Origin: an uncultured bacterium
Lineage (GTDB): Bacteria > Bacteroidota > Bacteroidia > Bacteroidales > Muribaculaceae
Assembly (NCBI GenBank): GCA_945612775.1
Contig: CALZAF010000008.1
Span: 1-37,044 of the forward strand
DNA length: 37,044 nucleotides
Direction of reading: 5' to 3'
Position 1 is the first letter of the stretch. Every line of letters begins with the position of its first letter. The position numbers and the translations under genes are program-made. Shown here piece after piece: positions 1-37,044 of the stretch. The notes beneath the pieces are model-generated. The model saw only the letters and a program-made list of their open reading frames with translations, had not been told where the DNA came from and made no database searches.

Positions 1-86
1 TGAAGGTGATTGATTATATTGAGGATTTCTTGAAGCGTCATGGCATGAGTTCGGCTAAGGAACTCATAGGCGCTATGCTGCGATAA
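1..86 (+). CDS. C-terminal fragment, probably dihydroorotate dehydrogenase
   Basis: Only the last 27 codons are present, read in the frame beginning at base 3 and ending in TAA at 84-86. The peptide ends KRHGMSSAKELIGAMLR. An amphipathic helix followed by a short stretch ending ELIG is how I remember class 1B dihydroorotate dehydrogenases (PyrD) ending, and pyrimidine genes (pyrF, carB) lie nearby. This is a resemblance from memory over a very short piece, so the product name is tentative; that it is the end of a real gene is more secure, because a strong terminator hairpin follows it. It converges on mutB. Confidence 0.45.
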   Translation, partial: KVIDYIEDFLKRHGMSSAKELIGAMLR

Positions 87-164
87 ATGATGTAATTTGC
101 TGTGTTAAAAGCGTTTGGCGCACACAGTGTGCGAGCTGCTTGGCGCAGGTATAAGCAAAATAAT

Positions 165-193
165 AAAGGAGTGGAAATCATTTCCACTCCTTT
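165..193. terminator. Bidirectional hairpin terminator between the upstream gene and mutB
   Basis: A perfect 13-bp inverted repeat (AAAGGAGTGGAAA and its complement) with a 3-base loop. It sits between two convergent genes and has A-rich and T-rich flanks, so it can act as a terminator in both directions. Confidence 0.85.
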
Positions 194-221
194 ACTTATA
201 ATGGTAGGGTATAAAGCCTTA

Positions 222-2372
222 TTATTCAGCGTCGTAACCGTTGATGCTGTTAAGGATTTCAATCATGTTGATAGCCGACTTGGTGATAGGAGTACCAGGG
301 CCATAGATGGCAGCTACGCCAGCCTTGTAGAGGAAGTCGTAGTCTTGAGCTGGGATAACACCACCGGCAATCACAACGATGTCTTCACGGCCAAGTTTCT
401 TCAATTCTTCGATAACTTGAGGAATCAAAGTCTTGTGACCTGCTGCAAGTGAAGAAACGCCGAGGATGTGAACGTCGTTTTCAACTGCTTGGCGAGCAGA
501 TTCTTCTGGAGTTTGGAACAATGGACCCATGTCCACGTCGTAACCGCAGTCGGCATAACCTGTAGCAACCACCTTGGCTCCACGGTCGTGACCGTCTTGG
601 CCCATCTTGGCAATCATGATACGAGGTTGACGACCTTCTCTCTTGGCGAATTCGGCAACCATTGCTTTGGCCTTTTCGAATTCTGGATCGTTGTTAGTTT
701 CTGATGAGTACACGCCTGAAATAGTTCTAATTACTGCTTTGTAACGGCCTACGACAGCTTCGCAGGCATCTGAAATTTCACCCAAAGTAGCACGAAGGCC
801 AGCAGCCTTAACTGCAAGGTCGAGTAAGTTGCCTTCACCTGTCTTAACGCATTCGGTAATTGCTTCGAGTGCTTCCTTAACCTTAGCTTCGTCGCGGTTC
901 TTCTTGAGTTCTTCAAGACGAGCAACCTGAGAAAGACGAACTTCGGTATTGTCGATTTCGAGGATATCGATAGCCTCTTCCTTAGGCAGACGATACTTGT
1001 TGATACCCACGATAGTTTGGTTCTTAGAGTCGATGCGAGCTTGTGTGCGAGCAGCGGCTTCCTCGATGCGCATCTTAGGCACTCCAGTTTCGATAGCCTT
1101 GGCCATACCGCCAAGCGATTCGATTTCTTGGATGTGTTCCCATGCCTTGTGAGCGATTTCGTTGGTAAGGGCTTCTACATAGTAAGAACCGCCCCATGGG
1201 TCAACTTCGCGGCAGATTTCGGTTTCCTGCTGAATGTAAATCTGAGTGTTACGAGCGATACGGGCAGAGAAGTCGGTAGGAAGAGCGATTGCTTCGTCGA
1301 GCGCATTGGTGTGAAGCGATTGAGTGTGACCAAGTGTAGCACCCATAGCTTCGATACAAGTACGACCTACGTTGTTGTAAGGGTCTTGCTCGGTAAGCGA
1401 CCAACCTGAAGTCTGCGAGTGAGTACGCAAAGCCATCGACTTAGGATTTTGAGCGCCGAAGCTCTTAACAATCTTAGCCCAAAGCAAGCGAGCAGCACGC
1501 ATCTTGGCAATTTCCATGAAGAAGTTCATGCCGATAGCCCAGAAGAACGATAGGCGAGGAGCGAATGTATCGACATTCATACCTGCATTGATACCTGCGC
1601 GAAGGTATTCAAGACCGTCGGCAAGAGTATAAGCAAGTTCGATGTCGGCAGTTGCGCCAGCTTCTTGCATGTGGTAGCCCGAGATAGAGATGCTGTTGAA
1701 CTTAGGCATATTTTGCGAAGTGTATTCGAAGATGTCGGCGATAATCTTCATCGAGAACTTAGGAGGATAGATGTAGGTGTTGCGCACCATGAATTCCTTC
1801 AAGATATCGTTTTGGATAGTACCTGCCATTTCTTCGAGCTTAGCACCTTGTTCGAGACCTGCGTTGATGTAGAATGCAAGCACAGGAAGAACGGCGCCGT
1901 TCATTGTCATAGAAACTGACATCTTATTCAATGGAATACCTTCGAAAAGCACCTTCATGTCTTCGAGAGAGCAGATAGATACACCTGCTTTACCCACGTC
2001 GCCCACTACGCGAGGGTGGTTAGCGTCGTAACCGCGGTGGGTAGGAAGGTCGAATGCAACCGACAGACCCTTTTGGCCCGAAGCCAAGTTGCGGCGATAG
2101 AATGCGTTAGATTCGGCGGCTGTAGAGAATCCTGCGTATTGGCGGATAGTCCAAGGGCGCAAAGGATACATAGCGCTATACGGGCCTCTCAAGAATGGTG
2201 GAATACCCGATACGAAGTCGAGGTGTTCGAGTCCTTCGAGGTCGTCTTTTGTATAAATCGACTTAACAGGGATAAGCTCTGGGGTTATCCAGTTTTCGCC
2301 TTCAGCAATCGGCTTATGTTCAACATTAAAAGCTTCGGTTGCTATATCTATATTTTTAAAATTTGGTCTCAT
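222..2372 (-). CDS. mutB: Methylmalonyl-CoA mutase large (catalytic) subunit
   Basis: 716 residues, the usual length. This adenosylcobalamin enzyme interconverts succinyl-CoA and (R)-methylmalonyl-CoA in the cytoplasm, the core of propionate formation in Bacteroidales. The N-terminal TIM-barrel has the substrate-binding block [12 protein letters not shown] near residues 227-238, including the conserved His. The C-terminal B12 domain has the [10 protein letters not shown] motif near residue 591, whose His replaces the cobalt-bound base, followed by the usual Rossmann-like segment ([13 protein letters not shown]). It starts 9 bases after mutA and is surely co-transcribed with it. The epimerase and the MeaB/ArgK chaperone GTPase are not in this window. 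Confidence 0.96.
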
Positions 2373-2381
2373 GTGTCAAAA

Positions 2382-4226
2382 TTACTTTAATAGTTTTGCA
2401 TTAAAAGCTTTTAGTGTTTCAAGAACATTGCTGCGAACATGGATGAAGTTTTCGATACCAGCAGCTTGAAGAGCCTCGGTGCAAGCTGGGTTACCAGCTA
2501 CTACAAATTCAGCGCGGCCGTTTAGGTAGCTGAAAGCTTCAGGAGCGAGGGTTTCGTATTCGTCGTCGCTTGAGCAGATTACCACCACTTGGGCGTCTTT
2601 TGCCAAAGCTGCGTCAACACCCTGTTGAACAGTTTCGAAACCAAGATTATCGATAATCTCGTAACCGGCGCAAGCAAAGAAGTTAGAAGAGAATTGGCTG
2701 CGAGCCAAGCGCATTGCAAGGTTGCCAATGGTGAGCATAAACACCTTTGGACGCTTGCCGCTACGTTCGGTTGCAAGGCGAAGTTCTTCGAAGTCGCTTG
2801 CTGCGCGGCGGCGATTGAGTGCGTTTTCGCCATCTTCACATCCACATCCGCAAGTTTTGCCTTCGGTTACTATCTTGCTTGCTGCAGTTTCGTTGAAGTT
2901 AGGGAATTGGTTAGTGCCAAGGAGTTGTTCTTTGCGACGAGCCACGTCGGTGTGACGCTTTTCGGCTGTAGCATTCACGTCCTTTTGAACTGCACCTTCC
3001 TCGAGAAGAGCATTAAATCCGCCCTTGTCTTCGCAGTCGAGGAATAGCTTCCATGCTTGTTCGGCAATCGATACTGTAAGGGTTTCTACGTAGTAAGATC
3101 CGCCGGCTGGGTCAACCACCTTGTTGAGGTGACTTTCTTCCATGAGAAGGAGTTGCTGGTTGCGAGCCAAGTGCTTAGAGAATTCGTCAGGTTGCTTATA
3201 TTGCTTATCGAATGGAACCACTGTGATAGAGTCAACGCCTGCAAGAGCAGCCGACATAGCTTCGGTTTGAGAACGAAGCAAGTTGACATGAGCGTCGAAG
3301 ATAGTTTGGTTGAATTCCGAAGTGATAGCGTGAACAGCAATCTTGCAAGAGCACTTGCATTCTGGCGCATATTGCTTAACGATTTGTGCCCAAAGCATGC
3401 GAGCAGCGCGGAATTTGGCAAGTTCCATGAAGTAGTTGGTTGAGATACCCATGTTGAACTTGATGCGCTTAGCGGCGTCGTCGGCAGAGATGCCAGCGTC
3501 GGTGAGAATGTTCATCCATTCAGCACCCCAAGCAAGAGCATAGCCGAGTTCTTGGTAGATGTAAGCACCTGCATTGCAGAGAAGGTTGGAATCTACGGTA
3601 AATAAGCGAAGGTTAGGCATTTCCTTAGCAGCTTCGAAGAGCTCTACAGCCAAATCGTTGATGTTCTTAGGGAATGGCTTGCCATGCTTAAGCTGACGCT
3701 TGAATGGGTCGAATTCGATAGCGCCCTTAATGGCGTCGAGTGCGTCGTAGTCCTTCAGGTAGTCGGCAAGAGCTTTTGCTGTTGCCACAGCCTTGTTAGG
3801 ACAGCCGCGGAAGTTGATTTCTACCTTTGTAATGTCGATGTCGTGTAGCAAGGTGGCAATTACTTCTGTTGTAGCATCTATTTCCATGATGTAACCGATA
3901 GAAGTAACGCCTTTCTCAAGAAGGTCGAGCGCTTCGGCATTAGCAGCCTTAGCGTCTTCTACAACGACGTCTTCACGAATGTACCAATTGTTGTCGGTAC
4001 GAGTGCCTCTCACGTAAGGGTATTCTCCTGGAAGAGAATCGGTTGTTTTGAAGTCCTTAATGTCTTCAGCGCGATACATAGGCTGAACATTGAAGCCTTC
4101 GTTTGTTCGCCAAACGAGCTTCTTGTTGAAGTCGGCGCCCTTTAGGTCGGCAGTAACTTTGTCGATCCATTCCTGTTTGGTGTTGGGTGCAAATTGGTCA
4201 AACAATTTTTCTTTGTTTTGTGCCAT
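2382..4226 (-). CDS. mutA: Methylmalonyl-CoA mutase small subunit
   Basis: 614 residues; partner of MutB in the heterodimer. It repeats the mutase barrel fold (FNMGISTNYFMELAKFRAARMLWAQIV resembles the MutB segment) and ends in a B12-like domain. That domain lacks the DxHxxG cobalt-ligand motif: the equivalent stretch reads LTIGNLAMRLARSQ. This is expected of the non-catalytic subunit. Two tight cysteine clusters stand out: CKCSC near residues 288-292, at the edge of the barrel, and CGCGC near residues 458-462, in the linker before the B12-like domain. I do not recall these as family features. It is the first gene of mutA-mutB and starts at ATG after a leader of about 130 bases. Confidence 0.94.
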   Translation of the reverse strand: MAQNKEKLFDQFAPNTKQEWIDKVTADLKGADFNKKLVWRTNEGFNVQPMYRAEDIKDFKTTDSLPGEYPYVRGTRTDNNWYIREDVVVEDAKAANAEALDLLEKGVTSIGYIMEIDATTEVIATLLHDIDITKVEINFRGCPNKAVATAKALADYLKDYDALDAIKGAIEFDPFKRQLKHGKPFPKNINDLAVELFEAAKEMPNLRLFTVDSNLLCNAGAYIYQELGYALAWGAEWMNILTDAGISADDAAKRIKFNMGISTNYFMELAKFRAARMLWAQIVKQYAPECKCSCKIAVHAITSEFNQTIFDAHVNLLRSQTEAMSAALAGVDSITVVPFDKQYKQPDEFSKHLARNQQLLLMEESHLNKVVDPAGGSYYVETLTVSIAEQAWKLFLDCEDKGGFNALLEEGAVQKDVNATAEKRHTDVARRKEQLLGTNQFPNFNETAASKIVTEGKTCGCGCEDGENALNRRRAASDFEELRLATERSGKRPKVFMLTIGNLAMRLARSQFSSNFFACAGYEIIDNLGFETVQQGVDAALAKDAQVVVICSSDDEYETLAPEAFSYLNGRAEFVVAGNPACTEALQAAGIENFIHVRSNVLETLKAFNAKLLK

Positions 4227-4247
4227 AATTTGTTTTAAAATATATAG

Positions 4248-4259
4248 TAACTTAAGTTA
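4248..4259. repeat. 12-bp perfect palindrome before mutA
   Basis: TAACTTAAGTTA is self-complementary over all 12 bases and lies 22 bases before the mutA start codon. It could be an operator half-site pair or part of the leader fold. It is AT-rich, so chance is possible. Confidence 0.5.
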
Positions 4260-4268
4260 TTGTAGTCC

Positions 4269-4303
4269 ATTGAATAAGTTTATGTAAACAAGTATTATTC
4301 AAT
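4269..4303. repeat. Inverted repeat in the mutAB leader
   Basis: Nine-base arms ATTGAATAA (4269-4277) and TTATTCAAT (4295-4303) pair perfectly. A smaller GTTT/AAAC pair (4278-4281 and 4286-4289) is nested inside on one side. In the mutAB transcript this would form a stem with an asymmetric bulge. It has no T-run, so it is not an ordinary terminator. Confidence 0.55.
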
Positions 4304-4365
4304 AGTGTTTGCTGTCGTAATAAATGGTATTTTGCGGCATAAAATGGCCTATATAAAACCAACTA

Positions 4366-4398
4366 CAAATTTAGTCAATTATTTTAGAATAAAGCCAA
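4366..4398 (-). promoter_or_regulatory. Likely mutAB promoter
   Basis: Read on the minus strand: TTG (4398-4396), a 22-base spacer, then TAAATTTG (4373-4366), which matches the Bacteroides -7 box TAnnTTTG. The predicted start near 4360 leaves a leader of about 130 bases. Confidence 0.6.
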
Positions 4399-4540
4399 TT
4401 TGAGCGCGATAATTATGCCCGAAAAGTGTGGAAAATGCCTAATATGGTATAAATTAAGTTAAACAATGCTTGTTGCGGGTAGTTGCGAGATATGCTAATA
4501 TGGAGCGGTGTTGGGCGGTAGAAGAGGCATAATAGTAAAA

Positions 4541-4566
4541 TAGGCGAGGAATACTTTCCCCGCCTA
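4541..4566 (-). terminator. pgk terminator
   Basis: An 11-bp stem with one G-U pair (4541-4551 with 4556-4566) and a 4-base loop, 28 bases past the pgk stop. On the minus strand it is followed by TTTTACTATT. Confidence 0.8.
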
Positions 4567-4593
4567 ATATGGTTTATTGAAGATTATTCAATA

Positions 4594-5850
4594 TTATTCG
4601 CCTGCGATAGCAGCTACACCTGGAAGAACCTTTCCTTCGATAGCTTCGAGCATAGCGCCGCCGCCTGTAGATACGTAAGATACCTTGTCGGCAAGACCGA
4701 ACTTATTGACTGCAGCAACAGAGTCGCCACCACCTACAAGTGAGTAAGCACCGTTTTCTTGAGTAGCTTGAGCCACATACTTAGCGATTTCGCCAGTACC
4801 GTGTGCGAAGTTTTCGAATTCGAATACGCCTACAGGGCCGTTCCAGAGGATAGTCTTTGAGTCGAGGATGATCTTCTTCCAGATTGCGAGAGATTCTTCT
4901 GAAGCGTCCATGCCTTCCCATCCGTCAGGAATGTTGTAGATGTCTACAGTTTGACGGTTAGCATCGTTAGAGAATGCGTCAGCAGCAACTGTAGCAACCG
5001 AAAGGCTTAGGTTTACACCTTTTTCCTTAGCTGCTGCAATTACGTTGAGTGCTTCTGGCATCAATTCGTCTTCGTGAAGTGAAAGACCAATCTTACCGCC
5101 TTGAGCCTTGATGAAAGTATAGCCCATACCACCACCGATAATCAAGTTGTCCACCTTGTCGAGAAGGTTCTTGATAACAGCGAGCTTAGAGCTTACCTTT
5201 GAACCACCGATGATAGCGGTGAATGGGTGTTGAGCGTTCTTAAGCACATTGTCGATAGCAGTAACTTCTTTTTGCATCAAGTAGCCAAGCATCTTGTTGT
5301 CGGCATCGAAGTAGTCGGCGATAACAGCAGTAGATGCGTGCTTGCGGTGTGCAGTACCGAATGCGTCGTTAACGTAGCAGTCAGCGTAGCTTGCAAGAGT
5401 CTTAGCAAATTCCTTTTGACGGCCCTTCATAGCCTTCTTTGCTTCGTCGTAAGCAGGATCGTCCTTCTTTACGTCGGTTGGCTTGCCTTCTTCTTCTGGA
5501 TAGAAGCGGAGGTTTTCGAGAAGGAGCACTTCGCCTGGCTTAAGAGCAGCGGCAGCATCAGCAGCCTTTGCGCAGTCAGGAGCGAAAGTTACAGGAGCGT
5601 TGAGCGCTGCAGCAACAGCGTCCTTGATTTGGCCAAGAGAGAGCTTAGGGTTAACTTTACCTTTTGGTTTACCCATGTGCGACATAACGATAAGAGCACC
5701 GCCGTCAGCCAAGATTTTCTTTAGGGTAGGGAGCGCACCGCGAATACGGGTATCGTCGGTGATGTTGCCGTTTTCGTCCAATGGTACATTGAAGTCAACG
5801 CGTACGATTGCCTTTTTGCCGGCAAACTTGTAATTATCGATGTTTTGCAT
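4594..5850 (-). CDS. pgk: Phosphoglycerate kinase
   Basis: 418 residues, close to the bacterial norm. It transfers phosphate from 1,3-bisphosphoglycerate to ADP in glycolysis. Family blocks appear in order: RVDFNVPLD near residue 18, [65 protein letters not shown], and the nucleotide-binding end [13 protein letters not shown]...STGGGAMLE. It lies 101 bases downstream of pyrF with a possible promoter between, so it may be read on its own or together with prfA-pyrF. A terminator follows its stop codon. Confidence 0.97.
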
Positions 5851-5892
5851 AATAAATTATATAATAAAATATTGTTATAGTATTCTAAATTG

Positions 5893-5900
5893 CAAAAATA
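5893..5900 (-). promoter_or_regulatory. Possible pgk promoter (-7 box)
   Basis: TATTTTTG on the minus strand matches TAnnTTTG and lies 42 bases before the pgk start. No good -33 box is visible at the expected distance, so this is tentative. Confidence 0.4.
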
Positions 5901-5951
5901 GCAAAAGATTTTGAATTGCGGTTAAAAAATCTCGTTAAGTATTTATTTTAG

Positions 5952-6773
5952 TTATATGATGCCGTGTTCGCTAAGCAGTTGCTCCATCTGCTGCTGCAGT
6001 TCGGCAGCTTTGGTAGCAGCCACTTGTGCGAAATCATCGCCGTTTGAGGCGTGGATGATGCCTCGTGACGAATTGACGAGCAATCCGCAGTCGCCGATCA
6101 TGCCGTATTTTGCCACTTCGCTTAGGCTTCCGCCCTGAGCACCAACGCCTGGCACGAGAAGGAAGTGGTTAGGTGCGATGCGGCGAATGTCGGCAAACAT
6201 GCTGCCCTGTGTTGCGCCCACCACATACATCATCTGCTGCTCGTCGGCCCATTGCATTGATTTGCGAAGCACATTTTCAAATAGAGGTGTGCCGTTTTCG
6301 TCGCGAATGAGCTGGAAGTCGTGTGAGCCCTTGTTAGATGTCAATCCGAGGAGAATCACCCATTTGTCGTCGTAGCCAAGGAATGGGGTAACGCTGTCTT
6401 CGCCCATATAAGGAGCCACAGTCACAGCGTCAACGCCGAGTGTCTCGAAGAAGCTCTTGGCATACATCTTAGAAGTGTTGCCTATGTCGCCACGCTTGGC
6501 ATCGGCAATTATAAAGATGTCGGGGTAGTTGGTTTGAATATATTTCACTGTCTCCTCGAAGGCTTTATAGCCTTCCACGCCCTGCATTTCATAGAAAGCA
6601 AGGTTTGGCTTGAATGCCACTGCATATTGTGCTGTTGCATCTATTATTTGTTTGTTGAAAGCCAACAAGTCGCCGTTAAGGCTTACTGGCATCTTGCCCA
6701 AATCAGGGTCAAGTCCTACGCAGAGAAACGACTTTTTAGCTTTGATTTGCTCGATGAGTTTTTTTCGATTCAT
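5952..6773 (-). CDS. pyrF: Orotidine 5'-phosphate decarboxylase, long (type 2) form
   Basis: 273 residues, longer than the roughly 230-residue E. coli type. This fits the subfamily common in Bacteroidota and Actinobacteria. It makes UMP from OMP, the last step of pyrimidine synthesis. The active-site block [14 protein letters not shown] (Lys and Asp alternating) lies near residues 87-100; [14 protein letters not shown] and [10 protein letters not shown] are the substrate-phosphate and base pockets. The C-terminus carries [10 protein letters not shown] and a short glycine/arginine phosphate-gripper region ([10 protein letters not shown]). It starts 31 bases after prfA on the same strand, so they probably form an operon. 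Confidence 0.96.
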
Positions 6774-6804
6774 GTTGATGCTAATGTTATAGTTATTTGG
6801 GATA

Positions 6805-7914
6805 TTAAATTTCGCTTTCTTTGAGTTTTTCGGCGTTTTCAGCCACTATCAGGTGGTCGATGCAGTCTTGGATGTCGCCATCCATAAATGCCGCAAGGTT
6901 GTATATGGTGTAGCCTATGCGGTGGTCGGTAATTCGCCCCTGTGGATAGTTGTAGGTGCGTATTTTTGCCGAACGGTCGCCGGTAGAGACGAGTGTTTTG
7001 CGGCGAGAGGCTATCTCGTCGATGTATTTTTGATGCTCTTTGTCGTAAATAAAAGTGCGAAGTCGCGACAATGCACGTTCCTTGTTTTTAGGTTGGTCGC
7101 GTGTTTCGGTACATTCTATGAGGATTTCTTCGGTAACGCCAGTGTTGGGGTTCTTCCACATATAGCGTAGGCGCACACCCGATTCCACCTTATTTACATT
7201 CTGACCGCCGGCGCCGCCACTTCGGAACGTATCCCACTTGATTTCGCCCTCGTTGATTTCCACATCGAATGGCTCAGCCTCGGGAAGCACAGCAACCGAT
7301 GCTGCCGATGTGTGGACTCGCCCCTGAGTTTCGGTAGCAGGCACGCGCTGCACGCGGTGCACCCCCGACTCGTATTTCAGCGTGCCATACACGTTGTCGC
7401 CGGTTACGCTGCACACTATTTCCTTAAAGCCGCCTGCGCTGCCTTCGCTTGCGCTCGACACCTCGAGCTTCCACCCCTTAGTCTCGCAATATTTAGAGTA
7501 CATTCGAAATAAGTCGCCGGCAAATAGGGCAGCTTCGTCGCCACCAGTGCCTCCGCGTATTTCTAACACGGCATTTCGGGCATCTTCGGGGTCTTGCGGA
7601 ATAAGCAGGAATTTGATTTCTTCTTCGATTTGAGGTATTGCCGCAGTGTTGGCTTCGAGCTCTTCTTTGGCAAGTTCTCGCATATCTTCATCAGTCTCGG
7701 TCTCTAAAATCTCTTTTGCGTCGTCGATGCCTTTAAGCATCTGGCGGTATCTGTTGGCTGCATTCAGCAGTTCTTCGAGGTCTTTGTATTCTTTGCTCAA
7801 CTTGGCATAGCGCTTCATGTCGGAGATGACAGCAGGGTCGGTAATCAGAGTACCGATTTCTTCGAAGCGGGCATCAAGGCCTTCAAGCCTTTGCAATAAT
7901 GGGGTTTCTGCCAT
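6805..7914 (-). CDS. prfA: Peptide chain release factor 1
   Basis: 369 residues. It reads UAA and UAG in the ribosomal A site and triggers peptide release. The stop-codon reading tripeptide P-A-T is in [15 protein letters not shown], and the catalytic GGQ is in [19 protein letters not shown] near residue 240. The PAT tripeptide, rather than SPF, marks it as RF1 and not RF2. The glutamine of GGQ is normally methylated by PrmC, which is not in this window. It heads the minus-strand unit prfA-pyrF and is divergent from carB. Confidence 0.97.
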
Positions 7915-7952
7915 AAAATAGTGCTTGTTGGTATATTATAGTTATGTATAGG

Positions 7953-7960
7953 CAAAATTA
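7953..7960 (-). promoter_or_regulatory. Possible prfA promoter (-7 box)
   Basis: TAATTTTG on the minus strand matches TAnnTTTG, 38 bases before the prfA ATG. The -33 element is not clear. Confidence 0.45.
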
Positions 7961-8020
7961 CAAATTTTTTGGTGAATAATATATAGGTTTGAGCAATTAT
8001 ATATAAAAATGTGTGGGATT

Positions 8021-8046
8021 AATCGCGTCATGGTGTGCCAATCGCG
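8021..8046. repeat. Direct repeat in the prfA-carB intergenic region
   Basis: AATCGCG occurs at 8021-8027 and again at 8040-8046, 19 bases apart start to start, with a short TGG/CCA hairpin between. The stretch 8011-8074 is clearly richer in G+C than the AT-rich flanks. It lies between divergent promoters and could be a regulator site. I recognise no known riboswitch here. Confidence 0.45.
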
Positions 8047-8130
8047 GGGCGGAAAAACGGCCAGCTGAAGCGACATTATATAAAAAGGCATAAAAACTGC
8101 TATAAGTAAGAGCAAATATTTTGAAAACAT

Positions 8131-8162
8131 TATGATGATAGGAAAAATTTGGATTATCTTTG
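8131..8162 (+). promoter_or_regulatory. Likely carB promoter
   Basis: TATCTTTG at 8155-8162 is a full match to the TAnnTTTG -7 box. TATG at 8131-8134 is a one-mismatch -33 box with a 20-base spacer. The leader to the carB ATG would be about 30 bases. Confidence 0.6.
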
Positions 8163-8198
8163 TAACTAAAATTACTCAAATTAAAACTGAAAAGCATT

Positions 8199-11100
8199 AT
8201 GGACAAGAAGCTGACCAAAGTTTTGGTATTAGGCTCAGGTGCGCTAAAGATAGGTCAAGCAGGCGAATTTGACTATTCGGGTTCGCAAGCCCTAAAGGCG
8301 CTTCGAGAAGAGGGCATTCGCTCCGTTTTAGTTAATCCTAACATCGCAACTATTCAAACCTCGGAAGGTATAGCCGATAAGGTTTACTTTTTGCCGGTAA
8401 ATACTCATTTCGTTACCGAAATCATCAAGAAAGAACGTCCCGACGGCATTTTGCTTGCTTTCGGCGGACAGACTGCCTTGAATTGTGGTACAGAACTGCA
8501 TCAGAAGGGTATTCTTGAAGAATACGGAGTGAAGGTTCTCGGTACATCGGTAGAAGTGATAATGGATACCGAAGACCGAGACCGTTTTGTGAAGCGACTC
8601 AATGAAATAGGCCTAAAATCACCAGTAAGCCAAGCTGTAGAAACTATGGAAGATGCTCTGGCAGCAGCCCGACGCATCAATTATCCTGTGATGATTCGCT
8701 CGGCATACGCTTTGGGTGGTTTGGGTTCGGGTATTTGTCCCGACGAAGACTCGTTTGTGAAACTTGCCGAAAGTGCATTTACTTTCTCTCCTCAGATTCT
8801 TGTAGAAGAGTCGTTGAAGGGATGGAAGGAAATAGAATTTGAGGTGATTCGCGATGCCAACGACCACTGCTTCACAGTGGCAAGCATGGAGAACTTCGAC
8901 CCACTGGGCATTCACACTGGTGAATCAATAGTGGTGGCTCCTACATGCTCATTGACCGACGAACAAGTGAAGATGCTTCAAGAACTTAGCGTGAAGGCAG
9001 TTCGCCACTTGGGCATCGTTGGCGAATGTAACATTCAGTATGCATTCAATGCCGAGACCAACGACTATCGCATCATTGAGGTAAATGCTCGTTTGAGCCG
9101 CAGCTCGGCTTTGGCTTCTAAAGCCACTGGTTATCCATTGGCTTTCGTGGCTGCAAAGATTGCTCTTGGCTACACCCTCGACCAGATAGGCGAAATGGGT
9201 ACTCCAAATTCGGCATACGTTGCTCCACAACTTGATTATTTGATTTGCAAGATTCCACGCTGGGACTTGACCAAGTTTGCTGGCGTTAGTCGCCGCATCG
9301 GGTCGAGCATGAAGTCGGTGGGCGAGATTATGTCAATAGGCCGCACTTTCGAAGAAATCATTCAGAAAGGTCTTCGCATGATAGGTCAGGGCATGCACGG
9401 ATTTGTGGGCAATGACCATTTGACATTCGAGAACCTTGATGATGAACTCGCTAACCCTACCGATTTGCGCACATTTGCCATCGCTCAAGCTCTCGAAGAA
9501 GGTTACTCGATCGACCGCATCTATGAATTGACTAAGATTGACCGCTGGTTCTTGGGCAAATTAAAGAATATTGTGGATTATAAGCATAAGCTCTGCCAAT
9601 ATAATTCGCTTGAAGAGCTTCCTGCCGATGTTCTTCGAGAGGCTAAGGTGCTCGGTTTTAGCGACTTCCAGATTGCACGCTTCGTGTGCAAGCCTAAGGA
9701 CACTAACATGGAGAAGGAGAACCTCGCCGTTCGTGCTTATCGTAAGAAATTGGGCATTTTGCCAGCCGTTAAGCGCATCAACACTGTGGCAAGCGAGCAT
9801 CCCGACTTGACCAACTACCTATATATGACATATTCGGTAGAAGGTTATGATGTAAACTATTACAGCAACGAAAAGTCGGTGGTAGTGCTTGGTTCAGGTG
9901 CTTATCGCATCGGATCGTCGGTGGAATTCGACTGGTGCTCGGTAAATGCTATTCAGACGGCCCGCAAGCTCGGTTATAAGAGCATTATGATTAACTATAA
10001 CCCGGAAACCGTATCTACCGACTATGATATGTGCGACCGCTTGTACTTCGACGAGCTTTCATTCGAACGCGTGCTCGATGTAATCGACCTTGAAATGCCA
10101 AGAGGCGTGATAGTGTCGGTGGGTGGTCAGATTCCAAACAATTTGGCAATGAAATTGCACCGTCAGAGCGTGCCCGTTCTCGGTACATCGCCGGTTTCAA
10201 TCGACCGTGCAGAGAACCGCAATAAGTTCTCGGCTATGCTCGACCAACTCGGCATCGACCAACCTAAGTGGAGCGCGCTGACAAGCATGGACGACGTTAA
10301 GAAATTTGTTGACCGCGTGGGCTATCCTGTATTGGTTCGTCCATCGTACGTGCTTTCGGGTGCTGCAATGAATGTTTGCTACGACGAGGAAGAATTGAAG
10401 CGATTCTTGCAGATGGCAAGCGAAGTAAGCAAGGAATATCCTGTGGTTATTTCTCAATTTATGCAAGAAACCAAGGAAATAGAGTTTGACGCAGTAGCCG
10501 ACCACGGCGAAATCGTGGAATATGCTATCAGCGAACACGTAGAATTTGCTGGCGTTCACTCTGGCGATGCCACTATGGTATTCCCTGCGCAACACATCTA
10601 TTTCTCTACTGCTCGCCAGATTAAGAAGATTAGTAGGGCTATCGCTAAGGAACTTAACATTAGTGGCCCATTCAACATGCAATTTTTGGCAAAAGACCGC
10701 GAAGTGAAGGTTATAGAATGTAACTTGCGTGCTTCGCGAAGCTTCCCATTTGTGAGCAAGGTGCTCAAACGCAACTTTATTGAGACTGCTACAAAGATTA
10801 TGCTCGATGCTCCTTATGTTCGCCCCGACAAGACCGCATTCGACATCGACCGAATCGGTGTAAAGGCTTCGCAATTCAGCTTCGCCCGTTTGCAGAATGC
10901 CGACCCAGTGCTTGGCGTAGATATGTCGTCAACAGGTGAAGTAGGTTGCTTGGGCGACGATTATAGCGAAGCTCTGCTCAACGCATTGATTGCAACAGGT
11001 TACCACATCCCCGAAAAGGGCATTTTGATTTCGAGCGGTGACACTCGTTCGAAAGTCGATTTGCTCGATGCAAGCGAAAAGTTGCAGAAGTCGGGTTATG

Positions 11101-11429
11101 CTATATATGCTACCGAGGGTACAGCTAAGTTCTTGAACGATCACGGTGTAAAGGCTACTAAGGTAAGCTGGCCTGACGAAGAATCATCGAGCGATGGCAA
11201 CATACTTGAGATGATTAGCAATCACGTGTTCGACCTTATCGTTAACATTCCAAAGAACCACTCAAAGCGCGAGTTGACCAATGGTTATAGAATACGTCGT
11301 GGTGCTATCGACCACAACATTCCATTGATTACTAATGTGCGTTTGGCTAAGGCATTCATCGATGCCTTCTGTGAAATGAAGCTCGACGATATAAAGATTA
11401 AGAGCTGGCAAGAATACGACGAAAATTAA
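8199..11429 (+). CDS. carB: Carbamoyl phosphate synthase large subunit, CPS1-like type
   Basis: 1076 residues, full length. With CarA it makes carbamoyl phosphate from glutamine, bicarbonate and 2 ATP for pyrimidines and arginine. Layout: first ATP-grasp half (about residues 1-400; YPVMIRSAYALGGLGSGICP), oligomerisation region (about 400-550), second ATP-grasp half (about 550-930; GSSVEFDWCSVNAIQ, SVGGQIPNNLA, RPSYVLSGAAMNV) and C-terminal MGS regulatory domain (about 940-1076). Many blocks resemble animal CPS1 more than E. coli CarB. In the MGS domain T972, T975, W991 and N1016 match the CPS1 acetylglutamate-site positions I recall. W991 stands where E. coli has the UMP-binding Lys. carA is not adjacent; the gene is flanked by its own promoter and terminator. 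Confidence 0.95.
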   Translation: MDKKLTKVLVLGSGALKIGQAGEFDYSGSQALKALREEGIRSVLVNPNIATIQTSEGIADKVYFLPVNTHFVTEIIKKERPDGILLAFGGQTALNCGTELHQKGILEEYGVKVLGTSVEVIMDTEDRDRFVKRLNEIGLKSPVSQAVETMEDALAAARRINYPVMIRSAYALGGLGSGICPDEDSFVKLAESAFTFSPQILVEESLKGWKEIEFEVIRDANDHCFTVASMENFDPLGIHTGESIVVAPTCSLTDEQVKMLQELSVKAVRHLGIVGECNIQYAFNAETNDYRIIEVNARLSRSSALASKATGYPLAFVAAKIALGYTLDQIGEMGTPNSAYVAPQLDYLICKIPRWDLTKFAGVSRRIGSSMKSVGEIMSIGRTFEEIIQKGLRMIGQGMHGFVGNDHLTFENLDDELANPTDLRTFAIAQALEEGYSIDRIYELTKIDRWFLGKLKNIVDYKHKLCQYNSLEELPADVLREAKVLGFSDFQIARFVCKPKDTNMEKENLAVRAYRKKLGILPAVKRINTVASEHPDLTNYLYMTYSVEGYDVNYYSNEKSVVVLGSGAYRIGSSVEFDWCSVNAIQTARKLGYKSIMINYNPETVSTDYDMCDRLYFDELSFERVLDVIDLEMPRGVIVSVGGQIPNNLAMKLHRQSVPVLGTSPVSIDRAENRNKFSAMLDQLGIDQPKWSALTSMDDVKKFVDRVGYPVLVRPSYVLSGAAMNVCYDEEELKRFLQMASEVSKEYPVVISQFMQETKEIEFDAVADHGEIVEYAISEHVEFAGVHSGDATMVFPAQHIYFSTARQIKKISRAIAKELNISGPFNMQFLAKDREVKVIECNLRASRSFPFVSKVLKRNFIETATKIMLDAPYVRPDKTAFDIDRIGVKASQFSFARLQNADPVLGVDMSSTGEVGCLGDDYSEALLNALIATGYHIPEKGILISSGDTRSKVDLLDASEKLQKSGYAIYATEGTAKFLNDHGVKATKVSWPDEESSSDGNILEMISNHVFDLIVNIPKNHSKRELTNGYRIRRGAIDHNIPLITNVRLAKAFIDAFCEMKLDDIKIKSWQEYDEN

Positions 11430-11452
11430 TCAATATTCGTAATCAAAACGAT

Positions 11453-11480
11453 AAGAGGCTGCAACGAATTGCGGCCTCTT
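11453..11480. terminator. Bidirectional terminator between carB and the ABC-F gene
   Basis: A 12-bp stem with one G-U pair (11453-11464 with 11469-11480) and a CGAA loop, between convergent genes. Confidence 0.8.
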
Positions 11481-11487
11481 ACTGTAT

Positions 11488-13362
11488 CTATGCGTCTTTT
11501 TCGCTGAGTTCGAGCCATCGGAATTCTTTCTCATCGATTATGCCCTTTAGCTCATTGTATCGCTTGGCTTTTTCTGCCATATCGTCGATTACGGCGCCAC
11601 TATTGAAAAGTTCTTCGAGCGAAGCCTTTTCTTTGTTAAGTTCATCGAGTTCGGCGGTTATGGTTTCAAATTCCCGCCGTTCTTTAAACGTCATACGGTT
11701 ACTGTTTCGGTTAGGCTGACGCTGCTGCACAGGTTCGTTGTGCTTGTTGTTTTCTCGCTCTTGAGCAGCAATCTGCTTGTCGTGCTCTGTCTTCCAATAT
11801 CGATAGTCGGAATAGTTGCCTGGGAAATCTTTTATTACGCCGTTGCCCTCGAACACGAATATGTGGTCCACTGTGCGGTCCATAAAGAATCGGTCGTGGC
11901 TTATGATGATTATGCAGCCATTGAACTTCGATATATATTCTTCGAGCACCTCGAGGGTTACGATATCTAAATCGTTGGTCGGCTCATCGAGAATTAAGAA
12001 GTTGGGTTTGTGCATCAAGATTGACGCTAAGTGCAAACGGCGCTTTTCGCCGCCGCTGAGCTTGGCTATAAGCTTTTGCTGATCTTTTGCTGAGAATAGG
12101 AACAGATTAAGAAACTGAGCTGCGCTATATGAAGTCTTTTCGTCGAACACTATGTGCTCAGCCACCTCTTTTATTACGTCGATTACTCGTTTTGTCTCGT
12201 TGAACTTTATCCCCTCTTGGCTATAGTAACCAAACTTCACCGTTTCGCCTATTTCGAAGTAGCCACTATCAGACGCGTATTCGCCAAGCAGCAATTTGAT
12301 GAACGACGACTTACCAGTGCCATTGTTGCCAATAATGCCCAATTTTTCGTAGCGGGCAAAGGTGTAATTGAAGTCATCAAGAATCTTTTTATCGCCAAAA
12401 GCCTTGCACACATTGTGAGCCACAAAGATTTTTGAGCCGATATACGATGATTTGATGTTGAGGTTCAGCTTGCTGTTGTCGAAATGCTGGTGAGCTTTGT
12501 CCTTTATGTCGTAGAAAGCATCTATTCTATATTTCGCCTTAGTGGCACGAGCTTGTGGCTGGCGACGCATCCATTCGAGCTCGGTGCGATAGAGGTTTTT
12601 TGCCTTTGCTATCTCGCTATTTTGGGCTTCGATACGCTCGGCTCGCTTTTCGAGATAGTAGTTGTATTTTCCGTTGTAGGTATAGGTGCTTTGGTTATCA
12701 ATCTCGATAATCTTATTGCAGATGTTGTCGAGGAAATAACGGTCGTGAGTGACCATAAACACAGCCATCTTGCTTCGGCGCAGGTAATCCTCAAGCCACT
12801 CTATCATATCGATGTCGAGGTGGTTGGTAGGTTCGTCAAGAATCACCAGCTGCGGCTCGCTGATGAGAATCTTAGCCAACGCCACTCTCTTGATTTGACC
12901 GCCCGACAGTTGCTCGATGGGTTGATAGATGTCGGTAATTTTCAGCATCGACAAAATCTGTTTGAAGCGATCTTCATAATCCCATGCTTTGTAGTTATCC
13001 ATTTCTTGAATAGCATGGGTGAGCAAATCGGTGTCGCCACCAATGAGGGCGTGCTCATAGTTGCGAAGAGCACACGACACTGGGTCATCTCCCTCAAGAC
13101 AGGTGTCGATTACGCTCTTCGACGAAAAGAACGTAGGTGTCTGCTCGAGATAACCCACTCGGAGGTCGTTGTGAAACGTTATTTTGCCCGAATCGTAGTC
13201 TTCCAGACCGGCAATGATGCGTAGTAGGGTGGTTTTGCCTGATCCGTTTTTTGCTATAAGCCCCACTTTGTCGCCTTCGTTGATGCCAAAGGTCACGTCA
13301 CCGAAGAGCACTCGGTCGCCATACGATTTTGTCAAAGATTCGATTTGTAGATAACTTACCAT
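11488..13362 (-). CDS. ABC-F family ATPase, Uup-like
   Basis: 624 residues, two ABC domains in one chain and no membrane segments. This is the ABC-F class that acts on ribosomes or nucleic acids rather than in transport. Walker A: GLIAKNGSGKTT and GIIGNNGTGKSS. Signatures: LSGGQIKRVALAKIL and LSGGEKRRLHLASIL. Walker B: LVILDEPTNHLD and FLILDEPTNDLD. The linker between domains is charged and arginine-rich. The C-terminal 90 residues (from about KERREFETITAELDEL) form a coiled coil, which is the Uup-type DNA-binding tail and argues for Uup rather than EttA or a resistance-type ABC-F. It is a single gene with its own promoter and converges on carB. Confidence 0.92.
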   Translation of the reverse strand: MVSYLQIESLTKSYGDRVLFGDVTFGINEGDKVGLIAKNGSGKTTLLRIIAGLEDYDSGKITFHNDLRVGYLEQTPTFFSSKSVIDTCLEGDDPVSCALRNYEHALIGGDTDLLTHAIQEMDNYKAWDYEDRFKQILSMLKITDIYQPIEQLSGGQIKRVALAKILISEPQLVILDEPTNHLDIDMIEWLEDYLRRSKMAVFMVTHDRYFLDNICNKIIEIDNQSTYTYNGKYNYYLEKRAERIEAQNSEIAKAKNLYRTELEWMRRQPQARATKAKYRIDAFYDIKDKAHQHFDNSKLNLNIKSSYIGSKIFVAHNVCKAFGDKKILDDFNYTFARYEKLGIIGNNGTGKSSFIKLLLGEYASDSGYFEIGETVKFGYYSQEGIKFNETKRVIDVIKEVAEHIVFDEKTSYSAAQFLNLFLFSAKDQQKLIAKLSGGEKRRLHLASILMHKPNFLILDEPTNDLDIVTLEVLEEYISKFNGCIIIISHDRFFMDRTVDHIFVFEGNGVIKDFPGNYSDYRYWKTEHDKQIAAQERENNKHNEPVQQRQPNRNSNRMTFKERREFETITAELDELNKEKASLEELFNSGAVIDDMAEKAKRYNELKGIIDEKEFRWLELSEKDA

Positions 13363-13384
13363 AGGATGACTAATTTTTGGTATG

Positions 13385-13417
13385 CAAAGATACGAAATAC
13401 TCTGTTATTTTTTGCAA
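13385..13417 (-). promoter_or_regulatory. Promoter of the ABC-F gene
   Basis: On the minus strand: TTG (13417-13415), a 22-base spacer, then TATCTTTG (13392-13385). The leader would be about 17 bases. Confidence 0.6.
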
Positions 13418-13424
13418 TTGAAAA

Positions 13425-13455
13425 TTGTGGGACTAAAAATAATGATGTAATTTTA
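13425..13455 (+). promoter_or_regulatory. Possible promoter of the phosphoesterase/propeller gene
   Basis: TTG (13425-13427), a 20-base spacer, then TAATTTTA, one mismatch from TAnnTTTG. It is back to back with the ABC-F promoter. Confidence 0.4.
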
Positions 13456-13503
13456 CGATATCATAATGTAATTGTTAAATAAATTAATGCTAATAAAAAG
13501 ACC

Positions 13504-15321
13504 ATGAAGAGATTGTTTCTTTCGTTGCTGGTTGCAATTTTGGCCAGCACAATAGCTTATGTAAGTGCTCGAACTGTTAAATTTGCCATACTGTCGGATA
13601 TCCATGTTGTGCCTGGCAATGTTAATGACAGCATATTGCACTTAGCAGTGGCTGAAATCAATGCGAGTGATGTGGATGCTGTGGTGGTGAACGGCGACCT
13701 CAGTAATGAGGGTAGCGACCGTGAACTTGCTAATGTGAAACGCACTCTCGATGAACTTACCAAACCCACATATGTGTTGCCGGGCAACCACGAGGACACT
13801 TGGAGTCAAAGCGCTTGCAAAACTTTCAGCGACATTTGGGGACAAGACCGTTTCGTGTTTGAAATCGACGATTTGGTGGTGGCTGGAGTGAATTGCGGAC
13901 CATTTATGAAGATGGGCGATGGCCACATAAAACAAGAAGATTTGCTTTGGCTCGACAAGACTCTTAGCGAACGCATTACGCCGGGTAAACGATTTGTAAG
14001 TTTCTGTCACTATCCCTTGTCGAAAGACCTCGACAATTATGAAGACTATCTTGCAGTAATCGAAAAATATCCTACCATTACACACGTCAATGGCCACTAT
14101 CATTCGTGGAAAAGATATAAGGCCAACTATAAAATAGATGGCACTATGACTCGTGCTTTATATATGAACGATAAGACATTCGGCTATGCCGAAATGCACA
14201 TCACTGCCGATTCGATTAAGTTCTATGAAAAAGTCCTTAATAAGCCTTTGAAGCAAAAATATGCCTATGCAATAGATTATTATCTAAAGAAAGGTTATGA
14301 GCAAGAACCATTGCCTGAGAATGTTAAGGTAGATTTAGTGTTCCGCGATAATGCTTCGATATTCACTCGCGTAGGCTTAGATGACAATAATATTTATATA
14401 GGTAATTCGCTGGGTTTTGTTAAGGCTGTAAGCAAGGCCGATGGGCGAGTGCTATGGGAATATAAGACTCAAGCAAGCCTGTTCTCTCGTCCGGCTGTTG
14501 CCGAAGGTTGTGTCGTTGTACCTACTGCCGATAAACGCCTTCTTTGGCTCGATAAATCTACCGGCAAACTTGTGAAAGAGCATAACTCTGATGCACCATA
14601 TATGGCCGACGGACTGATTGCCAACGGCATACTATATCAAGGCGGAGGAAAGTCGTTTGAGGCCTGGCGTGCCGATGGCTCAAAAATGCTTTGGAAATAC
14701 GACGACCTCAGCAACTATTGCCAAGCTGCTCCTGTAGTGGACGGTAAAGAGGTGTTCTTCGGTGCATGGGACACGTATTTGCGCTGTCTGAACATTAAGA
14801 ATGGCAAAGAAAAGTGGCGTTGGAACAATGGTAAAAAGAATAACATGTTAGGTCCGGGTAATTGTGTGCCAGTGGTTTGCAGCGATAAGATTATTATCGT
14901 AGCACCCGATAGATACATGACTGCCATCGACCGAAAGACCGGAAAAACCATTTGGAGAAACAATAGCCATAAATTCCGCGAAAGTTTGGGCGTTTCGCAA
15001 GACGGTAAGACGGCATATGCCAAGACTATGGACGGTGAATTGGTGGCTGTAAGCACCGAAGGAACCGAATATCGCGAGCTTTGGATGGTGGATGCCGGAT
15101 TGGGCTATGAGCATGCTCCATGTATAGTGCTCGAGCACAATGGCGTGGTGTATATGGGTTCGCGCCGAGGCATAATGGTGGCTGTAGATGCCAAAGCCCA
15201 CAAGAAACTATGGGAATTCAAGATGGGCTCGTCGGAATTTAACGGTTGGGAGATAGATGAGAATGGCGACGTATATGCCTCGCTAATAGAAGGCGTGGTG
15301 TGGCGTGTGCATATCGACTAA
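13504..15321 (+). CDS. Secreted metallophosphoesterase with PQQ-type beta-propeller
   Basis: 605 residues. A signal peptide (MKRLFLSLLVAILASTIAYVSA, cut near residue 22) sends it to the periplasm or surface. Residues 23-260 are a calcineurin-like metallophosphoesterase with all five metal-site blocks: SDIH (D32, H34), NGDLS, GNHED, CHYPLS and NGHYHSW. From about residue 290 there are seven or so repeats of the PQQ-propeller kind (ADGRVLWEYKT, STGKLVKEHN, KNGKEKWRWN, KTGKTIWRNN, AHKKLWEFKM). Whether they bind PQQ is doubtful; such propellers are often scaffolds. The substrate is unknown. It is a single gene; its stop codon overlaps that of the hydrolase on the other strand. Confidence 0.88.
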   Translation: MKRLFLSLLVAILASTIAYVSARTVKFAILSDIHVVPGNVNDSILHLAVAEINASDVDAVVVNGDLSNEGSDRELANVKRTLDELTKPTYVLPGNHEDTWSQSACKTFSDIWGQDRFVFEIDDLVVAGVNCGPFMKMGDGHIKQEDLLWLDKTLSERITPGKRFVSFCHYPLSKDLDNYEDYLAVIEKYPTITHVNGHYHSWKRYKANYKIDGTMTRALYMNDKTFGYAEMHITADSIKFYEKVLNKPLKQKYAYAIDYYLKKGYEQEPLPENVKVDLVFRDNASIFTRVGLDDNNIYIGNSLGFVKAVSKADGRVLWEYKTQASLFSRPAVAEGCVVVPTADKRLLWLDKSTGKLVKEHNSDAPYMADGLIANGILYQGGGKSFEAWRADGSKMLWKYDDLSNYCQAAPVVDGKEVFFGAWDTYLRCLNIKNGKEKWRWNNGKKNNMLGPGNCVPVVCSDKIIIVAPDRYMTAIDRKTGKTIWRNNSHKFRESLGVSQDGKTAYAKTMDGELVAVSTEGTEYRELWMVDAGLGYEHAPCIVLEHNGVVYMGSRRGIMVAVDAKAHKKLWEFKMGSSEFNGWEIDENGDVYASLIEGVVWRVHID

Positions 15322-16253
15322 CGACAATATTTAGCGACGAACGCACCAACTCGCTGAGTGTAAGCTGCAGGATTGTCCTGATATGATACTGCATGAGCAG
15401 AGCCTTTGGAGATGTATATTTCCTTGGGTTCTGCTTTTGCTTCATATAGTGGATATACCATTTCGGTAGGCACATAAGTGTCGTTGCCGCCATGGATAAA
15501 CATCATGGGTAATTGGCATTTTTTCACTTGTTCAAGCGATGATGCTTCGCCAAAACTCCATCCAAGGGTCAAATTGCACAGCCCACTCGTGACGTTGAGC
15601 AGCGGGAATGCCGGAAGATGATACTGATTACGCAGTTCGCCTCGAAACTCATCCCAAACAGAGGTATATCCGCAGTCTTCTACAAAGCATCTTACATTTT
15701 GGGGTAATTTGTCGCCAGAAATCATCATGGTGGTGGCACCGCCCATCGAGATGCCTGTGATAACGATGTGCGTGTTCTTGCCGAACTCGCTAATTGCTAC
15801 ATCTATCCATTGGCGAACGTCGTCTTTGTCTTTCCAGCCCATCTGAATGTATTCTCCTTCGCTATAGCCATGACTCTGAAGGTCGGGGAGAAGTATGTTG
15901 TAGCCAAAATCGTGATGAAACATATATCCGATGTGCATCATGGCTACGCTATTTGATTTATATCCATGTATTATGATGGCGGTGTTGTCGCTTGGGTTGT
16001 TAGCTGGGGCATATCGAGCAAATAGTCGTTGTCCTGTGGCACTTATAATTGTAGTATCGCACAAGAGAGGCCGAATTGAGTCAATCCATTGCTCGATGTG
16101 AGGATAACGATTGGCGATTTTTTCGAACTGCTCATTTTCGTCGAATTTCGCATCGTTGTATAGCGCAACTCTCATAAAGAACAGGCTTGATGCCATTAGC
16201 GCCACAGCCATTATTAATAGTGTAAAAAGAGATATTTTCGCAAATTTTTTCAT
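15318..16253 (-). CDS. Membrane-anchored alpha/beta hydrolase
   Basis: 311 residues. An N-terminal hydrophobic segment (about residues 8-27, SLFTLLIMAVALMASSLFF) acts as an anchor or uncleaved signal. The fold is shown by IIIHGYKSNS (oxyanion loop), the nucleophile elbow GISMGG (Ser about 169), the acid in FIHGGNDTYVP and the His in KGSAHAVSY. This arrangement resembles BAAT/BD-FAE type esterases and peptidase S9-like hydrolases; the substrate cannot be told. The next in-frame ATG lies inside the membrane segment, so the start at 16253 is well supported, even though a promoter box ends only five bases before it. It converges on the phosphoesterase gene with a 4-base overlap of the stop codons. 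Confidence 0.85.
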   Translation of the reverse strand: MKKFAKISLFTLLIMAVALMASSLFFMRVALYNDAKFDENEQFEKIANRYPHIEQWIDSIRPLLCDTTIISATGQRLFARYAPANNPSDNTAIIIHGYKSNSVAMMHIGYMFHHDFGYNILLPDLQSHGYSEGEYIQMGWKDKDDVRQWIDVAISEFGKNTHIVITGISMGGATTMMISGDKLPQNVRCFVEDCGYTSVWDEFRGELRNQYHLPAFPLLNVTSGLCNLTLGWSFGEASSLEQVKKCQLPMMFIHGGNDTYVPTEMVYPLYEAKAEPKEIYISKGSAHAVSYQDNPAAYTQRVGAFVAKYCR

Positions 16254-16258
16254 GACGA

Positions 16259-16266
16259 CAAAGTTA
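16259..16266 (-). promoter_or_regulatory. -7 promoter box five bases before the hydrolase start
   Basis: TAACTTTG on the minus strand, then TCGTC and the ATG. With the usual distance from box to transcription start, the mRNA would begin at or next to the ATG. The -33 element is weak. Confidence 0.55.
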
Positions 16267-16339
16267 TCACATTATATTTATATAATACACACGAGATTGC
16301 GTAAAGTTCGATTAATTCATCTAATATGATTAGCAATAA

Positions 16340-16371
16340 GTTGCAAACGATGATTTAAAGTTTTAACTTTG
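16340..16371 (+). promoter_or_regulatory. Promoter of dapF-glnA
   Basis: GTTG (16340-16343), a 20-base spacer, and TAACTTTG (16364-16371): close to the Bacteroides consensus. The dapF ATG follows after 35 bases. Confidence 0.7.
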
Positions 16372-16406
16372 CGAAAAATTTCAACTAAATTTCAATAGAA
16401 TCATAG

Positions 16407-17243
16407 ATGTCGATTAGGTTTACTAAAATGCATGGTGCGGGCAACGATTATATCTATATCGATGCCACTAAATCATGCCCCGACAATTTGCCCGAGATGG
16501 CACGAGTGATGAGCGACCGCCACAAGGGTGTCGGTTCGGATGGCCTTGTAGCTATTATGCCATCGGATGTGGCAGATTTCAGAATGCGCATGTTCAATGC
16601 CGACGGTTCGGAAGGCGAGATGTGCGGCAATGCTTCGCGATGCATTGCAAAGTTTGTGTACGATAAAGGTCTTACCACTAAATCAACCATTACGCTTGAG
16701 ACTCTTGCCGGTATCAAGATATTACAAATCTCAAAATTGAATACCGATGGTACGGTGCGCGAAGTTACTGTGGATATGGGTAAACCGTCGTTTGCCCCAC
16801 AAGATGTGCCATTATCTACTGCTTCAGAGGTGGTGAATATGCCCATAGCAACGTCGATGGGCGAGATGCACATCACTGCTCTCTCGATGGGTAATCCGCA
16901 TGGCGTGGTTTTCATCGATTCGGTTGCTAATCTTGCCATCGAAGGCATTGGCGTGGAGATTCAAAACAATCCGTTGTTCCCAGCAAAAGCTAATATTGAA
17001 TTTGTGGAGGTGATTAATCCCGATGAATTGTGCATGCGCGTGTATGAACGAGGCTCGGGCGAAACTCAAGCCTGTGGAACAGGAGCTTGTGCCACTCTGG
17101 TGGCTGCCGTGGTAAATGGTAAGGCTAATCGTAAAGCCGTGATTCACCTTTTAGGTGGCGACTTGAGCATCGAATGGGCAGAAAACGACCATGTGATGAT
17201 GACCGGCGAGGCAGTAACCGTGTTCGAAGGCGAATATCTATAA
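16407..17243 (+). CDS. dapF: Diaminopimelate epimerase
   Basis: 278 residues. It converts LL- to meso-diaminopimelate for peptidoglycan and lysine, using two cysteines as acid and base. Both are present: C73 in GEMCGNASRC and C223 in TQACGTGACAT. The N-terminus MSIRFTKMHGAGNDYIYID is the standard DapF opening. It is the first gene of a unit with the glutamine synthetase 34 bases downstream. The aminotransferase gene dapL, which I would expect nearby in many Bacteroidales, is not in the window. Confidence 0.97.
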   Translation: MSIRFTKMHGAGNDYIYIDATKSCPDNLPEMARVMSDRHKGVGSDGLVAIMPSDVADFRMRMFNADGSEGEMCGNASRCIAKFVYDKGLTTKSTITLETLAGIKILQISKLNTDGTVREVTVDMGKPSFAPQDVPLSTASEVVNMPIATSMGEMHITALSMGNPHGVVFIDSVANLAIEGIGVEIQNNPLFPAKANIEFVEVINPDELCMRVYERGSGETQACGTGACATLVAAVVNGKANRKAVIHLLGGDLSIEWAENDHVMMTGEAVTVFEGEYL

Positions 17244-17277
17244 TCAAAAAGCAAAACACCTATTAAAAATAAATACA

Positions 17278-19467
17278 ATGTCGCGATTCAGATTTAAAGT
17301 AGTGGAAGAAGCTTTCGACCGCAAGCCGGTGAAAGTAGAAATTCCTAAACAACGACCATCGGAGTATTATGCTCAGGCTGTGTTCAATCGCAAAAAAATG
17401 TTTGAATACTTGTCGCGCAGCACCTACGACGCGCTGACTAAGGCTATCGACAACAAAGAACCACTTAGCCGAGAGATTGCCGATAGTGTGGCTGAAGGCA
17501 TGAAAAAGTGGGCATTAGACAATGGCGCCAAGCACTATTCTCACTGGTTTCACCCGCTGACCGATGGAACGGCTGAGAAGCACGATTCCTTTATCGAATA
17601 TGATGGCAAAGGCGGAGTAGTGGAAGAGTTTTCGGGAAAATTGCTTGTTCAGCAAGAGCCCGATGCGTCGAGTTTCCCTAATGGTGGCATTCGCAACACA
17701 TTCGAAGCTCGAGGCTATTCGGCTTGGGACATTTCGTCGCCCGCATTTATCCTCGACAACACATTGTGTATCCCCACAATATTTATTTCATACACAGGCG
17801 AATCGCTCGACTATAAGACACCGCTTTTGCGAGCACTCAATACTGTAGATAAGGCAGCAACAGCTGTGGCACAGTATTTCGACCCCGAAGTGAAGCACGT
17901 CAATTCGTTCCTCGGGTGGGAGCAAGAATATTTTTTGGTTGATGAAGCCCTTTATTCGGCTCGTCCTGACCTTATGCTAACTGGTCGCACGTTGATGGGG
18001 CATGAGAGCGCCAAGAATCAGCAGCTCGAAGACCACTATTTCGGTGCAATACCCTCGCGCGTGGATGCGTTTATGCTCGAACTCGAAATAGAGTGCCATA
18101 AGCTCGGCATTCCTGCCAAGACACGCCATAATGAGGTTGCGCCTAACCAGTTTGAATTAGCCCCAATTTTCGAAGAGACAAATCTTGCCAACGACCATAA
18201 CTTGCTTCTGATGTCGTTAATCGACGATGTGGCTCGCCGCCACAACTTCCGCGTACTACTTCACGAGAAACCATTTGCTGGCATTAACGGTTCGGGCAAG
18301 CACAACAACTGGAGCCTGGGCACCGATAAGGGCGTATTGCTATTCTCGCCAGGAAAGACTCCGATGGAGAATCTGCAGTTCATTACTTTTATTGCAAATG
18401 TGATGGCTGCTGTATATAAGTATAACGGTTTGCTCAAAGCCTCTATCTCGTCGGCAACCAATGCCCACCGTTTGGGCGCTAACGAAGCACCTCCAGCTAT
18501 AATTTCGATGTTCTTGGGTTCTGCCTTGAGCAAACTTCTTGCCGATATTGAGAATAGTACCGATAACTTCGACATCACTTTAGATGACAAGGGCAAATAT
18601 AACGTTAATCTGTCGCAGATTCCTGAGATTATGGTGGACAATACCGATCGTAATCGCACTTCACCATTTGCATTCACCGGCAACCGATTCGAATTCCGCG
18701 CCATGGGTAGTTCGGCTAATTGCGCATCGGCAATGATAGCTATTAATGCTACCGTAGCAGAGCAACTTATGGATTTTAAGCAGAGTGTAGATAAGCGTCT
18801 TGCTGATGGAGAGTCGCTCATTCACTCGATATTGGCTGAAGTGAGAAGCTTGATTAAGATGTCGAAGCCAATACACTTCGATGGGAATGGATATAGTGAA
18901 GAATGGAAGGAAGAGGCGGCAATTCGAGGTCTTGATTGCGAAACTTCGGTGCCAAAGATTTTCGATGCATACTTAGATGAGAATACTGTGTCGATGTTTG
19001 AAAAGACTAAGGTGTTTTCGAAGGTAGAGCTTCAAGCCAGAAACGAGGTGAAATGGGAAATCTACACCAAGAAGATTCAGATAGAGGCACGAGTGCTTGG
19101 CGATATGGCTATTAATCATATTATCCCAGTAGCTACGCGTTACCAATCGATTCTTCTCGACAACGTGTACAAAATCAAGAGCTTGTTCCCGAAAGATGAA
19201 GGCGAACGCATAGCAGCTCGCGACATGGAGCAAATTCGCGACATGGAGGATCACATGCTGATTATCAAAGATAAAGTGAATGAGATGGTAGAAGCTCGAC
19301 GAGTGGCAAACCGCATTGCCTCCGAGCGCGAAAAGGCTATTGCCTACCACGACACTGTGCTGCCACTCTTCGATGTTATTCGATATCATGTGGATAAGCT
19401 TGAGCTTATGATTGACGATGAAATATGGCCGTTGCCTAAGTATCGCGAGTTACTCTTTATCCGTTAA
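17278..19467 (+). CDS. glnA: Glutamine synthetase type III
   Basis: 729 residues, the length of the GSIII (GlnN) class known from Bacteroides and cyanobacteria and much longer than GSI. It makes glutamine from glutamate, ammonia and ATP. Active-site blocks are KTRHNEVAPNQFELAPIFEE (metal ligands), INGSGKHNNWSL, and NRTSPFAFTGNRFEFRAMGSSAN near residues 460-482 (ATP and arginine gate). The long C-terminal helical region (about residues 560-729) is typical of GSIII dodecamers. The symbol glnN is also used for this class. It is probably co-transcribed with dapF and ends at a terminator. Confidence 0.97.
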   Translation: MSRFRFKVVEEAFDRKPVKVEIPKQRPSEYYAQAVFNRKKMFEYLSRSTYDALTKAIDNKEPLSREIADSVAEGMKKWALDNGAKHYSHWFHPLTDGTAEKHDSFIEYDGKGGVVEEFSGKLLVQQEPDASSFPNGGIRNTFEARGYSAWDISSPAFILDNTLCIPTIFISYTGESLDYKTPLLRALNTVDKAATAVAQYFDPEVKHVNSFLGWEQEYFLVDEALYSARPDLMLTGRTLMGHESAKNQQLEDHYFGAIPSRVDAFMLELEIECHKLGIPAKTRHNEVAPNQFELAPIFEETNLANDHNLLLMSLIDDVARRHNFRVLLHEKPFAGINGSGKHNNWSLGTDKGVLLFSPGKTPMENLQFITFIANVMAAVYKYNGLLKASISSATNAHRLGANEAPPAIISMFLGSALSKLLADIENSTDNFDITLDDKGKYNVNLSQIPEIMVDNTDRNRTSPFAFTGNRFEFRAMGSSANCASAMIAINATVAEQLMDFKQSVDKRLADGESLIHSILAEVRSLIKMSKPIHFDGNGYSEEWKEEAAIRGLDCETSVPKIFDAYLDENTVSMFEKTKVFSKVELQARNEVKWEIYTKKIQIEARVLGDMAINHIIPVATRYQSILLDNVYKIKSLFPKDEGERIAARDMEQIRDMEDHMLIIKDKVNEMVEARRVANRIASEREKAIAYHDTVLPLFDVIRYHVDKLELMIDDEIWPLPKYRELLFIR

Positions 19468-19496
19468 AGAATCCCTTCTACAAACGATAAAATAGC

Positions 19497-19531
19497 AAAA
19501 GGATTGACGCCAAGTTGGTGCCAATCCTTTT
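19497..19531. terminator. Bidirectional terminator between glnA and mgtC
   Basis: A 10-bp outer stem (19497-19506 with 19522-19531), one mismatch, then a 4-bp inner stem; A-run on the left and T-run on the right. It lies between convergent genes. Confidence 0.85.
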
Positions 19532-19556
19532 ACACATTTTGCATAATGTGTGATGA

Positions 19557-20213
19557 TTATTCAATGCTTGTGATGGTTACATCTTCAAAGTCGTTCATCC
19601 TGTCGATAAGCAGTTCGTTATAGTTCTCCCTCTTTACCTTCATCTCTATGTGCGCATTGTAGTATTCGCCATTGGCGGTTCGATGCAGTTTAAGTTCGTA
19701 GGAGAATAAATCTACGCCGTCGTGTTTCACCTGATCTACCACCTCTTTTATCTTATCTTTCGATTTCGATGAGAAAGAAAGCACTATAGTGCGGGTGCCA
19801 AGTTGGGGGATAAAAGCATGGAGCACTTCCAAACCCAAGATTATGAAAATGGTGGAAACGGTAGCTGCTATGAACATTCCCGTACCGCAGGCGAGGCCTA
19901 TGGCGGCAGTAACCCACAATCCAGCAGCGGTGGTCAACCCATGAACCATGTTTTTGTGGAAAATTATAGTGCCAGCGCCCAAAAAGCCTATTCCCGAAAC
20001 CACTTGGGCTGCTACGCGCGACGAGTCCTTCAAATCTACACCAAACCCATATTGTGAAACGATGCAGAACAAGGCGCTGCCTAACGACACCAAGAAGTGG
20101 GTGCGAAATCCCGCATCTTTGGCGCGAAATTCACGCTCTATGCCTATAATACCACCCAACACGATTGCCACCAACAATCGCGAGGATAGTTCTAAAATGC
20201 TATTCATGTCCAT
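19557..20213 (-). CDS. MgtC/SapB family membrane protein
   Basis: 218 residues. Several hydrophobic helices cover residues 1-130, with the family block GIIGIEREFRAKDAGFRTHFLVSLGSALF near residues 20-48. The C-terminal 75 residues (TIVLSFSSKSKDKIKEVV onward) look like the ACT-type soluble domain of long MgtC proteins. MgtC proteins affect magnesium starvation survival and, in Salmonella, the ATP synthase; the role here is not shown. No magnesium-sensing leader could be recognised upstream. It stands alone between two terminators. Confidence 0.88.
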   Translation of the reverse strand: MDMNSILELSSRLLVAIVLGGIIGIEREFRAKDAGFRTHFLVSLGSALFCIVSQYGFGVDLKDSSRVAAQVVSGIGFLGAGTIIFHKNMVHGLTTAAGLWVTAAIGLACGTGMFIAATVSTIFIILGLEVLHAFIPQLGTRTIVLSFSSKSKDKIKEVVDQVKHDGVDLFSYELKLHRTANGEYYNAHIEMKVKRENYNELLIDRMNDFEDVTITSIE

Positions 20214-20309
20214 AATTCTTAGTTTTTAAAGTGAATTTTATTTAGTATTAATAAGTCAGGAGTAGCTTACCGCTACATTAAGGGCTGATATATTGCTTCA
20301 ATTTTATAA

Positions 20310-20340
20310 TTAGAGGCGCTCCGCTGTGGAACGCCTCTAA
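20310..20340 (-). terminator. pgm terminator
   Basis: A 9-bp stem (20310-20318 with 20332-20340), one mismatch, then 3 more pairs and a 5-base loop. It lies 39 bases past the phosphoglucomutase stop. Confidence 0.75.
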
Positions 20341-20378
20341 AACTGTGTCTATGTCATGAAAATGTTATTATCGATGAC

Positions 20379-22127
20379 TTAAACGCCAAGGTCCTTAGCA
20401 ACGGCCTCAATCTTAGCAGCTGCCCATTGGTTCTTAGCATCGTATTCTTCGGCGCTGTTGAGAGTGTCGTGGATTTCGATGTAGAACTTGATCTTAGGTT
20501 CAGTACCAGAAGGACGGATAGAAATCTTAGTGCCATCTTCGGTGAAGAATTGAAGCACGTTAGAAGTAGTAGGCATATCGAGCTTCTTTACTTCGCCTGT
20601 GAGCATATTCTTTTCTTCGAGAGTGTCGTAATCCTTCACTGTAACCACTGGAGAACCAACGATAGTCTTAGGAGGATTAGCACGGAATTGCTTCATGATA
20701 GCTTGGATTTCTTCAGCACCCGACTTGCCTTGACGTACCAAAGAAATACCCTTTTCCTTTGAGTAGCCATAAGTCTTGTAGATGTCGATGAGCATAGCGT
20801 TCATATCGAAGCCCTTATCCTTAGCCCATGCAGCGATTTCTGCCATCAAAGAGATTGCCGATACAGAGTCCTTGTCGCGAACGAAGTCTTGAGCCAAGAA
20901 GCCGTAGCTTTCTTCACCACCACCAAGGTATTGAGCCTTGCCTTCGTTTTCAAGCATAACCTTTGCAATCCACTTGAAGCCAGTGAATACATCGTACATC
21001 TTGATGTTTTGCTTTTCAGCAATCGATTTGATAGTATCGGTAGTCACGATGGTCTTAACGATATATTCGTTGCCCTTGAGTAGGTTCAATTCTTTGCGAC
21101 GAGCCATCAAGTAGTATAAGAAAATCATAACGATTTGGTTACCGTTAACCAATTCGTATTCGCCCTTGGTGTTCTTGATAACCACACCGATGCGGTCAGC
21201 GTCAGGGTCAGAAGCCATAACGATGTCGGCGTCAACTTCCTTAGCCTTTTCGATAGCCATAGCCATAGCTGAAGCATTTTCTGGGTTAGGAGAGTCAACT
21301 GTTGGGAAATCACCGCTTTGGATATCTTGTTCTGGAACGTGAATAACATTGGTGAAACCAAAGTTAGCAAGCGAAGCAGGAATCAAGTTCTTGCCAGTAC
21401 CGTGTATAGGAGTGTAAACAATCTTGAGGTCTTTGTGACGTTCGATTACATCTGGGCTAAGCGAAAGGGTCTTGATTCTGTCGAGGTAGATCTTATCCAT
21501 TTCAGCACCGATGATTTCGATGAGGTCCTTGTTGCCTTCGAACTTCACTTCAGCCACACCGCTAATCTTGTTAACGTAGTCGATAGTGTTCTTATCGTGA
21601 GGAGCGGTCATCTGAGCACCGTCGTTCCAATAAGCCTTATAACCGTTGTATTCCTTAGGGTTGTGAGAAGCAGTGATGATAACACCACTTTGGCAACCAA
21701 GTTCGCGGATAGCAAACGACATTTCTGGGGTAGGACGGCTATCATCGAAGAGATATACCTTGATACCGTTAGCAGAGAAAATGTTTGCTACGATTTCTGC
21801 AAACAGACGGCTGTTGTTTCTCACGTCGTGTCCAACAACAACTTTGATTTGTTCGAGGTCTTTAAATGCATCCTTTAGGTAGTTGGCGAGACCTTGTGTT
21901 GCAGCACCTACTGTGTAGATGTTCATACGGTTTGTACCAACGCCCATGATGCCACGCAAGCCACCTGTACCAAATTCAAGGTCTTTGTAGAAACATTCGA
22001 TAAGATCAGTCTTATCTTCATTTTCAAGCATTGCCTTTACAGCAGCCTGAGTGTCGGCGTCATATCCGGCGCCTAACCATACTTGAGCTTTCTCAGTTAC
22101 TTGTTTTAAGAGTTGTTCGTCTTTCAT
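20379..22127 (-). CDS. Phosphoglucomutase / phosphomannomutase family enzyme
   Basis: 582 residues, the length of the bacterial PGM2-like class. It moves phosphate between C1 and C6 of hexoses, linking glycolysis to glycogen and envelope sugars. The phosphoserine loop TASHNPKEYNG has Ser near residue 154. The metal loop is DPDADRIGVV, the sugar loop GGGEESYG, and the C-terminal phosphate-binding loop RPSGTEPKIKFYIE. The substrate (glucose, mannose or both) cannot be settled from motifs. It is a single gene with a very good promoter and its own terminator. Confidence 0.93.
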   Translation of the reverse strand: MKDEQLLKQVTEKAQVWLGAGYDADTQAAVKAMLENEDKTDLIECFYKDLEFGTGGLRGIMGVGTNRMNIYTVGAATQGLANYLKDAFKDLEQIKVVVGHDVRNNSRLFAEIVANIFSANGIKVYLFDDSRPTPEMSFAIRELGCQSGVIITASHNPKEYNGYKAYWNDGAQMTAPHDKNTIDYVNKISGVAEVKFEGNKDLIEIIGAEMDKIYLDRIKTLSLSPDVIERHKDLKIVYTPIHGTGKNLIPASLANFGFTNVIHVPEQDIQSGDFPTVDSPNPENASAMAMAIEKAKEVDADIVMASDPDADRIGVVIKNTKGEYELVNGNQIVMIFLYYLMARRKELNLLKGNEYIVKTIVTTDTIKSIAEKQNIKMYDVFTGFKWIAKVMLENEGKAQYLGGGEESYGFLAQDFVRDKDSVSAISLMAEIAAWAKDKGFDMNAMLIDIYKTYGYSKEKGISLVRQGKSGAEEIQAIMKQFRANPPKTIVGSPVVTVKDYDTLEEKNMLTGEVKKLDMPTTSNVLQFFTEDGTKISIRPSGTEPKIKFYIEIHDTLNSAEEYDAKNQWAAAKIEAVAKDLGV

Positions 22128-22162
22128 TTATGCGCTATTTTAGTTTAAGTGTTTATTAGTAA

Positions 22163-22193
22163 CAAATTTAAGCAATTTATCAGAATTTTCAAA
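22163..22193 (-). promoter_or_regulatory. Phosphoglucomutase promoter
   Basis: On the minus strand TTTG (22193-22190), a 19-base spacer and TAAATTTG (22170-22163): a full match to the Bacteroides consensus, the best in this window. The leader is about 30 bases. Confidence 0.75.
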
Positions 22194-22206
22194 ATGAAAC
22201 GACAAA

Positions 22207-23496
22207 TCAACTGAAAAATTGTTTAAATACTTTTATCATGTTTACATGATCTTCGGTACTTGCGGTCTCTCTAACCGAGTGCATGGCAAGTAATGGGCTG
22301 CCCACATCTACGCCTTCGATGTCGAGCTGACCGGTGAAAATGTTGCCCAAAGTAGATCCTCCAGCCACATCGGAGTGGTTGACAAAATACTGATATGGCG
22401 AACCGGCTTCGATGCACAGGCTCTTGAAGATGGCTGCCGAATGTGCATCGGTCATATATTTGCAGTTGGCATTAATCTTGATTACTGGGCCACCACCTAT
22501 GGCTGGATGGTTGGTCGGGTCGTACTTCTCACCGTAGTTTGGGTGGAATGCGTGGGCATTGTCGGCAGAAATCAGGAACGACTTGCTCACAGCTTGGCAA
22601 AATCCTTCGAAATCTACTCCTTGGCATTTTGCCACACGACGCAAAATGTTGGTAAGCACTGGTGAGTGGGCGCCTTGCTTGGTGCCGCTGCCAGTTTCCT
22701 CGTTATCGAAGATTGCACTTACGCAAGTAGCTTCGGTGTCGGTTGCCTCTGTGATGGCTGTGATGGCAGCATGAGCCATGCTCAAATCGTCGAGACGTCC
22801 TGATAGCACAAATTCGCCGTTCAGACCAGCCACACAAGCTTTTTCGGTATCGTAGATAAAGAGGTCGAAATCGAGAATATCATCTACCGATACTTCAAGC
22901 TGCTTAGCTACATATTTTATCAGCAAATTGTCGGCTTCGAGGCGAGAAGATATCTTGGTTAAGATGGGTAGCATGTCTTTCTGCTTCGAAAGTGGGTTGC
23001 CCTCGTTGACGCCTCGATTGAAGTGGATAGCCAAGTGTGGAATAACAAGAATAGGGTTCTCTATCTTTAGGAGTCGAGTGACTGGGCGTAGCGCTGATTC
23101 GCCTTTCAAAATCACTCTGCCGGCAAGCGACAATGGACGGTCGAACCATGTGTATAGGATAGGGCCGCCATAAACTTCTGTGTTCAGGCGCACTATGCCG
23201 TCGCTGCTGAACATTTCGGGGTTTGGCTTGATTCTGAAGCATGGCGAGTCGCTATGCGCCGATATGATTTTAAATCCAGTTTCAGAAACGGGCTTCGAAC
23301 CGACTGTAACTGCAAAAATTGCCGAATCGTTCTTGGTTACAAAAAACTTCTCGCCAGCTTGGCATGCAAAAGCATCCTCAAGGCGTTTTTCAGCAAAACC
23401 ATTCTCTACAAGGACTTTCTTTATGGTGTCGATAGCAAGGAAATTGCAAACACTTGAGTCCATAAATTTCAAAAGTGAATCGATGTAGGTGTTCAT
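22207..23496 (-). CDS. M18 family aminopeptidase
   Basis: 429 residues, near the norm for bacterial DAP-type enzymes. These are zinc exopeptidases that remove N-terminal, often acidic, residues in the cytoplasm; there is no signal peptide. Zinc and catalytic blocks: IISAHSDSPCFRIKP (His ligand), GRLDDLSMAHAA (bridging Asp), FDNEETGSGTKQGA (catalytic Glu pair), SADNAHAFHPNY, and the final His in NHSDVAGGSTLG. It lies 33 bases downstream of the DUF5063 gene on the same strand, so it may be the last gene of the yicC-gmk-nadD unit. Confidence 0.93.
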   Translation of the reverse strand: MNTYIDSLLKFMDSSVCNFLAIDTIKKVLVENGFAEKRLEDAFACQAGEKFFVTKNDSAIFAVTVGSKPVSETGFKIISAHSDSPCFRIKPNPEMFSSDGIVRLNTEVYGGPILYTWFDRPLSLAGRVILKGESALRPVTRLLKIENPILVIPHLAIHFNRGVNEGNPLSKQKDMLPILTKISSRLEADNLLIKYVAKQLEVSVDDILDFDLFIYDTEKACVAGLNGEFVLSGRLDDLSMAHAAITAITEATDTEATCVSAIFDNEETGSGTKQGAHSPVLTNILRRVAKCQGVDFEGFCQAVSKSFLISADNAHAFHPNYGEKYDPTNHPAIGGGPVIKINANCKYMTDAHSAAIFKSLCIEAGSPYQYFVNHSDVAGGSTLGNIFTGQLDIEGVDVGSPLLAMHSVRETASTEDHVNMIKVFKQFFS

Positions 23497-23529
23497 GATA
23501 TCTTATATTATATAGTGTGAATATTTGTG

Positions 23530-24042
23530 TTATTCGTGATTGTTGTAGAACACTGAGTGCAGCGCTCTAAGCACATTGCAGAGGGTTTGTCCCCAAAATG
23601 AGGCAAAATCTTCTTTGCAAGTGATGATGATGGAATTAATAGCTTCGGCATCCACATCACGCACCGATGCTACAAAGTTGTAGAGCTGCTGATAGATGTC
23701 GGCAATATCTTCTGATATGGTTGCCGACACTGGCGCATCCGAGTATTTCATGTCTTCCTCGAATGTTTCGAGAAACACATCGTCTTCGCCCATGAGACGG
23801 GCAATCTGCGAACGAATATTGTCGTAATAACATTCGTCGAGATAAGGTAGCGCATAATATTCTTCACTCGATTCTTCGATGTCGATATCGGTTACCGACA
23901 TATAGATACGGGGTAATAATTTCAGCATTTTAGCCACAAAGTCCTCTTTCTCGAGTTCTAACGCGTTCTCTACTGCGCTACAAAACTCGTTGGAGAGTGC
24001 TATGAATGCAAGGCTATTAGGTGCTAACTTAGAGTTTTCCAT
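23530..24042 (-). CDS. DUF5063 family protein
   Basis: 170 residues, no signal peptide, predicted helical and acidic. The opening NSLAFIALSNEFCSAVENA and the LLPRIYMSV segment match what I recall of DUF5063 proteins, which are conserved in Bacteroidota and of unknown function. Its ATG shares one base with the nadD stop (TAATG), so the two are translationally coupled. The context gives no specific job beyond membership of a nucleotide/NAD cluster. Confidence 0.75.
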   Translation of the reverse strand: MENSKLAPNSLAFIALSNEFCSAVENALELEKEDFVAKMLKLLPRIYMSVTDIDIEESSEEYYALPYLDECYYDNIRSQIARLMGEDDVFLETFEEDMKYSDAPVSATISEDIADIYQQLYNFVASVRDVDAEAINSIIITCKEDFASFWGQTLCNVLRALHSVFYNNHE

Positions 24043-24617
24043 TACATATATAATTTATTTTCAAGAATGTATTGATACACATCGGCAGGAAGATAGAAGC
24101 TCATATTCTTCTGTTCGGCTACTCCGTCGCGAATTTGCGTTGACGATAGTTCTATGATTGGAGCATCTATCACTTGCACGTTATTCTTCTGATGTTCGGG
24201 AATCACTATGTCATAACCTCGGCGAGGGTAAACCATTATGTGGAATTCCGATGCTATGAGGTCGTGCTTTTCCCATCGATGGAAATTTGCCCAATTATCG
24301 GCTCCGATTATTAAAGTGAATTCATCGTTAGGGAATTTTTCCGACAATGCCCTAAGTGTATTATATGTGTAAAATGGCGCTGAGAGAGTAAACTCAAATG
24401 CCGAGGTAATCACTTTGTCGATTCGGCGCGACACCATTTCAGCCATCCTTATTCTGTCGTAGTCGGAAGCTCCTTTAGTGCCGTCTTTCAGAGGGTTTTG
24501 CGGAGACACAAGCAGCCATATAGCATCTAAACCGCCGTTTTCGGCTATATAGTTAGCTATAATAGCGTGTCCTGTGTGAATTGGATTGTACGACCCACCG
24601 AATATGCCAATTTTCAT
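24042..24617 (-). CDS. nadD: Nicotinate-nucleotide adenylyltransferase
   Basis: 191 residues. It joins nicotinate mononucleotide to ATP to form deamido-NAD. The nucleotidyltransferase signature GIFGGSYNPIHTGHA lies at residues 4-18, and the second one, SSTQIR, near residue 158. The IIGADNWANFHRWEKHDLI segment is the NadD substrate region. It is 11 bases downstream of gmk and overlaps the DUF5063 gene by one base. Confidence 0.96.
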   Translation of the reverse strand: MKIGIFGGSYNPIHTGHAIIANYIAENGGLDAIWLLVSPQNPLKDGTKGASDYDRIRMAEMVSRRIDKVITSAFEFTLSAPFYTYNTLRALSEKFPNDEFTLIIGADNWANFHRWEKHDLIASEFHIMVYPRRGYDIVIPEHQKNNVQVIDAPIIELSSTQIRDGVAEQKNMSFYLPADVYQYILENKLYM

Positions 24618-24628
24618 TGATTATGAGG

Positions 24629-25201
24629 TTATTTAATGAAATCTAATATGAGTTGGCGAGTTTCTTCTACAGCCTTATCAAGGTCATCGTTGACCACCTG
24701 CTTGTCGTATTGGTCTTTGAACGTGAGCTCGTAAGCTGCTTTGTCAACTCTCTGATTAATAGCTTCGATTGGATCGGTAGCTCTCGAGATGAGCCGCTCG
24801 CGCAACGCCTCGATGCTCGGTGGCAGAATAAAGATAGATTGAGCATTGTCGCCGTACATCTTTTTTACATTTACGCCACCTTTGACGTCGATGTCGAGAA
24901 TGGCATTGTTGCCTTTTTCTTGGATGCGTGCTATCTCACTCTTGAGTGTGCCATAGAATCTGCCGGGATACACTTCCTCATATTCCACAAGACCATCATT
25001 GGCTATCGCTTCTTTAAACTGCTCTACGGTCAAGAAATGATAGTGCACACCGTCAATTTCGCCTTCGCGTGGTGAGCGCGTGGTAGCTGAAATTGAAAAC
25101 TCAAGTCGCAAATCCGGGTCATCAATGATTCTGCCTATAATGGTGGATTTCCCGGTACCCGATGGCGCTGAAATTATTATTAGTTTGCCGTTGTTTGCCA
25201 T
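24629..25201 (-). CDS. gmk: Guanylate kinase
   Basis: 190 residues. It phosphorylates GMP to GDP. The P-loop APSGTGKST is at residues 11-19, and the GMP-binding block SISATTRSPREGEIDGVHYHF is near residues 36-56. The lid region contains LRERLISRATD. It starts 5 bases after yicC; the yicC-gmk pairing is common in bacteria and here continues into nadD. Confidence 0.97.
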   Translation of the reverse strand: MANNGKLIIISAPSGTGKSTIIGRIIDDPDLRLEFSISATTRSPREGEIDGVHYHFLTVEQFKEAIANDGLVEYEEVYPGRFYGTLKSEIARIQEKGNNAILDIDVKGGVNVKKMYGDNAQSIFILPPSIEALRERLISRATDPIEAINQRVDKAAYELTFKDQYDKQVVNDDLDKAVEETRQLILDFIK

Positions 25202-25206
25202 AGCGA

Positions 25207-26085
25207 TTACATTACATTAAGTACCTGTTCCTTAATTTGCTCAAGTTGGTCCTTCATCATCACCACAATCTTCTGCAGTTCAGCCTGGTTTGCCTTCGAA
25301 CCTAAAGTATTGATTTCACGACCCATTTCTTGAGAAATAAAGCCGAGCTTTTTGCCTTGTCCATGACCGTCCTCGAGGGTTTTCAAGAAGTAATCGAGGT
25401 GATTCTGCAGGCGAAGCTTCTCTTCGTTGATGTCGAGTTTCTCGATATAGAAAATCATTTCCTGCTCGAATCGGTTGCGGTCGAATTCCACATTGTCGAG
25501 TTTCGCCAGAGCATCTTCGATGCGGGCTTTTATTTTTTCCACACGCTGCTGCTCATATTGAGCCACATCGTTGAGAAGCGATTGAATCATAGCAATTTTT
25601 TCTCTGAAGAACTTTTCGAGACGCACACCTTCCTGAGTGCGGAATTCCACGAGAGCTTCGATGGCTTTGCCCAAGATTCCTGTCACTACTTCTATCTCTT
25701 CTTTCGATACTTCGGCAGCAGCATTGTCGTTCTTTATCGAGTCGGGCAGACGAAGCAGGGTAGCATACCAGTCGGCGGGTTCGGGCAGATTAAGCTCTTT
25801 AGCCATTGCCTCGATTTGCTCCTTATATTTTTTTACGATAGGTATGTTGATGCTGTGGTCATTGGCCGATTCGATATCCTCGCAATAGATAAACAAATCT
25901 ACCTTACCGCGTTCAAGCGATTTTGCCACTTCGTTTCTGAAATCGAGTTCACTTGAGCGGTATGTTTGAGGCAAACGAACTGCCAGGTCGAGCTGTTTAC
26001 TGTTAAGCGATTTTATTTCGGCAGTGATTTTTTTGTTTTTGAAGACGGCAACTGCCTTGCCGAAACCTGTCATTGATAGTATCAT
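25207..26085 (-). CDS. yicC: YicC family endoribonuclease-like protein
   Basis: 292 residues from the ATG at 26085 (MILSMTGFGKA), which matches the family opening; the reading frame extends two codons further to a TTG that is unlikely to be used. The N-terminal YicC domain is followed by the DUF1732 end GKKLGFISQEMGREINTLGSKA, the most conserved part. E. coli YicC has been reported as a ribonuclease. It is the first gene of the cluster with gmk, nadD and DUF5063, and is divergent from tsaB. Confidence 0.93.
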   Translation of the reverse strand: MILSMTGFGKAVAVFKNKKITAEIKSLNSKQLDLAVRLPQTYRSSELDFRNEVAKSLERGKVDLFIYCEDIESANDHSINIPIVKKYKEQIEAMAKELNLPEPADWYATLLRLPDSIKNDNAAAEVSKEEIEVVTGILGKAIEALVEFRTQEGVRLEKFFREKIAMIQSLLNDVAQYEQQRVEKIKARIEDALAKLDNVEFDRNRFEQEMIFYIEKLDINEEKLRLQNHLDYFLKTLEDGHGQGKKLGFISQEMGREINTLGSKANQAELQKIVVMMKDQLEQIKEQVLNVM

Positions 26086-26101
26086 TTTCAAGAATTTTCT
26101 A

Positions 26102-26109
26102 CAAATTTA
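26102..26109 (-). promoter_or_regulatory. Likely promoter of yicC-gmk-nadD (-7 box)
   Basis: TAAATTTG on the minus strand, 16 bases before the yicC ATG. The -33 box is poor. It is back to back with the tsaB promoter 43 bases away. Confidence 0.55.
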
Positions 26110-26152
26110 ATGCGATAATTCCAATCAATTATAATAAAAGGAAGAAAATTCG

Positions 26153-26160
26153 TAAATTTG
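26153..26160 (+). promoter_or_regulatory. Likely tsaB promoter (-7 box)
   Basis: TAAATTTG, 18 bases before the ATG at 26179. The possible TTG start at 26158 overlaps this box, which argues for the ATG. Confidence 0.55.
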
Positions 26161-26178
26161 TCGAGAATTTTATTGTTT

Positions 26179-26865
26179 ATGGCAAATATACTAAATATCG
26201 AGACTTCTACTACTGTCTGCTCGGTGGCATTATCGTGCGACGGCGAAGTGCTCGAACATCACGAAGATTACGATGGAAACAATCACTCTACAATGTTGAG
26301 TGTGTTTCTCGACGATATGGTAAAATATATTACAAGCAGAGAAATCAAGCTCGATGCTGTGGCTGTGAGTATAGGACCTGGTTCCTACACCGGACTTCGT
26401 ATCGGACTCTCGGCGGCTAAGGGCTTGTGTTTCGGCTATGATGTGCCTCTTATAGGCGTCAACACGCTTCAGTTGCTTAGCGTGGGCGCAATGTTCAGCC
26501 GTTTCAATGAGGACGACGCTTACTATGTGCCTATGATTGATGCCCGCCGCAGCGAGGTCTATACCGCTATCTACAACAATGCGCTCGAGGAAATCATGCC
26601 ACCGCAGGCTATGATTCTCGATGAGAACTCGTTTAAGGGTTACGGCAATAAATTGCTGTTCATAGGCAATGGGGCGAAGAAATGGAAGGAGATGTCGCAA
26701 GTAGAGAATGCTGCATACCTAACTGAAACCAAGCCTGTGGCAATCGACATGATTGCACTTGCCGAGCGTGCTTTCAGGAGAAACGAATTTATAGATGTGG
26801 CTTATTCCACACCGCTATATTTGAAAGAATTTCAAGCTACTACACCTAAAAACAAGGTGCTATAA
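26179..26865 (+). CDS. tsaB: tRNA threonylcarbamoyladenosine synthesis protein TsaB
   Basis: 228 residues from ATG 26179. It is a partner of TsaD and TsaE in making t6A37 in ANN-decoding tRNAs. It has the actin-like ATPase opening NILNIETSTTVCSVAL and the strong family motif SIGPGSYTGLRIGLSAAKGL near residues 64-83. TsaD-type metal-binding histidines are absent, as expected of TsaB. It starts the plus-strand unit tsaB-DUF4290-rimM. Confidence 0.95.
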   Translation: MANILNIETSTTVCSVALSCDGEVLEHHEDYDGNNHSTMLSVFLDDMVKYITSREIKLDAVAVSIGPGSYTGLRIGLSAAKGLCFGYDVPLIGVNTLQLLSVGAMFSRFNEDDAYYVPMIDARRSEVYTAIYNNALEEIMPPQAMILDENSFKGYGNKLLFIGNGAKKWKEMSQVENAAYLTETKPVAIDMIALAERAFRRNEFIDVAYSTPLYLKEFQATTPKNKVL

Positions 26866-26893
26866 TAGCTGAGTTAAACTAAAAAAACATATT

Positions 26894-27520
26894 ATGGACC
26901 AACGAGATACATATGGCGAAAAGAGGATGGTGGAATATAATTCCGACCGTTCTCAACTCGCTTTGCCTGAATATGGCAGAAACATTCAGCAGATGGTGAA
27001 TCACTGCTTGACCATAGAGGACAGAGAGGAGCGCACCCGATGTGCTTATACGATAGTGCAAGTGATGGGCAACATAGTTCCACAGTTGCGCGATGAGGAG
27101 GACTCAAAGCACATACTTTGGGATCACCTCGCTATTATGAGCGATTTTAAGCTCGATATCGATTATCCATACGAGATTATCAACCAAGAAAATCTGAAAG
27201 TTAAGCCCGAACCTATTGCATACGGAGAGGAGAACGTGCGATATCGCCACTATGGAAAGATTATGGTGGATATGATAAAGCAGGCTTGCACCTATGAGGA
27301 GGGCGAAGAGCGAGATGAACTGATTATGCTCATAGCCAACCATATGAAGAAGGTGTTGCTCTCAATTAGCAAGGACGGGGTAGAGGATGCCCGCGTATTT
27401 AACGACCTGCGCGAGATTTCGGACGGTAAAATCGATATCGACCCGGAGAAATGGCATCTTCATGAATTTAAGGAAGCTCCTGTAGCGCAGACTTCTAAAA
27501 AGTCGAAGAAGAAAAAGTAA
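26894..27520 (+). CDS. DUF4290 family protein
   Basis: 208 residues, soluble. The block LPEYGRNIQQMVNHCLTIEDREERTRCAYTIV near residues 23-54 is the hallmark of DUF4290 as I remember it; the function is unknown. The end is very basic (SKKSKKKK), which could contact RNA or the ribosome. The neighbours tsaB, rimM and proS are all translation genes. In other Bacteroidales I recall murA lying between this gene and rimM; here they are only 38 bases apart. Confidence 0.82.
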   Translation: MDQRDTYGEKRMVEYNSDRSQLALPEYGRNIQQMVNHCLTIEDREERTRCAYTIVQVMGNIVPQLRDEEDSKHILWDHLAIMSDFKLDIDYPYEIINQENLKVKPEPIAYGEENVRYRHYGKIMVDMIKQACTYEEGEERDELIMLIANHMKKVLLSISKDGVEDARVFNDLREISDGKIDIDPEKWHLHEFKEAPVAQTSKKSKKKK

Positions 27521-27558
27521 GCGCAGGAAACGTGGCATGAATCTAAAACAATGAATCG

Positions 27559-28089
27559 ATGATTACACGCGAGGAAATAATAGAAATAGGCATTTTCAAC
27601 AAAGCGCATGGCGTGAAAGGTGAAATTTCGGCTACAATCGACTGCGAAATCGATGTTTTTCGCAAGTTCTCGTGCATTGTGGCTGAAATTGACGGCATAT
27701 TTGTGCCGTTCTTTGCCGAGAGTATTCGCCCTAAGAGCCAGGAAACCGTATTGCTTAACATTGATGGTTTCGACAGCGATGTGGCAGTGAAAATCTTGGT
27801 AAATAAGACAATCTATGTGCTCAAGGCAGAATATTCTGATATTTCATCCTCCGAGAATTGCGACGAATTGCCCATCGATTATTTCATCGGATTTACAGTT
27901 CGTGCTGCCGACGGCAAGGTGATAGGCGAAATAGTGGATGTGGACGATACGACTGACAATGTGCTGTTTGTGGTAGAAACTGCCAATGGCACTTATCCAA
28001 TCCCGGCTGTCGATGACTTTATTTTGGATATTGACGAAGATGAAAAAATTCTTGAACTCGACCTTCCAGAGGGCTTGTTCGACTTATAA
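27559..28089 (+). CDS. rimM: Ribosome maturation factor RimM
   Basis: 176 residues. It assists assembly of the 30S head around S19. The N-terminal RimM barrel has IGIFNKAHGVKGEI at residues 7-20. The C-terminal PRC-like barrel has IGEIVDVDDTTDNVLFVV and the typical ending YPIPAVDDFILDIDEDEKILELDLPEGLFDL. trmD, often next to rimM in other phyla, is not here. It continues the tsaB-DUF4290 unit. Confidence 0.95.
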   Translation: MITREEIIEIGIFNKAHGVKGEISATIDCEIDVFRKFSCIVAEIDGIFVPFFAESIRPKSQETVLLNIDGFDSDVAVKILVNKTIYVLKAEYSDISSSENCDELPIDYFIGFTVRAADGKVIGEIVDVDDTTDNVLFVVETANGTYPIPAVDDFILDIDEDEKILELDLPEGLFDL

Positions 28090-28124
28090 CGATAACACTA
28101 ATTTTATACATATAATAATTTATT

Positions 28125-28430
28125 ATGGCAAACGAAGATTTTGTGGAATTCGATGAAAACGATGCTATAGAATTCATCAACAAAGCACTTGCATCGAAGG
28201 GTAAACCTCAGTATGGCGACGACGACTTGCTACTGCTAATAGATGCAATGTATGATTTCTACGACGATAACGATGATTTCGATTCTGACTTCGATGAAGA
28301 GAGTAATCTCGAACCGCTTGTGGATTATGTGACTAAGACCATATCTAAAGATCCCGACAATTCGATTAAATCGGAAGATGTTAGAGACATCGTTTTGGCA
28401 GAAATTGAGTACGAAAGCACTTTAGGGTAA
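28125..28430 (+). CDS. Small, very acidic protein of unknown function
   Basis: 101 residues, of which I count 31 Asp/Glu against 7 Lys/Arg, giving a net charge near -24. There is no signal peptide or membrane segment. The middle (residues 31-57) is almost all acidic and aromatic (DDDLLLLIDAMYDFYDDNDDF); the flanks are predicted helices. I do not recognise a family. It begins 35 bases after rimM and ends 22 bases before the OmpA-like gene, so it is in the same unit. The strong acidity could suit an RNA-mimic or ribosome-associated role, but that is inference. Confidence 0.75.
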   Translation: MANEDFVEFDENDAIEFINKALASKGKPQYGDDDLLLLIDAMYDFYDDNDDFDSDFDEESNLEPLVDYVTKTISKDPDNSIKSEDVRDIVLAEIEYESTLG

Positions 28431-28452
28431 CGGAAATAACAAAAATACTAAA

Positions 28453-29079
28453 ATGATTAAGAATCTGATGATTGCATTGGCTGTGGCAGCGATGGCTTTT
28501 GGCACGCTATCAGCCGATGCTAAAGAGCGTACTAAGAAGCAAAGTATCGACATCTACGACCTGTCGATAGATGATAATATCGCTATGCCAGAACTTGATA
28601 AGCAGGCCGAAGTGATAAAGAAATTTCAGTACAATCAAGCAATAGCATTGCAGAAAAATAAGCAAAATGTGGAAATGACCCGCGATGGCGAAGTCATTAT
28701 CATCACCATACCTGCCGGACAGCTTTTTGCGCCAAACGATACGGTGCTCAGCGATTTGGGTAAACAGAGCATAGAGCCATTTTTGAGGTATCTCAAGAAC
28801 GAGGGCATGTATAAGATGCTCCTTGTGATGCATCACGACAATACAGGGTCGGACCGCTATATCCTCAATCTCACCAAGGCGCGCGTTAATGCCGTTTACG
28901 ATTGGATTAGCAAGAATGCAAGCGTGGAATATGTAGTGCCTTACGCATTGGGTTCAATCGAACCTCTTGTGGAGAATAATTCGGTGGCGAACCGAAAATT
29001 CAATCGCCGCCTCGAGATATATCTTGTGCCTGAAGTGGGAATGATAAAGGCAGCCAAGAAGAAAAATATAACTTTATAA
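28453..29079 (+). CDS. OmpA-like periplasmic protein
   Basis: 208 residues. The signal peptide ends near MAFGTLSADA (residue 23). The C-terminal 120 residues follow the OmpA/MotB peptidoglycan-binding pattern: LFAPNDTVLSDLGKQSIEPFLRYL, then a strand, HHDNTGSDRYILNLTKARVNAVYDWI, and NRKFNRRLEIYLVP. The usual N-terminal barrel is absent; instead there are about 50 residues of linker. The family binds diaminopimelate in the wall. It is the last gene before the proS promoter. Confidence 0.85.
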   Translation: MIKNLMIALAVAAMAFGTLSADAKERTKKQSIDIYDLSIDDNIAMPELDKQAEVIKKFQYNQAIALQKNKQNVEMTRDGEVIIITIPAGQLFAPNDTVLSDLGKQSIEPFLRYLKNEGMYKMLLVMHHDNTGSDRYILNLTKARVNAVYDWISKNASVEYVVPYALGSIEPLVENNSVANRKFNRRLEIYLVPEVGMIKAAKKKNITL

Positions 29080-29101
29080 TATGTTTATTCTTGGGTTTTA
29101 C

Positions 29102-29109
29102 TAAATTTG
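29102..29109 (+). promoter_or_regulatory. proS promoter (-7 box)
   Basis: TAAATTTG, 33 bases before the chosen proS ATG. It overlaps the farthest-upstream TTG (29107) of the proS frame, which excludes that start. The -33 element is weak. Confidence 0.55.
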
Positions 29110-29142
29110 CAAACTAATAAACGAGAACATTATAAAAAGACA

Positions 29143-30624
29143 ATGGCAAAAGAGCTTAAAGATTTAACTAAAAGAGCCGACAACTATTCGCAATGGTATA
29201 ACGACCTTGTAATCAAGGCCGACCTTGCTGAGCAATCGGCTGTTAGAGGCTGTATGGTAATTAAGCCATACGGATATGCAATTTGGGAAAAGATGCAGCG
29301 TATTCTTGACGATATGTTCAAGGCAACAGGTCACGTTAACGCATATTTCCCGTTATTGATTCCAAAGTCGTTCTTGAGTCGTGAAGCAGAACACGTTGAG
29401 GGCTTTGCTAAAGAATGTGCTGTGGTTACTCACCACCGATTGATGAACGACCCTGAAGGAAAGGGTGTGGTAGTAGATCCTGCTGCTCGCCTCGAAGAAG
29501 AATTGATTATTCGTCCTACTTCAGAAACCATCATCTGGAACACATATAAGAATTGGATTAGTTCGTATCGCGACCTTCCTATCCTTTGCAACCAGTGGGC
29601 TAATGTGATGCGTTGGGAAATGCGCACCCGCATGTTCTTGCGCACTGCCGAATTCTTGTGGCAAGAAGGACACACAGCTCACGCTACTCGCGAAGAGGCT
29701 GAAGCCGAAGCTGTGAAGATGCTTAATGTGTATGGTGACTTTGCTGAGAATTATATGGCTGTGCCTGTAATCAAGGGCGTGAAGTCGGCTAACGAACGCT
29801 TTGCTGGTGCGTTAGAAACCTACACCATCGAGGCAATGATGCAAGACGGTAAGGCTCTACAGTCAGGTACATCGCACTTCCTCGGTCAGAACTTCGCTAA
29901 GGCATTCGATGTTAAGTTCATCAATAAGAACAACGAACTTGAATACGTATGGGCTACATCGTGGGGTGTTTCTACTCGCTTGATGGGTGCTTTGATTATG
30001 ACTCACTCCGATGATAATGGCCTTGTGCTGCCTCCAAAGTTGGCTCCAATTCAAGTGGTTATCGTTCCTATTTATAAGGGCGAAGAGCAGCTCAACGCCA
30101 TCAACGAGCGCGTTAATCCGATGGTGGAAAAATTGCGCTCTATGGGCATCAGTGTTAAGTATGACAATGCCGACAACAAGCGTCCTGGCTTTAAATTTGC
30201 CGATTATGAACTCAAGGGTGTGCCTGTTCGCCTCGTATTGGGTGCTCGCGACCTCGAAAACGGAACAATCGAAGTAATGCGCCGCGACACTCTCGAAAAG
30301 AGCACCGTGGCAATGGAAGGCATCGAAGAATACGTTAAGACTCTTCTCGACGATATCCAGAGCAATATATTCAAGAAGGCATTAGACCATCGTGCTGAGA
30401 TGACTACCACAGTAGATACCTACGATGAATTTAAGGAACAAATCGAAAAGGGTGGATTCATTATGGCTCACTGGGATGGCACTCCTGAAACTGAAGAAAA
30501 GATTAAGGAAGAGACCAAGGCTACTATCCGATGCATCCCTCTTGAAGGTGACAAGACGCCAGGCGTATGCATGGTGACTGGCAAACCTTCGAAGCAGCGC
30601 GTAGTGTTTGCTCGTAACTATTGA
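29143..30624 (+). CDS. proS: Prolyl-tRNA synthetase, archaeal/eukaryotic type
   Basis: 493 residues from ATG 29143 ([19 protein letters not shown]). This is the short form without the bacterial editing insertion. Class II motifs: [16 protein letters not shown], motif 2 [24 protein letters not shown], and motif 3 [24 protein letters not shown]. The anticodon-binding domain follows (VVIVPIYKG), then the type-specific C-terminal domain ending in Tyr. Lacking INS, it would rely on a free-standing editing protein to clear Ala-tRNA(Pro). It has its own promoter and a strong terminator. Confidence 0.96.
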
Positions 30625-30658
30625 TAATTTGCAATTTGCATTTAGCAGATATATTTTT

Positions 30659-30691
30659 ACAAGTCGCAGAGCCTCGGGTTTTGCGACTTGT
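30659..30691. terminator. Terminator between proS and the convergent secreted-protein gene
   Basis: A perfect 10-bp stem (ACAAGTCGCA at 30659-30668 with 30682-30691) and a smaller inner stem, followed on the plus strand by TTTTGTTATT. Confidence 0.85.
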
Positions 30692-30695
30692 TTTG

Positions 30696-31790
30696 TTATT
30701 CTCCGTTGACGCGAACTTTGGAGAATCTGATTTGTGAATTCAACGTGGGGAAACGCAAGGTGAGAATGCTTCCATTCTCCACGCCGGCAGATAGGTCGTT
30801 GGGCATATATTTCATGTCGCTATCATACCACACCATGTCGTATTCATCGATAAATGTGGTTTTGGTTAGGCGCCCTTTTAACATACCAGTGTGCCAATTT
30901 CGGGAATTAACCACAGCACCAGATATATAGATGATATCATATCCATCATCCATATTTTTCACCACTGCTATAGTGTATCGTCCGCCCAGTTTTACCTTCT
31001 TTTCTTCCATCTCGCGATCGAGATATTGCCAATAGCCTTCTGCTGGATCATTGCTTAGTGCAAAATGACTATCGAGGTCAGCTGTGGTCCATTCTGTTAC
31101 AAGTGGTTGAGCGGGGTTGCAAAACGACTTTGTTACAAATCGCTCAACGCTCACGCGGCTTGCGGCACCGGCATAGATGCCCGACGTAAAACTGTCGCCA
31201 TACGATATTTTGCGAGTTTCGATTACGGTGCGAGGTGATTTGTGCCCGATTTTCACGCTTGTAACTCCCTCGGAGTGCTCTATTGCCACTATGTTGTCGC
31301 CTTCGTAGAAGTTTACATTATCATTTATATCTGCCGATTCGATTATGCTCTGCATGCCGTAGCGCATAGCAATCAATTGGCAAAGCATTTCGCGATGCTC
31401 GGTCACATCGCCAAGCGACGACGTCTTGCATTGAAGCACAACTGCGCAATAGTTGTTGTTATCGGTGTAGTTAAACACTATGCCCCAAGTGGGATTGGCG
31501 ATTTTTACTGAAGATTGACCATCGATTTTTGCCTTGTAAGATTTGCTTTCGCCGTTATGCAAATTGGCAATGCGGGCAAAAATGCGGAATTTATAAGAAT
31601 CGACCTTTGTAGTGTCGATTTTCAAGGATGGCGATGCTGTTTGGTTATCCACCATCATCCTGTTTTGCATAATCTGAGCGTCGGGGAACCCATCAAAGGA
31701 ATTGAGATACGTTTGGTGGTAACTTTTGGCTTCGGCAGCAAAAATCACCACAGTAGCAACCATAATATTTAGTATTCTCATGATATTCAT
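30696..31790 (-). CDS. Secreted protein of unknown function
   Basis: 364 residues from ATG 31790, or three codons less from ATG 31781. The signal peptide runs to about FAAEA, giving a mature start at KSYHQTYLNSF. The rest is predicted beta-rich. The first part (FRIFARIANLHNGESKSY to YCAVVLQC) reads like a jelly-roll or concanavalin-type domain, and the last 100 residues hold a distinct block (DGYDIIYISGAVVNSRNWHTGMLKGRL, then DEYDMVWYDSDM). I do not recognise the family. Longer starts are ruled out by the promoter box at 31803-31796, which lies five bases before the ATG. It is a single gene between proS and the LysE gene. Confidence 0.75.
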   Translation of the reverse strand: MNIMRILNIMVATVVIFAAEAKSYHQTYLNSFDGFPDAQIMQNRMMVDNQTASPSLKIDTTKVDSYKFRIFARIANLHNGESKSYKAKIDGQSSVKIANPTWGIVFNYTDNNNYCAVVLQCKTSSLGDVTEHREMLCQLIAMRYGMQSIIESADINDNVNFYEGDNIVAIEHSEGVTSVKIGHKSPRTVIETRKISYGDSFTSGIYAGAASRVSVERFVTKSFCNPAQPLVTEWTTADLDSHFALSNDPAEGYWQYLDREMEEKKVKLGGRYTIAVVKNMDDGYDIIYISGAVVNSRNWHTGMLKGRLTKTTFIDEYDMVWYDSDMKYMPNDLSAGVENGSILTLRFPTLNSQIRFSKVRVNGE

Positions 31791-31795
31791 GTCTG

Positions 31796-31803
31796 CAAAT
31801 GTA
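31796..31803 (-). promoter_or_regulatory. -7 promoter box five bases before the secreted-protein start
   Basis: TACATTTG on the minus strand, then CAGAC and ATG: the same spacing as in the alpha/beta hydrolase gene. It implies a leaderless or nearly leaderless mRNA. Confidence 0.5.
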
Positions 31804-31871
31804 GTAAATTTATTGAATATACATTTATTTATTAAAATATATCTGCGCATAGGGGAGTAAACAAACTATAG

Positions 31872-31904
31872 ATTGTGATTGATTCGATATTTTTTCGTAC
31901 CTTT
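31872..31904 (+). promoter_or_regulatory. Promoter of the LysE-type transporter gene
   Basis: TTG (31872-31874), a 22-base spacer, and TACCTTTG (31897-31904). The leader is about 15-20 bases. Confidence 0.6.
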
Positions 31905-31925
31905 GTAAGGTTATAACAATACCGA

Positions 31926-32630
31926 ATGGAAGAATATATTTATATTATTACTCGAGCGTTTGCAATAGGCCTGCTAATATCGGCCCCAATGGGTCCTATT
32001 GGTGTGTTATGCATTCAGCGCACGCTTTCTAAAGGTAGGTTAGCTGGATTCTACACTGGCATAGGAGCTTCGATTTCCGATTTGATATATTGTCTTCTCA
32101 CGGGTCTCGGATTGTCGTTTATCACCGATTTCGTAGAGACTAATCGCAATATTTTGCAGGTAATAGGTAGTGCTGTACTTCTGGCATACGCTATATTCTT
32201 GATTAAGGGCAAGAAAAAACCAAAGCAGAAGCCATCGTCGGCGCATCAACTTGGAGAATCGGTAACCGATAGTGAGCGATTAAAACGCCATGCCAATCTT
32301 CAAGACCTCGTAACGGGATTTTTCTTAACATTCTCTAATCCACTGATTATATTTCTTATCATAGGCTTATTTGCTCGATTTAACTTCTTGCTGCCTGAAT
32401 ATCAGTGGCATCATTATGTGTTGGGCTACATATTTATTGTAGTTGGCGCCATTAGTTGGTGGACGGTAATTACTAAGTTTGTGGATACGGTTAGAAGCAA
32501 ATTTAGTATCGACACCATGCACAAATTGAATATCATGATTGGCTTGATTATCTTAATCATGTCGATGGTTGGTATATTTACGGGACTGCTTGATTATCTT
32601 ACATTGCCACAGATAGGTGCTTTGCTCTAA
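31926..32630 (+). CDS. LysE/RhtB family exporter
   Basis: 234 residues, six predicted membrane helices. The opening AIGLLISAPMGPIGVLCIQRTLSKGRLAGFYTGIGASISD is the LysE/RhtB signature, with the conserved helix-1 glycine/proline block. A basic cytoplasmic loop (KGKKKPKQKPSS) lies mid-protein after helix 3. The family exports amino acids or related compounds; the substrate is not predictable. It begins the plus-strand series with the Ntn-hydrolase, DUF486 and YcxB-like genes. Confidence 0.88.
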   Translation: MEEYIYIITRAFAIGLLISAPMGPIGVLCIQRTLSKGRLAGFYTGIGASISDLIYCLLTGLGLSFITDFVETNRNILQVIGSAVLLAYAIFLIKGKKKPKQKPSSAHQLGESVTDSERLKRHANLQDLVTGFFLTFSNPLIIFLIIGLFARFNFLLPEYQWHHYVLGYIFIVVGAISWWTVITKFVDTVRSKFSIDTMHKLNIMIGLIILIMSMVGIFTGLLDYLTLPQIGALL

Positions 32631-32695
32631 ATTTCGGCGATAAGCCTTGCCAACAGCCAAAGCAGCATATTCGAGTGGCTAAATATCTATTTGAT

Positions 32696-33814
32696 ATGAA
32701 ACGATTATTACTAACCTTTGCTCTTGCACTTTCGGCAGCTTGCTCATTTGCATGCACTTCAGCCATTGTATCGGCAAGCAAAACGCTCAATGGCAGGCCT
32801 CTGCTTTGGAAGCATCGAGATACAGGTGAAGAAAACAACAAGGTGGAGCGCACTCCAGCCGGCGAGGGCGTGTATGAGCATGTTGCGCTCTATAATGCAA
32901 GCGATTCGCTCAACCGAGAGGCTTGGATGGGGTATAATTCCGAAGGATTTGCCATAATGAACACAGCATCGTATAATCTCAAAGACGATGATGTGAACGA
33001 GAAGGATATGGATAAGGAGGGCGTTGTGATGAAGATAGCACTTAGCCAATGCCGTACCGTTGACGACTTTGAGAGGCTTCTTACCACATTGCCAAAACCG
33101 CTTGGAGTGGAAGCTAATTTCGGCGTTATCGATGCTTATGGTGGTGGAGCTTATTTCGAAACCAATAATTACACTTTCACCCGCTTCGACCTTAAAGATG
33201 CACCCGATGGCATATTGATTCGCACGAATTATTCATATAGCGGACGAGATGACGAGGGTATGGGATATGTGCGCGAGGAAAACGAAAAGCACTTGATAGC
33301 GCAGCACGTTGCCGATGCCGACTTTACACCTATTGTGTTTACTGAGAGGCTGTCGAAAACATATTATCATAGCGTTCTGGGTCAGGACTTTACCAATGAA
33401 GGTCTCGAGTGGATTGTTGACCAAGATTTCATTCCACGCCGGATTTCATCGGCATCATGTTGCATAGAGGGCATAAAGCCGGGAGAGAATCCGGCAACTA
33501 CGGTGATGTGGATAGATTTGGGCTTCCCACCATGTTCGGAATTGCGAATGGCGCTGCTTGGCGAAAATGGCGTACCCGAAGAATTGCAGGGAAAGATGCC
33601 TAATGGGCACTCAGAGCTTTGCGATAGAGTAGTGGCTCGCAAGCATGAGGTATTCCCTATAAAGCGTGGCAACGGTAAGCAATATCTAAATATTGGCCGG
33701 TTGTATAATGCCCAAGGCACAGGATATTGCCAGCAACTTATACCGGAAAACATTACATTATATAATAAGTATAACAAGCAACTTAATAAATTGCGTAAGA
33801 AGCTTAATAAATAG
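32696..33814 (+). CDS. Exported Ntn-hydrolase (C45/C69-like acyltransferase or peptidase)
   Basis: 372 residues from ATG 32696; an upstream ATG at 32675 would put non-signal residues first. The N-terminus MKRLLLTFALALSAACSFA is a signal sequence followed directly by CTSAIVSASKTLNGRPLLWKHRDTG. A Cys-Thr pair and the downstream GRPLLWKHRD block are typical of Ntn-hydrolases of the acyl-CoA:6-APA acyltransferase (C45) and C69 dipeptidase kind, whose nucleophile is the N-terminal Cys. Here signal peptidase would free C20. Lipid attachment at C16 is an alternative, but its lipobox is poor. Other supporting segments are YNSEGFAIMNTAS and GVIDAYGGGAYFETNNY. The substrate is unknown. Confidence 0.78.
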   Translation: MKRLLLTFALALSAACSFACTSAIVSASKTLNGRPLLWKHRDTGEENNKVERTPAGEGVYEHVALYNASDSLNREAWMGYNSEGFAIMNTASYNLKDDDVNEKDMDKEGVVMKIALSQCRTVDDFERLLTTLPKPLGVEANFGVIDAYGGGAYFETNNYTFTRFDLKDAPDGILIRTNYSYSGRDDEGMGYVREENEKHLIAQHVADADFTPIVFTERLSKTYYHSVLGQDFTNEGLEWIVDQDFIPRRISSASCCIEGIKPGENPATTVMWIDLGFPPCSELRMALLGENGVPEELQGKMPNGHSELCDRVVARKHEVFPIKRGNGKQYLNIGRLYNAQGTGYCQQLIPENITLYNKYNKQLNKLRKKLNK

Positions 33815-33822
33815 TAGCTATT

Positions 33823-34209
33823 ATGTGGAGTAACATATTTTTAACCATCGCGCTTCTCATTATCTCAAATGTGTTTATGACATTTGCATGGTATGGACAC
33901 TTGAAATTGCAAAATATGGGCATCAGCACAGGATGGCCTATCTATGTGGTGGTGCTTGTGTCGTGGGGAATTGCATTGTTCGAATATGCATTTCAAGTGC
34001 CAGCCAATCGAATAGGATATATCGAAAACGGAGGTTCTTTTTCGCTTATTCAGCTTAAGGTGATTCAAGAGGTGATTACGCTCACCGTGTTCACCATTGT
34101 TGCTACACTCTTGTTTAAGGGTGAGTCGCTACGCTGGAATCATTTGGTTAGCTTCCTGTTCCTGGTTGCAGCTGTTTATTTCGCCTTTATGGATTCTTCG
34201 ACCAAATAA
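33823..34209 (+). CDS. DUF486 family membrane protein
   Basis: 128 residues, four predicted membrane helices. MTFAWYGHLK, SWGIALFEYAFQVPANRIGY and IQLKVIQEVITL are the conserved DUF486 blocks (small DMT-like proteins). Function unknown; half-size DMT proteins often dimerise. It starts 8 bases after the Ntn-hydrolase gene and so is coupled to it. Confidence 0.85.
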   Translation: MWSNIFLTIALLIISNVFMTFAWYGHLKLQNMGISTGWPIYVVVLVSWGIALFEYAFQVPANRIGYIENGGSFSLIQLKVIQEVITLTVFTIVATLLFKGESLRWNHLVSFLFLVAAVYFAFMDSSTK

Positions 34210-34221
34210 TTGTCAGCTGCT

Positions 34222-34695
34222 ATGCACTTCGGCTCATTTAGCATCACTTCGTCGGTATATACCAAGCTCGTTTTTCGTGCTTATTTAATGCGATATTGGT
34301 GGCTTTATGCTTTGCCGCTTGCTGCGCTGATTGCTCTGACATTTTATAATATCAATTTCATCTACACCATACTCGTGCTGTGCTTCATAATCTATCCCAT
34401 GGCAATGATTATGGTGTACTTTTGGTATCTACTAACCAAAGAAATAAGGTGGTCGATTCTCGAAAAGGAGATGACTGCCGATGCGAGTGGGATAAAGCTC
34501 GATTTTGAGGATTTTTCACAATCGCTCAAGTGGAGCGAGTTCTCAGGCTATACCACCACAAGCAAATATCTATTACTGAACTTTGGAATCCGACGGTTTA
34601 CATATTTTGTAGTTCCATTCGATGTTTTTAGCGATAAAGAACAGTTGCGAGAGTTTGTCGCGCTGCTTAACGATAATGGTGTGCATCTTTCGTGA
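34222..34695 (+). CDS. YcxB-like membrane protein
   Basis: 157 residues from ATG 34222, the first ATG after the DUF486 stop; an in-frame TTG at 34210 is less likely. Two hydrophobic helices (about residues 24-65) are followed by a cytoplasmic domain of about 85 residues with the pattern ITADxxGI...SLKWSEFSGY...YFVVPFDVFSDKEQLREFVALL. That is the YcxB C-terminal domain as I know it. Role unknown. It is the last gene of the LysE-Ntn-DUF486 series. Confidence 0.72.
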   Translation: MHFGSFSITSSVYTKLVFRAYLMRYWWLYALPLAALIALTFYNINFIYTILVLCFIIYPMAMIMVYFWYLLTKEIRWSILEKEMTADASGIKLDFEDFSQSLKWSEFSGYTTTSKYLLLNFGIRRFTYFVVPFDVFSDKEQLREFVALLNDNGVHLS

Positions 34696-34747
34696 GCTTG
34701 CAATCAAAAATAAATGCCATTTTCTTAAATTTTTTCCGCCGAATGGT

Positions 34748-34773
34748 TGTAACATTTTTGAGGCTTGTTCGTT
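34748..34773 (+). promoter_or_regulatory. Likely ECF-sigma-type promoter of the sigma operon
   Basis: TGTAAC (34748-34753), a 16-base spacer with a T-run, and CGTT (34770-34773). A -35 with the AAC core plus a -10 CGT(T/C) is the general layout of ECF-dependent promoters, so the sigma factor probably drives its own operon. No TAnnTTTG box is seen here. A GGAGAG ribosome site follows at 34792-34797, one of the few in the window. Confidence 0.55.
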
Positions 34774-34802
34774 AATGTGATGAAAACCTACGGAGAGAAC
34801 AA

Positions 34803-35303
34803 ATGGATTATAAAGAATTTGAGCAAATAGCGCCAAAATTGCGCGCGCTGTCGCTTCGAACATCGAAGATAATGGGACTTTCGACATTCGATGCCGATGA
34901 CATAGCCCAAGATGTGCTGCTCAAAATATGGCAGATGGGCTCTGATTTGCATAGATTTAGTTCTCTCGAGGCTCTCACAGCTGTTGCCACTAAGCACATG
35001 GCAATCGATTTATACCGAGTGCGAAAGAGATCGTTGCCTATTGCCGATGAAACGCTATCGATACTCGTTGACAACGATACACCTTTGCGGCAAATAATCA
35101 ATGATGAAACCGATAGGTGGATTGAAGAAAAGACTCGAGCCTTGCCCAGTAAAGAGCACACCGTGCTTAGGCTCCGCCAGGTAGAAAAGCTTGAATATTC
35201 CGAGATTGCCAAGTTGATGGGCATCGAAGAAACGTCGGCACGAGTGTTGCTTTCGAGAGCAAGAAAACATCTATTACAACAATTTAACCAACAATTGAAA
35301 TGA
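34803..35303 (+). CDS. ECF-type RNA polymerase sigma factor
   Basis: 166 residues, only regions 2 and 4. Region 2 (about residues 10-75) has DADDIAQDVLLKIWQM (core binding) and ATKHMAIDLYRVRKR (-10 recognition). Region 4 (about 110-165) has LPSKEHTVLRLRQVEKLEYSEIAKLMGIEETSARVLLSRARKHL, the -35 helix-turn-helix. It has a recognisable ribosome site and a likely self-recognised promoter. Its stop overlaps the start of the next gene (ATGA), which encodes its presumed regulator. Confidence 0.93.
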   Translation: MDYKEFEQIAPKLRALSLRTSKIMGLSTFDADDIAQDVLLKIWQMGSDLHRFSSLEALTAVATKHMAIDLYRVRKRSLPIADETLSILVDNDTPLRQIINDETDRWIEEKTRALPSKEHTVLRLRQVEKLEYSEIAKLMGIEETSARVLLSRARKHLLQQFNQQLK

Positions 35304-35965
35304 AAGACGAAAAACGACATATAGCTACACTACTTAATCGATTTCTCGAGGGTGAATCTACACTCGCCGAGGAAGAACAGTTGGCGCAATATTTCGCCAC
35401 TCATTCTGTTGACCGCGAATGGGATCCATATAAGCAGATGTTTGCCTACTTCGATTCGGGTATGGACGACACGTCTTGTGCCAGCAAGCCTAAGATAGTG
35501 ATGATGCCATGGCGTAGGGTGATAGGCATCGCTGCCTCGGTGGCAATAGCAGTAGGCATAGGTCTAAGTGCCATTTACTTCAACTTTAGAAATGGAGATC
35601 AAGATGTGCCAGAAATTGCCGACATTACGATGGCCAATGCCGGAATCGAAGACTGTCAAGACAATAATGTGTCAGTAGCTACTCTTCATCCCCAAATAAT
35701 TGCTGAAAAACCATTGACAGTGAATAATCGTGTAAAGCAGCGAGCTACAACTGAAGAAGAAGAGGCAGAATACCGAGTCAAAGTTGCCGAAGAAGAATAT
35801 GCCCAGCGAAAGGCTGAAGAAGAACTTTGGGCTGAAAATGTGATTGCCGTTACATACGCGCTTCAAGAGCAGGAATTATTGGAACTTCAGAGGCAGATAG
35901 ACATGGAATATGAGCAGAAATATTTGGCAAGTATGCCTGCACCTCAGGTAATTGAGGTCCCATAA
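35300..35965 (+). CDS. Putative anti-sigma factor, single-pass membrane protein
   Basis: 221 residues. The cytoplasmic N-terminus (residues 1-70) has LLNRFLEGESTLAEEEQLAQYF and a W-x-x-Y-x-x-M-F-x-Y-F-D pattern. I associate that with membrane proteins that follow sigma genes in Bacteroidota. One membrane helix lies at about 73-94. The outer part contains a long charged coiled coil (about residues 150-205; EEEEAEYRVKVAEEEYAQRKAEEE). It lacks the HxxxCxxC zinc motif of ZAS anti-sigma factors. The ATGA overlap with the sigma gene supports a paired role, but anti-sigma activity is inferred. Confidence 0.72.
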   Translation: MKDEKRHIATLLNRFLEGESTLAEEEQLAQYFATHSVDREWDPYKQMFAYFDSGMDDTSCASKPKIVMMPWRRVIGIAASVAIAVGIGLSAIYFNFRNGDQDVPEIADITMANAGIEDCQDNNVSVATLHPQIIAEKPLTVNNRVKQRATTEEEEAEYRVKVAEEEYAQRKAEEELWAENVIAVTYALQEQELLELQRQIDMEYEQKYLASMPAPQVIEVP

Positions 35966-36004
35966 AATTATAAACTTAGAAATAAACCATAAAACAATAC
36001 AGTT

Positions 36005-36868
36005 ATGAAAATACGAGTTGAATCATTAATTTTGGCAATGTTGGCAGTGTTTACCTGCTATGGTCAACAATCAAATATTGAAAGCGCTTTCGAGAAAATC
36101 GAAAAGTCGAAGTATATCTATAGTTCGGAAAGCACTTCATGCACCAACGATGATGATAACAGCAAAACTTCGGTTCTAAAAATAAGAAGATTTAGGATAC
36201 CCGTCTCGAATGCCAATCTAATCGAGAATACCACAAATGCCTTTGAGAAAGCCACAGGTGCCACATTCTTGGCTCAGAAGAACGAAGATAGCAGGGAATC
36301 GTATCAAATATCTATTGACAGTAGAAATTCCATCCGGATAGGAGGTGAAGGTATGAACCTGTATGTTGCTTCATTCTCCGATGATGCCGACGATAGTTAT
36401 AGAAAAGCCTACGCAATAGAATGGGAAAATGCCAATGGTGATACGATAGAGGGCAAAACGGTGTATGCTTATAGCCCAAAACCACAATCGTCAAGTGATG
36501 ATTTGAATTCTACGCTCAACAATGCTATGAGAGTGCTAAATGATGCACAATCGAAGGTGAATTCTATGAATACTTATGTTTTTAGCGGCTCTTTAAGTAG
36601 TATGGATTCATCAAGTTGGTTGTCAAAGTTCGTTTTTTATTGCGAAGGCATTGAGGATAGTGTTGACTCGTCGAGCATACTTACGGCTTATGCTAAGAGT
36701 TTGTGCAAACTCACACAGGACTGCAGTATGCTCGAAGACTATGAGATAGAACTTGCATTAGAGCAGTTGCGGAGTTTGATTGGAGAATTATCGAAGTCGA
36801 AGGTGTCGATAGTAGTGCAAGGTTTGTTGAAAAAGGCAGAAAACAATCTGGTTGAGGCTAAAGAATGA
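36005..36868 (+). CDS. Periplasmic protein of the sigma operon, function unknown
   Basis: 287 residues. The signal peptide ends near FTCYG, so the mature protein begins QQSNIESAFEKIEKSKYIY. The first half (residues 20-160) reads as an alpha/beta domain that may belong to a Bacteroidota DUF such as DUF5024; I am not sure. The second half is Ser/Asp-rich and then helical (residues 165-287). It is 39 bases after the membrane protein gene, and the order sigma / membrane regulator / exported protein suggests it is a sensor part or a target of that system. Confidence 0.7.
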   Translation: MKIRVESLILAMLAVFTCYGQQSNIESAFEKIEKSKYIYSSESTSCTNDDDNSKTSVLKIRRFRIPVSNANLIENTTNAFEKATGATFLAQKNEDSRESYQISIDSRNSIRIGGEGMNLYVASFSDDADDSYRKAYAIEWENANGDTIEGKTVYAYSPKPQSSSDDLNSTLNNAMRVLNDAQSKVNSMNTYVFSGSLSSMDSSSWLSKFVFYCEGIEDSVDSSSILTAYAKSLCKLTQDCSMLEDYEIELALEQLRSLIGELSKSKVSIVVQGLLKKAENNLVEAKE

Positions 36869-36897
36869 AGCAAAATGGCTGAAAAGTCGGAGAAAAT

Positions 36898-36921
36898 CAT
36901 TTTTTTGAGGCTTTACATTCG
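36898..36921 (+). repeat. Second copy of the sigma-promoter spacer motif
   Basis: CAT, a T-run, then GAGGCTT and, a few bases on, TTCG. The same order is found at 34753-34771 inside the sigma-operon promoter (5 T's there, 7 here). The TGTAAC box is missing in this copy. It lies immediately upstream of the ssrA promoter. Confidence 0.45.
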
Positions 36922-36949
36922 AAATTGTGAAAATAATGCTGTAACTTTG
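36918..36949 (+). promoter_or_regulatory. ssrA promoter
   Basis: TTCG (36918-36921, one mismatch from TTTG), a 20-base spacer and TAACTTTG (36942-36949). The mature tmRNA begins about 47 bases later, leaving a short 5' extension for RNase P to remove. Confidence 0.65.
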
Positions 36950-36996
36950 CTACCGTAAAGGGGAAACCCGATATAACACTTACACAACGAATACAT

Positions 36997-37044
36997 GGGG
37001 TTGACTGGATTTGACAGCGTGTAGAGGTGGTAAGTAAGCATGCA
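36997..37044 (+). ncRNA. ssrA: tmRNA (5' end, cut by the window edge)
   Basis: The segment GGGGTTGACTGGATTTGACA is the near-invariant start of bacterial tmRNA: the 5' acceptor strand plus the D-loop-like arm. The following bases up to AAGTAAGCATGCA fit the Bacteroidota form. tmRNA with SmpB rescues stalled ribosomes and tags the protein for degradation. Only 48 bases are present; the tag-coding part lies outside the window. Confidence 0.9.

Follow-up and report, generated by a model that had tools for sequence, protein, structure and literature searches.

The window, the whole 37,044-nucleotide stretch of DNA analysed here, carries a three-gene unit that we read as a self-regulating ECF sigma operon whose type recurs across Bacteroidales, with the sigma factor presumably held by an inhibitor and released on a signal. 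We put the probability of this reading at roughly 0.78. By sequence comparison, the operon is one variant of a module that recurs across Bacteroidales and has a partly studied relative, SigCH/PG0214. In this variant, profile matches and a structure model indicate that the exported protein joins a DUF5024-like half to a predicted helical domain. The topology of the products suggests that the unit is probably an envelope-sensing switch. The sigma and membrane protein ORFs share 4 nt, the third ORF begins 39 nt beyond the membrane protein ORF, and the contig ends 176 nt past the operon (Table 1).

Table 1. Features of the three-gene unit; positions are those of the window.
Feature	Position	Strand	Basis
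Whole unit	promoter 34748-34773, then sigma, membrane and exported protein genes up to 36868	+	read from sequence
ECF-type promoter TGTAAC-N16-CGTT, proposed target of the operon's own sigma factor	34748..34773	+	sequence; recurs in part of relatives
ECF sigma factor gene, 166 aa	34803..35303	+	Pfam and NCBIfam matches
Single-pass membrane protein, probable anti-sigma factor, 221 aa	35300..35965	+	hydropathy; position behind sigma gene
N-terminal three-helix FecR-type domain, residues 2-52, proposed sigma-binding part	35303..35455	+	model; profile
Predicted membrane helix, residues 72-100	35513..35599	+	hydropathy; model
Long helix, residues 143-211, placed in the periplasm by the inferred topology	35726..35932	+	model
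Probably exported protein, 287 aa	36005..36868	+	hydrophobic N-terminus; homologues
Alpha/beta domain, residues 36-160, distantly related to DUF5024	36110..36484	+	hhalign; model
C-terminal helical domain of long form, residues 200-287	36602..36865	+	model, four helices

The first-pass annotation had described an ECF sigma gene overlapped by a gene for a single-pass membrane protein that lacks the zinc anti-sigma motif, and our analysis confirmed each of these points. The sigma protein matched TIGR02937 (sigma70-ECF) at 63.6 bits (cut-off 42.9), which places it among the ECF sigma factors. Pfam Sigma70_r4_2 scored 49 bits and Sigma70_r2 18.6 bits, under its cut-off of 24. The SigCH equivalog model NF058625 (sigma_PG0214) scored 130.7 bits on the protein and 130.3 bits in the genome scan (cut-off 130), and a second sigma factor of the same genome reached 127.9 bits. 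With one score barely above the cut-off and the other nearly equal, the protein is no more than a candidate orthologue of SigCH.

We found the promoter as it had been annotated, with TGTAAC at 34748-34753, 16 nt, and CGTT at 34770-34773, ending 29 nt 5' of the sigma ATG at 34803. Upstream of the sigma genes of 24 family relatives (every match of the family search except the window's own, from 23 genomes), TGTAAC-N15-17-CGT occurred in 10 (shuffle mean 0.03) and TGTAAY-N15-17-CGT in 14 (shuffle mean 0.11). The reversed pattern occurred in 0/24 and the starts of other ORFs gave 4/513. The promoter counts on another set, of 30 loci, left out L033, L034, L036 and L038-L040, and L016 gave no sigma start there; among the relatives, upstream regions were 85% identical between L015 and L052 and 52% between L060 and L062. 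Across the order, TGTAAY-N15-17-CGT preceded 14 of 29 sigma genes (shuffle mean 0.07; reversed pattern 0/29). Four of these loci (L200, L202, L214, L222) had already appeared as L011, L012, L013 and L017, and L012 was counted in two promoter sets. The element was absent from 10/24 family relatives and 15/29 order-wide loci; inspection of the 10 showed a TGTTTAC form in 3. Start codons were called by rule, and some may be misplaced.

Operons with another sigma type, type B, carried GGTRAT-N17-YGTC in 9/9 cases, a pattern composed after viewing these nine sequences (two of which, L099 and L101, have 59% identical upstream regions). The window's element was found in 0/9 of them, and the type B element in 0/46 type A upstreams (the window and one duplicate included). 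Because the element is conserved in other genomes and a different element accompanies a different sigma type, these comparisons support the proposal that the operon's sigma factor recognizes, and probably autoregulates, its own promoter.

The annotation had also suggested listing further targets with the promoter pattern, and here the search came back empty. TGTAACN15-17CGTT was not enriched in the assembly (10 matches vs 36 for the reversed control), nor was TGTAACN15-17CGTC (2 vs 33), and genome-wide enrichment of the bare pattern was rejected. Three patterns together gave 14 distinct sites in the assembly (plain TGTAAT sites being covered in the form TGTAAYRWTTN11-13CGTY only), and the operon's own was the only one to precede a gene; 12 others lay inside ORFs and one (L199) overlapped the end of an opposite-strand gene. 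The third gene is therefore the sole visible non-regulatory product. A wider scan of 14 genomes, picked for carrying the element at their operon, gave 22 matches, 10 of them at the operon as expected from the choice of genomes. Ten of the remaining 12 were within ORFs and 2 were intergenic, both ahead of related ABC transporter ATPase genes. This ATPase had 12 orthologues in 20 genomes, with the element in 3 of 10 readable upstreams. Two of these 3 sites had prompted the idea, so the independent count was 1/8 and the ATPase was dropped as a wider regulon. The window's genome contained no orthologue of it at E 1e-60.

The membrane protein has a single hydrophobic segment, beginning at residue 74 by hydropathy, and no HxxxCxxC. 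In its structure model, residues 1-50 had ten-residue mean pLDDT values of 92-97. The profile of its N-domain family (A9) matched the N-termini of two FecR proteins (E 2.2e-12 and 5.5e-12), both identified as FecR by Pfam. Pfam DUF4880 did not match the window protein. Indeed, no Pfam family did, the periplasmic FecR and FecR_C domains being absent, and no Pfam family was common to all members of its family. Beyond the inner membrane the model contained helices and disorder only, in a predicted periplasmic part of 129 residues. The class I anti-sigma domain (ASDI) is described as a three-helix bundle, a linker and a fourth helix (PMC7406223). The model had three helices and a linker but no fourth helix ahead of the membrane, and the structural match of the N-domain to RsiW was weak (Z 3.3, 56 residues, 6.1 Å). 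The predictions for the exported and membrane proteins were template-free and built on alignments of just 9 and 13 rows. The FecR-type N-terminal domain and the place behind the sigma gene both support reading the protein as a probable anti-sigma factor and a candidate inhibitor of the sigma factor.

The third protein had been called exported and of unknown family. The first part stood: the protein is probably exported, judging from its N-terminus, which is moderately hydrophobic (mean 1.4 over 19 residues), and from homologues whose likely cleavage columns are Ala-Gln (12/13 rows each; Gln-Gln in the window protein). The second part could be resolved in part, since distant kinship with DUF5024 emerged for the N-terminal half. 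With signal peptides cut, hhalign gave a DUF5024 probability of 87.2% (E 3.9e-6) and at most 3.6% for five other profiles. DUF5024 itself (PF16427) scored 12.7 bits over residues 22-93 (E 0.16), short of its gathering score of 25. Pfam gave no DUF4252 match, and the N-terminal domain of the exported protein gave 0.1% against the DUF4252 set (hhalign), so the gene is not a third gene of the SigCH type. With signal peptides included, hhalign values among DUF4252, DUF5024, DUF6108 and the window protein were 47 to 97%; with them cut, these fell to 10.7% for DUF4252-DUF6108, 9.8% for DUF5024-DUF6108 and 0.2% for DUF5024-DUF4252. We thus dropped a single superfamily of the four, as only the DUF5024 link survived signal-peptide removal.

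Foldseek returned no match for the exported protein at E 0.001 or better. VIA-align gave Z of 5 to 7 for the N-terminal domain, where Z under 8 may reflect merely a common arrangement, and named a fold for neither half: several matches to the N-terminal domain (DcrB, SciW, LpqN, MTC28, PsbP and PA94) have a Mog1/PsbP-like arrangement in common, and the C-terminal helices matched many unrelated bundles. A named fold was therefore dropped. Among natural proteins of solved structure, profile searches with the exported and membrane proteins gave no relative that we trust; the best match for the exported protein was a designed protein (E 4.6e-5). The genome has a partial second copy of the exported protein, cut off at the end of contig C46 and 48% identical across residues 136-284; among the matches of this search, G117 was left out and L109 had been fetched for its sigma gene, not its third gene. 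In other genomes, a sigma gene stood two genes upstream of the long protein in 17 of 18 loci with upstream context.

The module extends across the order. The N-terminal profile of the membrane protein matched in 52/119 Bacteroidales genomes, its weakest matches including true FecR proteins. In all 29 order-wide loci fetched from other genomes (the strongest matches, no random draw; L011, L013 and L017 helped build one or more profiles), the N-domain lay directly behind an ECF sigma gene. Profiles built here, which still contain signal peptides, assigned the third position to DUF4252 in 22 loci, DUF6108 in 4 and DUF5024 in 2, with 1 unassigned. With the long exported form, the membrane protein had a longer periplasmic part (medians 128 and 134 vs 81; counts keep L121, a wrongly called ORF with a periplasmic length of 51). 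This length followed the form of the third protein across two sigma types. Between the two anti-sigma types, homology of the periplasmic parts was not supported (hhalign 0.2%), leaving the length contrast alone. Among the best matches listed from the open-licence literature, we found no description of the three-gene module as such; DUF5024 and DUF6108 were not mentioned in that literature, where DUF4252 is.

The closest characterised relative is the SigCH operon PG0214-PG0218 of Porphyromonas gingivalis, whose sigma factor (PG0214 and PGN_0319, which we take to be one gene) falls under the same NCBIfam model. Its third gene encodes DUF4252, whereas that of the window encodes the long DUF5024-like form. 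Genes for the sigma factor PG0214, the putative anti-sigma factor PG0215 and the DUF4252 protein PG0216 are consecutive and were jointly raised in one mutant (PMC10101095). Two lists of ECF factors give PG0214 and PGN_0319 in matching positions (PMC9862357). In the same species, PG0985-PG0987 have a like order of sigma, hypothetical and DUF4252 genes (PMC10434189), the third, known from descriptions, being unlike that of the window, and a PG0985 mutant grew and survived more poorly with hydrogen peroxide (PMC9862357). In Phocaeicola vulgatus, CirY/CirZ and spy likewise comprise an ECF sigma factor, an anti-sigma factor and a co-transcribed periplasmic protein, and deletion of the anti-sigma factor raises its own operon (PMC13114119). 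The third protein there is the Spy chaperone, and the likeness is one of described layout. Other pairs of ECF sigma and membrane anti-sigma factors are described in Bacteroidales (PMC13114119, PMC13088901). Their anti-sigma factors reach the outer membrane; the window protein instead has one predicted inner-membrane helix and the 129-residue periplasmic part. FecI-FecR surface signalling shares an N-terminus akin to the N-domain described here, but the window protein has no FecR or FecR_C domain. Pfam scans of three upstream genes contained no TonB-dependent receptor.

At rest, the sigma factor would be kept at the inner membrane by the FecR-type N-domain. A periplasmic change, which the membrane protein would sense through its periplasmic part, perhaps with the help of the co-made exported protein, would loosen or destroy the membrane protein. 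The released sigma factor would then read TGTAAC-N16-CGTT and all three products would rise. The outcome would be a pulse of exported protein together with new inhibitor, closing the switch again.

How the exported protein takes part could be read in two other ways. It may be output only, a periplasmic protective factor like Spy behind CirYZ with no part in sensing, a reading that we consider plausible at somewhat less than even odds. The lack of any other assembly site ahead of a gene agrees with it, as does the co-transcription of spy with cirYZ in Phocaeicola vulgatus (PMC13114119). Contig C4 of the same genome also carries a trio of sigma factor, small membrane protein and Spy-like protein (L098); the last is Spy-like by eye, with no confirming match. 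Against this, a few families occupy the third slot in 28/29 loci and the periplasmic part lengthens with the long exported form; both observations point to a tighter link with the membrane protein than output alone would call for.

Alternatively, the exported protein may be a periplasmic co-regulator that shields the membrane protein, a proposal by analogy that we hold tentatively and would not favour. In E. coli, the rpoE-rseA-rseB genes encode, in this order, a sigma factor, a single-pass anti-sigma factor and a soluble periplasmic protein, and RseB, encoded next to RpoE, protects or masks RseA until it binds something else. The window has the same order of parts, with no visible kinship between the third proteins, and no RseB structure was among the structural-comparison matches listed. 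The sigma factor and membrane protein lay directly upstream in 18 of the 19 long-protein loci with upstream context (window included), and the tracking of periplasmic length with the third protein across two sigma types agrees with this reading. However, no relationship was detectable between the periplasmic parts of one type and those of the other, and the length contrast is a correlation whose p-values ignore shared ancestry.

A very improbable alternative is that the housekeeping sigma factor uses the promoter-like site and that CGTT is there by chance. The Bacteroides housekeeping -7 element TAnnTTTG loosely resembles TAACATTT at the operon site, and TGTAAC lies within a run TGTAACTTTG at 36940, ahead of the window's tmRNA-like sequence, so that a possible housekeeping promoter contains the hexamer too. 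Against this, TGTAAC is repeatedly accompanied in relatives by CGT at a distance of 15-17 nt, and type B operons carry another element pair at N17 spacing.

Returning to the autoregulated operon, it may exemplify a wider and largely unnamed class in Bacteroidales, although we regard this as speculative and rather unlikely. Members would combine a FecR-type head, a short tail of their own and a dedicated periplasmic sensor encoded next door, with no TonB receptor; the sensor would swap together with the tail, and the sigma factor and promoter would move as a second unit. The sensor in such a class would be DUF4252, DUF6108, DUF5024 or the long form of the window. In a coevolution study, 6% of Bacteroidetes ECF factors had a nearby class I anti-sigma gene vs 32% on average (PMC7406223). 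If true, the class could explain part of the phylum's ECF factors without a recognised class I anti-sigma neighbour. Naming the module would place DUF4252, DUF5024 and DUF6108, all of unknown function, in a single regulatory circuit, and would supply a promoter for listing its targets.

The three-gene ECF sigma operon reported in the first-pass annotation is real, and that first reading mostly held. We observed TGTAAC-N16-CGTT ahead of the sigma gene, as described, and the sigma factor passed the general ECF model (63.6 bits; cut-off 42.9). It also just passed the NCBIfam equivalog NF058625 sigma_PG0214 (130.7 bits; cut-off 130). Because a second sigma factor of the same genome, on contig C225, reached 127.9 bits to NF058625, this label is no proof of orthology to PG0214. 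Sigma matches at E 1e-20 or better occurred in 24/149 sampled family genomes, the window's genome counted. The best matches to the sigma alignment that carry a name came from metagenome assemblies designated Porphyromonadaceae, Prevotella and Muribaculaceae, which suggests an organism within Bacteroidales.

The sigma gene overlaps the membrane protein gene by 4 nt, and a 39-nt gap separates the latter from the exported protein gene. The window is the complete contig C8 of a 2.65 Mb assembly (261 contigs, 93.75% complete). Two genes lie upstream of the operon on the same strand; one encodes a YcxB-like membrane protein, the other a DMT-type small transporter. At the contig end, a TGTAACTTTG run at 36940 precedes a sequence that we take to resemble the start of a tmRNA gene. 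ARAGORN and Rfam reported nothing there, presumably because the tmRNA-like sequence is cut off by the contig end.

Positions of the operon, related gene sets and neighbouring features (G000, the window's genome assembly; L numbers, fetched loci)
Feature	Source	Position
TGTAAC-N16-CGTT, ECF sigma gene, single-pass membrane protein gene, probably exported protein gene	window	34748-36868
YcxB-like membrane protein	window	34210-34695
DMT-type small transporter	window	33823-34209
tmRNA-like sequence at contig end	window	36998-37044
Sigma (NF058625-like), membrane protein, small exported protein	G000 contig C225 (L097)	1355-3041
Sigma, 135-residue membrane protein, Spy-like exported protein (by eye)	G000 contig C4 (L098, 1713-3222)	54212-55721
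C-terminal half of the exported protein, second copy, cut by contig end	G000 contig C46 (L096)	14808-15230
TGTAAT-N16-CGTC ahead of ABC transporter ATPase gene, by search	L237	1501-2473
TGTAAT-N16-CGTC ahead of ABC transporter ATPase gene, by search	L242	1501-2469
TGTAAT-N16-CGTC ahead of ABC transporter ATPase gene, by orthologue check	L257	

We assessed promoter conservation in the 160 nt upstream of sigma in 24 family relatives, comprising every family sigma match except the window's. TGTAAC-N15-17-CGT was present in 10 (shuffle mean 0.03) and the TGTAAY form in 14 (shuffle mean 0.11); the reversed pattern was found in none. Three further relatives carried TGTTTAC-N14-17-CGT, a form found by looking. 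The TGTAAY form was also present in 5/20 further sigma loci (shuffle mean 0.08) and at 4/513 other ORF starts within the loci. Among 29 order-wide loci, TGTAAT-N15-17-CGT preceded 14 sigma genes (0.07 in shuffles) and the TGTAAC form none. Operons that pair the same long exported protein with another sigma type (type B; the window's is type A) carried GGTRAT-N17-YGTC in 9/9 cases, a descriptive figure because the pattern was composed after viewing those nine sequences. The TGTAAY form was in 0/9 type B operons, and the type B element in 0/46 type A upstreams (the window and one duplicate among them). Self-recognition would predict just this: a promoter at a constant position whose sequence changes with the sigma type. 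Conservation ahead of the relatives' sigma genes and the different type B element thus favor the self-recognition first proposed, but seven of the 24 relatives have neither the TGTAAY nor the TGTTTAC form. In two operons of the closest relatives, L112 and L118, the expected promoter position just ahead of the sigma gene is occupied by an inverted repeat (GACGCAAAA ... TTTTGCGTC), a candidate terminator or operator.

The genome search suggested for listing targets used three promoter patterns. These gave 10, 2 and 3 matches in the window assembly, or 14 distinct sites; the window's own precedes a gene, but no other does. In 14 other genomes, picked because their operon bears the element, the stricter pattern TGTAAT-N16-CGTCWT had 22 matches versus 4 in the reversed control. 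Ten were at the operon, 10 within ORFs and two intergenic; these last two lie ahead of related ABC transporter ATPase genes, whose neighbours are alike. Besides those two, the element was present in 1/8 readable upstreams of ATPase orthologues. A permease follows the ATPase gene in L237. The order-wide sigma type may have this ATPase gene as a second target. Judged by these patterns, the circuit would have few targets and act mostly on itself. For SigCH, action on cdhR and hmuYR as well is reported (PMC5607195).

The membrane protein had been called single-pass and free of the zinc motif, and we observed one hydrophobic segment and no HxxxCxxC, either in it or anywhere in its 15-member alignment. 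Matches at 1e-5 occurred in 29/149 family genomes, again counting the window's. Pfam (E 0.1) returned no family for the window protein and nine weak families across the 15 members, each matching a single member. With NCBIfam, 3/15 matched a general anti-sigma model (best E 2.8e-5), six CU044_5270 (6.2e-6) and five SrfA (0.0059); the window's own protein matched none of these three. AlphaFold2 predicted N-terminal helices at 2-16, 22-34 and 39-52 (ten-residue mean pLDDT 92-97), then a helix at 72-100 spanning the membrane segment and a single long helix at 143-211; the linker ahead of residue 72 and the stretch between the last two helices were poorly predicted.

Profile A9, built from the N-terminal part and the membrane helix, matched 52/119 genomes of the order, the window's counted. 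The strongest matches in other genomes define the 29 order-wide loci, and all 29 had an ORF matching the sigma profile directly upstream. Among the weaker matches, many reading frames were 320-415 residues long. Two that we inspected were FecR proteins by Pfam, with A9 matching their first 110-120 residues (E 2.2e-12 and 5.5e-12). On the basis of these matches, the N-terminal domain is of the FecR kind; the FecR periplasmic domains are absent from the window protein. The strongest argument for regarding the membrane protein as a putative anti-sigma factor is that the N-termini of FecR proteins bind the cognate sigma factor.

The third protein had been described as exported and of unknown family. 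Export is probable: its N-terminus is moderately hydrophobic, and the columns of residues 21/22 hold Ala and Gln in 12/13 rows each, as at a signal-peptidase site (Gln-Gln in the window protein). The family claim stood only in part. The N-terminal half scored 12.7 bits to DUF5024 in Pfam, below the cut-off of 25, and profile comparison with signal peptides cut gave a probability of 87.2%. In that comparison, the five profiles for its own C-terminal half, DUF4252, DUF6108, sigma and anti-sigma reached at most 3.6%. On these data, the N-terminal half is a distant DUF5024 relative. The structural model was of moderate quality (mean pLDDT 73.9, pTM 0.48); it places an alpha/beta domain at 36-160 and four helices within 200-287, and residues 162-197 in between are of low confidence.

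Exported protein matches at 1e-5 occurred in 19/149 family genomes, including the window's. A sigma gene lay two genes upstream, with the membrane protein between, in 18/19 loci (window included; L109, one of the 18, was fetched for its sigma gene; a twentieth locus, cut by a contig end, was not counted). L107 had the membrane protein and no sigma ORF that we could find. The C46 copy is 48% identical to residues 136-284 of the window protein, and this genome may have a second operon of the window type.

We compared the membrane proteins of operons with the long exported protein. The median periplasmic length was 128 in 13 type A operons, one of them a wrongly called ORF, and 134 in nine type B operons, versus 81 in 39 other operons with somewhat overlapping ranges (P = 7.8e-6 and 1.1e-5, Mann-Whitney, ignoring shared ancestry). 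We did not detect kinship between types A and B in the N-terminal domains (1.7%) or the periplasmic tails (0.2%); the window type and the other operons were related in their N-domains (99.4%). Thus, the same exported protein accompanies two different sigma/anti-sigma heads, whose tails are similar in length. This pattern would fit a functional contact of the tail with the exported protein.

Using profiles built in this analysis, we assigned the next gene in the 29 order-wide loci to DUF4252 (22), DUF6108 (4) or DUF5024 (2), with one unassigned. At its own cut-offs, Pfam identified DUF5024 in L124 and L130, DUF6108 in L011 and L122, and DUF4252 in L131. In the window's genome, the small exported protein on C225 matched a TonB-receptor plug domain (25.6 bits; cut-off 23.9), and the C4 trio resembles the CirYZ-spy arrangement. 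In Porphyromonas gingivalis, two reports give sigma, hypothetical protein and DUF4252 for PG0214-PG0216 (PMC10101095) and PG0985-PG0987 (PMC10434189); a third describes a PG0985 mutant as tolerating hydrogen peroxide less well (PMC9862357). Overall, the operon represents one version of a module seen repeatedly across Bacteroidales, with a relative in P. gingivalis that has been studied in part. The new elements are the view across the order, the FecR-type head, third proteins that are exchanged, and promoter pairs that follow the sigma type.
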